Positions 1 to 64,000 of a DNA stretch of 64,000 nucleotides are shown here, in pieces. The position numbers and the translations under genes were made by a program. Origin of the DNA: Veillonella tobetsuensis (GTDB taxonomy: Bacteria; Bacillota; Negativicutes; Veillonellales; Veillonellaceae); the NCBI RefSeq assembly GCF_001078375.1, contig NZ_BBXI01000007.1:1-64000 (forward strand), given 5' to 3'. Position 1 is the stretch's first letter, and each line of letters opens with the position of its first letter. The notes beneath the pieces were generated by a model, which saw only the letters and a program-made list of their open reading frames with translations, ran no database searches and was not told the origin of the DNA.

Positions 1-93
1 CACCTGTTCCCATCTCGAACACAGTAGTTAAGCTCATAAACGCCGAAAGTACTTGGCTGGAGACGGCCTGGGAGGATAGGAAGTCGCTGATTA
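1..93 (+). rRNA. rrf: 5S ribosomal RNA, 3' part
   Basis: The window opens inside a 5S rRNA gene. The conserved internal stretch CCCATCTCGAACACAG, the GCCGAAAGTACTTGGCTGG segment and the GGATAGGAAGTCGC 3' side are all present. The 5' end lies outside the window. An intrinsic terminator follows about 10 nt downstream, so this is the end of an rRNA operon. The exact 3' end (about 91-93) is an estimate. Confidence 0.93.
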
Positions 94-100
94 ACGAAAG

Positions 101-133
101 AAAAAGGTCTACCGAATGGTAGGCCTTTTTCTT
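101..133 (+). terminator. rRNA operon terminator
   Basis: A GC-containing hairpin (AAAAAGGtCTACC, loop GAAT, GGTAGgCCTTTTT) ends in a T-run. It lies directly after the 5S gene and fits a rho-independent terminator of the rRNA operon. Confidence 0.85.
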
Positions 134-385
134 TTGTTTATTCGTGGGTTTGTTATACTGCGAGAGCCGTCTCCAGCCAAGGTTGTAGAGGTTTACACTA
201 TGTGTAAAGCTTAATTAGACGGATCTGGGAAACCTAGGGCACTAGGGCGTAAAGGAGTGCAGCGACGCATACGTCCATTGCATCAGGTTCTAAGAATGCA
301 TAGGAGAGCGGAGCGATAGCTATGCGTGCTGGGATAGGAACTTATTTTTTGTGTGCGACTTCCTATCCGACCAGGGAACGTAGGT
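134..385. other. Non-coding decayed stretch with 5S-like fragments
   Basis: No convincing gene is present. Two pieces match the neighbouring 5S gene in reverse orientation: 166-181 is the reverse complement of 52-67, and 355-368 is the reverse complement of 74-87. The piece GGATAGGAA at 332-340 repeats the 5S 3' region in direct orientation and forms a 9-bp inverted repeat with 360-368. This looks like recombination debris beside an rRNA operon, although an uncharacterised structured RNA cannot be excluded. Confidence 0.5.
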
Positions 386-783
386 ATGCTCTTTATTACT
401 CATGATGTGAGTGTTATTTCTCATATTGCTGATGAGGTTATCGTATTGAATAAGGGAAATGCCTCGGTATTCTCGGTGAGTCTGGTAGTGGTAAAAGTAC
501 ATTGGGCCGTGTTATGTGCTCCTTATTAAAGCCCTTTAAAGGTTCAATGGAGATTGATGGTCTTGATTTATATAATAGTAAAGACGCTTTAGAACCAGGT
601 ACTTTGGCCGTAGTATTCCAAGATTACACGACCTCTGTGAATACTCGTTTTACAGTACGCGATATTATCAATGAATCGTTTATTGTATTAAAACGTCGCA
701 CTGGTGAGACCATTGATGTTAATGCAGAATGCATTAAGCTACTTGAGCTAGTAGGGCTTAGCGAATATTTCTTGAATACATAA
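386..783 (+). pseudogene. Remnant of peptide-type ABC ATPases (junction of two broken genes)
   Basis: Two ATPase fragments lie in different frames. In the first frame, 386-463 encodes LFITHDVSVISHIADEVIVL, typical of the H-loop and end of an Opp/Dpp/Nik ATPase. In the second frame, from about 466, comes a P-loop (GESGSGKST, 475-501) and the start of an ATPase domain with a Q-loop (VVFQD). That fragment stops at 783 after VGLSEYFLNT, before the signature motif and Walker B. Both fragments resemble the OppD/OppF pair, so an oligopeptide or nickel importer locus has probably collapsed here by deletion and frameshift. No start codon with a good ribosome site precedes either piece. The nearest intact relatives in the window are at 15629-17559. 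Confidence 0.8.
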
Positions 784-789
784 TTAATG

Positions 790-840
790 AATCCCCTTAT
801 AGGCTATTTATATAAATTTTGAATGACCTATAAGGGGATT
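790..840 (+). terminator. Hairpin after the ABC ATPase remnant
   Basis: A 14-bp perfect inverted repeat (AATCCCCTTATAGG at 790-803 and its complement at 827-840) has a 23-nt loop. Only a weak T-rich stretch follows, so it may be an inefficient terminator or a leftover of the old operon. Confidence 0.5.
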
Positions 841-922
841 TATATTGAAACAAAAGGTTGAGTATGTTATTCTCAAAGAGTATGAAATATAAATGTTAAA
901 TGAAGTAAGAAGGTTCTTAATT

Positions 923-1774
923 ATGCTGTTAGTCGTATGTAAACGTATATTATATGTAATTATCGCTTGTATAGCGGTGCTATTTATTACGTTAGGAAGT
1001 ATGTATTGTTTGTCATCAAATTACAAAATCTATGGTGTTCCTGTTTTAAATTATCACCAAGTAAATGACAAGTATCATTCTGCATTGACACTTGATGTTG
1101 CTGAATTTACTAAGCAAATGGAATATTTACATAAAGAAGGATATCATACGATTAGCTTAGATGATTTATATGCGTATATAACTGAAGGAAAAGAATTACC
1201 AGAAAAACCAATTGTTATTACCTTTGATGATGGTTATATAGACAATTATGAGGATGTGTTACCAATTTTACAGTCCTACAATATGCAAGCTACTATTTTT
1301 ATGATTAGTGATGCTATTAATACAGACCGATTTGTATCTGCAAATCAATTACAAGTTATGAACGCCCATGGCTTTACTGTAGAAAGTCATACTAACCATC
1401 ATCGGATGTTAACTTTTGTAGATCCATCCACCTGGGTAGATGAAATTAAAGGTGGTAAGGATACACTGGAAGGTTTTATGGGAAAACCTATTAAGTATTT
1501 GGCTTATCCAGGGGGCTTTAATAATGCTGAAATTCAACGTATAACTAGTGAAAGTGGATTTAAAATGGCTTTCACAGTGACACCGGGAACAGTAAAGCCA
1601 AGTGATAATCTCTATGCATTACCAAGATTAGCCATTTTTCAAGGTGATACACCATATTTATCATTTTGGTTACGCCTTCATTGCGCACCATTTATCGCCT
1701 ATACATGGCAATTGCGCGATACATTACGCGATAATGGATTTACGACATTGGCTAATTTGATGCTATTATTCTAG
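923..1774 (+). CDS. Membrane-anchored polysaccharide deacetylase (NodB family)
   Basis: A carbohydrate esterase family 4 protein, expected to remove acetyl groups from an envelope polysaccharide or peptidoglycan sugar outside the inner membrane. The N-terminus has one hydrophobic segment (roughly residues 8-30, signal anchor). The NodB motifs follow in order: TFDDGY (motif 1, metal-binding Asp), SHTNHH (motif 2, metal-binding His residues) and LAYPGG (motif 3). The opening VPVLNYHQV is typical of the PgaB/IcaB-like branch. I prefer the start at 923 because AGAAGG lies 9 nt upstream; an in-frame ATG at 893 would add 10 residues. The moaB-like gene follows 8 nt downstream, so the two are probably co-transcribed. 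The substrate cannot be told from sequence. Confidence 0.85.
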   Translation: MLLVVCKRILYVIIACIAVLFITLGSMYCLSSNYKIYGVPVLNYHQVNDKYHSALTLDVAEFTKQMEYLHKEGYHTISLDDLYAYITEGKELPEKPIVITFDDGYIDNYEDVLPILQSYNMQATIFMISDAINTDRFVSANQLQVMNAHGFTVESHTNHHRMLTFVDPSTWVDEIKGGKDTLEGFMGKPIKYLAYPGGFNNAEIQRITSESGFKMAFTVTPGTVKPSDNLYALPRLAIFQGDTPYLSFWLRLHCAPFIAYTWQLRDTLRDNGFTTLANLMLLF

Positions 1775-1782
1775 GAGGATAT

Positions 1783-2277
1783 ATGTCTCAAGAAATTATA
1801 GAAAGACCACTGAACGTGGCGGTATTAACCGTTTCTGATACACGAACAATGGAAACTGACAAGGGTGGAAATAAGGTTCAAGAATTACTAGAAGCTGCAA
1901 ATCATAATGTAGTAGTTCGTAAAATTGTAATTGATGATTATGATGAAATTCGTAAGGCTATTATTCCTTGGTGCAATGATGAAGATGTTGACGTAGTCAT
2001 TTCAACAGGTGGCACAGGAATTGCGATGCGTGATGTAACTATTGAGGCCGTAAATTCTTTATTTGAAAAATCAATACCAGGTTTTGGCGAAATTTTTAGA
2101 TACCTTTCTTTTACGGAGGATATTGGTACCAAAGCTATTGCATCTCGTGCAGAGGCAGGCGTAAATTCGAATACATTAATTTTTTCTATTCCTGGTTCGG
2201 TGGGAGCTGTTACTCTTGGCATGAGTAAATTAATTATTCCAGAAATGCCTCATTTGGTGCGAGAAATCAATAAATAG
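1783..2277 (+). CDS. moaB: Molybdenum cofactor biosynthesis protein MoaB/MogA family
   Basis: A 164-residue protein of the MoCF-binding fold family, acting in the cytoplasm on molybdopterin, most likely its adenylylation before molybdate insertion. Family motifs visible are LTVSDTRTMETDKGG near the N-terminus, ISTGGTGIAMRDVT (the GGTG nucleotide loop) and SIPGSVGAV near the C-terminus. The length is normal for MoaB. GGAGG sits a few bases before the ATG. It follows the deacetylase closely although the functions are unrelated, and no other molybdopterin gene is nearby. MogA and MoaB are hard to separate by eye. Confidence 0.88.
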   Translation: MSQEIIERPLNVAVLTVSDTRTMETDKGGNKVQELLEAANHNVVVRKIVIDDYDEIRKAIIPWCNDEDVDVVISTGGTGIAMRDVTIEAVNSLFEKSIPGFGEIFRYLSFTEDIGTKAIASRAEAGVNSNTLIFSIPGSVGAVTLGMSKLIIPEMPHLVREINK

Positions 2278-2299
2278 ATAGGCACGCACTGATTTACTA

Positions 2300-2308
2300 T
2301 GCTATAAT
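2300..2308 (+). promoter_or_regulatory. Extended -10 promoter upstream of the Pit operon
   Basis: TGCTATAAT matches the extended -10 consensus TGnTATAAT, 48 nt before the start codon of the DUF47 gene. A second TATAAT lies at 2314-2319. No good -35 hexamer is seen, as expected for extended -10 promoters. Confidence 0.5.
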
Positions 2309-2355
2309 TGTATTATAATTATAGAGGCTAACAGTACTGTATCAGGAGGATCTCC

Positions 2356-2985
2356 ATGGCTTTTAAATTAAAAGGAAAAGAAGAAAAGTTTTTTAGTATT
2401 TTAGAAAATCATGCTGAACTTACCTATGAAAGTGCGGAAATGATGGAACGCGTTTTCAAAGGCGAAGTTTCTAAAGAAGAAGCATTCTTGGAAATTGATA
2501 CAAAGGAAAAAGCTGCGGATGAATTAGTTAATGAAACGGTTGATCGTTTGCGTAAAACATTCATTACACCGATGGACCGTGAAGATATCCAATTGTTGAT
2601 TGATCAATTAGATACAACACTTGATAATATCAAAGAAATCATGGATAAAATGGTTATGTATCATGTAGGTAAACCTAGTGATGGTGCCATTCGCATGAGT
2701 GAAATCGTTGTTAAATGCGTTAAGCATATTAATAAATCTATTGGTTATATGGGTAGCCTTAAAAAGGACCATGTAAAGGTAGAAGGCCGTGTACACCAAG
2801 TATTGAAACTTGAGTCTGAAGCGGATAATATTTACCACGAAGAAATGGCTAAACTCTTTACTGAGTGTACAGATCCTATTGAAATTATCAAATGGAAGGA
2901 AATCCTTAGCGCCATGGAGGATGTAATCGATGGTTGCGAAGATTTGGTTGGTACATTCCGCCGGGTAGTATTGAAGTATGCTTGA
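2356..2985 (+). CDS. DUF47/PhoU-like protein, partner of Pit transporter
   Basis: A 209-residue, all-helical, acidic protein of the DUF47 (TIGR00153) family, distantly related to PhoU. Such proteins are commonly encoded next to Pit-type phosphate permeases and are thought to modulate them. Heptad-rich helices run throughout; the stretch DREDIQLLIDQLDTTLDNI is characteristic of the family. A strong AGGAGG site precedes the ATG. The gene overlaps the pit gene by 8 nt, which points to translational coupling. The precise biochemical role is unknown even in the family. Confidence 0.88.
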   Translation: MAFKLKGKEEKFFSILENHAELTYESAEMMERVFKGEVSKEEAFLEIDTKEKAADELVNETVDRLRKTFITPMDREDIQLLIDQLDTTLDNIKEIMDKMVMYHVGKPSDGAIRMSEIVVKCVKHINKSIGYMGSLKKDHVKVEGRVHQVLKLESEADNIYHEEMAKLFTECTDPIEIIKWKEILSAMEDVIDGCEDLVGTFRRVVLKYA

Positions 2986-3976
2986 GTCACATTACTTAGT
3001 TTGGCTAGTCGTATTTCTAGCCCTAGCATTTGACTACATCAATGGCTTCCACGATACGGCGAACGCCATTGCTACATCTGTTTCGACCCGTGCTATTGAG
3101 CCTAAAAAGGCAATTATGATGACTGCGGCACTCAATTTCTTGGGGGCCATGGTTAGTACTGGTGTTGCTAAGACTATCGGTGGTGACATCGTCATGTCTG
3201 CATCTCTAATCAATAGTGGTATCATTTCTGCAGCCCTTATAGGTGCTATAACGTGGAACCTTTTAACCTGGTACTGGGGAATTCCTAGTTCCTCATCCCA
3301 TGCACTTATCGGTGGTATCATCGGTGCCGTAGGTTGGTCTGTAGGCTTTGATGCGTTAAATGAGGCTGGTATCTTAAAAATCTTCTTATCCCTCATTTTA
3401 TCTCCAATTGTAGCCATGATTGGTGGCTATATTGTGATGAAAGTATTGTTGCTTATCTTTGGTAGATTTTCTCCAATTACATTGAATGATCGATTTAGAT
3501 CCATGCAAATTGTATCTGCCATCATGATGGCCTTTTCTCATGGTTCTAATGATGCGCAAAAGGCGATGGGGATTATTACCTTAACATTACTTAGCGGTGG
3601 ATTTATCGATACATTAGATGTACCATTATGGGTTAAACTTTGTTGTGCTACGGCTATGGCCATGGGGACAGCAGTAGGCGGTTGGAAAATCATCTCTACT
3701 ATGGGGACTAAAATTTTCAAATTGGAAACTATCAATGGTTTCGCTGCTGACTTAAACTCTGCCATCACTATTTTTACAGCTACATTCTTACATTTACCTG
3801 TAAGTACTACACACGTTGTAAGTGGTTCCTTGCTAGGCGTTGGTTCCTCTAAACGTTTGAAAGCTGTTAACTGGGGCGTAGCAAGATCTATGGTATTGGC
3901 GTGGTTTGTAACAATTCCATTATCTGGTATTGTTGCAGCAATTGCTTATGAAATAGGGCATCTACTTTTTGGATGA
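2978..3976 (+). CDS. pit: Low-affinity inorganic phosphate permease (Pit family)
   Basis: A 332-residue inner-membrane transporter of the PiT family, taking up phosphate (usually as a metal-phosphate complex) with cations. The duplicated family signature is visible: FDYINGFHDTANAIATSV near the N-terminus and SHGSNDAQKAMGI in the second half, the two GxxxxAN/GSNDAQ-type repeats. About ten hydrophobic segments fit the fold. It is translationally coupled to the DUF47 gene upstream, the usual pairing, and a terminator follows. Sulfate permeases of the same superfamily are possible in principle, but the DUF47 partner favours phosphate. Confidence 0.92.
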   Translation: MLESHYLVWLVVFLALAFDYINGFHDTANAIATSVSTRAIEPKKAIMMTAALNFLGAMVSTGVAKTIGGDIVMSASLINSGIISAALIGAITWNLLTWYWGIPSSSSHALIGGIIGAVGWSVGFDALNEAGILKIFLSLILSPIVAMIGGYIVMKVLLLIFGRFSPITLNDRFRSMQIVSAIMMAFSHGSNDAQKAMGIITLTLLSGGFIDTLDVPLWVKLCCATAMAMGTAVGGWKIISTMGTKIFKLETINGFAADLNSAITIFTATFLHLPVSTTHVVSGSLLGVGSSKRLKAVNWGVARSMVLAWFVTIPLSGIVAAIAYEIGHLLFG

Positions 3977-4002
3977 TTTTATAAACTACATACATAAATG
4001 AG

Positions 4003-4037
4003 AAGGACTATTAGTAATATACTAATGGTCCTTTTTT
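4003..4037 (+). terminator. Terminator after pit
   Basis: A 13-bp stem (one G-T pair; AAGGACTATTAGT with ACTAATGGTCCTT, loop AATAT) followed by TTTTTT. It separates the phosphate operon from the rrf2-cyd promoter. Confidence 0.85.
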
Positions 4038-4056
4038 GTGATAAAATTTACTTTTT

Positions 4057-4099
4057 ACAAAACAATACCATTGCAGTATTGTTTTGTATCGTATATACT
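4057..4099 (+). promoter_or_regulatory. Promoter with palindromic operator upstream of rrf2-cydAB
   Basis: A perfect 12-bp inverted repeat, ACAAAACAATAC (4057-4068) and GTATTGTTTTGT (4076-4087), has a 7-nt spacer. A plausible promoter overlaps it: -35 TTGCAG (4071-4076), 17-nt spacer, -10 TATACT (4094-4099). A protein bound to the palindrome would cover the -35 element. The adjacent Rrf2-family regulator is the obvious candidate (autoregulation plus control of cytochrome bd), but a different redox regulator could also bind. Confidence 0.72.
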
Positions 4100-4142
4100 A
4101 AAAGTGGTAATACGTAGACGTTGTTTTGGAAAAGGAGTGCTT

Positions 4143-4595
4143 ATGAAACTAAATCAAGCCACGGACTATGCGTTTCGCATGATTTTACACATGGCAATGT
4201 TACCATCTGGACAGAAGGTGACAGGCGGTGTATTGGCTGAGCAAGAAATGATCCCAGAACGTTTTTTGCTTAAAATAATGCGCAGCCTAATTGCCGCAGG
4301 AATCATGAAATCATTCCGCGGGGTGGATGGTGGATTTGCATTAAATCGTGAGCCTAAAGATATTTCCATGCTCGATGTGATTAGAGCCGTTGAGGGGGAT
4401 ACGTATTTACAACGTTGTTTGTATGATGTTGGTTCTTGCTCTAAAGCATGTATGGGCCAGTGTGCAGTTAATGAAGCCATGTCTGTTATTCAAGCTGAAC
4501 TTGTGAAACAGATGACAAGTGTAACTTTTGATAAATTAGCTGCACGAGAAAAAGAGATTTTAGAGACCATAAATCCTTATGTATCTCATGCGTAA
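4143..4595 (+). CDS. Rrf2-family Fe-S-type transcriptional regulator
   Basis: A 150-residue winged-helix regulator of the Rrf2 family (IscR/NsrR/RirA relatives). The N-terminal MKLNQATDYAFRMILHMA and the wing RGVDGGFALNR are typical. Four cysteines at residues 92, 99, 103 and 107 make a likely Fe-S ligand set, so it may sense oxygen, NO, or iron-sulfur status. The ATG at 4143 follows AAAGGAG; longer upstream frames lack a ribosome site and would run through the promoter. The gene is 57 nt from cydA with no terminator between. The most likely job is oxygen- or stress-responsive control of cytochrome bd, inferred from position. Confidence 0.87.
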   Translation: MKLNQATDYAFRMILHMAMLPSGQKVTGGVLAEQEMIPERFLLKIMRSLIAAGIMKSFRGVDGGFALNREPKDISMLDVIRAVEGDTYLQRCLYDVGSCSKACMGQCAVNEAMSVIQAELVKQMTSVTFDKLAAREKEILETINPYVSHA

Positions 4596-4652
4596 TGATG
4601 TAAGACATTCATCAAGTGTGTATTTTTGAGTCAATTCTAAGGAGGAAAAGAC

Positions 4653-6041
4653 ATGTTTGAAGCACTGGATTTAGCACGATTACAGTTCGCGCTAACATCT
4701 ATCTATCACTGGCTATTTGTACCGTTTACATTGGGGATGACGGTTATCGTAGCTATTTTAGAATGGACCTATGTAAGCACCGGTAAAGAAGTTTACAAAA
4801 AAATGGCAAAATTCTGGGGTAAATTATTCTTAATTAACTTTGCTATGGGTGTAGTAACAGGTATCGTTCAAGAGTTCCATTTTGGTATGAACTGGGCTGA
4901 ATATTCTCGTTTTATGGGTGATATTTTTGGTGCCCCACTTGCCCTTGAAGCATTAATGGCATTTTTCTTGGAATCTACATTTATGGGCGTTTGGATTTTC
5001 GGTTGGGATCGTTTATCCCAAAAAACACATGCACTTGTGGCTACACTTGTTGCATTAGGTACTAATTTATCCGCATTCTGGATTCTTGTAGCAAATTCTT
5101 TTATGCAACATCCTGTAGGCTATGTAATCCGTAATGGCCGTGCAGAAATGGATAACTTCTTAGCTATCGTTTCTAATGGTTATGTACCTGGTCAATTTGC
5201 TCATATTGTATTAAATGGTTCCATGACAGCAGGTGTCATTATTATGGCTATCAGCGCATGGCACTTGATTCGAAAAAGCAATGTTGATTTCTATAAAACC
5301 TCTGTAAAATGGGGGATGGTAATTACATTAATTGCAGGTTCTTTAGGCGCTTTAGCCGGCCATCATCAAGGTCAATATATTACTAAAGAACAACCTATGA
5401 AAATGGCTGCTATGGAAGCACTTTGGGAAACTCAAGATCCAGCTCCATTCTCTTTGGTAGCGAATATTGATACAAAAGCACAAAAAAATACAGGTGCTAT
5501 TGAAATTCCTGGTGGTTTATCCTTCTTAACACAAAATTCCTTTACATCTGGTAAGGTAGAAGGTATTAAAGATTTACAAGCTAAATCCGAAGCTCAATAT
5601 GGTCCTGGTAATTATATTCCAGATGTACCTAGTATTTTCTGGACATTCCGCATCATGGTAGCAACTGGTTCTATTATGTTGTTAGTAGCATTCCTTGGCT
5701 TAGTGTTAAACGCTAAAGACAAACTTGTAGAAAATAAAACATTCTTAAAGGTTATTTTCTGGATGTTACCATTGCCTTATATCGCACAATCCACAGGTTG
5801 GTTTGTAGCTGAAGCCGGTCGTCAACCATGGCTTGTATATGGTTTACAATTGACTGCTTCTGGTGCTTCTAAATCTGTTACAGCACCTGAAATTTTGACC
5901 ACTATCATTGGTTTCACAGTTATTTATATCTTAGCAGCGATTGCAGCGATTTATTTAGCTGTAGAACACATCAAAAAAGGTCCTGATGGTCAAACAATTT
6001 ATCATGTAGAAGAAAAAGAGGAGGCAAGATTATGGAACTAA
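4653..6041 (+). CDS. cydA: Cytochrome bd oxidase subunit I
   Basis: The catalytic, haem-carrying subunit of the quinol oxidase that reduces oxygen to water in the inner membrane. Haem ligands are recognisable: His19 (IYHW), His184 (QFAHIVL) and Met335 (FRIMVATG). Conserved acidic residues occur at Glu99 and Glu107, and the GRQPW signature is at 389-393. The quinol-binding loop keeps the KxxxxE pattern (Lys250/Glu255) but is short, so the protein is 462 residues against about 520 in E. coli. In an anaerobe this oxidase probably serves oxygen detoxification and microaerobic electron disposal. It overlaps cydB by 10 nt. Confidence 0.96.
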   Translation: MFEALDLARLQFALTSIYHWLFVPFTLGMTVIVAILEWTYVSTGKEVYKKMAKFWGKLFLINFAMGVVTGIVQEFHFGMNWAEYSRFMGDIFGAPLALEALMAFFLESTFMGVWIFGWDRLSQKTHALVATLVALGTNLSAFWILVANSFMQHPVGYVIRNGRAEMDNFLAIVSNGYVPGQFAHIVLNGSMTAGVIIMAISAWHLIRKSNVDFYKTSVKWGMVITLIAGSLGALAGHHQGQYITKEQPMKMAAMEALWETQDPAPFSLVANIDTKAQKNTGAIEIPGGLSFLTQNSFTSGKVEGIKDLQAKSEAQYGPGNYIPDVPSIFWTFRIMVATGSIMLLVAFLGLVLNAKDKLVENKTFLKVIFWMLPLPYIAQSTGWFVAEAGRQPWLVYGLQLTASGASKSVTAPEILTTIIGFTVIYILAAIAAIYLAVEHIKKGPDGQTIYHVEEKEEARLWN

Positions 6042-7051
6042 TTATGAATAACCTTAATGTGATCTGGTTCATCTTGCTTTGTGTATTGTTCGCAGGTTTC
6101 TTCTTATTAGAAGGCTTTGACTATGGTACGGGTATTCTTCTACCAGTCATTGGTAAAACTGACGTTGAACGTCGTCAAATGATTAATGCATTAGGTCCTA
6201 TTTGGGATGGTAATGAAGTATGGATGATTACTGCTGGTGGTGCATTATTTGCATCCTTCCCACATGTATATGCTACATTATTTAGTGGTTTCTACATGGC
6301 ATTGTTCTTGATGCTTGCTGTACTTATTATGCGTGGCGTTGCCTTTGAATTCCGTTCTAAGAGCCCAAATCGCACATGGCGTAAAGTATTTGATTACTGT
6401 ATTTTCATCGGTTCCATCGTACCTGCATTATTGTGGGGCGTAACAGTAGGTAACTTGATTCAAGGTACTCCTATTGATGAAACAATGACTTATGTTGGTA
6501 CATTCTGGGATTTGCTTAGCCCTTACACTGTATTATGTGGTGTAGCCTTCATTTTGGTATTTACATACCATGGTGGCTTGTTTACATCCTTGAAAACAGC
6601 TGGCCCTGTATCTGAACGTGCTCGTGCAGCAGCTCTTGTGACTGGTGTACCTACAGCAATTGGTGTGATTGCATTGATTATTGCATCTTATGTATGCACG
6701 GATTTGTACAATTCTACTTTAGCCATTGTTTTCTGTGCACTTGCTGTTGTATGCTTCCTAATTTCTTGGGGCGCAACACGTACTCGTAATACAAAATGGG
6801 GTTTCCTATTTAGCTCCCTTTCCATTATCTTGATTACTGCAACATACTTCGCAGGCCTATTCCCACGTATCATGGTTTCTTCCTTGAATCCAGCTTGGAG
6901 CTTGACGATTACAAATACGTCTTCCTCTGAATATACATTAGCTTTGATGACTGCTGTTGCAGCTGTATTCGTGCCAATCGTTTTGGCATACCAAATCTGG
7001 GTATATTGGATTTTCCGTCACCGTGTAACGGAAAAAGACTTACATTATTAA
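6032..7051 (+). CDS. cydB: Cytochrome bd oxidase subunit II
   Basis: The second membrane subunit of cytochrome bd, needed for assembly and haem d insertion. The N-terminal pattern (GFFLLEGFDYGTGILLPVIG, then GPIWDGNEVWMITAGGALFASFP) is diagnostic of CydB. There are eight or nine hydrophobic helices in 339 residues, a normal length. The ATG at 6032 follows a GAGG-rich site inside the end of cydA, giving coupled translation; an internal ATG four codons later is an alternative. A strong terminator follows, so the downstream cydDC gene is probably transcribed separately. Confidence 0.95.
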   Translation: MELIMNNLNVIWFILLCVLFAGFFLLEGFDYGTGILLPVIGKTDVERRQMINALGPIWDGNEVWMITAGGALFASFPHVYATLFSGFYMALFLMLAVLIMRGVAFEFRSKSPNRTWRKVFDYCIFIGSIVPALLWGVTVGNLIQGTPIDETMTYVGTFWDLLSPYTVLCGVAFILVFTYHGGLFTSLKTAGPVSERARAAALVTGVPTAIGVIALIIASYVCTDLYNSTLAIVFCALAVVCFLISWGATRTRNTKWGFLFSSLSIILITATYFAGLFPRIMVSSLNPAWSLTITNTSSSEYTLALMTAVAAVFVPIVLAYQIWVYWIFRHRVTEKDLHY

Positions 7052-7091
7052 TACGAATGCTTTTACAATTAGTGAAAGTATGACTCCTTTT

Positions 7092-7124
7092 ATGAGGCGT
7101 GCTATAGCGGCACGCCTCATTTTT
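7092..7124 (+). terminator. Terminator after cydB
   Basis: An 11-bp perfect stem (ATGAGGCGTGC with GCACGCCTCAT, loop TATAGCG) followed by TTTTT. It falls 50 nt before the cydDC start. Confidence 0.88.
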
Positions 7125-7174
7125 ATGGTAAGATGAATGTAATATTGATAAAATTAGATTTAAAGGGGATAGAC

Positions 7175-10100
7175 ATGATACAAAAAACGGCACTTCGGGT
7201 CATTAAGGGAAAAAAGAGTGTATTGTTGGCACTTATTATCACTAGTATCTTACAAAGTCTCACCATAGTAGGACAAGCTTGGTTTTTTGCTATATTGATT
7301 AATAATTTTATATTTCTTGATCACTCGTTGGTGGATGAAACATATACCGTTATATGGCTTTCAATAATGATCGTATTACGATTAGTTTTTTCATATTTAC
7401 AGGAGCATTTATCTTCTAGTTTAGGACATACTGTAAAATCTATTTTGAGAAAAGAGGTGCTTAATCGTCTTTTTAAGCTAGGTACGCAGCGTAGTGAATC
7501 ACAAGGGGATATGATTCACCTCATTACTGATGGTTTAGAGCAAATAGATGCATATGTATCTAACTATATTCCACAAATGTTATATGCAATTATTACGCCT
7601 CTCGTTATGGGGATTGCTATTATCGATACAATGCCTATTATTGGGGCTATCCTTGTTGGTACAGTACCATTAATTCCGCTGTTTATGATTCTTATTGGTA
7701 AACAAGCGGAGAAGATGAATCAAGAACAATGGGAACGGATGAGTTTATTATCAGGTCATTTTTTAGATGTGTTGAAAGGGATTACTACATTAAAAGTATT
7801 TGGTCGTGCCAAGGATCAAATACAGGTCATTAGTCGCTTATCCAATGAATTTAAAGACTCTACATTACGTGTATTACGGGTAGCGTTTTTATCTGCTCTT
7901 GTATTGGAATTAGTAAGTACCATCAGTACGGCAATTATTGCTGTTTCACTTGGTTTAACATTATTAGAAGGGGGCTTAAATTTCTTTTCGGCCTTTTTCA
8001 TTTTACTATTAGCACCTGAGTTTTATACTCCTTTTAGACAACTGGGCGCAGCCTTTCATACAGGAATGTCAGGTAAAACAGCACTTGCTAAATTTGACGC
8101 TTTTATGAATTTACCTCTTACCTTACCAAAAGGGGGGGCTCAAGTTGTAAATGAAAATATTCATACCATTTCTGTACAGAATCTTACTTATACTTATAAG
8201 GGAACGAATAATGGGGTTAGACATATCGACTTAGAGGTACATCGAAATAAACCTATTATGCTTGTTGGTGAAAGTGGTGCTGGGAAATCAACTATTGCAC
8301 ATATTATAGGCGCCTTTTTAGAAGCGCCACCTCATAGTGTATATATTAATGACACGGATCTTTCCACATGTTCCATGGATTGGTGGCGTGCACAGGTTAC
8401 TTATGTTTCTCAAAAGCCACATGTTATGAATGGTACATTGCGAGATAATATTGCTTTTGGGCAAGCCGTAAGTGATGAGGATATTCTAGCGGCCTCCCAT
8501 CTAGCTGAATTACAAGATGTAATTCATGAAAAAGGTTTAGATTTTGTCATTGGTGAAGGCGGTATAGGTCTTAGTGGGGGCGAGCTACAACGGATTGCAT
8601 TGGCACGTGCTTTTTTACATGGTGGTCAAGTTCTCATATTAGACGAAGTGACATCTCATTTAGATGTAAAAACGGAGTCTCAAATTAGTCGCGCTTTGCA
8701 ACGATTGATGAAGGATAAAATCGTTATTCTTGTAGGTCATCGCATTCAAACGATGCAATGGGCTTCTAAACTATATGTATTGCGATTAGGAAAGATTATT
8801 GAGCATGGAACCTATGAAGAATTACTAGCTTACAATGGATATTTCAAAGCACTTGTAGAGGCTGGTACAGGGGCCTTCGTAATGGATGCGAATGAGGGCC
8901 TAGCTGATACTTTGAAACGCTCTGAAACTGTTGAGCCAGAACGTATTAGTATAAAACATCTACCAGAACTGAATGGTGTTAATCAGCCTACTAATAATGA
9001 TATAGAAGCTTGGAAATTATTGTTCTCCGTGTTAAAGCCTGCAAGATGGTCTTTAGTACTTGCGCTGATATTCACTTTTTTAACTGTATTTATGAATGTT
9101 GGATTATTAAGTGTATCTTCGTGGCTTCTTGCATCTGCTGCATTACAACCTGGGATTACATATTTGAGCCTTGCTATCGTAGGGGTTCGCTTTTTTGGAG
9201 TTAGCAGAGCCGTATGTCGTTATTTTGAGCGATACACATCTCATAGAATGGCTTTTCAAGGATTGTATGGATTGCGTGTATGGTTTTACAAATATTTAGA
9301 ACCATTAGCACCTGCTATCTTTCACCGTTGGGGGGCTGGTGATATGCTAGGCCGTATAATGGCGGATATTGAAGTACTGCAGTTTTTTTATTTGCGCACA
9401 TTAATCCCTCCCGTGGCAGCGATTCTTTTGACCATATTGGTATCCTATGGTGTTAGTCTTGTAGATGCTAGGGTATCTGTCCTCGTATGGACCGCTGCAT
9501 TGGTGACCGGTCTTGTTATACCGTATGCAGTTTATCGGTATCATCGCTTATCATTAGACTCTATTAGTCAGGTTCAAGGGCGCTTTAAAGCAACTTTAAG
9601 TGATGCCTTAGAAAGCATGGAGGATATCATCAGCTATCGTAATGAATCTCTCATTATGAATCGAATGCGTGCGGCTATTGATGATGTAGAATATCATAAG
9701 CATCGTATTTCAAAGGGCATGAATCTAGGGACTACCATATTTCTTGGAATTGTACAAATAGTAGTTATTATGGCTGCTATATTGGCTAGTGAGGTCCTAT
9801 CGGGACCGTGGGCGAGTGTTATGGTTGTAGTATGTGCAATAGGCATACAGGCTTGGTTTGAAGCGTTACAGCCTATGATTGTATCCTTTCATCATGGTTA
9901 TGAAAGTTTAGTAGCTGTGCGACGCCTTTTACAGATTAAGAATACTCCAATACCTGTAAGAGATGAAGGTCATATTGCGGTTGACTCTATGAAAGATGTT
10001 GCTTTTATGAATGTTAACTTTAGTTATGATGGTATTTTGCCTATCTATAAGGACCTAACATTGAGTATAGAAAAAGGTCAAACCATAGCTATTGTTGGTG

Positions 10101-10717
10101 CTAGTGGTTCAGGTAAAACAACACTATTTTCTCTATTGGAGCGATTATATGATTATAATGGGCGCATTACTATCGGTGAGGATGAATTAAAGCATGTATC
10201 CGTTGATTCTTGGCGTAATAGAATGGGTTCTATTACACAAGATACCTATATTTTTCATGCTACATTAGAGGATAATATTCGCCTTGCCAATCCCAAAGCT
10301 AATTTGGAAGAGGTTCGGACTGTTGTAGAACGTGCGGCATTGGAGGACGTAGTTAATCGTTTGCCTAATGGCTTAAAAACCGTTGTTGGTAGCGGTGGTA
10401 TTGGTCTTAGTGGTGGCGAGCGTCAGCGTGTTGCGTTAGCTCGATTATTTTTGAGAAATCCTGAGTTTGTACTCCTCGATGAACCATTGGAAGGATTGGA
10501 TCAAGTAACGAAACGAAAGTTACATAATGATATTATTACATTCACAAAAGAAAAGACCGTTTTATATATTACCCATCAGTTGGAAGGGTTAGAAGTGATG
10601 GACCGCATTATATTTATGGAAAAAGGCCAAATTGTAGAGGATGGTACCTTTGCTGAATTAATTGCATTGAAAGGGCATTTCTACGAATATTGTAGACTGA
10701 CTATGGCAAGTGTTTAA
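7175..10717 (+). CDS. cydDC: Fused CydD-CydC thiol ABC exporter
   Basis: A single 1180-residue polypeptide joining both half-transporters of CydDC, which exports glutathione/cysteine (or handles haem) and is required for cytochrome bd maturation. The first half has a transmembrane domain (about 1-310), Walker A GESGAGKST (365-373), signature LSGGELQR (466-473) and Walker B VLILDE. The second has another transmembrane domain (about 620-900), Walker A GASGSGKTT (975-983), signature LSGGERQR (from 1078) and Walker B FVLLDEP. In E. coli these are two genes. I saw no stop or frameshift at the joint (about 570-620). The ATG at 7175 follows AAAGGGG; an ATG at 7133 has no ribosome site. Confidence 0.92.
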   Translation: MIQKTALRVIKGKKSVLLALIITSILQSLTIVGQAWFFAILINNFIFLDHSLVDETYTVIWLSIMIVLRLVFSYLQEHLSSSLGHTVKSILRKEVLNRLFKLGTQRSESQGDMIHLITDGLEQIDAYVSNYIPQMLYAIITPLVMGIAIIDTMPIIGAILVGTVPLIPLFMILIGKQAEKMNQEQWERMSLLSGHFLDVLKGITTLKVFGRAKDQIQVISRLSNEFKDSTLRVLRVAFLSALVLELVSTISTAIIAVSLGLTLLEGGLNFFSAFFILLLAPEFYTPFRQLGAAFHTGMSGKTALAKFDAFMNLPLTLPKGGAQVVNENIHTISVQNLTYTYKGTNNGVRHIDLEVHRNKPIMLVGESGAGKSTIAHIIGAFLEAPPHSVYINDTDLSTCSMDWWRAQVTYVSQKPHVMNGTLRDNIAFGQAVSDEDILAASHLAELQDVIHEKGLDFVIGEGGIGLSGGELQRIALARAFLHGGQVLILDEVTSHLDVKTESQISRALQRLMKDKIVILVGHRIQTMQWASKLYVLRLGKIIEHGTYEELLAYNGYFKALVEAGTGAFVMDANEGLADTLKRSETVEPERISIKHLPELNGVNQPTNNDIEAWKLLFSVLKPARWSLVLALIFTFLTVFMNVGLLSVSSWLLASAALQPGITYLSLAIVGVRFFGVSRAVCRYFERYTSHRMAFQGLYGLRVWFYKYLEPLAPAIFHRWGAGDMLGRIMADIEVLQFFYLRTLIPPVAAILLTILVSYGVSLVDARVSVLVWTAALVTGLVIPYAVYRYHRLSLDSISQVQGRFKATLSDALESMEDIISYRNESLIMNRMRAAIDDVEYHKHRISKGMNLGTTIFLGIVQIVVIMAAILASEVLSGPWASVMVVVCAIGIQAWFEALQPMIVSFHHGYESLVAVRRLLQIKNTPIPVRDEGHIAVDSMKDVAFMNVNFSYDGILPIYKDLTLSIEKGQTIAIVGASGSGKTTLFSLLERLYDYNGRITIGEDELKHVSVDSWRNRMGSITQDTYIFHATLEDNIRLANPKANLEEVRTVVERAALEDVVNRLPNGLKTVVGSGGIGLSGGERQRVALARLFLRNPEFVLLDEPLEGLDQVTKRKLHNDIITFTKEKTVLYITHQLEGLEVMDRIIFMEKGQIVEDGTFAELIALKGHFYEYCRLTMASV

Positions 10718-10759
10718 GTGTTGTTTGAAGAGAATATGATTTGTATCTATGTATCAATC

Positions 10760-10788
10760 TCGATAAAATGTGTATTATATGATATAAT
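10760..10788 (+). promoter_or_regulatory. Promoter of the unknown membrane protein gene
   Basis: -35 TCGATA (10760-10765), 17-nt spacer, -10 TATAAT (10783-10788), which also carries the extended TG (TGATATAAT). It is placed 54 nt before the start codon. Confidence 0.55.
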
Positions 10789-10841
10789 TATACTGTTTAA
10801 GGGATATAATTAATGTGTAGTGTGCATAAATTGGAGCGACT

Positions 10842-12011
10842 ATGACAAAAATCTTCACCAAGTTACGAGCTTTGGTGGATGACGCATTAAATGAACGTTC
10901 GCCTATTATTGAACAGGATACAACGCTTATAACTGCACCTGTGGAGCGAGAATTATTTGATCATCGTATTCTTTATATTGAAGAAGATATGGTTAATCGA
11001 ATGCTCCGTGCTGCGCTTCGAAATCACTGGTTATTATATTCTGTAACCTTTGAATTTGAACCTAATAATCAAGTGTTCCTCTCCATTATTACAAAATGGG
11101 GGAATGTGATTAATGTGGAATTTACCATTGAAGATGTGTGGTTTGATGACTATTCATCTTCCTTTGCTATACGGTTAGATACCGCTAATATAGATACAGG
11201 TGGGTTTATTTTGAACTCGATTCTCCACCTTTTAGGCAATTGGTGCCTCAGTTTATTTGGCATCTTCTTTAATCCTATTGCTATGGGCAATCAGGGATCA
11301 ACCGTACGGTTTGAAAAAAAAGGAATTATTCAATTTGATTTAGTTCCTACTTCTAGAATTAAGAAATTTATTCCATTACCTGAACGTCATGTAGGGAGTG
11401 GAGGCCCTATTCTATTAGGGAATCCTAAAACAGGTCAATCTGTATTGCAATTAGACTATTATGCATTTCATGACCCGGTAGATACGTTTACTGTTCCTGA
11501 TGTGCCTACCCGTACAAGTTGGGTTAGATCTATTGATATTGCAGCGGTACTATTGCTGCCAATTGGCGTATGGATTACATTTCTTATTCTCCATCACTAT
11601 TTGCCTACAGAAACCTTAGAGTTTTCATTTTCTACGTATTTCTTAATCTCTTTAGGGATTTTTATCATATCCTTCTTGGTGATGAATATTCCGAGATATG
11701 TGTATATGTATGTGGATTCTCGAAAACAATGGCAAAGTGCATTTGTACATAATAATATTAAAATTCAGTTGCGTAAGTTGCATCGTAGGATTTTTATGCA
11801 GCAAGCTTCTTTGACAACAGATTGTGATGAATGTGTGGCGTCTCAAAGTCAGGAACGAATTAAGCAATTATTATTACAAATACGGGATAAACGTTTTCTT
11901 GCTAATCGTTTGAAAATTGCTGATGATGATCGTGCTAGAAAGCAAAAGGTTAAGTTTATTATTGCCTATATCGGTTGTACATTAATTGAATTAATGTTGT
12001 TGATGAACTAA
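10842..12011 (+). CDS. Unknown membrane protein
   Basis: I do not recognise this 389-residue protein. Residues 1-225 form a soluble domain with alternating beta-like and amphipathic stretches (for example RNHWLLYSVTFEFEPNNQVF) and a short hydrophobic patch near 145-170. Two membrane segments follow at about 228-252 and 263-285, then a basic helical region (290-365) with an unusual DCDEC motif, and a last hydrophobic helix at the C-terminus. It has its own promoter and ends at a bidirectional terminator, so it is a single-gene unit. The long folded N-terminal domain on an inner-membrane anchor hints at an envelope role, but nothing in the sequence fixes a function. Confidence 0.7.
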   Translation: MTKIFTKLRALVDDALNERSPIIEQDTTLITAPVERELFDHRILYIEEDMVNRMLRAALRNHWLLYSVTFEFEPNNQVFLSIITKWGNVINVEFTIEDVWFDDYSSSFAIRLDTANIDTGGFILNSILHLLGNWCLSLFGIFFNPIAMGNQGSTVRFEKKGIIQFDLVPTSRIKKFIPLPERHVGSGGPILLGNPKTGQSVLQLDYYAFHDPVDTFTVPDVPTRTSWVRSIDIAAVLLLPIGVWITFLILHHYLPTETLEFSFSTYFLISLGIFIISFLVMNIPRYVYMYVDSRKQWQSAFVHNNIKIQLRKLHRRIFMQQASLTTDCDECVASQSQERIKQLLLQIRDKRFLANRLKIADDDRARKQKVKFIIAYIGCTLIELMLLMN

Positions 12012-12028
12012 CAATATAATGCAAAACG

Positions 12029-12058
12029 AAAAGGCTGAGCCCAGAGGCTCAGCCTTTT
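12029..12058. terminator. Bidirectional terminator between convergent genes
   Basis: A 9-bp GC-rich perfect stem (GGCTGAGCC with GGCTCAGCC, loop CAGA) is flanked by AAAA on the left and TTTT on the right. It can end transcription of both the unknown membrane protein (+) and the DUF805 gene (-). Confidence 0.88.
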
Positions 12059-12061
12059 GTG

Positions 12062-12652
12062 TTATCGTTTTTTACGTCGTTTACGAACCTTTTTTCTCAC
12101 CTCTTGTTCAGCGGGAGTTGGTGGTTGCGGTTCAAAGTGCTCTTGCGAATGTAATGGTTCTTGATGCATGAATGGAGGGTATCCGTATTTATTCGGTTCC
12201 GGTTGACCTGGTAAAACCCAGAATAGGAATCCAATAATCCATACAAATAGGTCTAATAAATAGTTTAATGGCGTTACGGCTATATAGGTATTGATGAAAA
12301 TGATAATGGAAGCCCATAAGATACCTGCCCAGCCATTAAAGCCAATATCGTGGATACGTCTTGCGAATAGGACACAACCAAGTGGAAAGAGCAGTGCTTG
12401 AAGTAATCCTATCAAGATACGTGTAGCCCAATATGCTGGGAGTGTAACGATATAGTCAAATAAACGGGCTTCGATGACGTCTACGGCATAGAAAAGTCCC
12501 ATTAATCCCATAAAGAGTATAAAAAATTGTAGTCTATTAAATCGCCCATATAGATTAAATATAGTATAGCCCATGCGTCTTCCCTGATAAGCTATGCCAA
12601 AACCTACTAAGCAAATTAGTACAGTTCGTAGAACTGGATATAATAAATCCAT
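12062..12652 (-). CDS. DUF805 family membrane protein
   Basis: A 196-residue inner-membrane protein of the DUF805 family, whose function is unknown. Family landmarks are GRFNRLQFF after the first helix, ARRIHDIGFNGWAGIL between helices, and PGQPEPNKYGYPP after the last. About five hydrophobic segments are present. The C-terminal 40 residues form a Pro/Glu/Gln-rich tail ending in a strongly basic cluster (RKKVRKRRKKR), likely cytoplasmic and membrane- or nucleic-acid-contacting. AAGGGGAT precedes the ATG. It lies downstream of the PdxY-like gene on the same strand, 66 nt apart, and may share its transcript. Confidence 0.85.
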   Translation of the reverse strand: MDLLYPVLRTVLICLVGFGIAYQGRRMGYTIFNLYGRFNRLQFFILFMGLMGLFYAVDVIEARLFDYIVTLPAYWATRILIGLLQALLFPLGCVLFARRIHDIGFNGWAGILWASIIIFINTYIAVTPLNYLLDLFVWIIGFLFWVLPGQPEPNKYGYPPFMHQEPLHSQEHFEPQPPTPAEQEVRKKVRKRRKKR

Positions 12653-12718
12653 GAAATCCCCTTTTTAAAAATAAACATATAGCATATTTTCTATGTGTTT
12701 TAGTATATCATGAACGGC

Positions 12719-13555
12719 CTATTTGGACAATTTAGTTAATTCTGGTAATACTAGTTCAAAAGCTATGCCATGCTTCATAGATTTTACAGTATCCACCGTA
12801 GCTTGAATTGATTTTGTTGTAAAGTTCATAGCTAATTGAGCTGCTTCGTGTACAGAATAGCCACGCATAATGGCTCCAGATAGGACAGATGTAAAAATAT
12901 CACCAGTTCCTGTTGCTTTTACAGGGATAAGGGGAATAGAGTAGGTTGATACTTTATCAATGGTTCCCTCGTAGACTGCAATGGTAGCATGTGTTTCAGA
13001 GGGAACGCTGGTCATGATGACCAGTTCTGGCCCTAATTGATGAAGTTTTCTACACATATCCTGTAATTCATCATTTGAAATAGGATTTGTAGAATATGGT
13101 TTATCTAATAAAAAGCAGGCTTCGGTATAATTTGGTTTAACGATATAGGCTCTGGAAATAAGATGGCGCATGGCTTTTACCATTTCTGGTGTGTAAATGG
13201 AGTAGAGCCGCCCATCATCTGCCATAGCAGGATCGACAATTACCATTTTATCTTTGCCAAATCGATTAATTGCTTCCTCTACGAGGTGGATTTGTTCAGG
13301 TGAGGCTAAAAAACCACTGACAATAGCGTTAAAATCGATGTTATTTTTTTCCCAACAATCCATAAAGGCCGTTAGATGATCTGATAAATCGACAATTTCA
13401 AAATATGGATATTCTAAATGATTACTCAATACGGCTGTTGCCAAAGGTACAGCTTGGCATTGAAGTGCGCTGATGATAGGTAACATTACTGTTAAAGAGC
13501 AACGGCCAATGGAGCTCATATCTTGTATTGTTAATATTCTTGGTATTGTTGTCAT
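12719..13555 (-). CDS. pdxY: Pyridoxamine/pyridoxal kinase, PdxY type
   Basis: A 278-residue ribokinase-superfamily enzyme expected to phosphorylate pyridoxal or pyridoxamine with ATP in vitamin B6 salvage. Recognisable parts are the N-terminal QDMSSIGRCSLTVMLPIISA (substrate loop), IVDPAMADDGRLY, VKPNYTEACFLL, and the PfkB-type signature KATGTGDIFTSVLSGA with the catalytic Asp in GTGD. A GGGAGG site precedes the ATG. ThiD-type hydroxymethylpyrimidine kinases share the fold, but the N-terminal SIGRCSL segment is typical of PdxY. It is divergently oriented from the opp operon. Confidence 0.88.
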   Translation of the reverse strand: MTTIPRILTIQDMSSIGRCSLTVMLPIISALQCQAVPLATAVLSNHLEYPYFEIVDLSDHLTAFMDCWEKNNIDFNAIVSGFLASPEQIHLVEEAINRFGKDKMVIVDPAMADDGRLYSIYTPEMVKAMRHLISRAYIVKPNYTEACFLLDKPYSTNPISNDELQDMCRKLHQLGPELVIMTSVPSETHATIAVYEGTIDKVSTYSIPLIPVKATGTGDIFTSVLSGAIMRGYSVHEAAQLAMNFTTKSIQATVDTVKSMKHGIAFELVLPELTKLSK

Positions 13556-13644
13556 AGAAACCTCCCAATATAGTATGCTTGTATTGTACTGTATTCCTTA
13601 AAACCTGTAAATCAAGAGGAATTATAGAAAGCACTATTTTTACA

Positions 13645-13653
13645 TGATATAAT
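13645..13653 (+). promoter_or_regulatory. Candidate extended -10 promoter for the opp operon
   Basis: TGATATAAT in the 248-nt gap between pdxY (-) and oppB (+). A second candidate -10, TATAAT, lies at 13764-13769, nearer the gene. Between them is a very AT-rich stretch with an 8-bp inverted repeat (AATAAAAA / TTTTTATT, about 13699-13720) that could be an operator. No clear -35 is seen for either. Confidence 0.4.
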
Positions 13654-13803
13654 GTGAAGAATAGATGAGTATCAAATAGATGAAATGTAAAAGAAATAAA
13701 TAAAAAATAAAATTTTTATTACAATAATTGTGATTCACCTTTAAATTTTGATACAAAATATAGTATAATAAAATAGAAATTTTATTGTATGGAGGAGATT
13801 AGA

Positions 13804-14733
13804 ATGGCGAGGTATGTTTTACGGCGCATAGGTAGCGCTCTCGTAATACTATGGGTAATTATCAGTATTACCTTCGTTTTAATGCATGCTATACCTGGTG
13901 GACCTTTCACAAGTGAGAAAAAATTACCACCTCAAGTAAAAGCAAGTATAGAGGCAAAGTATCATTTGGACGATCCATTATGGAAACAATATACTGATTA
14001 TATTGGCAGTATTGTTACTGGTGATTTAGGTCCATCTTATAAGTATGAAGGTCGTTCTGTTAATGACATCATTGGTGAAGCATTCCCTATTTCCGCTCAA
14101 TTAGGTTTACTTGCACTGTGTGTAGCTGTTGTTGGTGGCATTGCGGCAGGTGCTATTAGTGCTATGAGGCCTAATGGAATGATTGATTATGCGATTACAT
14201 TTATTTCCACATTAGGCATTTCTGTACCAACATTTATCATAGGTGCAGTTTTGGTGTATGTAGTGGGCTTTGAAATGGGTTTATTACCCGTGGCGTTATG
14301 GCGTGGACCATCGTACATGATTTTACCAGTACTTACATTAGCGGCTCAGCCTATGGCTTTTATTGCACGATTAACACGTAGTGGGCTGCTTGATGTATAT
14401 CAACAGGAATATATACGTACCGCTCGTGCTAAAGGGCTTGGTTCATGGACTATTTTATTTAGCCATGCTTTGGGAAATGCTATTTTACCTGTCATCACCT
14501 ATATTGGACCATTGGCAGCAGGCCTTTTAACAGGCAGTTTCATTGTTGAAACCATTTTTGCCATTCCTGGCTTAGGTCAATATTTTGTAACATCTATTTA
14601 TAATCGTGATTACACTGTTATTCTTGGTGTTACCGTATTTTATAGTACATTAATAGTAGTATTAAATATTATAGTTGATATGATTTATCCGATTATCGAT
14701 CCTCGGGTAACAACAGAGAAGGAGCGTGCGTAA
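13804..14733 (+). CDS. oppB: Peptide ABC importer permease, OppB/DppB type
   Basis: The first permease of a type I peptide importer in the inner membrane. The N-terminal RYVLRRIGSALVILWVIISITFVLMHAIPGGPF is hallmark OppB/DppB. The EAA-like coupling loop (RTARAKGLGSWTILFSHALGNAILPVI) contacts the ATPases. It has 309 residues and six membrane segments. The ATG at 13804 is preceded by GGAGGAG; a frame-matched ATG at 13789 would place that site inside the gene. Its stop overlaps the oppC start by one base. This is the first gene of oppBCDF, hydrolase, oppA. Confidence 0.92.
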   Translation: MARYVLRRIGSALVILWVIISITFVLMHAIPGGPFTSEKKLPPQVKASIEAKYHLDDPLWKQYTDYIGSIVTGDLGPSYKYEGRSVNDIIGEAFPISAQLGLLALCVAVVGGIAAGAISAMRPNGMIDYAITFISTLGISVPTFIIGAVLVYVVGFEMGLLPVALWRGPSYMILPVLTLAAQPMAFIARLTRSGLLDVYQQEYIRTARAKGLGSWTILFSHALGNAILPVITYIGPLAAGLLTGSFIVETIFAIPGLGQYFVTSIYNRDYTVILGVTVFYSTLIVVLNIIVDMIYPIIDPRVTTEKERA

Positions 14734-15632
14734 TGGATAGAGAAGATTTTTTACCTATTGAACGCGATACGCATATTCGAGAATCGTCCTTTATTGTGAG
14801 ACCTAATTGGTGGCAACGATTTAAGGTAAACCGCTTAGCTGTAATTGGTGCAGGGATTATTGCTGTTATGATCGTACTGGCTATTTTGGGACCTATAATC
14901 TCACCATATACTTACGCAGATCAATCTTTGATTGATGCTAATCAAAGTCCGAGTTTATCACATTGGTTTGGTACCGATACGTTGGGACGTGACATATATA
15001 CTCGCGTTATGTATGGTGCGCGTATTTCTTTAACAATTGGCATTGTAGCAGCACTATTAAACCTGGTGATTGGTGTTGTTTATGGCGGTATTGCAGGGTA
15101 TTTTGGCGGCAAAGTCGATCGTATTATGATGGCTATTGTAGATGTATTATATGGCATTCCATTGTTGCTCTACGTTATTTTGTTAATGGTTGTCATTGGG
15201 CCTGGCTTAACGTCGATTTTTATTGCATTAGGTATTGCATACTGGCTTAATATGGCTCGTATTGTGCGCAGTCAAATTGTGAAAGTTCGAGAAGAAGAAT
15301 ATATTATTGCCGCAGAGACCATGGGGATTCCTAAATGGCGTATTTTGTGGCGCCACATTTTGCCAAACTGTGTGGGACCTATTATTATTACACTAACATT
15401 GGCCATTCCCGATGCTATTTTTACAGAAGCTTTTTTGAGTTTCATTGGCCTTGGCGTAAATGCACCGATGGCTAGTTGGGGCGTTTTGGCATCTGATGGA
15501 ATTAGCAGTATGAGATCATATCCATTCCAATTGATTTTCCCAGCATTGGCAATTAGCATTACTATGCTTGGATTCGTATTCTTAGGGGATGGTTTGCGCA
15601 ATGTATTTGATCCAAAGGAAGGGGATAGATGA
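14733..15632 (+). CDS. oppC: Peptide ABC importer permease, OppC/DppC type
   Basis: The second permease subunit, 299 residues. Typical OppC features are a soluble N-terminus, the first helix near residues 35-57, and the motif HWFGTDTLGRDIYTRVMYGAR characteristic of the family. The EAA loop is AAETMGIPKWRILWRHILPN, the contact with the ATPases. Start and stop overlap the neighbouring genes (TAATG and ATGA-type junctions), so oppB, oppC and oppD are translated in a coupled series. Confidence 0.93.
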   Translation: MDREDFLPIERDTHIRESSFIVRPNWWQRFKVNRLAVIGAGIIAVMIVLAILGPIISPYTYADQSLIDANQSPSLSHWFGTDTLGRDIYTRVMYGARISLTIGIVAALLNLVIGVVYGGIAGYFGGKVDRIMMAIVDVLYGIPLLLYVILLMVVIGPGLTSIFIALGIAYWLNMARIVRSQIVKVREEEYIIAAETMGIPKWRILWRHILPNCVGPIIITLTLAIPDAIFTEAFLSFIGLGVNAPMASWGVLASDGISSMRSYPFQLIFPALAISITMLGFVFLGDGLRNVFDPKEGDR

Positions 15633-16612
15633 TGAACGATATACTAGTAGATGTGCGTAATCTATCCATTACTATTGATACATTTAGAGGACCTTTGCGG
15701 GTGATTCGCAATCAAGATATTATGCTTAGAAAAAGTGAAATTCTAGGTGTTGTAGGTGAATCTGGATGCGGTAAATCGGTTATGGTTAATTCTTTGATGG
15801 GATTATTACCGGAAGGTCAAACTAAAATAAAATCAGAAAAATTTGAAATTGATGGTGAAAATTGTCAAGAATATGTGGAAGAAGATTGGAATGAATTGCG
15901 TGGTACAACTGTAGCCATGGTGTTTCAGGATCCTATGACCGCATTAAATCCAATTTTAACAATTGGGGAACAAATTTATGAAGTCATTCATCGTAGCAAT
16001 GCTTATGGTGATGATTATGATGAAAAAGCTATAGCCTTAGACTTATTGAAAAAAATGGGCTTATCAACACCTGAAAAACGATTGACCCAATATCCCCATG
16101 AGTTGAGCGGTGGTATGCGTCAGCGTGTATGCATTGCTATGGCTGTAGCAGGACGCCCTAAAATCTTGATTTGTGATGAGCCAACAACTGCATTGGATAC
16201 AACCACAGAAGCGCAAATTTTACGCCTTATGCAGACCTTAGCTGTAGAAGCTGGTATAGGTATTATATTTATTTCTCATAACTTACGTGTTATAGCACAA
16301 TTATGTGACCGTGTTATGGTTATGTATGCGGGGAAATGTGTAGAGTCCGCAACTGTTGAGGATTTATTTAATGATCCACGCCATCCTTATACAATTGGTT
16401 TGCTGATGTCCTTGCCTCAAGGTAAATGGCATGGTGAATTGACGGCTATTGATGGACAACCGCCTGATTTATATGATCTTCCGCGGGGGTGTGCATTTAA
16501 TCCGCGTTGCAAATGGGCAATGCGCATATGTGGAAAGCGTATACCTATGGTATCAAATATCGGTAATAATCATGAGTATACATGTTGGTTAGCGAAGTTG
16601 GAGGGACTTTAA
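15629..16612 (+). CDS. oppD: Peptide ABC importer ATPase, OppD/DppD type
   Basis: A cytoplasmic ATPase of the peptide importer, 327 residues. It shows Walker A GESGCGKS, Q-loop VFQDPMTALNP, signature LSGGMRQR, Walker B ILICDEPTTALD and H-loop ISHNL. The C-terminal oligopeptide-transporter extension carries cysteine motifs (GCAFNPRCKWAMRIC and later TCW) that in relatives bind a 4Fe-4S cluster. The 4-nt overlap with oppC and shared TAATG with oppF indicate coupling. The ATG doublet at 15629/15632 leaves the start ambiguous by one codon. Confidence 0.93.
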   Translation: MMNDILVDVRNLSITIDTFRGPLRVIRNQDIMLRKSEILGVVGESGCGKSVMVNSLMGLLPEGQTKIKSEKFEIDGENCQEYVEEDWNELRGTTVAMVFQDPMTALNPILTIGEQIYEVIHRSNAYGDDYDEKAIALDLLKKMGLSTPEKRLTQYPHELSGGMRQRVCIAMAVAGRPKILICDEPTTALDTTTEAQILRLMQTLAVEAGIGIIFISHNLRVIAQLCDRVMVMYAGKCVESATVEDLFNDPRHPYTIGLLMSLPQGKWHGELTAIDGQPPDLYDLPRGCAFNPRCKWAMRICGKRIPMVSNIGNNHEYTCWLAKLEGL

Positions 16613-17559
16613 TGGGATATATTTGGGAAACAGACAATCTCGTTAAAAATTTTACCCTTTCTGGCGGATTGTTTAGACCGAAACAAACGGTACATGCATT
16701 ACAAGGTGTCAGCCTTTATCAGGCTGAGGGGGAAACCTTGGGGATTGTTGGCGAGTCAGGATGTGGTAAATCTACATTTGGATATACTTTGATGGGTATT
16801 CATCAAGCCACATCGGGTTCTATTTACATGAATGGTCGTCAAGTTGATCCTTATGTACAACGAGATACAACGAGAGATATGATGCAAATGGTATTTCAAA
16901 ATCCTTATGCATCTCTTAATCCGAGACTAAAAATTAACACAATCTTAGAAGAACCATTAGAGTTAAATCCTAATTATACACCTCGTGATCGTGTCATTCG
17001 CGTTAAAGAGGTGTTGGAACAGGTTGGCTTGGATATGGCCTTTGGCGAACGTTATGCTCATGAACTTTCCGGTGGGCAGCGTCAAAGAATTGGCATTGCA
17101 CGAGCTCTTATTATGCAACCGAAATGCATTATTCTAGATGAGCCAATTTCTGCATTAGATGTGTCCATTCAGGTGCAAATTATGACCTTATTGGAGCGTT
17201 TACAAGCATTATATGGTATTTCATACCTCTTTATCTCTCATGATCTACCAATGGTACGTTATATTAGTCATCGCATGGTGGTTATGTACTTAGGGGCTGT
17301 CATGGAAGAGGGGCCTGCTCTTGATATTTATGAGTTCCCACAACATCCATATTCTAAAGCGCTTACGACGATGGTGGGACAAGTTGTACCACGAGCTCCA
17401 ATCGGGGCGCCATTGCGTGGTGAACCGGCAAGCCCATTGCATCCACCTAAGGGGTGCTTATTTAGTGACCGTTGTCCAGAGGTTGATCGTAGATGTCTTG
17501 AAGAACGACCACCACTTCGTGAATGGGCAGATCGAAGAATTGCATGTTGGCATATATAA
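16612..17559 (+). CDS. oppF: Peptide ABC importer ATPase, OppF/DppF type
   Basis: The second ATPase subunit, about 315 residues. It shows Walker A GESGCGKST, Q-loop VFQNPYASLNPR, signature LSGGQRQR, Walker B CIILDEPISALD and H-loop ISHDL. The C-terminal oligopeptide-transporter domain has the same cysteine pattern (GCLFSDRCPEVDRRC). The start at 16612 follows GGAGGG and overlaps the oppD stop; an upstream in-frame ATG at 16582 would sit within oppD without a ribosome site. A beta-lactamase-like gene follows 8 nt downstream, inside the operon. Confidence 0.93.
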   Translation: MGYIWETDNLVKNFTLSGGLFRPKQTVHALQGVSLYQAEGETLGIVGESGCGKSTFGYTLMGIHQATSGSIYMNGRQVDPYVQRDTTRDMMQMVFQNPYASLNPRLKINTILEEPLELNPNYTPRDRVIRVKEVLEQVGLDMAFGERYAHELSGGQRQRIGIARALIMQPKCIILDEPISALDVSIQVQIMTLLERLQALYGISYLFISHDLPMVRYISHRMVVMYLGAVMEEGPALDIYEFPQHPYSKALTTMVGQVVPRAPIGAPLRGEPASPLHPPKGCLFSDRCPEVDRRCLEERPPLREWADRRIACWHI

Positions 17560-17567
17560 TGGGGTAA

Positions 17568-18386
17568 ATGATGGAAAAGTTAATCGTCGGGAAATCCTTA
17601 GAAACACAATTATCGGCTTTGTTAGCAACGTTACCTTCTGATGCTATAGTATCGTATATGGTGACGCGTCTTAATGAGGGGGAAGAAGCCACAATAGTTG
17701 CTTCCTCTAAGGAAACACAAATCCATACTGGTGCAAGTATGGTAAAAACATTGATTTTAGAATATGTATTTCATTTAGCGACCCAAGAGCAGTTAGATAT
17801 TAATGATACAATTGCATTGAGCCGTAGCCCTCGTGTTGAAGGTGCGGGTGCTTTGATGGAATTGGTAGGTAATCACAGCTTTAGTTATTTAGAACTTTGC
17901 CGACTAATGATGGTACTCAGTGATAATTGGGCCACTAATTTATTAATTCAGGCATTAGGTATGGAATATATTAATGCTCGTGCAGAGCAAATAGGATTAG
18001 AGCATTTTGAAATCAATCGTATGATGATGGACTTTAAGGCTGTAGAAGAAAATCGGGAAAACTATATTACCGCTTTAGATATGGCTAAATTATTACACCA
18101 TATATATGAATTGCGTCAGAACATATATGGTCATGAGATGTGGAATATTTTAGGTCGTCAGCAATATAGAGATATTCTGCCATTTCATTGGGGCGAAGAT
18201 GTGGTATTCCATCATAAAACGGGATCACTAGATTGTGTTGAGCATGATGCGGGTATTATAGAAACGATGAATGGGGACTTTTGTTTTGTATTGTTGATGA
18301 GTCGTTTACGCAATGATGTAGCAAAACAATTAGGAGCTCAAATGGGGCTCATTATGAAAGAATTTGTAGAGGATGCATTACCATGA
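17568..18386 (+). CDS. Cytoplasmic class A beta-lactamase-like serine hydrolase
   Basis: A 272-residue protein with the penicillin-recognising fold motifs: SMVK (Ser57-Lys60, equivalent to SxxK), SDN (118-120) and KTG (217-219), spaced as in class A beta-lactamases. No signal peptide is present (N-terminus MMEKLIVGKSLETQLSAL), so it should stay in the cytoplasm, where beta-lactams do not reach their targets. The class A general-base glutamate (Glu166 region) is not obvious; the segment reads NRMMMDFKAVEENREN, with Asp155 nearest. It sits between oppF and oppA in a tight operon, suggesting a peptidase or amidase acting on imported, perhaps murein-derived, peptides. That activity is inferred; a true resistance enzyme is less likely. 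Confidence 0.8.
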   Translation: MMEKLIVGKSLETQLSALLATLPSDAIVSYMVTRLNEGEEATIVASSKETQIHTGASMVKTLILEYVFHLATQEQLDINDTIALSRSPRVEGAGALMELVGNHSFSYLELCRLMMVLSDNWATNLLIQALGMEYINARAEQIGLEHFEINRMMMDFKAVEENRENYITALDMAKLLHHIYELRQNIYGHEMWNILGRQQYRDILPFHWGEDVVFHHKTGSLDCVEHDAGIIETMNGDFCFVLLMSRLRNDVAKQLGAQMGLIMKEFVEDALP

Positions 18387-19984
18387 TGGATAAACGTACT
18401 TTGCTTAAGCTCGTGGTATTAGCCTTTGGAGCAAGTATACTATTACTTGTCTTTGGGTATACAAGTGGGCCTAAGATTGTTGATGAGCATACCATACGAT
18501 ATGTATTGGAGCAAGAACCATCAACATTAGATCCGGCTAAGTCTAGTACCTCGCCAGAGGCAACCGTTCAGTTACAGTTGTTCGATGGTTTAGTTCGTTT
18601 AGATGATAAAGGCGAACCAGAGGCTGCACTAGCTAAGAGTTGGACCGTGTCAGATGATGGCACACGATATACATTCCATTTACGACCTAATTTGAAATGG
18701 TCGAATGGAGAGCCTTTAACAGCACATGACTTTGAATATGCTTGGAAAAGAACGTTGGATCCAAGCACCGGTGCTGATAGTGCATATATGTTATATGTGC
18801 TTAAAAATGGGGAAGCTTTCAATAATGAAAAAGCAGATAGAGATGATGTTGGTGTAGAGGCAATCGATGATGATACACTGGTGGTTACCTTAGAACAACC
18901 AACTGCATATTTCTTAAAATTGTTAGCATCTCATGGGTATTACCCTGTTAATAAAAAGGTTGTAGAGGCAAATGAAAATTGGGCTAATGATGCAGAAACA
19001 CTAGTTTCTAATGGTCCATTTAAGCTATTGGGCTGGCAACATAATGGGGAAATGAATTTTGTAAAAAATGAACACTATTGGGATGCTGATGAAGTTGTAA
19101 CAAAAACGATGAATTGGCCGATTAGTGAATCTCAAAGTACACGCCTCACCCTTGTCGAAGGTGGCGAAGCGGACATGATGGTAGAACCTCCTGTAGCAGA
19201 TCAACAACGGTTAGAAGAAGCTGGTTTATTGCACATAGGCCCTATGCTTGGTAACTATTATTACCTATTTAATGTGAAAGCAGAACCTTTTACCAATCCT
19301 GATGTACGTAAAGCCTTTTCCATGGTTATTAATCGTAAGGAAATTGTAAAGAACATCGTAAAAGGTGGTAAGGAAGAAGCTTATGCCTTTGTTCCATATG
19401 GCATGCTTGAAAGCAATGGTACAGAGGATTTCCGTGAAACCGGTAGTTATCTTGTATATGAAGATGTAGAGCAAGCTAAGGAATTGATAAAAGAGGCTGG
19501 CTATGATGAAAATCACCCATTACCACCAATTACGATTTTGTATAATACTAGCGAAATGCATAAAGCAATTGCAGAAGCTATTCAAGCAACTTGGCACAAA
19601 GCATTTGACGCTGATGTGCGCTTGCAAAATCAAGAGACAAAGGTATTCCTTGCTAATCGTGAGGCTGGTAAATACCAAGTGGCTCGTGCATCTTGGGTTG
19701 CAGATTATGGTGATCCACAAAACTTCTTGGAAGTGTTCTCCGCAGAGGATAATGACAGTCAGTACCATAATGAAGATTATAACGAGTTAATTGCTCAAAT
19801 TCGTAGCACTCCAGATGGTGCAAGACGGGATGCGTTGATGCATAAGGCGGAACAAATGATTTTTGATGAGTCCTTAGTTATGCCGTTGTATTTTACAACG
19901 CAACCATATGTTTCTAATGGAACGATTCAAAATTATTTCTGGACTGTACTTGGTCAAGTAGACTTTAAAAAAGCATATAAATAA
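18383..19984 (+). CDS. oppA: Peptide-binding protein, OppA/DppA family, membrane-anchored
   Basis: A 533-residue solute-binding protein (SBP family 5) delivering peptides to OppBCDF. Family features are IRYVLEQEPSTLDPAKSSTS at the mature N-terminus, WTVSDDGTRYTFHLRPNLKWSNGEPLTAHDF, and a C-terminal ARASWVADYGDPQNFLEVF segment close to E. coli OppA/MppA. The N-terminal hydrophobic stretch (residues 8-26) lacks a lipobox cysteine, so it is either a signal peptide or an uncleaved anchor, not a lipoprotein signal. The start overlaps the hydrolase stop by 4 nt (ATGA). A strong terminator follows, closing the operon. Confidence 0.92.
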   Translation: MMDKRTLLKLVVLAFGASILLLVFGYTSGPKIVDEHTIRYVLEQEPSTLDPAKSSTSPEATVQLQLFDGLVRLDDKGEPEAALAKSWTVSDDGTRYTFHLRPNLKWSNGEPLTAHDFEYAWKRTLDPSTGADSAYMLYVLKNGEAFNNEKADRDDVGVEAIDDDTLVVTLEQPTAYFLKLLASHGYYPVNKKVVEANENWANDAETLVSNGPFKLLGWQHNGEMNFVKNEHYWDADEVVTKTMNWPISESQSTRLTLVEGGEADMMVEPPVADQQRLEEAGLLHIGPMLGNYYYLFNVKAEPFTNPDVRKAFSMVINRKEIVKNIVKGGKEEAYAFVPYGMLESNGTEDFRETGSYLVYEDVEQAKELIKEAGYDENHPLPPITILYNTSEMHKAIAEAIQATWHKAFDADVRLQNQETKVFLANREAGKYQVARASWVADYGDPQNFLEVFSAEDNDSQYHNEDYNELIAQIRSTPDGARRDALMHKAEQMIFDESLVMPLYFTTQPYVSNGTIQNYFWTVLGQVDFKKAYK

Positions 19985-19993
19985 GATACACTA

Positions 19994-20020
19994 AAGACGT
20001 ACAAATAGTACGTCTTTTTT
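19994..20020 (+). terminator. Terminator of the opp operon
   Basis: A 9-bp perfect stem (AAGACGTAC with GTACGTCTT, loop AAATA) followed by TTTT. Confidence 0.88.
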
Positions 20021-20030
20021 GTATGCTTAT

Positions 20031-20057
20031 ATTCACTTAGGTGAATAGTGATATATT
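20031..20057 (+). promoter_or_regulatory. Candidate promoter and operator upstream of ldcA
   Basis: A palindrome ATTCAC-TTAG-GTGAAT (20031-20046) lies just before an extended -10-like TGATATATT (20049-20057), 12 nt from the LD-carboxypeptidase start. The palindrome occupies the -35 position, so it may be an operator. The short leader makes this tentative. Confidence 0.35.
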
Positions 20058-20069
20058 TTGTGAGGGCTT

Positions 20070-21008
20070 ATGGAGTGGAAATATCCAACGTGTTTAAAAA
20101 GGGGAATGACCATTGGATGTATAGCACCTGCTAGTAGCAGTGACGAATCCTTGAACACGATACAACAGATATGTAGTGAACATGGTTATAACATTATATT
20201 TGGGGAATCCTGTTATCGTACTGGCTTGTATGGAGGCAGTACGGAGGAACAAGCGGAAGAATTTGAATGGATGATGACTAAGGCGCCTTGTGATGCGGTG
20301 TTAGCTTTACGAGGTGGCTATGGAACGATGCGATACGTAGATCGCATTGATTATGATGCTATACGTAAATACGGAAAACCTTTTATAGGCCATAGCGACT
20401 GTACAGCATTACATATGGCTATTAACCGATATGGTCGTCTCGTTACCTATCATGGACCGATGGGTGTAGATTTTACAAAGGCACGGAAGCAGGATATAGC
20501 CCATCTATTTGAAGCGTTAGAGGGGCGTTTGCGTGTTATTGAGCCATTACCGGAGCCACCGAGAGGGGCTATTGGTACAGAATTAGGGGAGGGCATCTTG
20601 CGTGGCGGCAATATGACAATGCTTTCCATGTTATGTGGCACACCTTATTTTTTAGAGGATGATAGCATAGAGGACACGATTTTATTTTTAGAGGATATAG
20701 GCGAAGCTCCATACAAATTAGATCGTATACTACAACAGTGGCGACTATCCGGTTTGTTAAGCCGCATAAAAGGATTGATGCTTGGTACCTTTACAGACTG
20801 TGAAGGCGATGAGGATGAAGCAGATTATGACATCGGTTATGAAGTATTGCGATATATGGAAGAGAATCGCAAGCGTCATTTACCAGATCCATTTGTATGT
20901 TATGTACCAACGGGACATGGTACGCCACATCAAACATTGCCTCTAGGGGGTCATGTTCATTTTCGATATATTTCTAATACAATTGTATTATCGCCTTATA
21001 CAAAGTAA
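20070..21008 (+). CDS. ldcA: Murein LD-carboxypeptidase (peptidase S66)
   Basis: A 312-residue S66 serine peptidase. LdcA members cleave the terminal D-alanine from cytoplasmic murein tetrapeptides during peptidoglycan recycling; MccF relatives cleave microcin C. The family nucleophile region IGHSDCTALHMA, the upstream LALRGGYGTMRYVDRIDYD, the glutamate region LFLEDIGEAPYKLDR and the histidine in PTGHGTPHQTLPLGG complete the Ser-Glu-His triad pattern. There is no signal peptide, so it is cytoplasmic. Its position right after a peptide importer supports murein-peptide salvage over microcin immunity. The start follows GTGAGGG. Confidence 0.88.
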   Translation: MEWKYPTCLKRGMTIGCIAPASSSDESLNTIQQICSEHGYNIIFGESCYRTGLYGGSTEEQAEEFEWMMTKAPCDAVLALRGGYGTMRYVDRIDYDAIRKYGKPFIGHSDCTALHMAINRYGRLVTYHGPMGVDFTKARKQDIAHLFEALEGRLRVIEPLPEPPRGAIGTELGEGILRGGNMTMLSMLCGTPYFLEDDSIEDTILFLEDIGEAPYKLDRILQQWRLSGLLSRIKGLMLGTFTDCEGDEDEADYDIGYEVLRYMEENRKRHLPDPFVCYVPTGHGTPHQTLPLGGHVHFRYISNTIVLSPYTK

Positions 21009-21039
21009 CATAAATCATAAGATACATGAGGAAAAATCT

Positions 21040-22188
21040 ATGAATTTAAAGGAAAGGGAGGCTCAAGCGTGTACCATAATTGATGGTATGCAAGATGAGT
21101 TGAAATCGATTTCCCTATTTTTACATAATAATCCAGAACTGGGGCAACAAGAGGTACTGGCTGTAGACAAAATTAGTCAATATATGATGGACAATGGTTT
21201 TGATACGACCGTAGGTCTAACAGAACGTTTAGAGTTACGCACTGCCATGAGATGTGATATTGGTACAAATCGTTTACATAAAATAGCTTTTTTAGGTGAA
21301 TATGATGCTTTGCCAGAATTGGGTCACGGTTGTGGTCATAATTTGATTGCTATTATGAGCATGGGGGCCGCTATTGCCTTTAGTCAAACATCACGCGAGA
21401 CATGGGGGACAACCTTTTTTGGTTGCCCTGCAGAGGAAACAATTGGCGGTAAGGTGTATATGGCTGAAGAAGGTTTATTTAAGGGCTATGATGGGGCTTT
21501 GATCATACATCCAGGTGGTGAAAATGAAGTGGGTGGGACGTCATTGGCAACGCATCCATTAGAGGTTACTTTTCGTGGTAGATCCTGCCATATTGCATCA
21601 TTAACTGATTCTGGTATCAATGCATTAGACTGTGCGGTTGATCTATATCAATCTATTAAACAAATGAAAACTAATACCTTTCCTAAAGGGGCTATAGTAG
21701 GAGCTGTCTTTACACAAGCTGGCACCGCGCCTAATGTAGTGACCGACAAGGCTACGTTGCGTATGACCGTGCGTGGTGCTACAGTAGCAGATTTGGAAGA
21801 TTTGATTTTGCCTGCTATTAAAGCTGAGTCGAGTCGTATTGCCACAAATTATGGTGCTACAGTTGAGATGCATCATTATGAGCCTTTATTTAAGGATATG
21901 AGACAAGATAAACGTTTACTATCTTTATTTAATGAGGTTATGACTGAGTTTGGTGAAAGCCCACGCCAATTACCACCAGATGAGGCAGATGGCAGCACAG
22001 ATGTAGGCAATGTTTCTTATGAAGTGCCAACGGCTCAACCGACATTGACGATTGGCAATCGTCTAGAAGCACATACGCCTGAATTTGCTTGTGCAGCAGG
22101 TTCTGAGTATGGATTGGACCAAGCTATTAAGGGGGCTAAGATTATGGCTGTTGTTGCCTTGCGTTATGCGGAAGCATTAGAAGCGTAA
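21040..22188 (+). CDS. M20-family amidohydrolase (AbgB/aminoacylase-like)
   Basis: A 382-residue zinc-dependent M20D-type hydrolase. Metal-binding motifs are visible: GEYDALPELGHGCGHN (first His/Asp region), PAEETIGGK (catalytic Glu pair) and a C-terminal histidine in RLEAHTPEF. The dimerisation domain starts near GGTSLATHPLEVTFRGRSCH. Relatives split N-acyl amino acids, p-aminobenzoyl-glutamate or small dipeptides. The ATG at 21040 follows GAGGAAAA 31 nt after ldcA; a longer upstream frame would overlap ldcA without a ribosome site. Next to ldcA and opp, it may finish breakdown of imported peptides, but the substrate is not determined by the sequence. Confidence 0.83.
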   Translation: MNLKEREAQACTIIDGMQDELKSISLFLHNNPELGQQEVLAVDKISQYMMDNGFDTTVGLTERLELRTAMRCDIGTNRLHKIAFLGEYDALPELGHGCGHNLIAIMSMGAAIAFSQTSRETWGTTFFGCPAEETIGGKVYMAEEGLFKGYDGALIIHPGGENEVGGTSLATHPLEVTFRGRSCHIASLTDSGINALDCAVDLYQSIKQMKTNTFPKGAIVGAVFTQAGTAPNVVTDKATLRMTVRGATVADLEDLILPAIKAESSRIATNYGATVEMHHYEPLFKDMRQDKRLLSLFNEVMTEFGESPRQLPPDEADGSTDVGNVSYEVPTAQPTLTIGNRLEAHTPEFACAAGSEYGLDQAIKGAKIMAVVALRYAEALEA

Positions 22189-22191
22189 ATT

Positions 22192-22221
22192 TTGACATAT
22201 TTAGTGTAATCAAGGTACAAT
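22192..22221 (+). promoter_or_regulatory. Promoter of the ABC-F/folate operon
   Basis: -35 TTGACA (22192-22197), 18-nt spacer, -10 TACAAT (22216-22221). It starts right after the M20 gene. Predicted transcription start is near 22228, upstream of the hairpin at 22245-22271. Confidence 0.65.
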
Positions 22222-22244
22222 AAATATATTAATTAGTGTGAACT

Positions 22245-22271
22245 AAGCCGTCTTAAGCAAGACGGCTTTTA
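22245..22271 (+). terminator. Leader terminator/attenuator before the ABC-F gene
   Basis: A 10-bp perfect stem (AAGCCGTCTT with AAGACGGCTT, loop AAGC) followed by T-rich sequence. Only 15 nt separate it from the ABC-F start, leaving no room for another promoter. It could terminate readthrough from the M20 gene, but the ABC-F gene must then be transcribed through it. Confidence 0.8.
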
Positions 22272-22286
22272 TTCCGATGGAGATAG

Positions 22287-23846
22287 ATGATGAGTGTATT
22301 AACGGTATCCCATGTAACGCATGGCTTTGGGGCACGACAAATATTAGATGATGCATCGTTCCGACTGTTAAAGGGCGAACATGTAGGCTTGATTGGTGCG
22401 AATGGTGAAGGTAAGTCTACGTTTTTAAATATCATTACAGGAAAACTGCCTCCTGATGAAGGTAAAATTGAGTGGTCCAATCAAGTGACCGTGGGCTATT
22501 TAGATCAACATGCGGTCCTTGAAAAGGGCATGACCATCCGTAATGTATTGCAACGTGCTTTTGATGATTTATACATTATGGAAGAGAATATCAACGATGC
22601 GTATAGTAAAATGGGTGATGTTTCAGAAGATGAAATGAATCGTCTCTTAGAGCAAGTTGGTGAATGGCAAGAAATTCTAGAGCAACGTGGGTTCTACGAG
22701 ATTGATGCGGTTATTGAAAGAACCGCACAAGGATTGGGCCTTATGGATATTGGTTTAGAACGAGATGTATCTGAGCTAAGTGGTGGTCAACGTACAAAGG
22801 TTTTGCTGACTAAACTATTACTTGAAAAACCGACCATATTACTACTAGACGAACCGACGAACTATTTGGATGTAGAACATATTCATTGGTTGCAAAACTA
22901 TTTACAAAATTACGAGAATGCTTTTATCTTAATTTCTCATGATATGGAGTTTTTAAACTCTGTGGTCAATGTAATCTACCATATTGAACAGGCTGTCCTT
23001 ACTCGATATACTGGGGATTATCATCAATTCCAAGCCGCCTATGAGGTTCAGAAGGCACAGGCTCGCAAGGCTTATGAGCGCCAACAGCAAGAAATTGAAC
23101 GTATGGAGGATTTTATTCAACGCAATAAGGCGCGTGTAGCTACCCGCGGTATGGCAAATTCTCGTGCTAAACGATTAGAAAAAATGGAAATTCTTGAAAA
23201 ACCAAAGGAGTATATCAAACCATCTTTTGGATTTAAAGAAGGCCGTACACCTAGTCGTTTTATTGTTGAAGCCTTTGGCCTTGAGATTGGTTATGACGAA
23301 CCGCTCACAAGACCTGTAGACTTTCAAATTGAACGAAACAAAAAAATCGCTATTCGCGGTGTCAATGGTTTAGGGAAAACAACCTTATTAAAGACTATTT
23401 TAGGTTTATTAAAACCGGTGAGTGGTGAATTAACAAAAGGCGACTTTCTTGAGGTTGGTTATTTTGCTCAAGAGGATGCACCATCTAATTCAGAAACTGC
23501 ATTAGACTATATTTGGAATGAATACCCCGCTATGACAAATGCGGAGGTTCGTGCAGCACTGGCGCGTTGCGGTTTGTCAAATGAACATATAACATCTCAA
23601 ATGCGCGTTTTATCCGGTGGTGAAAATGCGAAGGTAAGACTTTGTAAATTAATGCAGAAAAAATACAATGTTCTCGTTCTTGATGAACCGACAAATCATT
23701 TAGACATACACGCAAAAGATGAATTAGCACGAGCGTTGCGTGACTTTAAAGGCACCATTGTTCTCGTCAGTCATGAACCAGAATTTTATGAAAGTTGGAT
23801 CACCGATATTTGGAATATAGAGGATTGGACAACGAAAATCGTTTAG
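22287..23846 (+). CDS. ABC-F family ATPase (ribosome-associated)
   Basis: A 519-residue soluble protein with two ABC ATPase domains in one chain and no membrane domain, the ABC-F layout. Domain 1 has Walker A GANGEGKST and signature LSGGQRTK with LLLDEPTNYLD; domain 2 has GVNGLGKTT, LSGGENAKV and LVLDEPTNHLD. The charged helical linker (around residues 240-310, rich in Gln/Arg/Glu) is the P-site tRNA interaction region in relatives. ABC-F proteins rescue or modulate stalled ribosomes; some give resistance to ribosome-targeting antibiotics. A resistance role cannot be decided here. An intrinsic terminator sits in its leader. The ATG doublet leaves a one-codon ambiguity. Confidence 0.92.
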   Translation: MMSVLTVSHVTHGFGARQILDDASFRLLKGEHVGLIGANGEGKSTFLNIITGKLPPDEGKIEWSNQVTVGYLDQHAVLEKGMTIRNVLQRAFDDLYIMEENINDAYSKMGDVSEDEMNRLLEQVGEWQEILEQRGFYEIDAVIERTAQGLGLMDIGLERDVSELSGGQRTKVLLTKLLLEKPTILLLDEPTNYLDVEHIHWLQNYLQNYENAFILISHDMEFLNSVVNVIYHIEQAVLTRYTGDYHQFQAAYEVQKAQARKAYERQQQEIERMEDFIQRNKARVATRGMANSRAKRLEKMEILEKPKEYIKPSFGFKEGRTPSRFIVEAFGLEIGYDEPLTRPVDFQIERNKKIAIRGVNGLGKTTLLKTILGLLKPVSGELTKGDFLEVGYFAQEDAPSNSETALDYIWNEYPAMTNAEVRAALARCGLSNEHITSQMRVLSGGENAKVRLCKLMQKKYNVLVLDEPTNHLDIHAKDELARALRDFKGTIVLVSHEPEFYESWITDIWNIEDWTTKIV

Positions 23847-23854
23847 GAGGGCCT

Positions 23855-24418
23855 ATGAATCAACTTGCTAAAGAAGGGATAGAACAGTTTTTGCGCGCTC
23901 TATCCGTTGATACAAAGGCACCAGAATTAGAAAAAACACCAATCCGTGTAGCCGAATTATATGAAGAGCTATTTTCTGGTGTAGGTAAAGATACAAAGGA
24001 GTTATGGGGAGAGCTGTTTTCTACGGATTATAATGGCTTAGTAGCTGTTACAGACATTCCGTTCTACTCCATGTGTGAACATCATCTATTGCCATTTTTT
24101 GGCACTGTAGATGTAATATATCAACCACATAGTGGTTGTGTAGCTGGCTTAAGTAAGTTTAATGATGTAATAACGGTATTAAGTAGAAAACCACAATTAC
24201 AAGAACGATTGACTCGGGAAATAGCTGATGCTATCGAACGAGATTTATCGGCAGAAGGTGTTTTTGTACGTCTTAAAGCCACACAATTATGTATGTTGAT
24301 GAAGGGGACTTTGCAACAAGGCTCGCAAGTGGTAACCATAGAAAGCAGAGGCTTATTAAGGGAGGCTGGATCTTTGCGAGACGAAGCATTGGCTATGTTA
24401 GGAGGCACAAATGTATAA
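23855..24418 (+). CDS. folE: GTP cyclohydrolase I
   Basis: Converts GTP to 7,8-dihydroneopterin triphosphate, the first step of folate synthesis. The 187-residue protein shows the zinc site in FYSMCEHHLLPFFG (Cys and His) and the second zinc cysteine in TQLCMLMKG, with the substrate region HSGCVAGLSKF. The ATG at 23855 follows GGAGGGCC just after the ABC-F stop; an earlier in-frame start would overlap that gene. It overlaps folP by 8 nt and heads the folE-folP-folB-folK set. Confidence 0.95.
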   Translation: MNQLAKEGIEQFLRALSVDTKAPELEKTPIRVAELYEELFSGVGKDTKELWGELFSTDYNGLVAVTDIPFYSMCEHHLLPFFGTVDVIYQPHSGCVAGLSKFNDVITVLSRKPQLQERLTREIADAIERDLSAEGVFVRLKATQLCMLMKGTLQQGSQVVTIESRGLLREAGSLRDEALAMLGGTNV

Positions 24419-25244
24419 ACGTAGACAATATACTTGGAGTGATGGAAAATCATTACGCTTATTTGACCATACATTGATTATGGGGATTTTAAATGGTACG
24501 CCAGACTCTTTCTCTGATGGTGGATTGCATAATACACCCGAAGCAGCGGCAGAGTGGACTCGTCAAATGATTCTTGACGGGGCTGATGTGATTGATTTAG
24601 GTGTTGAATCAACGCGACCTGAATGTACACCATTGACAGCAGATGAAGAAATTGAACGCCTTAGTGTATTGATTGATCCTGTATTAGAGGCATCTACTGT
24701 ACCTGTATCCATTGATACGTATCACGCTAAAACAGCTGATTATGCATTCTCTAAAGGAGCACATATTTTAAATGATGTATGGGGATTACATTATGATCCA
24801 GATATGGCGGCCGTAGCTGCAAAACATCGCGTGCCGATTATCATTATGCACAACAGCAATGATACAAATTACGATGATATCATTGAAGATATGAAAGCCT
24901 ATTTCTTCTCTGCTGTTGATAAAGCGTTAAAAGAAGGAGTACAACCACAAAATATTTGGCTTGATCCAGGTATTGGTTTCGGGAAAACAGAGGAACAAAA
25001 TATTGAGGTTTTACAACGTTTAGGTGAAATTACAGCTTATGAATATCCTGTATTGTTAGCACCTAGTCGAAAGCGCTTTATTGGCTCCATGCTTGGTGGA
25101 CTTCCTCCAGAAGAACGTGATGAAGGTACTGTAGCAGCTTGTATTACAGGAGTTTTCCAAGGTGTTGATATGGTTCGTGTGCACAATGTATTAATGCATA
25201 AACGTGCTCTTGTTGTAGCGGATGGTCTACTTCGCGGCGAATAA
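24411..25244 (+). CDS. folP: Dihydropteroate synthase
   Basis: Joins p-aminobenzoate to the pterin pyrophosphate; it is the sulfonamide target. The 277-residue TIM barrel shows IMGILNGTPDSFSDGG (loop 1; the usual Val in NVT is Gly here), DLGVESTRPE (loop 2), SIDTYHAKTA, ILNDVWG, and the C-terminal LLAPSRKRFIG with the conserved Ser-Arg-Lys. A short N-terminal extension (YKRRQYTWSDGKSLRLFDH) precedes the first strand. The start overlaps folE. Loop 1 and 2 changes are where resistance mutations occur in the family; whether this Gly matters is unknown. Confidence 0.94.
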   Translation: MYKRRQYTWSDGKSLRLFDHTLIMGILNGTPDSFSDGGLHNTPEAAAEWTRQMILDGADVIDLGVESTRPECTPLTADEEIERLSVLIDPVLEASTVPVSIDTYHAKTADYAFSKGAHILNDVWGLHYDPDMAAVAAKHRVPIIIMHNSNDTNYDDIIEDMKAYFFSAVDKALKEGVQPQNIWLDPGIGFGKTEEQNIEVLQRLGEITAYEYPVLLAPSRKRFIGSMLGGLPPEERDEGTVAACITGVFQGVDMVRVHNVLMHKRALVVADGLLRGE

Positions 25245-25254
25245 GGGGTTTACT

Positions 25255-25617
25255 ATGGATAAGATCGTATTAAAAAACATGGCTTTTTACGGATATCATG
25301 GTAATTTAGAGTCTGAAAAATCTCAAGGGCAACGCTTCTTCGTAGATGTGGAGATTAAAACTGATTTAACAAAGCCTGGTCAAACCGATGTTTTGGAGGA
25401 CTCCATCAATTATGTTGAGGTTTATGATATGGTAGCCTCTATTATGACTGGTGAAAGTTGCAATTTACTTGAACATATTGGGGCATTAATTGCAGATTCA
25501 CTATACCAACATTTTCAAGGAATTATTGGTTTAAGCGTAGCCGTTCGTAAACCATCGGTACCTATTGCCGGTGTATTAGATTATGTAGAGGTTGTAACGA
25601 CTCGAGGTCAAATTTAA
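25255..25617 (+). CDS. folB: Dihydroneopterin aldolase
   Basis: Cleaves 7,8-dihydroneopterin to 6-hydroxymethyl-dihydropterin. The 120-residue protein has the family pattern: MAFYGYHGNLESEKSQGQRF near the N-terminus (Tyr and Glu of the active site), DSINYVEVYD, and a C-terminal SVAVRKPSVPIAGVLDYVEV strand with the catalytic Lys. The ATG at 25255 follows AAGGGG, 10 nt after folP; an ATG at 25222 lies in folP and lacks a site. Its stop overlaps the folK start. Confidence 0.93.
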   Translation: MDKIVLKNMAFYGYHGNLESEKSQGQRFFVDVEIKTDLTKPGQTDVLEDSINYVEVYDMVASIMTGESCNLLEHIGALIADSLYQHFQGIIGLSVAVRKPSVPIAGVLDYVEVVTTRGQI

Positions 25618-26087
25618 TGTACACATACTATATTAGTGTAGGTTCTAATATAGGGAATCGCCGTCAGTTTATTATGGGTGCATATGATTCGCTTTCAATA
25701 CATCCTCAAGTTCATAGGATTACTAGTTCCTCCGTTATGGAGACAGAACCTTGGGGCTATACAGAACAAGATGTGTTTTTAAACGCTGTTTGGTGTGTAT
25801 CTAGCTCGTTAGAACCTCACGATTTACTCGATGTCTTACAGTCATTAGAATGTGAGGCTCAACGTAAGAGGGATATTCATTGGGGACCAAGAACACTTGA
25901 TTTGGATATTGTATATGCCCTATCGGATGATGGTGCGTGTATGTATATCAATGATGCTCGATTAGTGATTCCTCATCCCTATTTTTGGGATAGACTATTT
26001 GTTTTAGAGCCCTTGATGGAGCTAGATAAAGCGTTTACATATAATGGGGAATCCATAGGTGATAGGATTCAAACATTAAAGAAATAA
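25617..26087 (+). CDS. folK: 6-hydroxymethyl-dihydropterin pyrophosphokinase
   Basis: Transfers pyrophosphate from ATP to 6-hydroxymethyl-dihydropterin. The 156-residue protein shows the N-terminal YYISVGSNIGNRRQFI, the SSVMETEPWGY substrate loop and the signature WGPRTLDLDIVYAL with the magnesium-binding aspartates. PHPYFWDRLFVLEPLMEL completes the family pattern. TAATG overlap with folB shows coupling. Together with folE, folP and folB this gives most of dihydropteroate synthesis; dihydrofolate synthase/reductase genes are not in the window. Confidence 0.94.
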   Translation: MYTYYISVGSNIGNRRQFIMGAYDSLSIHPQVHRITSSSVMETEPWGYTEQDVFLNAVWCVSSSLEPHDLLDVLQSLECEAQRKRDIHWGPRTLDLDIVYALSDDGACMYINDARLVIPHPYFWDRLFVLEPLMELDKAFTYNGESIGDRIQTLKK

Positions 26088-26116
26088 TATGAGATGTGTA
26101 TTCATAAGGGGTTAAG

Positions 26117-26926
26117 ATGAATGCAAAACGACTGGGATTTATCTTTATTGCCATTCTTCTAATGGGGTTATCTTATTGGGCGATGTCGATGGTTAATAAT
26201 GATGTAAAGTCTGTTAAGGTAGATCCTGAACAGCATACTTTGATGGTTATATCAAATGATGCAGTTATATCTAAACGTATATTAGGAATGAAACAAATCG
26301 GTGATGACGTATATTTTTTAGGCTATGAAGGCTATGGTATTTATAATGTAAAAGAAAATACTATTCGTCTCAATGCAATCCAATTTAAAGGTAACCATAT
26401 TGAGCCAGGGCAATTAAAAAATTATCATAAAGGTGTACGTTACGTAGAAACTGTAGCGAACTTTCAAGATTTTTCTGCTGATGAACAACGTAACTTTTCA
26501 GATTTGCTCAATGCTACTGATAAAGGAGCTCATTATATAAAGCCTTATTACCAATCTGGTTATGAATCTTCGCTCATCGATTTAGATAAGAAATTTTTTA
26601 TTACTAATAATGTAAAGTCTCTTAAGCAAGGGGATTCAAAATTATATATTTTAGATGGCTCTGGATTTATCATTATTGATCGGTCAAAACAAGAAATTCA
26701 GGGATACTTTAACACTCGTATTCTAGGAGAGGGTACGAAAGGTGTTCCTGATAGCTTGAAAGGTCATTATGGATCACAATTTATACGGATTTATGCATTA
26801 AATAAGATAGAACCAGATGACTTATCTATTTTGTGGAATTTACGTAAACAATATTTAGAAAAGAATAAAATTGATGTACAGGAACAAAATCTATTTTCTC
26901 TGGAATTAATTGATGTACATCAGTAG
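26117..26926 (+). CDS. Unknown single-pass membrane or exported protein
   Basis: I do not recognise this 269-residue protein. It starts with a basic N-terminus and one hydrophobic segment (residues 7-25, signal anchor), followed by a soluble domain of about 240 residues with mixed alpha/beta character facing the periplasm. Motifs such as VYFLGYEGYGIYNVKENTIR and KLYILDGSGFIIIDRSKQEI look like repeated beta-hairpins, perhaps propeller-like, but this is weak. It has no cysteines or catalytic motif that I can point to. It lies 29 nt after folK and 9 nt before a GlsB-type gene, so it may be read from the fol transcript. Confidence 0.7.
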   Translation: MNAKRLGFIFIAILLMGLSYWAMSMVNNDVKSVKVDPEQHTLMVISNDAVISKRILGMKQIGDDVYFLGYEGYGIYNVKENTIRLNAIQFKGNHIEPGQLKNYHKGVRYVETVANFQDFSADEQRNFSDLLNATDKGAHYIKPYYQSGYESSLIDLDKKFFITNNVKSLKQGDSKLYILDGSGFIIIDRSKQEIQGYFNTRILGEGTKGVPDSLKGHYGSQFIRIYALNKIEPDDLSILWNLRKQYLEKNKIDVQEQNLFSLELIDVHQ

Positions 26927-26935
26927 GAGGTATAC

Positions 26936-27172
26936 ATGCTTTGGTCTATTATTGTTGGTGGTTTTATTGGTTTCGTAGCAGGACGTATTACTAAGAAAGC
27001 GAAAAGCATGGGAATTATTCTTCGTGTTGTAGCAGGTTTAGTTGGGGCCTCTGTGGGTCAAGCTTTACTTGGTACCTGGGGACCTAGTCTTGCGGGTATG
27101 GCCTTAATTCCATCCATTGTAGGTGCAGTTATCGTTATTGCTGTAGTGAGTTTCTTTTTTGGAAGGGACTAA
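26936..27172 (+). CDS. Small GlsB/YeaQ/YmgE-family membrane protein
   Basis: A 78-residue, very hydrophobic, glycine-rich protein with about three helices. The start LWSIIVGGFIGFVAGRI and the end IPSIVGAVIVIAVVSFFFGR match the 'transglycosylase-associated' small integral membrane protein family. The function is not established; in other bacteria these are often stress-induced. A GGAGG site precedes the ATG and a terminator follows 13 nt after the stop, ending the operon. Confidence 0.85.
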   Translation: MLWSIIVGGFIGFVAGRITKKAKSMGIILRVVAGLVGASVGQALLGTWGPSLAGMALIPSIVGAVIVIAVVSFFFGRD

Positions 27173-27185
27173 CAATATATTTAAA

Positions 27186-27222
27186 AAAGGACTATTATAG
27201 TAAGTGGCTATAATAGTCCTTT
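27186..27222 (+). terminator. Terminator after the GlsB-type gene
   Basis: A 15-bp perfect stem (AAAGGACTATTATAG with its complement, loop TAAGTGG) ending in TTT. It lies only 38 nt before the next start codon (LDH family), so a promoter for that gene must be very close or transcription must pass through the hairpin. Confidence 0.8.
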
Positions 27223-27260
27223 CAATTATTTATAAACCAAATGGTATTGAGGAGACCCTT

Positions 27261-28208
27261 ATGAAATTACGTAAAGTAGGTATTATCGGAACTGGACATG
27301 TAGGCTCGCATGTAGCCTTTTCTTTAGCTTTGCAAGGCGAAGTTGATGAGTTATATATGATGGATATTGATGAAAAGAAAGCTAAAGCACAGGCTATGGA
27401 TGTTAATGATGCGGTTAGTTATATCCCTCATCGTGTAACGGCTACATCTGGTCCGATTGAAGAATGTGGTGATTGTGATATTCTTGTTTTTAGTGCGGGC
27501 CCACTACCTAATTTATATCAAGATCGCCTAGAAAGCCTTGGTGATACAATCGCAGTACTAAAGGATGTTATTCCTCGCATTAAAGCATCTGGGTTTAAGG
27601 GCTTTATTATTTCTATATCTAATCCAGCAGATGTAGTGGCTACGTATTTATGTAAACATTTAGATTGGAATCCAAAGCGCATTATTTCGTCAGGTACAGC
27701 GCTAGATTCTGCAAGATTGCAAAAAGAGTTAGCTCATATATTCGATATTAGCAATCGAACTATTACTGCTTATTGCATGGGTGAGCATGGCGCAAGTGCT
27801 ATGGTGCCATGGTCACATGTGTATGTACAAGGCAAGCCGTTAGTAGAATTGCAAAAAGAATTGCCTCATAGATTTCCAGAACTAGATCATAAACAAGTTT
27901 TAGATGATGTTAAAATTGGTGGATATCATGTGTTGGCAGGCAAAGGCTCTACGGAATTTGGTATAGCAAGTGCCACTACAGAGTTAATTCGCTCTGTATT
28001 CCATGATGAGAAAAAAGTATTGCCATGTTCTTGTTATTTAGATGGTCAATACGGGGAAACAGGCGTTTTTGCATCCACACCTGCTGTCATTGGCAAGGAT
28101 GGCATAGAAGATGTTCTTGAATTACAAATGACAGAGGATGAATTGGCTTTATTTAAGAAATCCTGTGAGGTTATTAGAGAATATGCAAAAAAAGCAGAAA
28201 CTATGTAA
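27261..28208 (+). CDS. L-lactate/2-hydroxyacid dehydrogenase family protein
   Basis: A 315-residue NAD-dependent dehydrogenase of the LDH/MDH family. The Rossmann motif is GIIGTGHVGSHVAF, followed by DID (NAD-specific acidic residue), and the catalytic pair appears in SGTALDSARL (Asp/Arg) and MGEHGAS (proton-relay His). The mobile loop is unusual: LPNLYQDRLES keeps the catalytic Arg, but the specificity position that is Gln in LDH and Arg in MDH appears to be Leu. It may therefore act on a bulkier 2-oxo acid, like L-2-hydroxyisocaproate dehydrogenases. The ATG at 27261 follows GAGGAG; an earlier in-frame ATG (27204) lies inside the terminator. Confidence 0.82.
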   Translation: MKLRKVGIIGTGHVGSHVAFSLALQGEVDELYMMDIDEKKAKAQAMDVNDAVSYIPHRVTATSGPIEECGDCDILVFSAGPLPNLYQDRLESLGDTIAVLKDVIPRIKASGFKGFIISISNPADVVATYLCKHLDWNPKRIISSGTALDSARLQKELAHIFDISNRTITAYCMGEHGASAMVPWSHVYVQGKPLVELQKELPHRFPELDHKQVLDDVKIGGYHVLAGKGSTEFGIASATTELIRSVFHDEKKVLPCSCYLDGQYGETGVFASTPAVIGKDGIEDVLELQMTEDELALFKKSCEVIREYAKKAETM

Positions 28209-28280
28209 TGTACCTTAAATATATTTCAAAATAAATCTACTTTTATACAATTTTCTATCTATAATTTCCTAGGGGTTCTG

Positions 28281-28289
28281 TGGTATAAT
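28281..28289 (+). promoter_or_regulatory. Extended -10 promoter upstream of divIC
   Basis: TGGTATAAT, 44 nt before the DivIC start. No convincing -35 hexamer. Confidence 0.5.
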
Positions 28290-28332
28290 TTGTTATTATG
28301 TATATAGTTAATACTATTTTTGGGGGCTCTGC

Positions 28333-28659
28333 ATGAAACAATCTGAACATCGTGAAAAACCGATAAAGCGTAGACGGGTGCAACGAAATCGACGCGCTGA
28401 AGATCGTAAGATTGTCATTATGTGGGTGAAACGCATTGCAGTTGCAGTAATGGTTATGCTTTTACTTGGACAAGCATATCGCTTAGTAGCTATATATCAA
28501 GAAAAACAACATATTGAACAACAATTGCAAGAATTGCAACAAAGAAATGATGAATTAGAACAAGAAAAAGCAAAGCTACAAGATCCTAAGAATATTGAAA
28601 ATGTAGCACGTGAGCAATTAGGCCTCGTTAAACCGGGTGAAGTGCCATATGTAAAATGA
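28333..28659 (+). CDS. divIC: Septum formation initiator, DivIC/FtsB family
   Basis: A 108-residue bitopic division protein: a strongly basic cytoplasmic N-terminus (KPIKRRRVQRNRRAEDRK), one membrane helix at about residues 34-52, then a periplasmic leucine/glutamine coiled coil (57-82) and the family ending IENVAREQLGLVKPGEVPYV. DivIC/FtsB proteins bridge FtsL and DivIB/FtsQ in the divisome. The basic tail is longer than in E. coli FtsB. It begins a run with an S1 protein and, further on, tilS-hpt-ftsH, the common Firmicute neighbourhood. Confidence 0.88.
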   Translation: MKQSEHREKPIKRRRVQRNRRAEDRKIVIMWVKRIAVAVMVMLLLGQAYRLVAIYQEKQHIEQQLQELQQRNDELEQEKAKLQDPKNIENVAREQLGLVKPGEVPYVK

Positions 28660-28716
28660 TCTTGTCATCATTGGTGTAGTTTTAGTTTATATTTTGAGGT
28701 TTTATTAGGAGGTTGC

Positions 28717-29118
28717 ATGGCAATCGAAGTTGGTAGCGTTTTAAACGGTACAGTTTCCGGTATTACAAAGTTTGGTGCTTTTATCGATTTAGGTGATAAA
28801 CAAACAGGTTTAGTTCATATTTCAGAAGTAGCTCATGGCTATGTAGAGGATATTAACGATGTACTAAAAGTACAAGATGCAGTGAAGGTAAAGGTCTTAT
28901 CTGTAGATGGTAGTAAAATTGGTCTTTCCATTCGTCAAACTCAAGAAAAACCACAAGTAGAGGAACGCCGTCCAGAGCGCCGTGTACAAAGTCGACAAAG
29001 TGCAGAGTCTTTTGAGGCAAAGATGAAATCATTCTTGCGTGATAGCAACGAGCGATTACATGATTTAAAACGTAATACAGAAGGTAAACGTGGTGGCCGT
29101 GGCGGTCGTCGCGATTAA
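28717..29118 (+). CDS. S1-domain RNA-binding protein (YabR-like)
   Basis: A 133-residue protein with one S1 domain at residues 1-72 (VGSVLNGTVSGITKFGAFIDL, then LVHISEVAHGYV and VKVKVLSVD). A basic, Gln/Arg/Glu-rich tail ends in RGGRGGRRD, suited to RNA contact. YabR-type genes commonly lie between divIC and tilS in Firmicutes, as here, and associate with the ribosome in relatives. AGGAGG precedes the ATG. A terminator follows. Confidence 0.88.
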   Translation: MAIEVGSVLNGTVSGITKFGAFIDLGDKQTGLVHISEVAHGYVEDINDVLKVQDAVKVKVLSVDGSKIGLSIRQTQEKPQVEERRPERRVQSRQSAESFEAKMKSFLRDSNERLHDLKRNTEGKRGGRGGRRD

Positions 29119-29121
29119 AAT

Positions 29122-29147
29122 AAAGAGATGGTTTCGGCCATCTCTTT
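29122..29147 (+). terminator. Terminator after the S1-domain gene
   Basis: A 10-bp perfect stem (AAAGAGATGG with CCATCTCTTT) and TTT. It separates divIC-S1 from the ppx-tilS-hpt group. Confidence 0.82.
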
Positions 29148-29213
29148 GTGCATATACTTTAAAATTGCAATTATAGTGGGTAATTAATAGAGGAATAATA
29201 AGGAGGGGCGGCT

Positions 29214-30116
29214 ATGAAAGCTGCTATTATCGATGTAGGTTCTAATTCTATTCGATTATTACTAGGAACTTATATAGATGGTCAATGGCATAACGAACCA
29301 AAGCGGTTATGGACAACGCGATTAGGTAAACGAAATGAAGATGGATCGTTAACGACAGAATCGATGGATGCATCTTATAAAGCGTTTTCTGAAATAGCCA
29401 CTCTAGCGAAAGATTATGGTGTAGACCATTGTCTTGCATTTGCAACGAGTGCCGTTCGAGAAGCATCAAATGGCATTGCGTTTATGGAGCAAGCCATGAC
29501 ATATTGCTCCATGACGTATCGTATCTTAAGTGGTGATGAAGAAGCAGTTTATGGATTTAAAGGCGCTTTACAAGATTGTTTAGCTGACGGATTACATTAT
29601 GCAACCATTGATATTGGCGGTGGTAGTACTGAGTTGGCACTCGGTTCTAAAGATAGCATCTATTGGAGTCGTTCGTACCCTGTTGGAGCAGTACGTCTTC
29701 GCCCACTTTCAGATGAAGGCCCACAACGAGTATGGGAAGAAACTAGATTCTTATGGGACCCTATGATGATAGAGGGCACCTTTGGTGACTTTATTGGCAT
29801 AGGTGGTACTATTACAACCTTGGCAGCTATTGATTTAAAAATGACAGAATATGATGGTCATAAGATTCAAGGTCATAAATTATCAAGAGAGTGTGTGGAA
29901 GGCATTATTTTACAATTGCGTTACATGAGTCGTGATGAACGTTTACATGTACCAGGACTACAGCCTGGGCGTGCAGATATTATTGTAAGTGGTGCAGAAA
30001 TACTAACATCATTTATGGATGCTTATGAGGTGCCTCATATTTTTGTGAGTGAACAAGATGGGATGGAAGCATTGCAACAAGAATTGTTTGAAGGTCATGA
30101 TGAGCCAACACAGTAA
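29214..30116 (+). CDS. Ppx/GppA-family phosphatase
   Basis: A 300-residue protein of the ASKHA superfamily that hydrolyses polyphosphate or pppGpp. The phosphate-binding motifs are clear: AAIIDVGSNSIRLLLG at the N-terminus, CLAFATSAVREASNG in the middle (catalytic Glu region follows), IDIGGGSTELALG and FIGIGGTITTLAAI. It is the short, domain I-II form without the C-terminal HD-like domain of E. coli Ppx (about 510 residues). Polyphosphatase versus guanosine pentaphosphatase cannot be decided by eye. GGAGGGG precedes the ATG. tilS overlaps its end. Confidence 0.87.
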   Translation: MKAAIIDVGSNSIRLLLGTYIDGQWHNEPKRLWTTRLGKRNEDGSLTTESMDASYKAFSEIATLAKDYGVDHCLAFATSAVREASNGIAFMEQAMTYCSMTYRILSGDEEAVYGFKGALQDCLADGLHYATIDIGGGSTELALGSKDSIYWSRSYPVGAVRLRPLSDEGPQRVWEETRFLWDPMMIEGTFGDFIGIGGTITTLAAIDLKMTEYDGHKIQGHKLSRECVEGIILQLRYMSRDERLHVPGLQPGRADIIVSGAEILTSFMDAYEVPHIFVSEQDGMEALQQELFEGHDEPTQ

Positions 30117-31113
30117 AACTACTCCAAAAGTAATTAAACAACTACATAGAACTGTTAATAAAACCTTAAAAGATGCTAATTTATTTCCTAAGGAAGCACG
30201 TGTTTTGATTGCTTGCTCCGGTGGTCCAGATTCTATGGTCTTGCTAGATGTATTGCAATATTTAAATTATCATAGGAAAGCCCAGTGGACTATCGGCGTT
30301 ACAACTATAGATCATTGCATTCGCAGTGAAGGTGCTAGTGAATTACAGCTAGTGGAAAACTATTGTAAGGAGAGAAATATACCTTTCTGGGGGATAAAAA
30401 GGGATGTTCCTGCTATAGCTAGGGCGCGAAAAGAGTCTGTAGAGACCATTGGTCGTTATGAGCGTTATGCGTGGTTTAATCAATTAGCAGAACGTGAAGG
30501 CTATGATTATATCGTTACCGCTCATCATAAGGATGATCAAGCGGAAACTATTTTGGCACATATACTGCGTGGAACGGGGGTTAAAGGCCTTACAGGAATG
30601 ATTGTGGTGAGTCATGATTATATGGTTCCCGTTGTTCGACCATTATTAGAAGTGACAAAATCTGAAATATTGGAATATGCTCAATTACAGAGAATTGTTT
30701 ATTGTATAGACGGTTCTAATGAGGATGTACAATATAATCGTAATCGCATACGCCATGAAGTGATTCCTGTCTTACAAACAATAAATCCCAATGTAGTAGA
30801 TGCACTATGTCGACTAGGAAATATTGCTCATGTTGATGAGGCTTATATATATGGTGAAAGTAGACGTTTATTTTCACAACTAGTGATGCTGACTCCATAT
30901 GGATATACTGTGTCACGACGTGCTATGAGAGCATTGCCACTAGCTATGCAACGTAGACTGTGGCAGTTGATGATTACTAGTGTGTCACTGTCCTTGTTAC
31001 ATCAAGAGCAACTAGAGCATATTGTGAAATCAGGAGAACCCAAAACTTTCACCATTCAAAAAGTTACAATTAACGCACAATGTGATACAATACATGTATA
31101 TTGCGAACATTAG
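30097..31113 (+). CDS. tilS: tRNA(Ile)-lysidine synthase
   Basis: Modifies C34 of the AUA-reading tRNA-Ile to lysidine, letting it read AUA codons. The PP-loop SGGPDSMVLLDVL and downstream TAHHKDDQAETILAHILRGTG are diagnostic. At about 338 residues it is a short form, close to the Aquifex protein and shorter than B. subtilis TilS, with a reduced C-terminal tRNA-binding part. The start overlaps the ppx gene (ATGATG at 30097); longer versions lack a ribosome site. The tilS-hpt-ftsH order is conserved in Firmicutes. Confidence 0.9.
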   Translation: MMSQHSKTTPKVIKQLHRTVNKTLKDANLFPKEARVLIACSGGPDSMVLLDVLQYLNYHRKAQWTIGVTTIDHCIRSEGASELQLVENYCKERNIPFWGIKRDVPAIARARKESVETIGRYERYAWFNQLAEREGYDYIVTAHHKDDQAETILAHILRGTGVKGLTGMIVVSHDYMVPVVRPLLEVTKSEILEYAQLQRIVYCIDGSNEDVQYNRNRIRHEVIPVLQTINPNVVDALCRLGNIAHVDEAYIYGESRRLFSQLVMLTPYGYTVSRRAMRALPLAMQRRLWQLMITSVSLSLLHQEQLEHIVKSGEPKTFTIQKVTINAQCDTIHVYCEH

Positions 31114-31137
31114 ATATAGAGCCGGGAGGTCTTTTAT

Positions 31138-31680
31138 ATGCATCAAGATGTAAAAGAGATTTTATATACTCAAGAACAATTAGCGTCTCGTATTCGTGAA
31201 TTAGGCGCTACCATCAGCAAAGATTACGCAAACGATTCTGTTGTACTTGTAGGTGTATTGAAGGGTGCTATTGTTTTCTTTACTGATTTAGCACGTACTA
31301 TCGATAACACCGTAGATGTATCCTTTGATTTTATTTCTTGTTCTAGCTATGGAGATGGCACAACCAGTACTGGTGTAGTGCGAATTTTAAAAGATTTGGA
31401 TCGTTCCGTAGAAGGCAAGCATGTATTAGTCGTAGAGGATATTGTAGATACTGGTACGACACTTCACTATTTATTAGATAATTTAAAAGCACGCGGTGCT
31501 AAGAGTGTTCGTCTTGTGGCGCTTCTTAATAAGCCAGAACGTCGTAAAATGGACGTTGATGTCGATTATGTAGGCTTTACTGTGCCAGACTATTTTGTTG
31601 TTGGTTATGGTTTAGACTATGCTGAACGATATCGTCAATTACCGTATATTGGTATTTTGAAAGAATCAGTTTATCAATAA
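31138..31680 (+). CDS. hpt: Hypoxanthine phosphoribosyltransferase
   Basis: Salvages hypoxanthine/guanine to IMP/GMP using PRPP. The 180-residue protein has the PRPP-binding signature VLVVEDIVDTGTTLHYLL, the VGVLKGAIVFFTDLAR strand, the flexible loop around SSYGDGTTSTG, and YVGFTVPDYFVVGYGLDY near the C-terminus for base recognition. Length is typical. A GGGAGG site precedes the ATG. A weak hairpin (GGCGA/TCGCC, 31710-31729, with TTTT) follows before the ftsH promoter. Confidence 0.94.
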   Translation: MHQDVKEILYTQEQLASRIRELGATISKDYANDSVVLVGVLKGAIVFFTDLARTIDNTVDVSFDFISCSSYGDGTTSTGVVRILKDLDRSVEGKHVLVVEDIVDTGTTLHYLLDNLKARGAKSVRLVALLNKPERRKMDVDVDYVGFTVPDYFVVGYGLDYAERYRQLPYIGILKESVYQ

Positions 31681-31732
31681 ATGACAAATATATGTTAAAC
31701 CTAAATAATGGCGAGTGTTTGTTCGCCTTTTA

Positions 31733-31766
31733 TGGTATAATATAATAATGCATATCATTATGCATT
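31733..31766 (+). promoter_or_regulatory. ftsH promoter with palindrome at the start site
   Basis: An extended -10 element TGGTATAAT (31733-31741), with an overlapping second TATAAT (31741-31746), is followed immediately by a perfect 8-bp inverted repeat AATGCATA-TCAT-TATGCATT (31747-31766). The palindrome covers the likely transcription start and could be an operator. It is not a CIRCE or CtsR site. Confidence 0.5.
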
Positions 31767-31809
31767 TAAATTAAATAGATTATACATTACATGTGAAAGG
31801 AGTAATTTT

Positions 31810-33720
31810 TTGAGTCAATTTAGTAAAAAACTCGTCCTTTACTTACTTATCATTGCAATTGCCGTTTTCGCTATAGATTCACTTGCAGGGCAAAACAATA
31901 ATAAAGCCGAAATGAGTTATACCGGTTTTGTACAACAGGTACAACAAAAAAAGGTTGAGTCTGTAACGATAACAAATGACCATGGTATCAAGGGGAAATT
32001 AAAAAATGGTACGGATTTTGTATCCTATGCACCATCTGATGATACATTGATTAAAACCTTGACAGATAATGGTGTTGAAATTACAGCAGCACCACCAGAA
32101 CAACCTTCTTGGTGGGTAAGCCTATTAGGTTCTGCTATTCCAATTATTATCCTAGTGGTTGTATTCTTTTTCATCATGCAACAAACCCAAGGTGGTGGCG
32201 GTCGCGTGATGAACTTTGGCAAAAGCCGTGCTAAGATGATGGGCGACGGAAATGTAAAGGTTAAATTTAACGATGTAGCTGGTGCCGAAGAGGCAAAACA
32301 AGAATTGACTGAGGTCGTAGAATTCTTGAAGGATCCAGGTAAATTTACAAGCATTGGTGCTACTATTCCTAAAGGGGTATTATTAGCAGGACCTCCAGGT
32401 ACAGGGAAGACTTTGTTAGCAAAGGCTGTAGCTGGCGAAGCTGGTGTTCCATTCTTTACCATTTCCGGTTCAGATTTCGTAGAAATGTTTGTCGGTGTCG
32501 GCGCATCTCGTGTGCGTGACCTCTTTGGTCAAGCGAAAAAGAATGCACCATGTATCATTTTTATTGATGAAATTGATGCGGTAGGCCGTCAACGTGGTGC
32601 GGGCCTTGGTGGTGGTCACGATGAACGTGAACAAACATTAAACCAATTGCTCGTAGAAATGGATGGCTTTAGTGCCAATGAAGGTATTATTACCCTTGCT
32701 GCAACCAATAGACCAGATATTTTAGATCCCGCGTTGTTGCGTCCAGGTCGCTTTGATAGACAAGTTGTTGTTGGCCGACCAGATCTTCGCGGTCGTGAAG
32801 CAATTCTTAAGGTTCATGCACGCAATAAACCGATGGCCGATGATGTGGACTTAAAAACAATTGCGAAAAAGACACCTGGTTTTACCGGTGCTGACTTGAG
32901 CAATTTGTTGAATGAAGCAGCCTTATTGGCAGCTCGCTTAAATAAAAAAATCATCACTATGGCTGAACTAGAAGAAGCTAGTGAAAAGGTTAGCATGGGA
33001 CCAGAACGCCGTAGTCATATTGTTAGCGAAAAAGATCGCAAATTGACTGCTTATCATGAATCTGGTCATGCTATTGTGGCACATTTGTTGCCACATGCAA
33101 ATCCTGTTCATAAGGTAACGATTATTCCTCGTGGCTATGCCGGTGGATATACAATGATGTTACCTAAGGAGGAACATGATTATAAAACAAAAGCTCAATT
33201 ATTAGCTGATATACGCGTTTCTTTAGGTGGTCGTATTGCAGAGGCTCTTGTACTAGGTGATATTAGTACTGGTGCATCTGGGGACTTACAAACTGTAACA
33301 AGTACAGCGCGCTCCATGGTAATGCGTTGGGGCATGAGTGATACATTGGGACCAATCGTATTTGGTGAACAACAAGAACAAGTATTCCTTGGAAAAAATA
33401 TCGGGCATGAACGCAACTTCAGTGAAGAAGTGGCAAGTAAAATCGATGTTGAGGTTCATCAGATTGTAGATGAAGCATATCGTGATGTAGAAAAATTGTT
33501 AACAGACAATATGGATTTCTTACATAACATGGCCAATGCCTTATTAGAAGAAGAAACAATTGATTCAACAGCAGTTGAAAACCTTCATAAATACGGTACT
33601 ACTAAGGCTCCTGTCGAAACAGAAGATACAAACGTAGAGTCCGTGGAAGCAGTTACTAGTGCACCTGAATTTGTGAATGAAACAAAAATTGATTCTACTG
33701 AATCCGATGTACAATCTTAA
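31810..33720 (+). CDS. ftsH: ATP-dependent membrane zinc protease FtsH
   Basis: A 636-residue inner-membrane AAA+ protease for quality control of membrane and regulatory proteins. Order: membrane helix (about 8-24), small periplasmic domain, second helix (about 100-120), AAA domain with Walker A GPPGTGKT (from 194), Walker B IIFIDEID and arginine fingers RPGRFDR, then the zinc site HESGH (416-420). The C-terminal tail after about 600 is acidic and low complexity. The start codon is TTG at 31810, 7 nt after AAAGGAG, matching the family N-terminus. It follows hpt but has its own promoter. Confidence 0.96.
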
Positions 33721-33730
33721 TAGATAATCA

Positions 33731-33770
33731 AAAGAGGCTACCTTGCGGTGAATCGCAAGGTAGCCTCTTT
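33731..33770. terminator. Bidirectional terminator between ftsH and thrE-like gene
   Basis: A 17-bp perfect stem (left arm 33731-33747, loop GTGAAT, right arm 33754-33770), with AAA/TTT ends on both sides. It serves ftsH (+) and the convergent exporter gene (-). Confidence 0.9.
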
Positions 33771-35113
33771 TATTGTCCGTCAGAAGCATGGCGTGTGGCC
33801 ATGAGTTCTTGGATGCGTATTTCTTTTTGGCGTTGTAGATATTTTTGAGCTAGTACATTTGGAATTGCTACACCAACGGCAATAGCTACGATACAGAGTA
33901 CACCAGTAGTACCGTTTTGAGCCATATACAATAATCCTGATTCATTTAACTTGTTGATGTGTAATATATCAAATAGGAATCGATATAATAAAATACCTGG
34001 CATGAGTGCAATGGCGGATGGGACAACCAATACCGGTCCTGAGGTTCGAAGCCAAGAGGATAATTTAAGAAAAATAATACTCATTGTAGCTGCACCTATG
34101 AAGGTGGCACCAGGAAGAGAAAATCCATAATGTACAAGTACGAGATTTCGTACACTGACGCAGACGACACCGCCCAATCCAATATAGAATAATGAACGTA
34201 TAGGCGCATTGAAGAGGACTGCAAAGGATGCAGCGGCCATAAATGCACCGATCATTTGTTCAATAGTGAATACATGAGGTTTAATATCTACAAAACTAAA
34301 GGCAGGTACAGGACTAAAATAAAGGGCCATTGCCATACCAAGTGTCATGCTACCTACGATGAGAAGTGTACGAATCGCCCTTGTTATACCTGATAAAATA
34401 TGATTGTTAATAGTGTCCACAACAGAATTGATTAGAGGTACACCAGGAATCATAAATAAGGTACAACAAACGAGTACATATAACAGTGAACCTAGTTCAA
34501 TATGGAGGTAGAAACCGTAAGCTATAAACATGGCTGTAAATGAACCTAAGGCTATACTCATATATTCATTAAAACCTAGTTTGTGAGATAAGCTACGCGT
34601 AAAATATCCACATAATGAACAGATAAATGTAACTAGTAATGCAATAATATCGCCGCTAAATAAGAATGCTAACCCAGATGAACCTAGTGCGCAAGCAATA
34701 CCTTTTATCCAATTAGGATACACAGAGATTGCATGTGGAAGTTTCGTTATCAACATTTCATAGGTAGTCAATGAATAGTGACGCTCGAAAGCTCTCCACG
34801 TTAATTTAGAAACGGCATTAATCATAGCCATATTAGGAATGTGACTCGGTGTTTTTCTGAATACCGTAATAGATCGTTCTTCGTGGAAGATATTAATCAT
34901 AATAGTGGTATAACTAATATGTATATTAAGATATTCATGAGGTATGCCCATAAATGTGGCAGCCCTTAAAATTTCTGAGGTTATGCGTCCCGTATCAGCA
35001 CCCGACTCCATCAATAGTTTTCCAATACTCAATAAGACATCTAGTTTTCGATGGATATGAATAAAAGGTGTTTCTAAGACTTCGTTTTTCTCAGCTAATG
35101 TGAACTGTTTCAT
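33770..35113 (-). CDS. ThrE-family threonine/serine exporter
   Basis: A 447-residue inner-membrane protein containing both halves of the ThrE fold: an N-terminal DUF1212-type domain (motifs KLLMESGADTGRITSEILRA and HIPNMAMINAVSKLTWRAFE) and a C-terminal DUF3815-type domain (from about residue 290). About ten hydrophobic helices are visible. Relatives export threonine/serine; some split these halves into two genes. On the minus strand, GGAG lies a few bases before the ATG at 35113; a longer start (35146) lacks a site. It interrupts the ftsH-birA neighbourhood and is convergent with ftsH. Substrate is inferred only from the family. Confidence 0.85.
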   Translation of the reverse strand: MKQFTLAEKNEVLETPFIHIHRKLDVLLSIGKLLMESGADTGRITSEILRAATFMGIPHEYLNIHISYTTIMINIFHEERSITVFRKTPSHIPNMAMINAVSKLTWRAFERHYSLTTYEMLITKLPHAISVYPNWIKGIACALGSSGLAFLFSGDIIALLVTFICSLCGYFTRSLSHKLGFNEYMSIALGSFTAMFIAYGFYLHIELGSLLYVLVCCTLFMIPGVPLINSVVDTINNHILSGITRAIRTLLIVGSMTLGMAMALYFSPVPAFSFVDIKPHVFTIEQMIGAFMAAASFAVLFNAPIRSLFYIGLGGVVCVSVRNLVLVHYGFSLPGATFIGAATMSIIFLKLSSWLRTSGPVLVVPSAIALMPGILLYRFLFDILHINKLNESGLLYMAQNGTTGVLCIVAIAVGVAIPNVLAQKYLQRQKEIRIQELMATRHASDGQ

Positions 35114-35275
35114 AGATACTCCATAGATACTCCTTAGAATTATCATAGTATATTCATTATACTATTAATGGATTATAATATCATTCATAAATCTATTTGT
35201 CTACCTTAGGGGGTATTAAAAATCAAATAACTTGCATTTTTTTGAATGATTATTTATAAAATTGATAAATAACAC

Positions 35276-35304
35276 TTGCATTTTCAGGGGTCCACTTGTA
35301 CAAT
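35276..35304 (+). promoter_or_regulatory. Promoter of the birA-coaX operon
   Basis: -35 TTGCAT (35276-35281), exactly 17-nt spacer, -10 TACAAT (35299-35304). The -10 is one arm of a short palindrome TACAAT-CGA-ATTGTA (35299-35313) that a repressor could use. It lies 36 nt before birA. Confidence 0.62.
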
Positions 35305-35339
35305 CGAATTGTAAACCGACATGAGAAGGGGGCCTTATT

Positions 35340-36314
35340 ATGCGTGATGAAGTATTAGAATTTTTACGACAGAATCAAGGCGGTTTTGTATCGGGGCAAG
35401 ATATGTCAGAGGCATGTCATGTGTCTCGGACTGCCATTTGGAAGCATATAAAAGCACTACGACAAAAGGGCTATAAAATTGAGTCCTATACAAAGCGTGG
35501 ATATCGTTTGTTGGAGGAGCCGGATTTGTTAAGCCCATTAGCAATGAAACAAATATTAAATACCGATGTATTTGGTAAACGATATGTATATATGGATACT
35601 ACTGAGTCTACTAATTTAGAGGCTCGTCGATTAGCACAACAAGGTGCCGAGGAAGGTACTGTTGTTGTTACAGAGGAACAAGCTGCAGGACGAGGTCGTT
35701 TGTCTCGTGGTTGGTATTCTCCGTTTGGAAAAGGTCTCTGGTTTAGTCTTATTCTACGTCCTGACTTTCCTCCTGCTGAGGCTCCTAAATGTACATTGAT
35801 GGCTGCTGTAGCATTGACAAAAGCCTTTCATAAAATGGGGCTTACAGATGCTGGTATTAAATGGCCTAATGATATTTTGGTCAATGGTCGTAAATTGGTA
35901 GGTATCTTAACAGAAATGTCCGGATCAATGGAAGAGATTTCTCATATTGTGATGGGGATTGGTGTTAATATTAAAATTAAACAAGAGGAATTACCTGAAG
36001 AAATTAAACAAATTGCTACATCACTCTTGATGGAAGGAATCGAAATCGAACGGACAGAAGCTTTCAAAATCATCTTAGAAGAATTAGAGCATCAATATTA
36101 CGAAGTGTTGGATAGCGGATTTGATGATACTTTGAATGAGTGGCGTAAGTTAAGTGTAACTTTAAATCAAGAAATTGAGGTTAGAGCGCCAGGTAATACA
36201 TATGAAGGGGTGGCTACTGATATTGATAATGATGGTAATTTATTGGTAAAAACATCCACAGGGGATATTAAGAGGGTTGTTGCTGGTGACGTTTCTATAC
36301 GGCCACGAAAATAG
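35340..36314 (+). CDS. birA: Biotin-protein ligase / biotin operon repressor (BirA, HTH-containing)
   Basis: A 324-residue bifunctional BirA. The N-terminal winged helix-turn-helix (residues 3-62: GQDMSEACHVSRTAIWKHIK and KRGYRLL) indicates a repressor function. The ligase domain shows the biotinyl-AMP loop GRGRLSRGWYSPFGKGLWFS, KWPNDILVNGRKLVGILTEM and a C-terminal SH3-like domain (about 270-320). It biotinylates carrier proteins such as decarboxylase or acetyl-CoA carboxylase subunits. It heads birA-coaX-dusB-greA-lysS. Possible autoregulation is suggested only by the small palindrome at its own promoter. Confidence 0.95.
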   Translation: MRDEVLEFLRQNQGGFVSGQDMSEACHVSRTAIWKHIKALRQKGYKIESYTKRGYRLLEEPDLLSPLAMKQILNTDVFGKRYVYMDTTESTNLEARRLAQQGAEEGTVVVTEEQAAGRGRLSRGWYSPFGKGLWFSLILRPDFPPAEAPKCTLMAAVALTKAFHKMGLTDAGIKWPNDILVNGRKLVGILTEMSGSMEEISHIVMGIGVNIKIKQEELPEEIKQIATSLLMEGIEIERTEAFKIILEELEHQYYEVLDSGFDDTLNEWRKLSVTLNQEIEVRAPGNTYEGVATDIDNDGNLLVKTSTGDIKRVVAGDVSIRPRK

Positions 36315-36323
36315 GAGGAATGC

Positions 36324-37091
36324 ATGTTATTAGTAATTGATGTGGGAAACACCAATATTGTTCTCGGTGTATATGACGATAAGGATCTTGTGGGACACTG
36401 GAGAATTTCTACGGATCGCGTGCGAACCACGGACGAATATGGCATGTTGATGATGAATCTATTTTTTCATGATCGCAAGGTTAATGCAAAGGATATTACG
36501 GATATCATAATTTCCTCTGTAGTACCTCCGATGATGCCTACGCTTGAACGGGTATGTTTACGTTATTTTAATGTAAATCCAATTATCGTAGGACCTGGTA
36601 CAAAAACAGGTATTGCTATTAAATATGATAATCCGCGCGAAGTAGGGGCTGACCGCATTGTAAATGCAGTAGCAGCTAATGCAGTATATAAAGGCCCATT
36701 AATTATCATTGATTTTGGTACTGCTACAACCTATTGTGCAGTCTTAGGTAATGGTGATTATATTGGAGGTGTTATTACACCAGGGGTAACAATTTCAGCA
36801 GAGGCACTATTCCAACGAGCTGCCAAATTACCGCGTATTGAAGTAAAGGATCCTGGACAGGTGATTAATCGTAATACCGTATCCTCCATGCAATCTGGTA
36901 TGTTTTATGGCTATGTTGGGCAAGTAGAGGGCTTGGTGTCTCGTATGAAAGCCGAAATGGGCGGCGATGTAACAGTTGTAGCAACAGGCGGTTTGGCACA
37001 ACTTATTAGTAGTGCTACCGACTGCATTGATCATGTAGAACCGATGCTTACTCTAGAAGGTCTTCGCCTCATTTACGAACGAAATAAATAA
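36324..37091 (+). CDS. coaX: Type III pantothenate kinase
   Basis: Phosphorylates pantothenate, the first step of coenzyme A synthesis. The 255-residue ASKHA protein shows [17 protein letters not shown] (P-loop-like), [24 protein letters not shown] and [15 protein letters not shown], all diagnostic of CoaX. It needs a monovalent cation and is not feedback-inhibited in the family. GGAGG precedes the ATG, 9 nt after birA. A hairpin terminator lies between it and dusB. Confidence 0.95.
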
Positions 37092-37130
37092 TGGTACTAT
37101 AATAGAGTTAGTTGTAATTATAGTGTACAT

Positions 37131-37160
37131 AACAGGTACGGCTTAGGCTGTACCTGTTTT
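37131..37160 (+). terminator. Terminator/attenuator between coaX and dusB
   Basis: A 12-bp stem with one G-T pair (AACAGGTACGGC with GCTGTACCTGTT, loop TTAG) followed by TTTT. It ends 15 nt before the dusB start, with the dusB ribosome site (AGGTGA) in between. A -10-like TATAAT lies upstream at 37098-37103, so dusB transcripts probably pass through the hairpin. Confidence 0.75.
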
Positions 37161-37175
37161 ATTAGGTGAATCATA

Positions 37176-38186
37176 ATGAAAGAAACATGGGCTATTGGTA
37201 ATGTACCCATTCATGGTAAGGCTATTTTAGCACCTATGGCAGGGGTTAGTGATATTGCATACCGATTATTAGCCAAAGAACATGGCGCATCCATGGTTTG
37301 TACCGAGATGGTTAGTGCTATGGGCATAAAATATAAAAATGAACGCACTCATGAATTGTTGCGTATGGAAGAAGTTGAACATCCCGTATCAATGCAGATT
37401 TTTGGTTCAAATCCAGAAGCAATAGCATTGGGCGCGAAGGTGGTAGCAGATGCTGGTGCAGATATTGTAGATATCAACATGGGATGTCCTGTTAAAAAGG
37501 TCGTTTCTAGCGGTGATGGTTCTGCGTTAATGAAAACTCCAGATCTGGCTGCTCGTGTGGCTGAGGCTGCTGTAAAAGCCGTAGATAAACCTGTTACGGT
37601 AAAAATGCGAATCGGTTGGGATGCGGAGCATATTAATGTAGTTGATTTTGCTAAACGCATTGAAAGTACTGGTGTTGCAGCCGTGGCTGTTCACGGTCGA
37701 ACTCGGGAACAAATGTATATGGGGCATGCAGATTGGTCCTATATTAAAGCTGTGAAAGAGGAACTATCTATTCCTGTTATTGGCAATGGCGATATTTGGA
37801 CACCTGAAGATGCTTTTAATATGATACAAGAAACTGGCTGTGATGCGGTGATGATTGGACGAGGTGCACAAGGGAATCCATGGATTTTTGAGCGTATTAA
37901 TCAGTATTTAACTACTGGTGAAAGTAGTCCCGCACCTACGTATGTAGAGCGAGTGGATATGTTGCTTCAGCACTTTGAACTGTTATGTCGGTATAAGGGT
38001 GAGACCCTTGGCGTAAAAGAAATACGGACACATGCAGGGTGGTATATGAAGGGCATGCCTGAATCTGCGTATTGGCGAAATCGAGTAAATACAATTCATA
38101 CACCTCAAAGCTTTAGAATTGAGCTTTTAAAATACCGAGAACTGTTAGAGCATTGGGCTCGCATTGACAAAAACAGGGGTTCTTAG
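37176..38186 (+). CDS. dusB: tRNA-dihydrouridine synthase, DusB type
   Basis: A 336-residue FMN enzyme reducing uridines to dihydrouridine in tRNA. Landmarks are [20 protein letters not shown] at the start of the barrel, the active-site cysteine in [30 protein letters not shown], and [12 protein letters not shown] before the C-terminal helical domain. The birA-coaX-dusB-greA-lysS order is common in Firmicutes. The last bases of the gene contain the consensus promoter for greA. Confidence 0.93.
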
Positions 38187-38192
38187 TATAAT
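38164..38192 (+). promoter_or_regulatory. Consensus promoter for greA-lysS
   Basis: A perfect sigma-A type promoter: -35 TTGACA (38164-38169), 17-nt spacer, -10 TATAAT (38187-38192). It overlaps the end of dusB. Predicted start of transcription is about 38199, upstream of the hairpin at 38221-38247. Confidence 0.82.
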
Positions 38193-38220
38193 TGATTAGA
38201 AAATTTAAAGATGCAAGATA

Positions 38221-38247
38221 AGGTGTCATCGTACTATGACACTTTTT
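38221..38247 (+). terminator. Leader terminator upstream of greA
   Basis: A 7-bp stem (GTGTCAT 38223-38229 with ATGACAC 38236-38242) flanked by an A and followed by TTTTT. It sits about 25 nt after the predicted start of the greA transcript and 35 nt before greA. It could release a short leader RNA of about 50 nt and attenuate greA-lysS. Confidence 0.75.
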
Positions 38248-38281
38248 CTATTATTTATATGTAGAAAGAATGGGAGAATCC

Positions 38282-38755
38282 ATGGCAGACGTAAAAGAAA
38301 CATTACTTACAGCCGAAGGTTTGAAAAAACTTGAGGATGAATTAGCATATTATAAATCTGTGCGCCGTATCGAGGTGTCACAACGTATTAAAACCGCTAT
38401 TGAATATGGCGACATTAGTGAAAACTCTGAATATGATGATGCTAAAAATGAACAAGCTTTCATTGAAGGTCATATTTCTGAATTAGAAAATAAAATTAAC
38501 ACTGCAAAAATCATCGATGAATCCGTTAAGGGTGATGTTGTATCTGTTGGTAGCAAGGTTACTGTTTTAGATACTATGTATAATGACGAATTAGAATATG
38601 TTATTGTTGGTTCCTCTGAAGCGGATCCTTTCAACAATCGTATTTCCAATGAATCCCCTGTAGGCAAAGCTATTTTGGGTAAACGCCAGGGTGATGAAGT
38701 AGAGGTTTCCACACCAGATGGCCCTGTTACTTTTAAAGTGTTAGCAATTCAATAA
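38282..38755 (+). CDS. greA: Transcription elongation factor GreA
   Basis: Rescues backtracked RNA polymerase by stimulating transcript cleavage. The 157-residue protein has an N-terminal coiled coil (about 8-75) with the acidic tip in [16 protein letters not shown] and the C-terminal FKBP-like domain ([29 protein letters not shown]). The ATG at 38282 is preceded by GGGAGA; an upstream in-frame ATG (38270) adds four residues but overlaps that site. lysS follows 28 nt downstream. Regulation probably includes the leader terminator. Confidence 0.95.
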
Positions 38756-38783
38756 TTTACATTTCCAACGAAGAGGCGATAAC

Positions 38784-40301
38784 ATGAGTGAAGAAATTAA
38801 AAATGTACAAGAAGAATTAAATGATCAAATGCAAATTCGCCGCGACAAATTGGCTGAATATGAAGCTGATGGCATCTATCCCTTTGGCCAACGTTTTGTT
38901 GTTAAAGATCATGCAAAAGATATTAAAGATGACTTCTTGAACTATGAAGACCAACCTACAGTGATTGCGGGCCGTCTAATGACAATCCGTTCTCATGGTA
39001 AGACTGCATTTGCGAATATTCGTGATAAATCCGGAGATATCCAAGTGTATTTCCGTAAAGATGCATTAGGCGAGGAAAATTACAAATATGTAAAAATGCT
39101 TGATATCGGCGATATCGTAGGTATTGAAGGCCATGTATTTAGAACTCAAAAAGGTGAAATTACTATCAAAGTAAGTAAATTGACACTTTTATCTAAATCC
39201 TTGCGTCCATTACCAGAAAAATGGCATGGTCTTAAAGATACAGAACTTCGTTATCGTCAACGTTATGTAGATTTAATCGTAAATCCAGAAGTACGCGATA
39301 CATTTGTAAAACGATCCCAAATTGTTGCAAAAATTCGTGAGTACATGATGCGTGATGGCTTCATGGAGGTTGAAACTCCTATGATGCATGCTATCCCTGG
39401 TGGTGCTGCGGCTCGTCCGTTCATTACACATCACAATGCGCTTGATATTGATATCTATATGCGTATTGCACCTGAATTGTACCTTAAACGTTTAATCGTT
39501 GGTGGTATGGACCGCGTGTTCGAAATGAACCGTTGTTTCCGTAACGAAGGTATCGACAATCGTCACAATCCTGAATTTACTACTATTGAATCCTATCAAG
39601 CATATGGCGATGTAGAAGATTCTATTCGTTTAACTGAAAATCTTGTATCCTATTGTGCTCAAGAAGTACTTGGCACACAAGAAATCACATACCAAGGTAC
39701 AGAAATTAATTTAACACCACCTTGGAACCGCATCACCATGTCTGAAGGTGTAAAAAAATATACTGGTGAAGACTTTGATGCAGTGACTACAGTAGAAGAA
39801 GCACGCGCTATTGCAGATCGTTTAAATGTAGAATATGCAGATAGTGATGGTATTGGTAAAATCTTGAATGCTTGTTTCGAAGATTATGTAGAAGAAAACT
39901 TGATTCAACCAACTATTGTATATGGTCATCCAAAAGAAATTTCCCCTCTTGCTAAAGCAAGTCGTGAAAATCCATTGGCTACAGAACGTTTTGAAGCATT
40001 TATCTACGGCCGCGAGTTAGCAAATGGCTTCTCCGAGTTGAATGACCCAATTGACCAAAAACAACGTTTCTTGGATCAATTGAAAGAACGTGAAGCTGGC
40101 GATGATGAAGCTCATCGTATGGATGAAGATTTTGTCAATGCTCTTGAATACGGTTTACCACCAACAGCTGGTTTAGGTATTGGTATTGACCGTCTTGTTA
40201 TGTTTTTAACAGACTCTGCATCTATCCGCGATGTATTGTTATTCCCATTGATGAAACCAGAAGTATCTTCTGCACAAAATTCTGAAAATATTGAAGAATA
40301 A
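38784..40301 (+). CDS. lysS: Lysyl-tRNA synthetase, class II
   Basis: A 505-residue class II synthetase that charges tRNA-Lys. The anticodon-binding OB fold is near 50-160 ([20 protein letters not shown]). Catalytic motifs: [10 protein letters not shown], motif 2 [20 protein letters not shown] and motif 3 [11 protein letters not shown] near the C-terminus. Length and order are normal. GAGG precedes the ATG. No T-box leader is visible; it relies on the greA promoter. Confidence 0.96.
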
Positions 40302-40407
40302 TATATGATGTAAGTAGTACAACCGAAAACGATGAAATCGTATTTAAGTTAAGACTCATGCAAAATATTAAAACCAAGAGTAATTAAGCTTATACATGTT
40401 TAATAAC

Positions 40408-40470
40408 GGTTCTATAATAAATGTTGGGGTGACACCACTACGGTGTCACCCCAACATTTATTATAGAACC
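40408..40470. repeat. 29-bp perfect inverted repeat (long hairpin)
   Basis: A perfect 29-bp palindrome: left arm 40408-40436 (starts GGTTCTATAATAAATG), loop ACTAC (40437-40441), right arm 40442-40470. The inner third is GC-rich and the outer part AT-rich. There is no immediate T-run; a TTTTTT occurs 12 nt later (about 40483-40488). It lies in the 253-nt gap between lysS and the CDF gene. It may be a strong terminator, a processed RNA, or a small palindromic repeat element. Confidence 0.9.
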
Positions 40471-40495
40471 ATGGTTGAGGGCTTTTTTCTGTGAT

Positions 40496-40524
40496 TTTAA
40501 AAACATTCCTTATTAGAGTATAAT
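40496..40524 (+). promoter_or_regulatory. Candidate promoter of the CDF transporter gene
   Basis: -10 TATAAT at 40519-40524 with a weak -35 TTTAAA (40496-40501), 17 nt apart and 31 nt before the gene. Confidence 0.4.
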
Positions 40525-40554
40525 AAAATAATATAGGTATATAAGGGGATAATT

Positions 40555-41508
40555 ATGGATATATTAGCTGCAAGGCGTTCAATAGAGCAACGATTATTAA
40601 AGCAATCCGTTGCATTAATGTTGTTGGTGGCCATTAGTGGTACTATTATGGGCGTAATTACTGGTTCTAGTGCCGTACTATTAGATGGTATATTCTCATT
40701 TATTGATGTAATTATTAAAATAATGATGCTTATGACAGCCAAGTTGGTAGCGCGTGAAACTAGCAAGCGTTTCCAATTTGGGTATTGGCAATTTGAGCCT
40801 CTCGTACTCGTTGTTGAAGGTTTCTTTATACTACTAATCGTATTATACGCATTGATTAGTGGTATAGGAGATTTACTCAATGGCGGTCGCCATGTTGATT
40901 TTGGCATTGCCATTTATTATGCTATTTTCTTTACTATAGCTGATACAGCTTATTATTTTTACGTACATCGTATTAATAAAAGCTTACAATCAAATCTAAT
41001 CAAGTTTGATAATGTTAGTTGGTCCGTTGATGCATGGCTAGAGGCGGCTATTCTCATCAGTTTTGTGGCTGCTCTTTTGTTAGAGGAGACAGCGTATAGC
41101 TATTGGGCTGTTTATATTGACCCTATCGTTTTAATCGTATTAGCATTGCAAATGATTCCGTCAGTTATTAAGATTCTTATACCTTCTACAAAACAAGTTT
41201 TGGGTTGGGCCCCATCATCATTGCATGATGAAGTGCAAGAGATTATGGATCGATTCATGGAAAAATATTCATTTAAAGATTATGTAACTAGTGTGCAAGC
41301 TTATGGTAACTCACGTATTATTGAGATCGATATTTTGGTACCAAAGAATTTTCCTTACCAAACAATTGCAGAACTAGATGCAATTCGAAACGAAATTGAT
41401 GGAGAGCTAGGCGGTAATCCTACAGAAAAATGGGTGACTATTTCCTTTACAGGTACTCGTAAATGGATGGCTAAAGATTATCTTCTCGATGAAGAAGATG
41501 ATGATTAA
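40555..41508 (+). CDS. Cation diffusion facilitator family transporter
   Basis: A 317-residue inner-membrane protein of the CDF family, normally exporting divalent metals in exchange for protons. Six hydrophobic segments precede a C-terminal cytoplasmic domain (from about 225). The metal site is unusual: the common HxxxD or DxxxD of helix 2 reads FSFID (Phe47-Asp51), and the one in helix 5 reads SWSVD (Ser155-Asp159). Two aspartates remain but the paired ligands are lost, so the substrate may not be zinc. GxYWQFEP after helix 2 is family-like. It is a single-gene unit between lysS and serS. The C-terminus is very acidic (LLDEEDDD). Confidence 0.83.
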   Translation: MDILAARRSIEQRLLKQSVALMLLVAISGTIMGVITGSSAVLLDGIFSFIDVIIKIMMLMTAKLVARETSKRFQFGYWQFEPLVLVVEGFFILLIVLYALISGIGDLLNGGRHVDFGIAIYYAIFFTIADTAYYFYVHRINKSLQSNLIKFDNVSWSVDAWLEAAILISFVAALLLEETAYSYWAVYIDPIVLIVLALQMIPSVIKILIPSTKQVLGWAPSSLHDEVQEIMDRFMEKYSFKDYVTSVQAYGNSRIIEIDILVPKNFPYQTIAELDAIRNEIDGELGGNPTEKWVTISFTGTRKWMAKDYLLDEEDDD

Positions 41509-41520
41509 TACTATATTTTA

Positions 41521-41529
41521 TGGTATACT
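41521..41529 (+). promoter_or_regulatory. Extended -10 promoter upstream of serS
   Basis: TGGTATACT, 52 nt before serS; no clear -35. Confidence 0.42.
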
Positions 41530-41580
41530 TAGATGTATTAAAATACTAAATTATACGACATAATAAAAGAGGCTGATACT

Positions 41581-42861
41581 ATGTTAGATTTAAAATTTGT
41601 CCGAGAAAATCTCGAGCTAGTAAAACAAAATTTAGACAACCGTCATACAAAAGGTGATATTGATACTTTTGTAGATGCATATGATGAACGCAAACAATTA
41701 ATTCAACAAGTAGAAGAATTAAAGGCATTGCGTAACTCTGTTACAGAAGAAATCAGCCAATTAAAACGCAACAAAGAAAATGCAGATGAAAAAATTGCTG
41801 AAATGAAACGCGTTGGCGATGAAATTTCTGAGTTGGATGGCCGCATTCGTGAAGTAGAGGAATCTTTGCGTAATGTAGCGTTGATGTTACCGAATATGTG
41901 TGACGCATCTGTTCCTGTTGGTGCTGATGAAGATGAAAACGTAGAACAACGCAAATGGGGTGAACCACGTCAATTTGATTTTGAACCAAAAGCACATTGG
42001 GATATTGGTGAAGAATTAGATATTCTTGACTTTAACCGAGCTGTAAAAATGTCTGGGGCACGCTTTACCGTATATAAAGGCCTAGGTGCGCGCTTAGAAC
42101 GTGCTCTTATTAATTTTATGGTTGACCTCCATGTTGATAAACAAGGTTACACAGAAATGATGACTCCCTATATGGTTACTCGTGAAACTTTGACAGGTAC
42201 AGGTCAATTGCCTAAATTTGCTGAAGATATGTATCATGTTGAGGATACAGAGTACTTCTTGATTCCGACAGCAGAGGTTACATTGACAAACTACCATAGT
42301 GGTGAAATCTTAAGTGAAGATGAATTGCCAAAATATTACACAGCATTTACAGCATGTTTCCGTGCAGAAGCTGGCTCTGCAGGCCGTGATACACGTGGCT
42401 TAATTCGCCAACACCAATTTAACAAGGTTGAAATGGTTAAACTTTCAAAACCAGAGGATTCCTTTAATGAATTGGAAACATTAACTGATAATGCAGAAGA
42501 GGTATTACGTCTATTAGAATTGCCATTCCGCGTTATTACATTGTGTACAGGCGATATGGGCTTTGGTTCTGCTAAAACGTATGACGTTGAGGTATGGATG
42601 CCTGCACAAAATAAATATAGAGAAATTTCTTCTTGTTCCAATATGACGGACTTCCAAGCTCGTCGTGCAAATATTAAATTCCGTCGTGGACCTAAAGGTA
42701 AACCTGAATTTGTTCATACATTGAATGGTTCTGGCCTTGCAGTAGGTCGTACCGTAGCAGCAATTTTGGAAAATAATCAACAACCAGATGGTTCCGTTGT
42801 GATTCCTAAGGTGTTGGTTCCATACATGGGCGGCGTAGAAAAAATTACGCCTGCCAAATAA
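41581..42861 (+). CDS. serS: Seryl-tRNA synthetase
   Basis: A 426-residue class II synthetase. The N-terminal long helical arm (residues 30-100, rich in Glu/Lys/Arg) is the tRNA-Ser-binding coiled coil. Catalytic motifs: [21 protein letters not shown] (motif 2; ATP and serine), [23 protein letters not shown] and motif 3 [17 protein letters not shown]. Length is typical. There is no T-box element in the 72-nt gap upstream. The transaldolase-like gene follows 9 nt downstream. Confidence 0.96.
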
Positions 42862-42870
42862 GGAGGTCCT

Positions 42871-43515
42871 ATGAAATTCTTTATAGATACAGCCGAATTT
42901 AGTGAAATTAAAGATGCTTACTCTTATGGCTTTATCGACGGGGTAACGACAAACCCATCCTTAATTGTGAAAGCTAAACGCGATTTAAAACAAGTAATTA
43001 AAGAAATTGCGGATTTTGTAGAGGGCCCTGTAAGTGCAGAGGTCATTGCTAGTGATGCACCGGGTATGATTGAAGAAGCACATGAGCTTGTAAAACTAGG
43101 CTCTAATGTGGTTGTTAAAATTCCAATGACTCCAGAAGGCTTAAAAGCCGTTGCAGTGCTTTCAAAAGAAGGTATTAAGACAAATGTAACATTGATTTTT
43201 TCTGCTAATCAAGCATTATTGGCAGCTCGCGCTGGTGCTACATTTGTGAGCCCTTTTGTAGGGCGTATCGATGATATTAGCATGGATGGATTGACGTTGA
43301 TACAAGATATTGCTGATATTTTTGCTATTCATGGTATCAATACAGAAATTATCGCTGCTAGCGTACGTACACCATTGCATATTTTACAATGTGCGAAAGC
43401 TGGTGCCCATATTGCAACAGTGCCATATAAAGTGTTGTTACAAGCTATGAAACATCCATTAACTGATGCGGGATTGGAAAAATTCATGGCTGATTGGAAA
43501 CAAGCTAATCAATAA
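42871..43515 (+). CDS. fsa: Transaldolase-like / fructose-6-phosphate aldolase (small Tal family)
   Basis: A 214-residue (beta/alpha)8 enzyme of the TalC/FSA subfamily. Conserved segments are [30 protein letters not shown] and the Schiff-base lysine in [13 protein letters not shown]. In this size class members act as transaldolase or as fructose-6-phosphate aldolase; sequence alone does not settle which. AGGAGG precedes the ATG. Its location between serS and glpX, near murA, matches the tal-glpX-murA neighbourhood of many Firmicutes. Confidence 0.88.
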
Positions 43516-43548
43516 GTAATATAAACATCTTTTTAAGGAGGCCCTAAA

Positions 43549-44511
43549 ATGGATCGTACTTTATCTTTAGAATTTGCTCGTGTAGTCGAAGCAGCTGCAC
43601 TTCGTAGTGGTCGTTTATTAGGTCGTGGACAAAAAGACGAAGCCGATGGTTTAGCCGTTGATGCAATGCGTCAAGCTTTTGATTCTGTTCGTATTTCTGG
43701 TACTGTTGTTATCGGTGAGGGCGAAATCGATGAAGCACCTATGTTATATATTGGTGAACATGTTGGCGCTGGCGGTCCAGAAGTAGATATTGCAGTAGAT
43801 CCAATTGAAGGTACTAATTTGATTGCTAAAGGTCAAAATGGTGCTATCGCAGTTATGGCTATCGCTGAAAAAGGTGGTTTATTACATGCCCCTGATATGT
43901 ATATGGAAAAAATCTGCGTAGGTCCACGCGGTGCTGGTGCTATTGATATTACCAAGTCGTTGACTGAAAATATTAAAAATGTAGCTACGAAAATGGACCG
44001 TAAGGTTGAAGAAATCAACTTGGTTATGCTTGATCGCGAACGCCATTATGGTTTGATGCAAGAAGCTCGTGATTTAGGTGCTCGTATCATGCTTATTTCT
44101 GATGGTGATGTGAATCCAGCTATGGAATGTTGTATTGAAGGTTCTGGTGTACACATGGTTGTTGGTACTGGCGGTGCACCAGAAGGTGTATTGGCGGCTG
44201 CAGCACTTAAATGTGTAGGCGGCGATATGCAAGCTCGCTTAAAACCAGAAACTGATGAAGAAATTCGTCGTTGCCATGAAATGGGTATTGCTGATGTAAA
44301 TCAAGTATTGACATTAGATGATCTAGTAAAAAGTGATGATGTAATTTTTGCAGCGACTGCCATTACGCGCGGTAACTTGTTAAATCCAATTCAATACTTC
44401 CCAGGTGGCGCTCGCACTCATACTATTGTGATGCGCTCCAAAACGGGGACTGTACGTTTCCTTGATACGATTCATATGGATGATAAATTAAAAACATTAA
44501 AAGCTCGTTAA
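43549..44511 (+). CDS. glpX: Fructose-1,6-bisphosphatase, class II (GlpX)
   Basis: A 320-residue gluconeogenic phosphatase converting fructose-1,6-bisphosphate to fructose-6-phosphate. The metal and substrate motifs are GEGEIDEAPMLYIGE, VDPIEGTNLIAKGQ, ISDGDVNPAM and VVGTGGAPEGVLAAAALKCVGG. Class II enzymes are unrelated to E. coli Fbp. Veillonella-type organisms grow on lactate rather than sugars, so gluconeogenesis is essential; that metabolic point is general knowledge rather than read here. AAGGAGG precedes the ATG. A terminator follows. Confidence 0.94.
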   Translation: MDRTLSLEFARVVEAAALRSGRLLGRGQKDEADGLAVDAMRQAFDSVRISGTVVIGEGEIDEAPMLYIGEHVGAGGPEVDIAVDPIEGTNLIAKGQNGAIAVMAIAEKGGLLHAPDMYMEKICVGPRGAGAIDITKSLTENIKNVATKMDRKVEEINLVMLDRERHYGLMQEARDLGARIMLISDGDVNPAMECCIEGSGVHMVVGTGGAPEGVLAAAALKCVGGDMQARLKPETDEEIRRCHEMGIADVNQVLTLDDLVKSDDVIFAATAITRGNLLNPIQYFPGGARTHTIVMRSKTGTVRFLDTIHMDDKLKTLKAR

Positions 44512-44542
44512 TTCTATTACTTTTACTAGTAGAGTAACTTAG

Positions 44543-44580
44543 AACCCCTAAGACTATATTGATAATCTTAGGGGTTTTTA
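44543..44580 (+). terminator. Terminator after glpX
   Basis: An 11-bp perfect stem (AACCCCTAAGA with TCTTAGGGGTT, 12-nt loop) followed by TTTTT. Confidence 0.88.
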
Positions 44581-44581
44581 C

Positions 44582-44611
44582 TTGATGAGAAAGCCTAAAA
44601 AATAGTATAAT
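44582..44611 (+). promoter_or_regulatory. Promoter of murA
   Basis: -35 TTGATG (44582-44587), 18-nt spacer, -10 TATAAT (44606-44611). It gives a leader of about 75 nt before the murA TTG start. Confidence 0.65.
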
Positions 44612-44694
44612 AATCGTTAGTATATAACAGTGTGACGAATAGGGTTGTGAATTGTTACAACCTTTCTAATATAGGATATGTAGGAGGAATTCTT

Positions 44695-45960
44695 TTGGAA
44701 AAGCTCGTTATTCAAGGCGGTAATCAGCTGAATGGTCGCGTGCGTGTTAGTAGTGCGAAAAATGCGGTGTTGCCTATTATTGCAGCTACTTTATTGGCAT
44801 CAACACCAAGTAAATTATTGGAAATTCCAAATTTAGAAGATGTTGGCACGATTTCTCAAGTAATTGAATCATTGGGGGTTAAGATTACTCGGAACGAAGC
44901 TGATGATGAAATTATCTTCGATGCCTCTATGTTGACAGCTACAGAAGCACCTTACGAATTAGTTCGTAAAATGAGAGCTTCTTTTCTTGTGATGGGACCA
45001 TTATTGGCGCGTAAAGGCGAAGCTAAAATATCCATGCCTGGTGGTTGTGCTATTGGTGCACGTCCTATCGATCTTCATTTGAAAGCATTTGAAGCATTGG
45101 GTGCAAAAATTGAAATTACTGAAGACTATGTATATGCTCATGCTCCAGAAGGCCTTACAGGCACTCAAATTTACTTAGACTTTCCAAGTGTAGGCGCTAC
45201 GGAAAACGTAATTATGGCTGCCTCTATGGCAAAGGGTAAAACCGTTATTGAAAATGCTGCAGAAGAACCAGAAATCGTTGATTTAGCAACATTCTTAAAT
45301 GCGATGGGCGCTAATATTCGCGGTGCAGGTACTAATGTAATTCGCATTGAAGGGGTAGAATCCTTGCATGGAGCTATTCATACTGTTATTCCAGATCGTA
45401 TTGAAGCTGGTACGTATTTAATTGCAGCGGCTATGGCCGGTGGTGATGTATTTGTAGAAAACGCATTGCCTGAACATTTAAAACCAGTGGTTGCTAAGTT
45501 AAAAGAAGCAGGCGTTACTGTTGAAGAAGACATTGAAGGTATTCGTGTTATCAGTACCGGTAAAGGATTAAAAGCGGTGGATATTAAAACATTGCCATAT
45601 CCTGGATTCCCTACAGATATGCAAGCTCAATTCATGGCGTTTACTACAATTGCAGAAGGCACAAGTACCGTGACTGAAACAGTGTTTGAAAACCGTTTTA
45701 TGCATGTTGCTGAGTTACGCAAGATGGGGGCTCATATCGATATTGATAACCGACAAGCTATCGTTGAAGGTATGCCATCATTGCATGGTGCCGTTGTAAA
45801 TGCTACAGATTTACGTGCAGGGGCTGCGTTGGTTTGTGCAGGTCTTGCAGCAGAAGGTACAACAGAAATAGGCCGTTTGCATCATATTGACCGCGGTTAC
45901 GATGATTTAGTGGGTAAATTGAAAAGGTTAGGTGCCGATATTGTTCGGGTTAACGAATAA
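44695..45960 (+). CDS. murA: UDP-N-acetylglucosamine 1-carboxyvinyltransferase
   Basis: Catalyses the first committed step of peptidoglycan synthesis (enolpyruvyl transfer); fosfomycin target. About 421 residues. Visible: [21 protein letters not shown] at the N-terminus (with the conserved Lys and Asn), [12 protein letters not shown], the fosfomycin-binding cysteine in [15 protein letters not shown], and [10 protein letters not shown]. The start is most likely TTG at 44695, right after TAGGAGGAAT; the upstream in-frame ATG at 44632 lacks a ribosome site and lies in the leader. Its last 29 nt overlap the MreB-like gene in another frame. Confidence 0.94.
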
Positions 45961-47239
45961 GAACAAAAGGCCAAAACTGAATACGAAGAAACGAAGCCGG
46001 CGAAAACAAGTGCCGGCTTTGCGTCGCAATCAAGAGAATGATACGAATGGTAAGAACGAAACTATTGTAGAGCGTACCTCTCGTGCGGCCATGGTGAAGG
46101 TAACCGAAATACGTCGTAAGGAACGTCGTCAAAAGCGGACTAAACCTATTGCTAAAACAACGCCAGCCATGACGTTAAAACGTATTGTTTCGCCTAAAAA
46201 TGTGGGCTCCACAGTATCTAAATTTGGTCGATCCCTTACCTTTGATTTAGGCATCGATTTAGGGACAGCTAATGTGCTTATCTATGTTAAAGGAAAAGGG
46301 CTAGTTTTAGATGAACCTTCTTGTGTGGCTAAAGATACGCGCACCGGTGATGTGTTGGCCGTAGGAGAAAATGCTCAGCGTATGATTGGTAGGACACCGA
46401 CTGGGATTGAAGTGATACGACCGGTTCAAGCGGGGGTTATTGCAGATTACGATATGACGGAATTCATGTTAAAGTATTTTATCCGTTCCGTAGTTCCAGC
46501 ATCACGGCTTATGAAAACACGTATCGTTGTTTGTGTGCCATCGGGAATTACGCCTGTTGAAAAACGAGCGATTTTAGAGGCTCTTTTACGCACTGGCGCT
46601 AAGAAGACCGTTCTTATTGAAGAACCCCTCGCGGCTGCAATGGGGACAAATCTCAATGAGGCAGACCATGTAGGGGCTATGGTAGTTGATATTGGTGGTG
46701 GTACTACTGATATTGCTGTATTATGTGATACAGGGGTTGTAGTGAGTGAGTCTTTACGTATAGGTGGAGATTCGTTTAATGAAGCCATTATTCAATATGT
46801 ACGACGAAAGAAAAAACTTGTTATTGGGGCGTTGACAGCTGAAGAAACTAAAATTTCTGCTGGAACGGTAGACCGACGCTCAGAGGAGCGAGAGGTAGAA
46901 ATTAGGGGCCGTGATGCCATTACTGGTTTGCCTAAAATAGTGACGCTTCACTCATTAGAGATACAACGTGCCTTAGAATCTCAGGTTATGAGTATTTTAG
47001 AGGAAATCAAATCTATTTTGGAAAAAACGCCTCCTGAATTAGTGGCAGCTATAGCTGATCATGGTATTATTCTTACCGGTGGTGGAGCGTTAATTAGTGG
47101 TTTAGATCGCGTAATTTCTCGCTCTATCGGCATTGCCGCATATTTAGTTGAAATGCCTAGATATGCTGTAATTAAAGGTGTTGCTAAAACACTGGATGAG
47201 ATGTCGACATTGAGAGATACATTAGAAGAATTACAATAG
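45932..47239 (+). CDS. mreB: MreB/Mbl-family actin homologue with basic N-terminal extension
   Basis: A bacterial actin that normally organises elongation of the cell wall. The MreB core begins near residue 105 ([19 protein letters not shown]) and has phosphate-2 [14 protein letters not shown] and the adenosine motif [12 protein letters not shown]. Before it lies an extension of about 100 residues very rich in Lys/Arg ([17 protein letters not shown], then [12 protein letters not shown]), not seen in the usual 335-345-residue MreB. The probable start is GTG at 45932 within murA after AAAAGG; internal ATGs at 46091 and 46169 have no ribosome site, so the exact start is uncertain. mreC and mreD are not adjacent. 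A terminator follows. Confidence 0.82.
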
Positions 47240-47247
47240 TATAAATT

Positions 47248-47280
47248 AAGCCGAGGATGATAAAAACCTCGGCTTTCTTT
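47248..47280 (+). terminator. Terminator after the MreB-like gene
   Basis: A 9-bp perfect stem (AAGCCGAGG with CCTCGGCTT, loop of 10 nt) followed by TCTTT. Confidence 0.82.
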
Positions 47281-47307
47281 GTATTCTTTTTGAAAATAGT
47301 GTATACT
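47279..47307 (+). promoter_or_regulatory. Promoter of the AMIN-domain gene
   Basis: -35 TTGTAT (47279-47284), 17-nt spacer, -10 TATACT (47302-47307), starting at the tail of the preceding terminator. It leaves a leader of about 110 nt with no obvious structure. Confidence 0.5.
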
Positions 47308-47421
47308 ACAATAAATAGATTGTATAAAATCAATAATGAGTAATAGAGTAGCTTTCATCAATAAGATTATGATTTACATGAGAAGGCTAATAGTCATTAA
47401 ATATCATAAAGGAGTTCAATT

Positions 47422-48762
47422 ATGGTGCGCCTTAAAATTGCTGCTATAGCAGCATCAATTATGACAACTACGTGCTTGACAGCTTATGCTGCGGATTTAA
47501 CCGGTGTTCGCGTATCGGATTATGATGGAACCAGTCGTATCGTCTTTGATATGTCTGAATTACCATTGTCCTGGACTAAGTCCTACAATGCTAGTCAAAA
47601 TACGGTTACATTGAATTTAGCTAATACTACTAATAAAATTTCAACTGCTGCAGAGCGTACAACAAATAAGGCTGGCATGTTGAAAAGCATGTCATTTCAG
47701 AATACGAATAATGGAGTGCAAGTCAAGTTAGCCGCCAATCAAGCCGTTAATTATCATGCCTTTACACTAGCGAATCCAAATCGTTTGGTAGTAGATATAT
47801 TCTCAGATTATAGTCAGAAAACAACCAAACATGTAGGCTCGTCGATTCAGACTGCAAATATTAAAACCTCTGTTAAGGAAGGTCTGATACAAGCTTATGC
47901 AATGACTGTAAATAGTGATGCGCCAATGGTTGTATCCTCCGTATCCGGCGGTAAGACTTTGGATGCTATTTCACAGCCTCATATTGCTTCTGTAGGTTTG
48001 ACTCTACCTGGCAAAAGCTTTAATCAACCTTATTCTGTTAGTGCTAATGGGGAAGTAGATTTAAGTCGAATTCAGTCGGTAGGGGTCCTTCGTTATACCC
48101 CAAGTAGAGGCTATTTTATAGAAGAGAAAAAGCCTTTGTTACAGGCGAAAACTCCAAAAACTACGCTGGTGATTACTGCTGTCAATGGTCCGCGTAGGAA
48201 TAATGCGTTGACCTTGTATACACCAAGTTATGGTAAAAGTACAAAAACAAATGACTTTGGTTATGAAGTAACGGTTAGTGCAGGCAAGATATTGAAGGTT
48301 GGTACAGGGAATTCCATATTAGGTACGAATCAATTTGTTCTGTCCGCTCATGGAGAGGCTATTCCTTCTTTAAAAGCTTTAAAGGTAGGAACTCCTGTTA
48401 CTTTACAACCTAGATCGGAGTTGGCAAAGGTTGATACGGCTGGTGGAGCTATGGTCGAAGGTGGTACATTAATTTTGTATAATGATCATTATGTGGGATC
48501 TGACAGTTCGACTAATAGTCGACGCAGTTTTATTGGAACCACAAAGGATGAAAAGCTTGTAGTAACTACTGTAGATAAACAGAATGCGTCTTCTGTAGGT
48601 GTCACTTTGGAGGAAGGGGCAGATTTACTTAAATCCTTAGGTGCTATTAATGGATTTGAATTATCTAACCAAGGTAGTGTTGATATTAACGTTGATGGTC
48701 ATTATGTTCATAAGGAAAAGGAAACACCGACAGCTTATGAAAAAATTTTGATTATTAAATAA
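47422..48762 (+). CDS. Exported AMIN-domain protein with degenerate phosphodiester-glycosidase (NAGPA-like) domain
   Basis: A 446-residue exported protein. A signal peptide (1-24, cleavage near AYA-AD) is followed by an AMIN domain (26-130: VRVSDYDGTSRIVFDMSELP, PNRLVVDIF), which in relatives binds peptidoglycan or places envelope proteins. The C-terminal half aligns by eye with the NAGPA family: NGPRRNNALTLYTPSYGKST, QFVLSAHGEA, RRSFIGTTKDEKLVVTTVD, VTLEEGADLLKSLGAINGFE. However, the usual DGGGST catalytic/metal segment reads LSNQGSV, and the usual VDGRQ reads VDKQN, so it is probably an inactive, structural or binding version. It has its own promoter, just upstream of the Mla-associated genes. 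The family call is from recalled motifs, not a search. Confidence 0.75.
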   Translation: MVRLKIAAIAASIMTTTCLTAYAADLTGVRVSDYDGTSRIVFDMSELPLSWTKSYNASQNTVTLNLANTTNKISTAAERTTNKAGMLKSMSFQNTNNGVQVKLAANQAVNYHAFTLANPNRLVVDIFSDYSQKTTKHVGSSIQTANIKTSVKEGLIQAYAMTVNSDAPMVVSSVSGGKTLDAISQPHIASVGLTLPGKSFNQPYSVSANGEVDLSRIQSVGVLRYTPSRGYFIEEKKPLLQAKTPKTTLVITAVNGPRRNNALTLYTPSYGKSTKTNDFGYEVTVSAGKILKVGTGNSILGTNQFVLSAHGEAIPSLKALKVGTPVTLQPRSELAKVDTAGGAMVEGGTLILYNDHYVGSDSSTNSRRSFIGTTKDEKLVVTTVDKQNASSVGVTLEEGADLLKSLGAINGFELSNQGSVDINVDGHYVHKEKETPTAYEKILIIK

Positions 48763-48782
48763 TGAGTTGCATGCAATTTTGT

Positions 48783-48811
48783 TTGAAAAAAATAGTTAAA
48801 TTTAGTATAAT
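48783..48811 (+). promoter_or_regulatory. Promoter of the lipoyl-like/S55/mlaEFD operon
   Basis: -35 TTGAAA (48783-48788), exactly 17-nt spacer, -10 TATAAT (48806-48811), 37 nt before the start of the small exported protein. No terminator is found from here to 55480, so it may drive seven genes from the lipoyl-like gene through tolC. Confidence 0.72.
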
Positions 48812-48847
48812 AATTTTATGTATTCTATTGTAAAAGGAGGGATCGTT

Positions 48848-49132
48848 ATGAAAAAGATCTTATTAGCCTTCGCTGCGTTAACAGCTTTGGGCGTTACTTC
48901 TGTAATGGCGGCCCCTGTATCATACCAAAGTGTATTAACAGGTAAAGTTGCCTCTACTGTTGCTGTTGGAACTTCTGTTACAGAAGGTCAAACACTAGTG
49001 ACTGTAGAAACATTGGCAGGTCCTATGGCAGCAGCTAAATCCACAGTGAATGGCACTGTGACTGCAGTTGATGTCACAGTAGGTTCGGATATTTCTCGTG
49101 ATCAAGTCGTTGTCACTGTAGAAAGCAAATAA
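48848..49132 (+). CDS. Small exported biotinyl/lipoyl-like domain protein
   Basis: A 94-residue protein with a signal peptide (about 1-22, VMAA) and a single domain resembling the biotinyl/lipoyl carrier barrel: two half-repeats with VLTGKVASTVAVGTSVTEGQ and VNGTVTAVDVTVGSDISRDQ, the typical G-x-V...V-x-x-G-x-x-V pattern. The hairpin that normally carries the modified lysine (EAMKM or DK) reads ETLAGPM, with no lysine there, so covalent cofactor attachment is unlikely. In the periplasm such a fold could act as an adaptor, as in membrane-fusion proteins. AAAAGGAGGG precedes the ATG. It is 11 nt before the S55 gene. The function is unknown. Confidence 0.72.
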   Translation: MKKILLAFAALTALGVTSVMAAPVSYQSVLTGKVASTVAVGTSVTEGQTLVTVETLAGPMAAAKSTVNGTVTAVDVTVGSDISRDQVVVTVESK

Positions 49133-49143
49133 AGGAGATAGGA

Positions 49144-51144
49144 ATGAAGTTTTCTCATTCTTGGCGTCGGTATAGAAAAACGATACTGGCGCTTTTCTTC
49201 TGTAGTGCTCTATCATCCGCACAGGCAGTAGATTTTATGCCTGTTCAAGATGTACAGACTGGTATGGAAGGTATAGCAAAAACAGTAATAGTAGGGGATA
49301 CCATATCTAACTTTGATGTCAAGGTATTAGGGGTCATGAAGGATAAAGGCCCATCGGGACATTTGATTTTAGCAAAATTCTCTGGTCCTGTTATGGAACA
49401 GACTGGAGGTATTGCACATGGTATGAGTGGTAGTCCAGTATATATAAATGGGAAACTCGTAGGTGCCGTAGCGTATGGTTGGGGCTTTGCTGATGGCACA
49501 ATCGGCATGATTACACCTATTGAAGATATGGTGAAATTATGGAATATACCATACGAAAAGAATTTGACTAACACATGGTCTGATAAACAATTAATTCCCA
49601 TGAAAACACCATTGATGGCATATGGCTTTGATAAGATGGCTATGGATTATTTTAAATCCAAATTGCCACAATATAATTATGAGACCTATGACACTGCTAG
49701 CTCTAGTAGTGATGATATTGAAAAACCATTAGAAGCTGGTGGCTCTGTAGCAGCATTACTCGTTGATGGCGATTTAAAATTAGGGGCTATTGGCACTGTT
49801 ACCTATGTTGATGGAAAACAGATGGTGGCCTTTGGTCATCCGTTTTTAAAGCATGGTTCTGCTAATTACTTTATGCATAATGCAAGTATTTTTACCGTTG
49901 TTAAAAGTTATGAATCTGCTTTTAAACTAGGTTCTATGGGTCGTGAAGTGGGCACTGTTACAGAGGATCGTGGTGCAGGTATCGCTGGTGTTTCAGGAAC
50001 TATTTCAAGCGGTATTCCTGTACGTTTCCATCTTAAGGATATCGACATGGGACGCGATAAGCGCTCTAATGTAAAGGTCATTGAAGATAAAGAGATGACC
50101 CCTACCTTGGCGGCTACAGCATTATATAATATGCTGAATAAAACCTTGGATCGTAGTGGTGAAGGGACTGCTAAAATTACCTATACCATTACACCAAAAA
50201 ATAAGGAACAAAAGCCATTAACGCGGACGAATATGTTCTATAGTTCTGACTCGATTAGTGAAAAAACTGTTGATGAATTTTACAATGTTATCGATGTACT
50301 TATGAATAACCGTTTTATTAACTATGAAATCACAGATATTAATGTTGAAATAGAGATTACACAAGATAAGAAAACCGCGAAACTGGTAGATGCATCAGCA
50401 TCATCGACCATCGTATCACCTGGTGATACAATAGTAGTTGATGTTACATTGGAACCTTATCGTGGGGAAAAAATTAACAAAGAGGTATTCTTTGTGGTAC
50501 CAAAAGATCAACCACTCGGTAAATACACCTTAGAGGTTCGTGGTGGCGGTGAAATCCCACTACCATATATTTTGGAAAAACAAAAATACAATTTAACCGA
50601 TGAAATATTGCGTCGTTTAAAAGTTTACAAAGATTTTGATGATTTGTTTGATGAATTACAAAAGACAGATACAAATAATCAGATCGTTGTAGAGATTTTG
50701 GAAGATGGCATTAGCCTTGTCAACGAAGAAGCGTCTACTAAATCCGTGAAAAAGGCAAAACTTCAAGGTGTTGAAGATAAGCCAAGTCCGGGAGACGTTA
50801 AAAAGAAAAAAGATAACGAAGACCTTGGGGATGGCAAGGATGATGATAAGAAAAACGATAAAACTGCTGTAGACACAGAGTATATCGTGCAAGGTGATGG
50901 TCAATTTACTATTCATGTTATGAGCGTTAAAGATCGTGATAAAGCACTGGCTAAACGCGCTAAAGAACAAGTTAAGATGGAACATAAGTTGGAATTAGAA
51001 GATCAAAGTAATAAAAAAACTACTAAATCTTCTCAATCTACAAAGGATAAACCAGCGAAAGAAAAACCTTCAAAGGAAGATCCATCTAGTAATAAACCAT
51101 CTACAGACAAACCTGCTAATGATTCATCAGAACAAGAGGCATAG
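49144..51144 (+). CDS. Exported SpoIVB/S55-family peptidase-like protein with charged C-terminal tail
   Basis: A 666-residue exported protein. After a signal peptide (about 1-29) comes an S55-like region with the serine motif AHGMSGSPVY (91-100) followed by YGWGFADGTIGMITPIEDM, and later GTVTYVDGKQMVAFGHPF with a histidine at 232. SpoIVB-type S55 peptidases use a His/Ser pair with the GMSGSP serine. Here the serine motif precedes the FGHP histidine, which may be a variant or permuted arrangement. Residues 300-480 form a beta-rich domain; from about 530 the chain is low complexity, rich in Lys, Asp, Glu and Ser (KPSTDKPAND near the end). No sporulation genes are near, so the role is in the envelope. 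It sits 28 nt before mlaE. Confidence 0.75.
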   Translation: MKFSHSWRRYRKTILALFFCSALSSAQAVDFMPVQDVQTGMEGIAKTVIVGDTISNFDVKVLGVMKDKGPSGHLILAKFSGPVMEQTGGIAHGMSGSPVYINGKLVGAVAYGWGFADGTIGMITPIEDMVKLWNIPYEKNLTNTWSDKQLIPMKTPLMAYGFDKMAMDYFKSKLPQYNYETYDTASSSSDDIEKPLEAGGSVAALLVDGDLKLGAIGTVTYVDGKQMVAFGHPFLKHGSANYFMHNASIFTVVKSYESAFKLGSMGREVGTVTEDRGAGIAGVSGTISSGIPVRFHLKDIDMGRDKRSNVKVIEDKEMTPTLAATALYNMLNKTLDRSGEGTAKITYTITPKNKEQKPLTRTNMFYSSDSISEKTVDEFYNVIDVLMNNRFINYEITDINVEIEITQDKKTAKLVDASASSTIVSPGDTIVVDVTLEPYRGEKINKEVFFVVPKDQPLGKYTLEVRGGGEIPLPYILEKQKYNLTDEILRRLKVYKDFDDLFDELQKTDTNNQIVVEILEDGISLVNEEASTKSVKKAKLQGVEDKPSPGDVKKKKDNEDLGDGKDDDKKNDKTAVDTEYIVQGDGQFTIHVMSVKDRDKALAKRAKEQVKMEHKLELEDQSNKKTTKSSQSTKDKPAKEKPSKEDPSSNKPSTDKPANDSSEQEA

Positions 51145-51172
51145 GAATTAAAAATAAGAAAGGGGGACTGTT

Positions 51173-51934
51173 GTGAATTGGCTTGAGTTGATAGGCCGTA
51201 ATGTGATAACGGGGCTATCTAATGTGGGAACGGCCATGTTACTTATATGGCAAACCATAAAACAATTAAAAATGCTTAATATATGGCATGTTCTACAGCA
51301 AATGGCTCATTTAGGTGTAGATTCATTGCCTATCATTAGTCTTACCTTGTTATTTGCCGGCGGTGTAATGACACTACAAATTACTGATGTTCTTATTACA
51401 TATGGAGCACAAAGTACGGTTGGTGGTCTTATGGCGGTAGCTATGGGACGTGAACTAGGACCAATTCTTGTAGGTGTTGTATTAGCTGGTCGTGTGGGGG
51501 CAGCTATTACAGCAGAGATTGGAACCATGAAGGTAACAGAACAAATCGATGCATTGCGTGTTATGGCTGTAGATCCAATCGGCTACCTAGTGGTACCCCG
51601 TGTTGTAGCTTGTATGATTATGGTGCCAATCCTTGCCTTTTACGGTGTTGCAATTGGTATTGCAGGGGGGTATTTTGTAGCTACAGCTATAAAAGGGTTA
51701 GCCCCTGCTACATATTTAGATTCGATACAGATTTTTTCAACTGTTTCTGATTTTACATTAGGCTTAATTAAATCTAGTGTTTTTGGGGCGGTTATTGCTC
51801 TTGTAGGTGCTTACAAGGGGATGCATACCAAGATGGGGGCAGAGGCGGTAGGTTTTTCTACTACTAGTTCTGTTGTGACTAGTATCATATTGGTGTTTGT
51901 ATTAAACTATTTTCTATCGACACTACTCTTTTAA
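51173..51934 (+). CDS. mlaE: MlaE-type lipid ABC transporter permease
   Basis: The 253-residue permease of an MCE (Mla) lipid transporter in the inner membrane. The family core is clear: FAGGVMTLQITDVLITYGAQ, REFG-like GRELGPILVGVVLAGRVGAA, ITAEIGTMKVTEQIDALRVM, and GAVIALVGAYKGMHTKMGAEAVG. Five or six hydrophobic helices are present. The start is GTG at 51173 after AGGGGGA. It forms a complex with MlaF (ATPase) and MlaD. In this organism the complex would move phospholipids between inner and outer membranes; direction is not readable from sequence. Confidence 0.93.
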   Translation: MNWLELIGRNVITGLSNVGTAMLLIWQTIKQLKMLNIWHVLQQMAHLGVDSLPIISLTLLFAGGVMTLQITDVLITYGAQSTVGGLMAVAMGRELGPILVGVVLAGRVGAAITAEIGTMKVTEQIDALRVMAVDPIGYLVVPRVVACMIMVPILAFYGVAIGIAGGYFVATAIKGLAPATYLDSIQIFSTVSDFTLGLIKSSVFGAVIALVGAYKGMHTKMGAEAVGFSTTSSVVTSIILVFVLNYFLSTLLF

Positions 51935-51958
51935 TCGATTATCTCAAACGAGGGCTAT

Positions 51959-52717
51959 ATGATTGAATTACGTGATGTAGTTGTAGCATATGATACACGG
52001 GTGATATTAGATTCTGTAAATTTAACTATTCAAGATGGAGAAACACTCGTTATTTTAGGCGGTAGTGGTAGTGGTAAAAGTACCCTATTGCGTCTACTCA
52101 TAGGTTTACAACGACCAACATCAGGCCAAATTATTGTTGATGGTGTAGATGTCACTACATTATCAGAGGAAGAATTTAATAAGGTACGCCAGAAGATGGG
52201 CATGGTATTTCAATATTCCGCACTTTTTGACTCTATGTCGGTAGGCGAGAATGTAGCTTTTGGTCTCAGAGAGCATACGACATTAAGTGATGATGAAATT
52301 ATGCGAATTGTTAGTGAAAGACTCGGATGGGTTGGGCTAAGCGGATATGAATCCTATATGCCTAATGAGTTATCAGGGGGGATGAAAAAGCGCGTCAGCC
52401 TAGCTCGTGCGATTGCCCTTGACCCAACGCTTATCTTGTATGATGAGCCATCATCAGGCTTAGATCCTATTACATCTGGTACAATTAGCATGCTTATACG
52501 AGGTATGCAAGAACGTTTAGGATGTACATCTATTGTTGTCACCCATGATATGCAATCGGCTTTTTATGTAGCTGATCGCATAGCATTACTTGATAAAGGA
52601 CAGTTTATTGAGGTATCAAAAACAGAGGACTTTAAACATTCACCTAATCCTAAGGTGCAACAATTTATTCATGGTGAAGCGGAGGCTATTGATATCGTAA
52701 CAAGGAGAGACATATAA
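51959..52717 (+). CDS. mlaF: MlaF-type lipid ABC transporter ATPase
   Basis: A 252-residue ATPase partner of MlaE. Motifs: Walker A GGSGSGKST, Q-loop MVFQYSALFDSMSV (the Tyr/Ser variant typical of MlaF), signature LSGGMKKR, Walker B LILYDEPSSGLD and H-loop VTHDM. The C-terminal extension in MlaF that contacts MlaB is short here, and no mlaB gene is present. TAATG overlap couples it to mlaD. The gene order mlaE-mlaF-mlaD is standard. Confidence 0.94.
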   Translation: MIELRDVVVAYDTRVILDSVNLTIQDGETLVILGGSGSGKSTLLRLLIGLQRPTSGQIIVDGVDVTTLSEEEFNKVRQKMGMVFQYSALFDSMSVGENVAFGLREHTTLSDDEIMRIVSERLGWVGLSGYESYMPNELSGGMKKRVSLARAIALDPTLILYDEPSSGLDPITSGTISMLIRGMQERLGCTSIVVTHDMQSAFYVADRIALLDKGQFIEVSKTEDFKHSPNPKVQQFIHGEAEAIDIVTRRDI

Positions 52718-53976
52718 TGAAGTGGACGACGGAAGCTAAAGTAGGGGCTTTCACAATTGTAGGGGTTGTGTTGTTTATAATGGGCATCCTATTTGTAGGG
52801 CGCGTTGATATATTTACAAAACCACAAATGACAATAACAGGGGATTTTGCTCAGGTAAATGGTCTAAAGAATGGTAATCAGGTTAAATTTTCCGGTGTTG
52901 CTATCGGTAGCGTTTCCGATATCGAGATTACTCCTTCTGGCGTTGTGGTAAAGATGAAAATTGATGATAAGACACAAATACCAAGTGACTCAAGGTTTAC
53001 CTTGGGATCTGACGGATTTTTAGGCGATAAGTATATTCAAATCTCACCAGGTAAATCTACTGTATATTTACAAAATGGAGATTCTGTTAAGGGTGAAGGC
53101 GTTGATGCGATGGACCAAGCCATGCAAAGTGCTCAAAAATTAATGGCCGGTACAGAGCAAATGCTACAATCCATCAACAATATAATTGGAGACCCTAAAA
53201 CGCAAGATGCATTAAAGCATTCTTTGCAATCTACAGCTATTATGGCTGATAATGCAGTAGCAATGACACAGAATATGGCGGATGTAACAGCTCAGTTGAA
53301 CCAAGCGGCTCAACAATTCAATGCCGATGGCAATGCTGGGGAGGATATGCGTCAAATTCTAACAAATATAAAACAAACTACAGAGCGTGTAGATAATATG
53401 GCTCGCTCTATGGAAGGCACTGTTACAGATCCTAAAGCACAAGAGAATTTAAAAGAAACGTTGCATAATACGGCGCAAATTTCTGCGCGTGTCAATAAAT
53501 TGATGGGTGGTAAGGCATATCAATCCGATGCAACATATAGTGGCTCGGAGGTAAATACAGCTGAAAAAAAGTCATCTATTAAAGTAGAACCTTCGGTGGA
53601 TTTGCTTTATAATACAAACAAAGATGAAGCTCGTGTCAATGGTCGTGCCCGTATTTACACAGACAAAGGAATGGGCGAGTTTGGACTTTCCAATATTGGC
53701 GATGACACTAAATTTGATCTAAATGGTGGCAAATATTTTGCTTCTAAATGGCTAGTACGAGGTGGTATTTTTGAAAGCAAGCTCGGATTTGGCATAGACT
53801 ATAATCCTCGTGGGCCTTTTGCTATATCTGCTGCTATGTATGATTTAAATCATCCTAAATATCGACTTCGCTCTGATATACGCTTACATAATAATACATA
53901 TGGTGTTGTGCAGATGACACGTCCATTTGGTTCTTCCAATGGTGGCACCTATTTTGGTATTAAACAAGTCTTTTAA
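52717..53976 (+). CDS. mlaD: MlaD with long helical linker and C-terminal outer-membrane beta-barrel
   Basis: A 419-residue MCE protein, much longer than E. coli MlaD (about 180). Residues 8-28 are a membrane helix; 37-113 the MCE domain (ITGDFAQVNGLKNGNQVKFS, LGSDGFLGDKYIQISPG). Residues 125-268 are helical, with a duplicated segment (GDPKTQDALKHSLQSTA at 158-174 and TDPKAQENLKETLHNTA at 237-253). Residues 285-419 are alternating, aromatic-rich strands (SVDLLY, GRARIYT, LGFGIDY, RSDIRLH) ending in the terminal Phe (GIKQVF), the pattern of an outer-membrane beta-barrel. One chain could thus link MlaEF in the inner membrane to the outer membrane. No mlaA or mlaC is nearby, which fits. A barrel-bearing MlaD of this type has, to my knowledge, been reported in Veillonella parvula. 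Confidence 0.9.
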   Translation: MKWTTEAKVGAFTIVGVVLFIMGILFVGRVDIFTKPQMTITGDFAQVNGLKNGNQVKFSGVAIGSVSDIEITPSGVVVKMKIDDKTQIPSDSRFTLGSDGFLGDKYIQISPGKSTVYLQNGDSVKGEGVDAMDQAMQSAQKLMAGTEQMLQSINNIIGDPKTQDALKHSLQSTAIMADNAVAMTQNMADVTAQLNQAAQQFNADGNAGEDMRQILTNIKQTTERVDNMARSMEGTVTDPKAQENLKETLHNTAQISARVNKLMGGKAYQSDATYSGSEVNTAEKKSSIKVEPSVDLLYNTNKDEARVNGRARIYTDKGMGEFGLSNIGDDTKFDLNGGKYFASKWLVRGGIFESKLGFGIDYNPRGPFAISAAMYDLNHPKYRLRSDIRLHNNTYGVVQMTRPFGSSNGGTYFGIKQVF

Positions 53977-54002
53977 AACACATATTGTGTGGAGGTATAC
54001 GT

Positions 54003-55469
54003 ATGAATAAGAAGGCCTTTTCTTTAGCCGTAATATTATCTATGGCTACAACAGGTGCATTCGCAAGTGACGTTGTTTCTACATCTGTCAATAATGGTGA
54101 TAAACTCACTAAACTTCAAAAAGAAGCCATTCAATTAACTCAAAAACAATTAGCCCAAAAATCAGTACAAGATGCACAACGCTATGAATCCTCTATTTCT
54201 TTAAATGAAGAAAGTACTGTTGATTTAGCATTGGCAAACAATCGTACTGCTAAGCAAACTATGTGGAGCTATCAGGCAGCAAAAGCAGCCGTAAGCACAG
54301 CTGCTGCTGGTAAAAATCCATCTCTTGCCTATAGTTGGGGTGGCAAACGCTCTGGTGGCGATGCAGGTAGTAGTAAAAATGGTAATCATAACTTTACGAT
54401 TTCTGCGCCTGTATTTAGTCCGTCTTTAGATGCTAGTATTGATGCTTCTAGATATACGCGTGAAGGCGCTGGTGCTGCATATGAAGAATCTTTACAACAA
54501 GCTAAATACGATGCTATTAATGCTTATTACTCCTTGATTATGTATCGTAATAAGACCGCTGTAGCAAGACAAGCTGTTAAGGATTACCAAGGTCATGTAG
54601 ATAATGTTAAAGCTCAATATAATGTGGGTTTAGTAGCTAATTCTGATGTATTAGGTGCAGATACAAGCTTGGCAGAGGCTCAAACTAGTCTTGTAAAAGC
54701 TATGAATGCAGCTGATTTGGCTGAGGCTAGCTTGAATCAAGTTATTGCATACCCTGTACAAACAGCTATTACTACGGCAGAAGAAAGTTTACAATATAAA
54801 CCATACGATGTGTCTTTAGAACAAGCTAAAGCGTATGCGATGCTTCATCGTTCTGCGCTAGTTCAATCTGCTATGGCAGTTAAGGCGGCAGAAGAAAACT
54901 TAAAAGCTGCAAAATCTGGTTACTTACCAACGATAGATGTAGAAGCTGGCCGTGGTTATACTGATCTAAATGGGTACTTTGGTACCGATGTTAAATCCTG
55001 GCATATCAGTGCATCTGCAACTTGGAAACTCTGGGATGGTGGTGCTACACAAAATAAAATCAAAGGTGCTTATGCAGATTTAGAAAAAGCTAAAGAAGCT
55101 AATTTGGCAACTGTAGATAAGGTAAATCTTGCAGTGCAACAGGCTTATCTAAATTTACGCACTGCAGAACAAACAATTCAAAGTACACAAACTGCTGTTA
55201 ATGAAGGACAAGAAAACTTCCGTATTGCATTACTTCGTTATAGAGCAGGGGTAGGCACTAACCTTGATGTACTTGATGCGGAATTAAAATTAACACAAGC
55301 ACGTAATAATTATGTTGATGCTCTTTATAGCTATAATGTAAGTGTTTCTGCTCTTGAACAAGCTACAGGTGTCCCTGTTGATACTCCAGTTGGTCAAGGT
55401 GCAGCTATTATCGCTAATAGTGGTGCAGAAGCACAACTAGCAGCTTTAAGTGCTAGTGCAAAAAAATAA
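54003..55469 (+). CDS. tolC: TolC-family outer-membrane efflux/secretion channel
   Basis: A 488-residue outer-membrane factor: signal peptide (about 1-21, ending GAFA), then long helices and strands in two repeats. Typical segments are VDLALANNRTAKQTMWSYQAA, the ALA-rich helical stretches, SYTRE-like strands, VGLVANSDVLGADTSLAEAQ and RYRAGVGTNLDVLDAELKLTQARNNYVDALY, all characteristic of the OEP/TolC fold. In Veillonella a TolC next to mlaEFD and tamB suggests an envelope role, export of a substrate or helping the lipid path; this is not decidable here. The ATG at 54003 follows GGAGG; an upstream ATG (53985) lacks a site. A weak terminator follows. Confidence 0.93.
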   Translation: MNKKAFSLAVILSMATTGAFASDVVSTSVNNGDKLTKLQKEAIQLTQKQLAQKSVQDAQRYESSISLNEESTVDLALANNRTAKQTMWSYQAAKAAVSTAAAGKNPSLAYSWGGKRSGGDAGSSKNGNHNFTISAPVFSPSLDASIDASRYTREGAGAAYEESLQQAKYDAINAYYSLIMYRNKTAVARQAVKDYQGHVDNVKAQYNVGLVANSDVLGADTSLAEAQTSLVKAMNAADLAEASLNQVIAYPVQTAITTAEESLQYKPYDVSLEQAKAYAMLHRSALVQSAMAVKAAEENLKAAKSGYLPTIDVEAGRGYTDLNGYFGTDVKSWHISASATWKLWDGGATQNKIKGAYADLEKAKEANLATVDKVNLAVQQAYLNLRTAEQTIQSTQTAVNEGQENFRIALLRYRAGVGTNLDVLDAELKLTQARNNYVDALYSYNVSVSALEQATGVPVDTPVGQGAAIIANSGAEAQLAALSASAKK

Positions 55470-55479
55470 AACCCAAAAG

Positions 55480-55512
55480 AATGGCGATTGCTTAGGTAGT
55501 CGTCATTTTTTA
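55480..55512 (+). terminator. Terminator after tolC
   Basis: An 8-bp stem with one G-T pair (AATGGCGA with TCGTCATT, 12-nt loop) followed by TTTTTT. It probably ends the lipoyl-S55-mlaEFD-tolC transcript. Confidence 0.65.
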
Positions 55513-55627
55513 TGGATATAGATATTTATATTTCATAAAATTTATGCATCATATACTATTGTAATATTATTGTTTATGGTAAGATTGATGTATAAATTAT
55601 CGTATTTTTTTAGGTGTGGGGTTTCCT

Positions 55628-58600
55628 ATGACAAGGAAAAAATGGTGTCTTATTGGTGCAGCTGTTTTAGGTCTGGGCGTAGCAGGAGTGGCTACGACAA
55701 TCAATCCTATTGCACAACAATATGTAGCACCCATGGTACAGGAACAACTACATAAAACAGTAAGAGGCACCATCCAATACGAATCTATGCATATAGCATG
55801 GAATGGAGATGTGGAACTACAGAATGTTACAGTTCGAGATGAACAAAATCATTTGGTCGCAACCGTTCCAACAATGGCAGTGTCTTTGAAATGGATATCA
55901 ATACCATCTATTCTACAAGGGTCTTCTCAGGGATCCGCTATCGTGTCCACAATTACTATGGAACGACCTGAAGTTCACGTATGGCAATTAGCCGATGGAA
56001 CTTGGAATGTAAATTCTTTAGTTGTGTCGACGCCTAAGAGTAATAAGAAATCCTTTGATGGGAACATTGTTGTTAATGATGCTACAGGTATCATTCGATT
56101 TAAGGATGGTAATGTACATAGACTTACAAAATTGGATGGCAATGTTGCGTTGAATTTAGATGGTATGTCAAAAGGGGCTTTGAATGGTTTGCTTGATAAT
56201 CATTCCTTTGCTCTTAATGGTTCTGTAGATATGAATAAAACAGAGGATTTTGATCTTTTCGTACAAGCGGATATGGTTGATATCTCTGGCTTTATGAATC
56301 TTGTGCCAATAAAGAAAAATATATCTATATCTAAAGGTATATTGCATGATGTGAAAACCCAAATTAAAGGGCGAGATGGGGCCTATACGATGGCGGGAAG
56401 CCTCTCCTTTGATGGTGTTAACGGATCCTATAAAGATGGAGCATCTACGTATACGATTACCGAAGGGAATGGACGTATATTTTTCCAAAATAAAAATATC
56501 TTAATCAGCCAAAGTAAATGGAATGTAAACAATCAAGCTGTAAAACTTAACGGCTTGGTGACATTAGATGATAAAGTAGGATTAAATCTTAACGCTGTAG
56601 CAGATTCTGTAGCATTAGAGGCTTTCACGGAAAATCAAATTAGTGGTACTGTTGGCGGACGTGTTCATATTGGTGGTACTAGTGTTGACCCTTATGTGTC
56701 TGGCACTATTAAGAGTAGTGGTTTTTCTTATGGGGACTACCACATTGATAGCGGAGATGCAAATATTGCTTATTATAATAGTACATTAGATATCCGTGAT
56801 GCTACATTATATGTTGGTCGCGGTAGTGTAAAAGCTAAGGGTCAATATAATTTTGATAGTGGTGATTTTTCTGTGGATAGCACCATTCACGATGCAGAAA
56901 TTGCTTCATTTACACAGAATTTATCGTATCCTGTATCTGGTGTGATGAATGGTAGAGTTCTTGTTAATGGTAAAAATAGCATTATTACTGTTATAGAAGG
57001 CGATGTTAGAGGTTCTAATATCGTTTCCAGTGGTGTTGCAGTGGACTCAGCACAGGCTACGTTCCGTAAGTCCGGCAATCACACTGATGTGGCTGTTGTT
57101 GGTGATATGGGAAATGGTAAGATTAGTGGCTATGGCACTATAGAAGGAAATCAGTTAAATTTATCTTTATCCGCAGATTCCATTGATGCAACTAGCTTTA
57201 ATGGTTTTATTGGAAATGGTTTAGCTGGCACGCTTACGGGCCATGCACTTGTAACTGGAGATATAGATAATGTATCGGTAGAGGGGCGCATTACTAGTCC
57301 TGAAATAATTTATAATGGCAGTCGTTTGAACTCGATTAATGCGGGCTTTACAATAAAAGACCATGTTTTAGATTTGCAAGATGCCTCTATTGGTGATGGC
57401 GATGGTGCTTTCACAGTTAATGGTACTTTGAATTTGAAATCTAAAGCTTTATCTATGCGTGCCCGTGCAAAGGCAGTTCGCATAGAAAATCTTATTAGGC
57501 CATTTAGCAATATACCGATTACAGGCTGGTTTGAATCTGAAAATGATATTCATGGCACCTTAGATAATCCATATATTCAAGGTCATTCTCGTTTATATGA
57601 TGGTTCGTATAATGGCAAATTAATTAGTGACGCTAATTTTGACTATACATTAAAAGATAAGGTACTTACACTATCAAACTTTACCGTTCAAGGTTATGGT
57701 GCTATTATTCGTGGCTCTGGTACCGCATCAGAGTCAGTCTTAGATATTAATTTAGACGGTAAGGATATAGATATAGGTCGCTTGTTAGTCAATACAGATT
57801 ATAATGTGAAAGGTTATGTACAAGCAAAAGGCCATATTGGCGGTTCCTTATATAATCCTAATTTTAATGGAACTGTAACCTCTAATCTGCTCGTAATCAA
57901 TGGAGAGGGGATTAGCAATGTAGATGGCACGATTTATGCGGATAAAACCGTTATCAATCTAGAAAACTTTGGTTTTGATGAAGAAAATGGTGGCCGATAT
58001 ACGGCACGGGCAGGTATGTCGCTCGTAGGGGATAAGCGTCTATTCGGAACTTTGCAAATTACCAATGGTCGTGTATCCAATCTTTTGGCATTACTTGGTA
58101 AACCAGTAGATACATTAGATGGTTCTTTGAGCGGAACCGTTGATTTAGGTGGTACTTATAATAATCCGAACATTAATGTAGTAGGTTCTATCAACAATGT
58201 ATCTATAGATGACAAAGTGGTAGGAGATGCAAAAGTTGATGTAGCTTTAGAAAATCGTAAATTTAAAATTCGTACATTAAAGTTACCTGTTGATGATGGT
58301 CTTGTTGCAGCGGGCGGTACAATTGATTTGGATGGCGATGCAGATTTACAAATTGCTGTTCGCGATGTTGATATCAAGCCATTCTTGCCTCTTATCGGTA
58401 AGGATATTAAAGCTACTGGTTCCGTTACAGGCGTTATTAATATGACAGGAGCTACGAAAAATCCTAAGGTTGAACTCTCTGCAAGTTTAGCGAACGGATC
58501 TTATAATGGGATTGACATAGATCAAGGCTTTGTATTGGCTACCATGCAAGATCATGTTATCAATGTCCAACGTATTCAAGGTGCAAAAGGGGATTATAAG

Positions 58601-59917
58601 CTAAGTGTTTATGGAAGAATCCCGCTAGCTGCTTTATATACTACAGGATATCTTGATGCTAATGATTCTAAAGCTATGGATATGACTGTTGATTTCAATG
58701 AAGCAGGTATGGCTGTTATCCCACTCGTTACTGATACTGTTCAAGATGCAACAGGTGCGCTGAAAGGTGTCGTTCATATAACCGGAACTCTAGACCAACC
58801 ACAGGCGTATGGGACTGTATCTGTTCGAAACGGTACCATGAAGATTAAGAGCCTTGGCAATGACATTAAAAATATTGATGGCGATTTGATTTTCTCAGGT
58901 CAACAAGGTGACTTCCAGTCTCGTATATCTATGGGGAAAGGTTCTGCAGGGTTAGCGGCTAAGATTAACTGGACAGGACATACGATGACTAGCTATCGTA
59001 TGGCGGCTCAGTTAGAAGGACTTAATATAGCCAATGAATATGTTGATGGACCTTTAAACGGTGAACTCTACATAGCAGAAAAAGATGGAATTCCAACACT
59101 TATGGGGAATTTAAATTTAGAGAATATTAAATTTAAGATTCCATTGGCTCTTGAGTCTAGTGAAAGTACTCGTAATATAGGGATTGATGTTAATGTTCAC
59201 GCTGGTAAAAATGTGCGTCTCTATGACAAAACCTTGTATAATATGCAAATTAAAGGAGATGTTCATTTTGGAGGCTCTGTTTTCGAACCTTCTGCTAGTG
59301 GTCAGTTTAATGTGGTGAGTGGTACCTTTAAATATCTAAGTCATACTTTTGATATTAATAAGGGGACCGCTACCTTTGCAACAGGGTCTTACTTGCCGAT
59401 GCTTCAAATTGAAGCCGATACAAATGTGGGGAACTATAATATTAGCCTGGGTGTAAAAGGCACTGTGGACCATATGGACTTAACGCTTAAGTCAGAACCA
59501 GCACTATCACGGAAACAAATCATTTCCATGTTAACCTTTGGTCGTGGCGAGCCTTCGAATAGTAGTACTATTACAAATGAAGATGCGAATGCTTTGGCTG
59601 TGGCTAGTGCGCAAATGTTTGCTTTTGGCTATGTACAAGATGCAATGAAAAATGCATTGGGCCTAGATCGTGTGAATATTACAACAGGATCGATTGATCC
59701 TAATGAACCGACTAGTAAGGAAACTGCGGGGAATTATAACATTGAAATTGGCAAGTATGTATTGCCAAGAACGATGATTACCTATACACAGGGAATCAAT
59801 AATAAGCAAAACAAATATGGTATTGAATATTCGTTAAGACGAAGTGTTAAATTTAATGCTTGGCATACATCACAGGGTAGTACATACATTGGTGGTCGTT
59901 GGACACGCGAGTTTTAA
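55628..59917 (+). CDS. tamB: TamB-like AsmA-family envelope bridge protein
   Basis: A 1429-residue protein anchored by one N-terminal helix (about 6-26) and otherwise composed of repeated beta-strand units (DGVNGSYKDGA, SGYGTIEGNQL, IGGSLYNPNFNGTVTS and many similar), the lipid-groove (bridge-like) architecture of TamB/AsmA proteins. The C-terminal DUF490/TamB domain starts near residue 1000 and ends in RRSVKFNAWHTSQGSTYIGG, a likely barrel-contacting end. In diderms TamB pairs with TamA/BamA and moves phospholipids or helps outer-membrane proteins. Here it is the gene before bamA; there is no tamA. The ATG at 55628 is after GGTGTGGGG. Confidence 0.9.
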   Translation: MTRKKWCLIGAAVLGLGVAGVATTINPIAQQYVAPMVQEQLHKTVRGTIQYESMHIAWNGDVELQNVTVRDEQNHLVATVPTMAVSLKWISIPSILQGSSQGSAIVSTITMERPEVHVWQLADGTWNVNSLVVSTPKSNKKSFDGNIVVNDATGIIRFKDGNVHRLTKLDGNVALNLDGMSKGALNGLLDNHSFALNGSVDMNKTEDFDLFVQADMVDISGFMNLVPIKKNISISKGILHDVKTQIKGRDGAYTMAGSLSFDGVNGSYKDGASTYTITEGNGRIFFQNKNILISQSKWNVNNQAVKLNGLVTLDDKVGLNLNAVADSVALEAFTENQISGTVGGRVHIGGTSVDPYVSGTIKSSGFSYGDYHIDSGDANIAYYNSTLDIRDATLYVGRGSVKAKGQYNFDSGDFSVDSTIHDAEIASFTQNLSYPVSGVMNGRVLVNGKNSIITVIEGDVRGSNIVSSGVAVDSAQATFRKSGNHTDVAVVGDMGNGKISGYGTIEGNQLNLSLSADSIDATSFNGFIGNGLAGTLTGHALVTGDIDNVSVEGRITSPEIIYNGSRLNSINAGFTIKDHVLDLQDASIGDGDGAFTVNGTLNLKSKALSMRARAKAVRIENLIRPFSNIPITGWFESENDIHGTLDNPYIQGHSRLYDGSYNGKLISDANFDYTLKDKVLTLSNFTVQGYGAIIRGSGTASESVLDINLDGKDIDIGRLLVNTDYNVKGYVQAKGHIGGSLYNPNFNGTVTSNLLVINGEGISNVDGTIYADKTVINLENFGFDEENGGRYTARAGMSLVGDKRLFGTLQITNGRVSNLLALLGKPVDTLDGSLSGTVDLGGTYNNPNINVVGSINNVSIDDKVVGDAKVDVALENRKFKIRTLKLPVDDGLVAAGGTIDLDGDADLQIAVRDVDIKPFLPLIGKDIKATGSVTGVINMTGATKNPKVELSASLANGSYNGIDIDQGFVLATMQDHVINVQRIQGAKGDYKLSVYGRIPLAALYTTGYLDANDSKAMDMTVDFNEAGMAVIPLVTDTVQDATGALKGVVHITGTLDQPQAYGTVSVRNGTMKIKSLGNDIKNIDGDLIFSGQQGDFQSRISMGKGSAGLAAKINWTGHTMTSYRMAAQLEGLNIANEYVDGPLNGELYIAEKDGIPTLMGNLNLENIKFKIPLALESSESTRNIGIDVNVHAGKNVRLYDKTLYNMQIKGDVHFGGSVFEPSASGQFNVVSGTFKYLSHTFDINKGTATFATGSYLPMLQIEADTNVGNYNISLGVKGTVDHMDLTLKSEPALSRKQIISMLTFGRGEPSNSSTITNEDANALAVASAQMFAFGYVQDAMKNALGLDRVNITTGSIDPNEPTSKETAGNYNIEIGKYVLPRTMITYTQGINNKQNKYGIEYSLRRSVKFNAWHTSQGSTYIGGRWTREF

Positions 59918-59922
59918 CAATG

Positions 59923-59970
59923 ATGACTATAATGGAGAAACTTAATAAGGGCCTTCATTATAGTCATTTT
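59923..59970 (+). terminator. Terminator after tamB
   Basis: A 12-bp perfect stem (ATGACTATAATG with CATTATAGTCAT) followed by TTTT, just after the tamB stop. Confidence 0.82.
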
Positions 59971-60016
59971 AATTTCATAAAATTGAATTATAGTAGTACT
60001 AATTCCCAGTATTATA

Positions 60017-60025
60017 TGATATAAT
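60017..60025 (+). promoter_or_regulatory. Extended -10 promoter of bamA
   Basis: TGATATAAT, 47 nt before bamA; no convincing -35. It follows the tamB terminator. Confidence 0.5.
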
Positions 60026-60071
60026 AATAAAGATTTAATACTCTTTAAGAGGGATAGTTTAGGAGGATTTT

Positions 60072-62240
60072 ATGTTAACAAGCAAAGCCTATAAACGTAT
60101 GCTCGCAGCATCCGTGTTGACTGCCGTTATGGGTACTGGCAGTGTTTTTGCTGCGGAAGTGCAAACGGGCTATACACCAGTTATGAATGCATCCACTACT
60201 GCAGATGCAGCGACTACTGAAGATACAACAACAAAAGCAGCTGTATATAATGCAGGTACTGAAAAAGGTGCTAATACACAAGATGATACTGATGCGGCTA
60301 TTTTAGCAGCTCGTGGTGATACTACATTATCTTCTGATGGTACCGTAGTACAAGGTTCCGATGGTACTGTAACTGTTAATAATGCAGCGTTAAAGACTGA
60401 TGATAAACAAGTTAAAATGATATCCAAAACAACAGCCGGCACAGATTTGGATAAGGTTGCTGAAAATGGTCAAGCACAAGCTGTGACATCTATTGAAGCA
60501 CAATTTGTTTCATCTGCTAGTGCAGAAACTGTAAATCCATATGTAGGTAAAACAATTACAGGGCTTTCTGTTTCTGGCGTATCTCCTGAGTATGCTGCTC
60601 AATTAATGACCTTGCTTTCTGAAAGAGTAGGCGATGCTGTTTCTGTTGATGGCGTTTTTAAAGATATACAAAGCTTGGGTAATAGTGGTTATCTTTCTGA
60701 AGTTAATCCTATCTTCACAACGGTTCCAGAAGGCGTAAAAATCGACTTTGCTGTTGTAACTAATCCTGTAGTAAGCGGCGTTGTATTCGAAGGTAATTCC
60801 GTTTATACATCTCAAGTATTGACTAACTATATGGCGATTCCTGAAGGTCAAATCATGAACTCCGTATATGTAGGTCAAAAAATTCAAGGTATTAATGCAG
60901 CTTATGCTCGTGATGGCTATATGTTAGCTCATGTAGATGGCATTGCTGTAGATGATAATGGCATGATTCATGTTCATATCGTAGAAGGCATTGTTGAAGC
61001 GATTGTACCAGCAGGTAACAAAAAAACTCGCGATAAGGTTATTACTCGTGAATTCGTACAAAAAACTGGTAAACCATTCAATAAATTCTTGGTGCGTCGT
61101 TCCGTAGAACGCGTATATAACTTAGGTTTCTTTGATGATGTAAACGTACGTATGTTGCCAGGTGATAAAAATCCTAACAACGTAATCATCGAAATCGACG
61201 TATTAGAACATAAAACTGGTACTATTACATTAGGTGCTGGTTACTCTAAAGCTGATGGCTTAATGGGTATCATTGAGTTTGGTGAAGAAAACCTTCGTGG
61301 TACTGGTGACAAATTCAAAGTTCATTGGGAAATCGGTGGTAAGAAAAAATATAAAAACTATCAAGTTTCTTACTTGAAACCTTGGATTGACCACAGAGGC
61401 ACATCTCTTGGTTTCTCCTTCTTCAACCGCGAAGACGAATATACTGATTACAACAGTGATGGTAGTGAAGTTGCAGAATACAATAAAAAATCTAGAGGCT
61501 TCAATATCTCCTTTGGTCGTCAAACAGGTGAATATACACGTGATTACTTAACATTAGAATCCCGCAAGGATACTTATAGATTTGATCCTGATGAAAATTC
61601 TAACAGCTTGTATCGCTATGATATGGATGGTACTTATGGACCAAATAATGGTATTGATTTCAAAGGTATGAATTATGTTGGTAAAAACTTTGGTACTATT
61701 AACTCCATTACATGGCAAAAGGTATACGATTCCCGTGATAACATTTATGAACCAACTCGTGGTCGTCGTATTTCCTACACTGCACAATGGGCTGGTCATG
61801 GCTTAGGCGGTGACTTTGATTTCTATAAATTCACAGCTGAAATGCGTGCATACAAAAAAATCGGTTCCAAAAATGTATTAGCATTCCGCGCACGTGGTGG
61901 CTTTATCCAAGGTGATGCACCTTATAGCCAATTATTCACATTAGGTGGTGCAGATACATTGCGTGGTTATGAAGATGATCAATTCCGCGGTAAGAATATG
62001 TATAATGCGACATTAGAATTCCGCTTCCCTATCGTTAAAAAGGTAAGTGGCGCATTATTTACAGATATCGGTGATGCATGGGATGCACCAAATGTTCCAT
62101 GGTATAAAAACACTAAGAGCTTCAACTATGGCGTTGGTGCCGGTGTTCGTATCACTACACCAATCGGTCCAGTTAAACTTGACTATGGTGTTGGTAAAGA
62201 TAAGAAGAAATTCCACTTCAGTTTTGGTACACAATTCTAA
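60072..62240 (+). CDS. bamA: BamA outer-membrane protein assembly factor
   Basis: The Omp85-family protein that folds beta-barrels into the outer membrane. Signal peptide (about 1-27), then an unusual Thr/Ala/Asp-rich linker of about 130 residues, three POTRA domains (about 160-230, 232-307, 308-381; for example GKTITGLSVSG, GVVFEGNSVYTSQVL, VYNLGFFDDVNVRM) instead of five, and a 16-strand barrel (383-722). The lid-loop motif appears as LRGYEDDQFRG (about 631; the VRGF equivalent) and the C-terminus ends FSFGTQF with terminal Phe. No other bam genes are visible here. AGGAGG precedes the ATG. Confidence 0.94.
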   Translation: MLTSKAYKRMLAASVLTAVMGTGSVFAAEVQTGYTPVMNASTTADAATTEDTTTKAAVYNAGTEKGANTQDDTDAAILAARGDTTLSSDGTVVQGSDGTVTVNNAALKTDDKQVKMISKTTAGTDLDKVAENGQAQAVTSIEAQFVSSASAETVNPYVGKTITGLSVSGVSPEYAAQLMTLLSERVGDAVSVDGVFKDIQSLGNSGYLSEVNPIFTTVPEGVKIDFAVVTNPVVSGVVFEGNSVYTSQVLTNYMAIPEGQIMNSVYVGQKIQGINAAYARDGYMLAHVDGIAVDDNGMIHVHIVEGIVEAIVPAGNKKTRDKVITREFVQKTGKPFNKFLVRRSVERVYNLGFFDDVNVRMLPGDKNPNNVIIEIDVLEHKTGTITLGAGYSKADGLMGIIEFGEENLRGTGDKFKVHWEIGGKKKYKNYQVSYLKPWIDHRGTSLGFSFFNREDEYTDYNSDGSEVAEYNKKSRGFNISFGRQTGEYTRDYLTLESRKDTYRFDPDENSNSLYRYDMDGTYGPNNGIDFKGMNYVGKNFGTINSITWQKVYDSRDNIYEPTRGRRISYTAQWAGHGLGGDFDFYKFTAEMRAYKKIGSKNVLAFRARGGFIQGDAPYSQLFTLGGADTLRGYEDDQFRGKNMYNATLEFRFPIVKKVSGALFTDIGDAWDAPNVPWYKNTKSFNYGVGAGVRITTPIGPVKLDYGVGKDKKKFHFSFGTQF

Positions 62241-62256
62241 TATTGAGACATATTAT

Positions 62257-62290
62257 GGTGAAAGCACCTTCCTTAGAGGGGGCTTTCACC
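62257..62290 (+). repeat. Hairpin between bamA and skp
   Basis: A 9-bp perfect stem (GGTGAAAGC with GCTTTCACC, 16-nt loop), extended imperfectly outward (GAGACATATT with AATATCTC). There is no T-run, so it looks like an RNA-processing or stabilising element rather than a terminator. Confidence 0.6.
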
Positions 62291-62348
62291 AATATCTCTA
62301 TTATGGCACTCGTAGTGCTTACATTAACAGAAATGAGGAATGTTCATT

Positions 62349-62831
62349 ATGATGAGAATGATGAATAACAAGACGAATGTGAAAATATTCTCTATTGTTA
62401 TTGCTGCAGTTTTTATTATTGGTATTGGTGCATTGGCGTATACACAAATGGCCACACCAGGCAGCAGCGCTGCTAGTAATGTTGGTATTATCGACATGAG
62501 CCGATTAGATAATCCGGAAAATCCTGTATATGTGAAGGCCGCAAAGGAATTTACTGATTATCGCAGTCAAGTAGCAGCTGATATGCAAGCAAAGGTAGAT
62601 GCCGCTCAAGATGATGCGACTAAAGCAAAAATCAAACAAGAAGCACAAGCTAATGTAGAAAAGAAAATGGAAGAAATGAATAAACAGATGGCTAATAAAA
62701 CAATGGAAGCTGCTAAATCTGTTGGCGATGCTAAAGGTTTATCCGTTGTTCTTCCTAAAGAAGCTGTTCTTTATGGTGGCGTAGATATTACAGATCAAGT
62801 ACTTAAGAAACTTGCATCAGATGCAAAATAA
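62349..62831 (+). CDS. skp: Skp/OmpH-family periplasmic chaperone, membrane-anchored
   Basis: A 160-residue protein with an N-terminal hydrophobic segment (about 8-29) and the OmpH/Skp fold: a first strand VGIIDMSRL, then a helical hairpin (65-120, Lys/Glu/Gln-rich coiled coil) and the ending GLSVVLPKEAVLYGGVDITDQVLKKL. Skp holds unfolded outer-membrane proteins for BamA. The anchor is longer than a normal signal peptide and has no clear cleavage site, so it may stay attached. The ATG at 62349 is 10 nt after GAGGA; nearby ATGs make the start uncertain by a few codons. Confidence 0.85.
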   Translation: MMRMMNNKTNVKIFSIVIAAVFIIGIGALAYTQMATPGSSAASNVGIIDMSRLDNPENPVYVKAAKEFTDYRSQVAADMQAKVDAAQDDATKAKIKQEAQANVEKKMEEMNKQMANKTMEAAKSVGDAKGLSVVLPKEAVLYGGVDITDQVLKKLASDAK

Positions 62832-62867
62832 TAACGATACACTAGTAATCGGATAAGGGTGAGCAGT

Positions 62868-63836
62868 ATGGGGCTAAAAAAACGGTACATAGGATTATTT
62901 CTGTTTTTAGTAGCTGCACTGATTGCAATGTATGGAGCCTATGGATTTATTACTAATCGACAATCTTCGAATGGACCGTCTATTGGGGTGGTACAAATTG
63001 AAGATGTACTAGAGTTTAATCCGTCTTATGAAGATTATAAGCTTGCAAAGCAAGAGTTAGAACAATTAAGGACTCAATATGCTTTGGAACAAGAGGCATT
63101 AAACACTAAATCTGAGATGCAGGAAGAACAACTAAAATCATTGTCTCTAGATACAACTTTGTCGGACGCATTGAATGTGGAATTGCAAACACGTATTGCA
63201 ACGAAACAAAATCAACTTAATGCACAGCTCGATGCAAAACGGGCTGAGTTAGTTAAGAAATATATGGAAGAACTTAAGTATTCTAACAAGGGTTATGACT
63301 TGGAAATCGTAAACTTGCAATTGCAGTTATATGCTTTTGAAAGTCGGATTTTTATTGATGAGGCTCAAAAAGAGGCTGCACTAAGTCAAAAAGCTAAAAT
63401 AGAAAACCGTCTTCAAGAGTTATTGGCTAAACGCAAACCGTCAAATTTTGATCTAGATTCGATACGATCTAAAGTAGATGCAGAATTAAAACCTATCCGT
63501 GATGCGGCGGAACGAGAATTAAAGCAGTATGCAGAGTCTGTACAGGCTGAATTAGCTAAAAAACGTGATACAATGATGCAAAATCAAGCAAAGGCTATTG
63601 TGTCATCTAATAAATTGCCAGTTCCTCAAGAGTGGAATGATAGTTGGGCTAAAAAATTGTCAGATAAAGAGGCAGAAGTAAATGCACTGCATGAAGCGAT
63701 TTTAGAGGATGTGCGTATGCGTGTTGCTATTATTGCTCAGGAACGTCATTTAGATCTCGTTTTGATTGATCATGGTGGAAATATCAAGGGACTTGATATA
63801 ACGGATGCTGTCAAAGCATCGTATCGGGTTCAGTAA
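62868..63836 (+). CDS. Large Skp/OmpH-like protein with doubled helical hairpin
   Basis: A 322-residue relative of the preceding Skp protein. A membrane anchor (about 7-25) is followed by a first strand IGVVQIEDVL and a very long coiled-coil region (55-270; for example LEQLRTQYALEQEALNTK, AELAKKRDTMMQNQAKAIV), ending with LDLVLIDHGGNIKGLDITDAV, the same C-terminal signature (GLDITD) as its neighbour. The helical arm is roughly three times that of Skp, so the holding cavity could be larger. The ATG at 62868 follows AAGGGTGAG. Confidence 0.82.
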   Translation: MGLKKRYIGLFLFLVAALIAMYGAYGFITNRQSSNGPSIGVVQIEDVLEFNPSYEDYKLAKQELEQLRTQYALEQEALNTKSEMQEEQLKSLSLDTTLSDALNVELQTRIATKQNQLNAQLDAKRAELVKKYMEELKYSNKGYDLEIVNLQLQLYAFESRIFIDEAQKEAALSQKAKIENRLQELLAKRKPSNFDLDSIRSKVDAELKPIRDAAERELKQYAESVQAELAKKRDTMMQNQAKAIVSSNKLPVPQEWNDSWAKKLSDKEAEVNALHEAILEDVRMRVAIIAQERHLDLVLIDHGGNIKGLDITDAVKASYRVQ

Positions 63837-63846
63837 GGAGTATATG

Positions 63847-64000
63847 ATGAATAAAAAAGTAAAATCTTTAATTTTAGGTGCTACAATGATTATGGCACTA
63901 CCAATTATCGGTGGCTGTGGTGGCAACAACATCGGCTATGTAGATTCTCAAAAAATTATGACGCAAACATCTAAGTCTATTGAAATTAATAAAGAAATCA
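63847..64000 (+). CDS. Third Skp/OmpH-like protein, predicted lipoprotein (5' part)
   Basis: The window cuts this gene after 51 codons. The N-terminus is a lipoprotein signal: MNKKVKSL, hydrophobic GATMIMALPIIGGC with a lipobox cysteine (IGGC), then GGNNIGYVDSQKIM, matching the first strand (GxVD) of the Skp/OmpH fold in its two neighbours. It is thus likely an outer-membrane- or inner-membrane-tethered variant. The ATG at 63847 is 6 nt after AAGGAG; the ATG at 63844 would be too close. The 3' part is not visible. Confidence 0.75.
   Translation, partial: MNKKVKSLILGATMIMALPIIGGCGGNNIGYVDSQKIMTQTSKSIEINKEI

Follow-up and report, generated by a model that had tools for sequence, protein, structure and literature searches.

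The closest described system is MlaEFD of Veillonella parvula SKV38, in which mlaEFD is followed by tolC and tamB, neither MlaA nor MlaC is present and MlaB has no counterpart (Grasekamp et al., 2023, Nat Commun 14:7642, PMC10665443). The MlaD of this species has 419 residues and contains a transmembrane (TM) segment, an MCE domain, a helical region and a ten-stranded barrel. The isolated barrel was found to fractionate with the outer membrane and the TM-MCE part with the inner membrane, and the modelled hexameric tunnel measured about 23.5 nm, compared with 24.2 nm for the periplasm. The mla mutants were sensitive to SDS/EDTA and hypervesiculated about 17-fold, their vesicles were enriched in PE, and the loss of tamB suppressed the loss of mlaD; from these data the authors inferred retrograde transport (PMC10665443). 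The lipid evidence is indirect, consisting of TLC of vesicles together with the phenotypes. Barrels were reported in about 10% of the MlaD sequences across diderms, and MlaEFD was proposed as the ancestral form (PMC10665443).

In our study, an orthologue of this system was found in the sister species Veillonella tobetsuensis, in a window of 64,000 nucleotides (contig NZ_BBXI01000007.1, positions 1–64,000); the system itself is already known. The initial annotation of this DNA had cited V. parvula as a precedent and called the architecture known in outline; the precedent holds, and the wording was too weak for a 419-aa ten-stranded orthologue that has been characterised (PMC10665443). The present locus adds the conserved charged inward face of the barrel, a duplication in the bridge, and class-wide conserved S55 and lipoyl-like neighbours. 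The system matters in that no shuttle protein may be needed for the return of lipids from the outer membrane, and in its hint at an ancestral Mla machine; both arguments are already in print for V. parvula (PMC10665443), and this locus adds one species.

Gene content of the mla locus

The mlaE, mlaF and mlaD genes were found together, at the position where they had first been annotated (Table 1). The best NCBIfam match of the mlaF product, MlaF PRK11831, scored below the equivalog cut-off, and its closest solved relatives were the A. baumannii MlaF chains. The stop codon of mlaF and the start codon of mlaD overlap by one base (TAATG). The tolC gene starts 8 bp past the end of mlaD, in the same order as in V. 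parvula, and 28 bp lie between the end of the S55-domain gene and mlaE. Scans for sigma-70 promoters and terminators gave results at or below the level of chance. MlaD was found to be 89% identical to that of V. atypica and 81% identical to that of V. parvula SKV38. Against the NCBIfam model TIGR04430 (OM_asym_MlaD) it scored 95.3 bits, below the curated cut-off of 135 bits; judged by this sequence match, MlaD is homologous to the members of that family yet lies outside the equivalog.

Table 1. Genes of the mla locus and parts of MlaD, with positions in the window
Feature	Position	Strand	Evidence
SpoIVB/S55-domain protein, 666 aa, neighbour	49144-51144	+	PF05580; synteny; GMSGSP motif
mlaE, lipid ABC transporter permease, 253 aa, GTG start	51173-51934	+	PF02405 E 7.6e-76; TIGR00056 above cut-off
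mlaF, ATPase, 252 aa	51959-52717	+	PF00005; closest NCBIfam MlaF PRK11831
mlaD, 419 aa, long MlaD with inner-membrane helix, MCE domain, helical bridge and predicted outer-membrane barrel	52717-53976	+	PF02470 E 4.4e-20
MlaD membrane helix, residues 5-32	52729-52812	+	AlphaFold2; fits TM+MCE of solved MlaD chains
MlaD MCE domain, residues 37-127	52825-53097	+	PF02470; AlphaFold2 strands
MlaD helical bridge, residues 131-263 (133 residues)	53107-53505	+	AlphaFold2
MlaD C-terminal ten-stranded barrel (predicted), residues 289-419, terminal Phe419	53581-53973	+	AlphaFold2; fold comparison; strand alternation
TolC-family outer-membrane protein	53985-55469	+	PF02321; synteny; PMC10665443 Fig. 1 legend
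TamB, AsmA-like envelope-spanning protein, 3' of tolC	55616-59917	+	PF04357; synteny

Domain organization of MlaD

Full-length MlaD was modelled with AlphaFold2 from an alignment of 12 sequences. The model reproduced the order read in the initial annotation, namely a membrane helix, an MCE domain, helices and strands ending in Phe (residues 5–32, 37–127, 131–263 and 289–418, followed by Phe419), with ten strands in the last part. The helical stretch had been put at about 140 residues; it is present and was found to contain 133. The MCE domain aligned to that of E. coli MlaD (5uw8) with a VIA-align Z of 16.9 and an rmsd of 1.5 over 94 residues. Because the helical bridge reached a pLDDT of 38–57 in the monomer model, which is low confidence, the putative tunnel, its length and its hexameric form are inherited here from the V. 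parvula modelling.

A unit of 28 residues was found to occur twice in the bridge, as EQMLQSINNIIGDPKTQDALKHSLQSTA and DNMARSMEGTVTDPKAQENLKETLHNTA, at about residues 147–174 and 226–253 of MlaD (53155–53475), with the shared core D-P-K-x-Q-x-x-L-K-x-x-L-x-x-T-A. The repeat score was 59, the mean of the shuffles was 25, and none of 2000 shuffles reached the observed score. The bridge was about 25 residues longer in V. magna-like species and shorter by about 20 or more residues in some relatives (loci L011, L012–L017, L018, L019 and L058). The length of MlaD ranged from 360 to 444 aa across the class, and that of TamB, in complete or nearly complete sequences, was nearly constant at about 1,385–1,458 aa. 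The co-variation of the two lengths was considered as a gauge of periplasm width and dropped, as TamB stayed nearly constant while MlaD varied, which gave no usable correlation. Matches of the bridge to STAT coiled coils were set aside as long-helix look-alikes at low model confidence.

The predicted C-terminal barrel

A fold search with the whole model of MlaD returned mostly MCE matches, headed in Foldseek by Mce1 chains, and the barrel was therefore folded on its own, using the C-terminal 140 residues with 33 homologues from across the class. The isolated prediction contained ten strands, with a mean pLDDT of 93.1 and a pTM of 0.84, so the barrel-like C-terminus first proposed from the letters was upheld by structure prediction, as opposed to a soluble fold. 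The best Foldseek match was a designed ten-strand transmembrane barrel. A second aligner placed the omptins at the top, Pla with a Z of 14.2 and an rmsd of 2.7 over 132 of 140 residues and OmpT (pOmpT) with a Z of 11.9. Pfam contained no family for the barrel of this MlaD. An omptin Pfam match was found in none of the 33 barrels, the likeness to omptins being one of fold only, and Porin_4 was matched weakly by two of the 33.

The alternation of polar and apolar residues along the strands was 3.13, compared with 1.63 ± 0.36 in shuffles, none of 5000 of which reached the observed value. The outward residues were apolar, and the inward residues were rich in Arg, Lys, Asp, Glu, Gly and Tyr. The inward face was also more conserved, with an entropy of 1.62 bits versus 2.11 bits for the outward face, and the C-terminal Phe was retained in nearly all class orthologues examined. 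The C-terminus of MlaD is confidently predicted to be an outer-membrane-type barrel with a filled core, and by inference it would not be a pore of lipid size. It is probably a plugged anchor or docking part and not a lipid conduit, because a phospholipid would not fit through a single ten-stranded barrel. That the inward face is charged and conserved likewise speaks for a plugged anchor and against a lipid pore. This agrees with the published remark that the V. parvula barrel has too little width to let a phospholipid pass (PMC10665443), and it sharpens the choice between an anchor and a part of the lipid path.

Proposed mechanism and its alternatives

With a probability of roughly 90%, we consider the three-component MlaEFD of Veillonella to be a bridge with an outer-membrane barrel anchor, most likely retrograde, that replaces MlaC and MlaA. 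By homology, six MlaD chains would stand on an inner-membrane MlaE2F2 ABC transporter, with the MCE domains forming a ring and the helical regions a tunnel across the periplasm. The predicted ten-stranded barrel of each chain would fix the bridge to the outer membrane, taking the place of the MlaC shuttle and of MlaA. Stray phospholipids of the outer membrane would most likely be drawn back to the inner membrane by ATP hydrolysis in MlaF, and TamB, the product of a neighbouring gene, would offset this retrograde flow in the anterograde direction. The earlier suggestion that one chain could do the work stands as far as a transenvelope MlaD is meant; it must be read as a hexamer of MlaD on MlaEF, in which the barrel is likely an anchor.

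In another arrangement, one larger pore would arise from the opening or fusion of several MlaD barrels, as in the trimerisation of TolC, so that lipids enter the bridge through the wall or the lumen of the barrel. The monomer is predicted with high confidence as a complete ten-stranded barrel resembling the closed omptin barrels, and its charged and conserved inward face is like a filled core, which makes such a pore unlikely even though one barrel is present on each of the six chains and the V. parvula authors, while doubting a hexameric ring of barrels, raised a fused trimeric barrel as an option (PMC10665443). The direction of Mla transport was disputed in the literature (PMC10665443), and MlaEFD might instead export phospholipid to the outer membrane; this anterograde reading appears improbable, since the loss of mla in V. 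parvula enriches PE in the vesicles and is suppressed by the loss of TamB, an anterograde candidate (PMC10665443). The retrograde direction, which rests on V. parvula genetics and is opposed by TamB, is the most likely one; the direction of lipid flow had been singled out in the initial annotation as a point of interest, and it had already been addressed genetically in V. parvula, where the results point to retrograde transport (PMC10665443). It is highly improbable that the domain is a periplasmic barrel of the lipocalin or FABP kind, soluble and not embedded in the membrane. Although the soluble barrels BFA1, DUF3598 and FABP also align to the MlaD barrel (Z 7–12), soluble lipid-binding barrels show the opposite of its apolar outside and charged inside, the terminal Phe is conserved, and the isolated V. 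parvula domain goes with the outer membrane on fractionation (PMC10665443).

Distribution of MlaD and absence of MlaA, MlaB and MlaC

The lack of MlaA, MlaB and MlaC noted in the window was found to extend to the whole genome (2.16 Mb, 47 contigs, rated 100% complete). Profile searches for the MlaA lipoprotein (PF04333), the MlaC carrier (PF05494) and the MlaB STAS subunit (STAS_2, PF13466) found none of the three in this genome, whereas the E. coli control matched each profile, and without them the system is not of the E. coli six-component type (MlaA-F). The only STAS domain of the genome was rejected as an MlaB candidate, being part of a 580-aa SulP-type sulfate permease. The genome contained one MCE protein and one MlaE.

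Orthologous MlaD was found in 148 of 150 sampled genomes of the class Negativicutes, mostly as full-length matches, so the architecture is not due to chance. MlaA was present in none of the 150 genomes, and MlaC was above the cut-off in none. A single sub-threshold MlaC match, of 20.6 bits, was found in genome G137. The matching reading frame encodes a lipoprotein-like protein of 209 aa (locus L064, 2702–3331); its neighbours are recO- and glyQ-like genes and not those of mla, and it is unlikely to be MlaC. The examined loci, drawn from the family up to the class, retained the order mlaE-mlaF-mlaD-tolC, followed by tamB in most of them.

Upstream neighbours of mlaE

The S55 gene was found to precede mlaE in nearly all class loci examined. 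Its 666-aa product in the window (49144–51144) bears the GGIAHGMSGSPVY motif. The SpoIVB/S55-domain neighbour is not mentioned in the main text of PMC10665443. A 2017 outer-membrane proteome paper described the V. parvula SpoIVB-domain protein Vpar_0521 as conserved and with a possible outer-membrane role (PMC5491611), and Vpar_0521 is very probably the counterpart of the S55 gene upstream of mlaE. A small exported protein of lipoyl/biotinyl fold, with a signal-peptide-like start, is encoded at 48818–49132, and in most of the class loci examined S55 is preceded by a lipoyl-like gene. Where the usual biotinyl-Lys site aligns, the protein in the window has GPMAAAKS; it is probably not biotinylated, because the Lys is not conserved and is often Arg in relatives. 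The same run of envelope genes encoded, at 47422–48762, a protein whose start resembles a signal peptide and which contains AMIN and NAGPA (phosphodiester glycosidase) domains. The S55 and lipoyl-like proteins could serve the MlaEFD bridge as dedicated partners, for example in assembly, anchoring or quality control; we regard this as quite unlikely, and if true, the system would exceed three components.

Comparison with known systems

The locus resembles that of V. parvula SKV38 in the order mlaE-mlaF-mlaD-tolC-tamB, in the 419-aa MlaD with ten barrel strands, in the overlapping mlaF and mlaD genes and in the absence of MlaA, MlaC and MlaB. It differs by ordinary species-level divergence only, the MlaD found here being nearest to that of V. 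atypica. With the MlaFEDB-MlaC-MlaA system of E. coli and A. baumannii it shares MlaE, MlaF and the TM and MCE part of MlaD, whereas the E. coli MlaD has 183 aa and is devoid of the bridge and the barrel, and E. coli uses the MlaC shuttle, an MlaA-porin complex and MlaB, all absent here. The mycobacterial Mce1A-1F and the E. coli PqiB and LetB are likewise MCE proteins that span the periplasm, with a helical tunnel in Mce1 and PqiB. However, Mce1 is a heterohexamer in which each chain contributes one strand to a small barrel, PqiB and LetB contain several MCE domains per protein, and none of the three has a complete barrel per chain as predicted for MlaD here. The omptins (Pla and OmpT) share the ten-stranded outer-membrane barrel fold, whereas their identity over the barrel is 9–14% and the loops of MlaD are much shorter; a protease function is not implied, and the resemblance lies in the fold.
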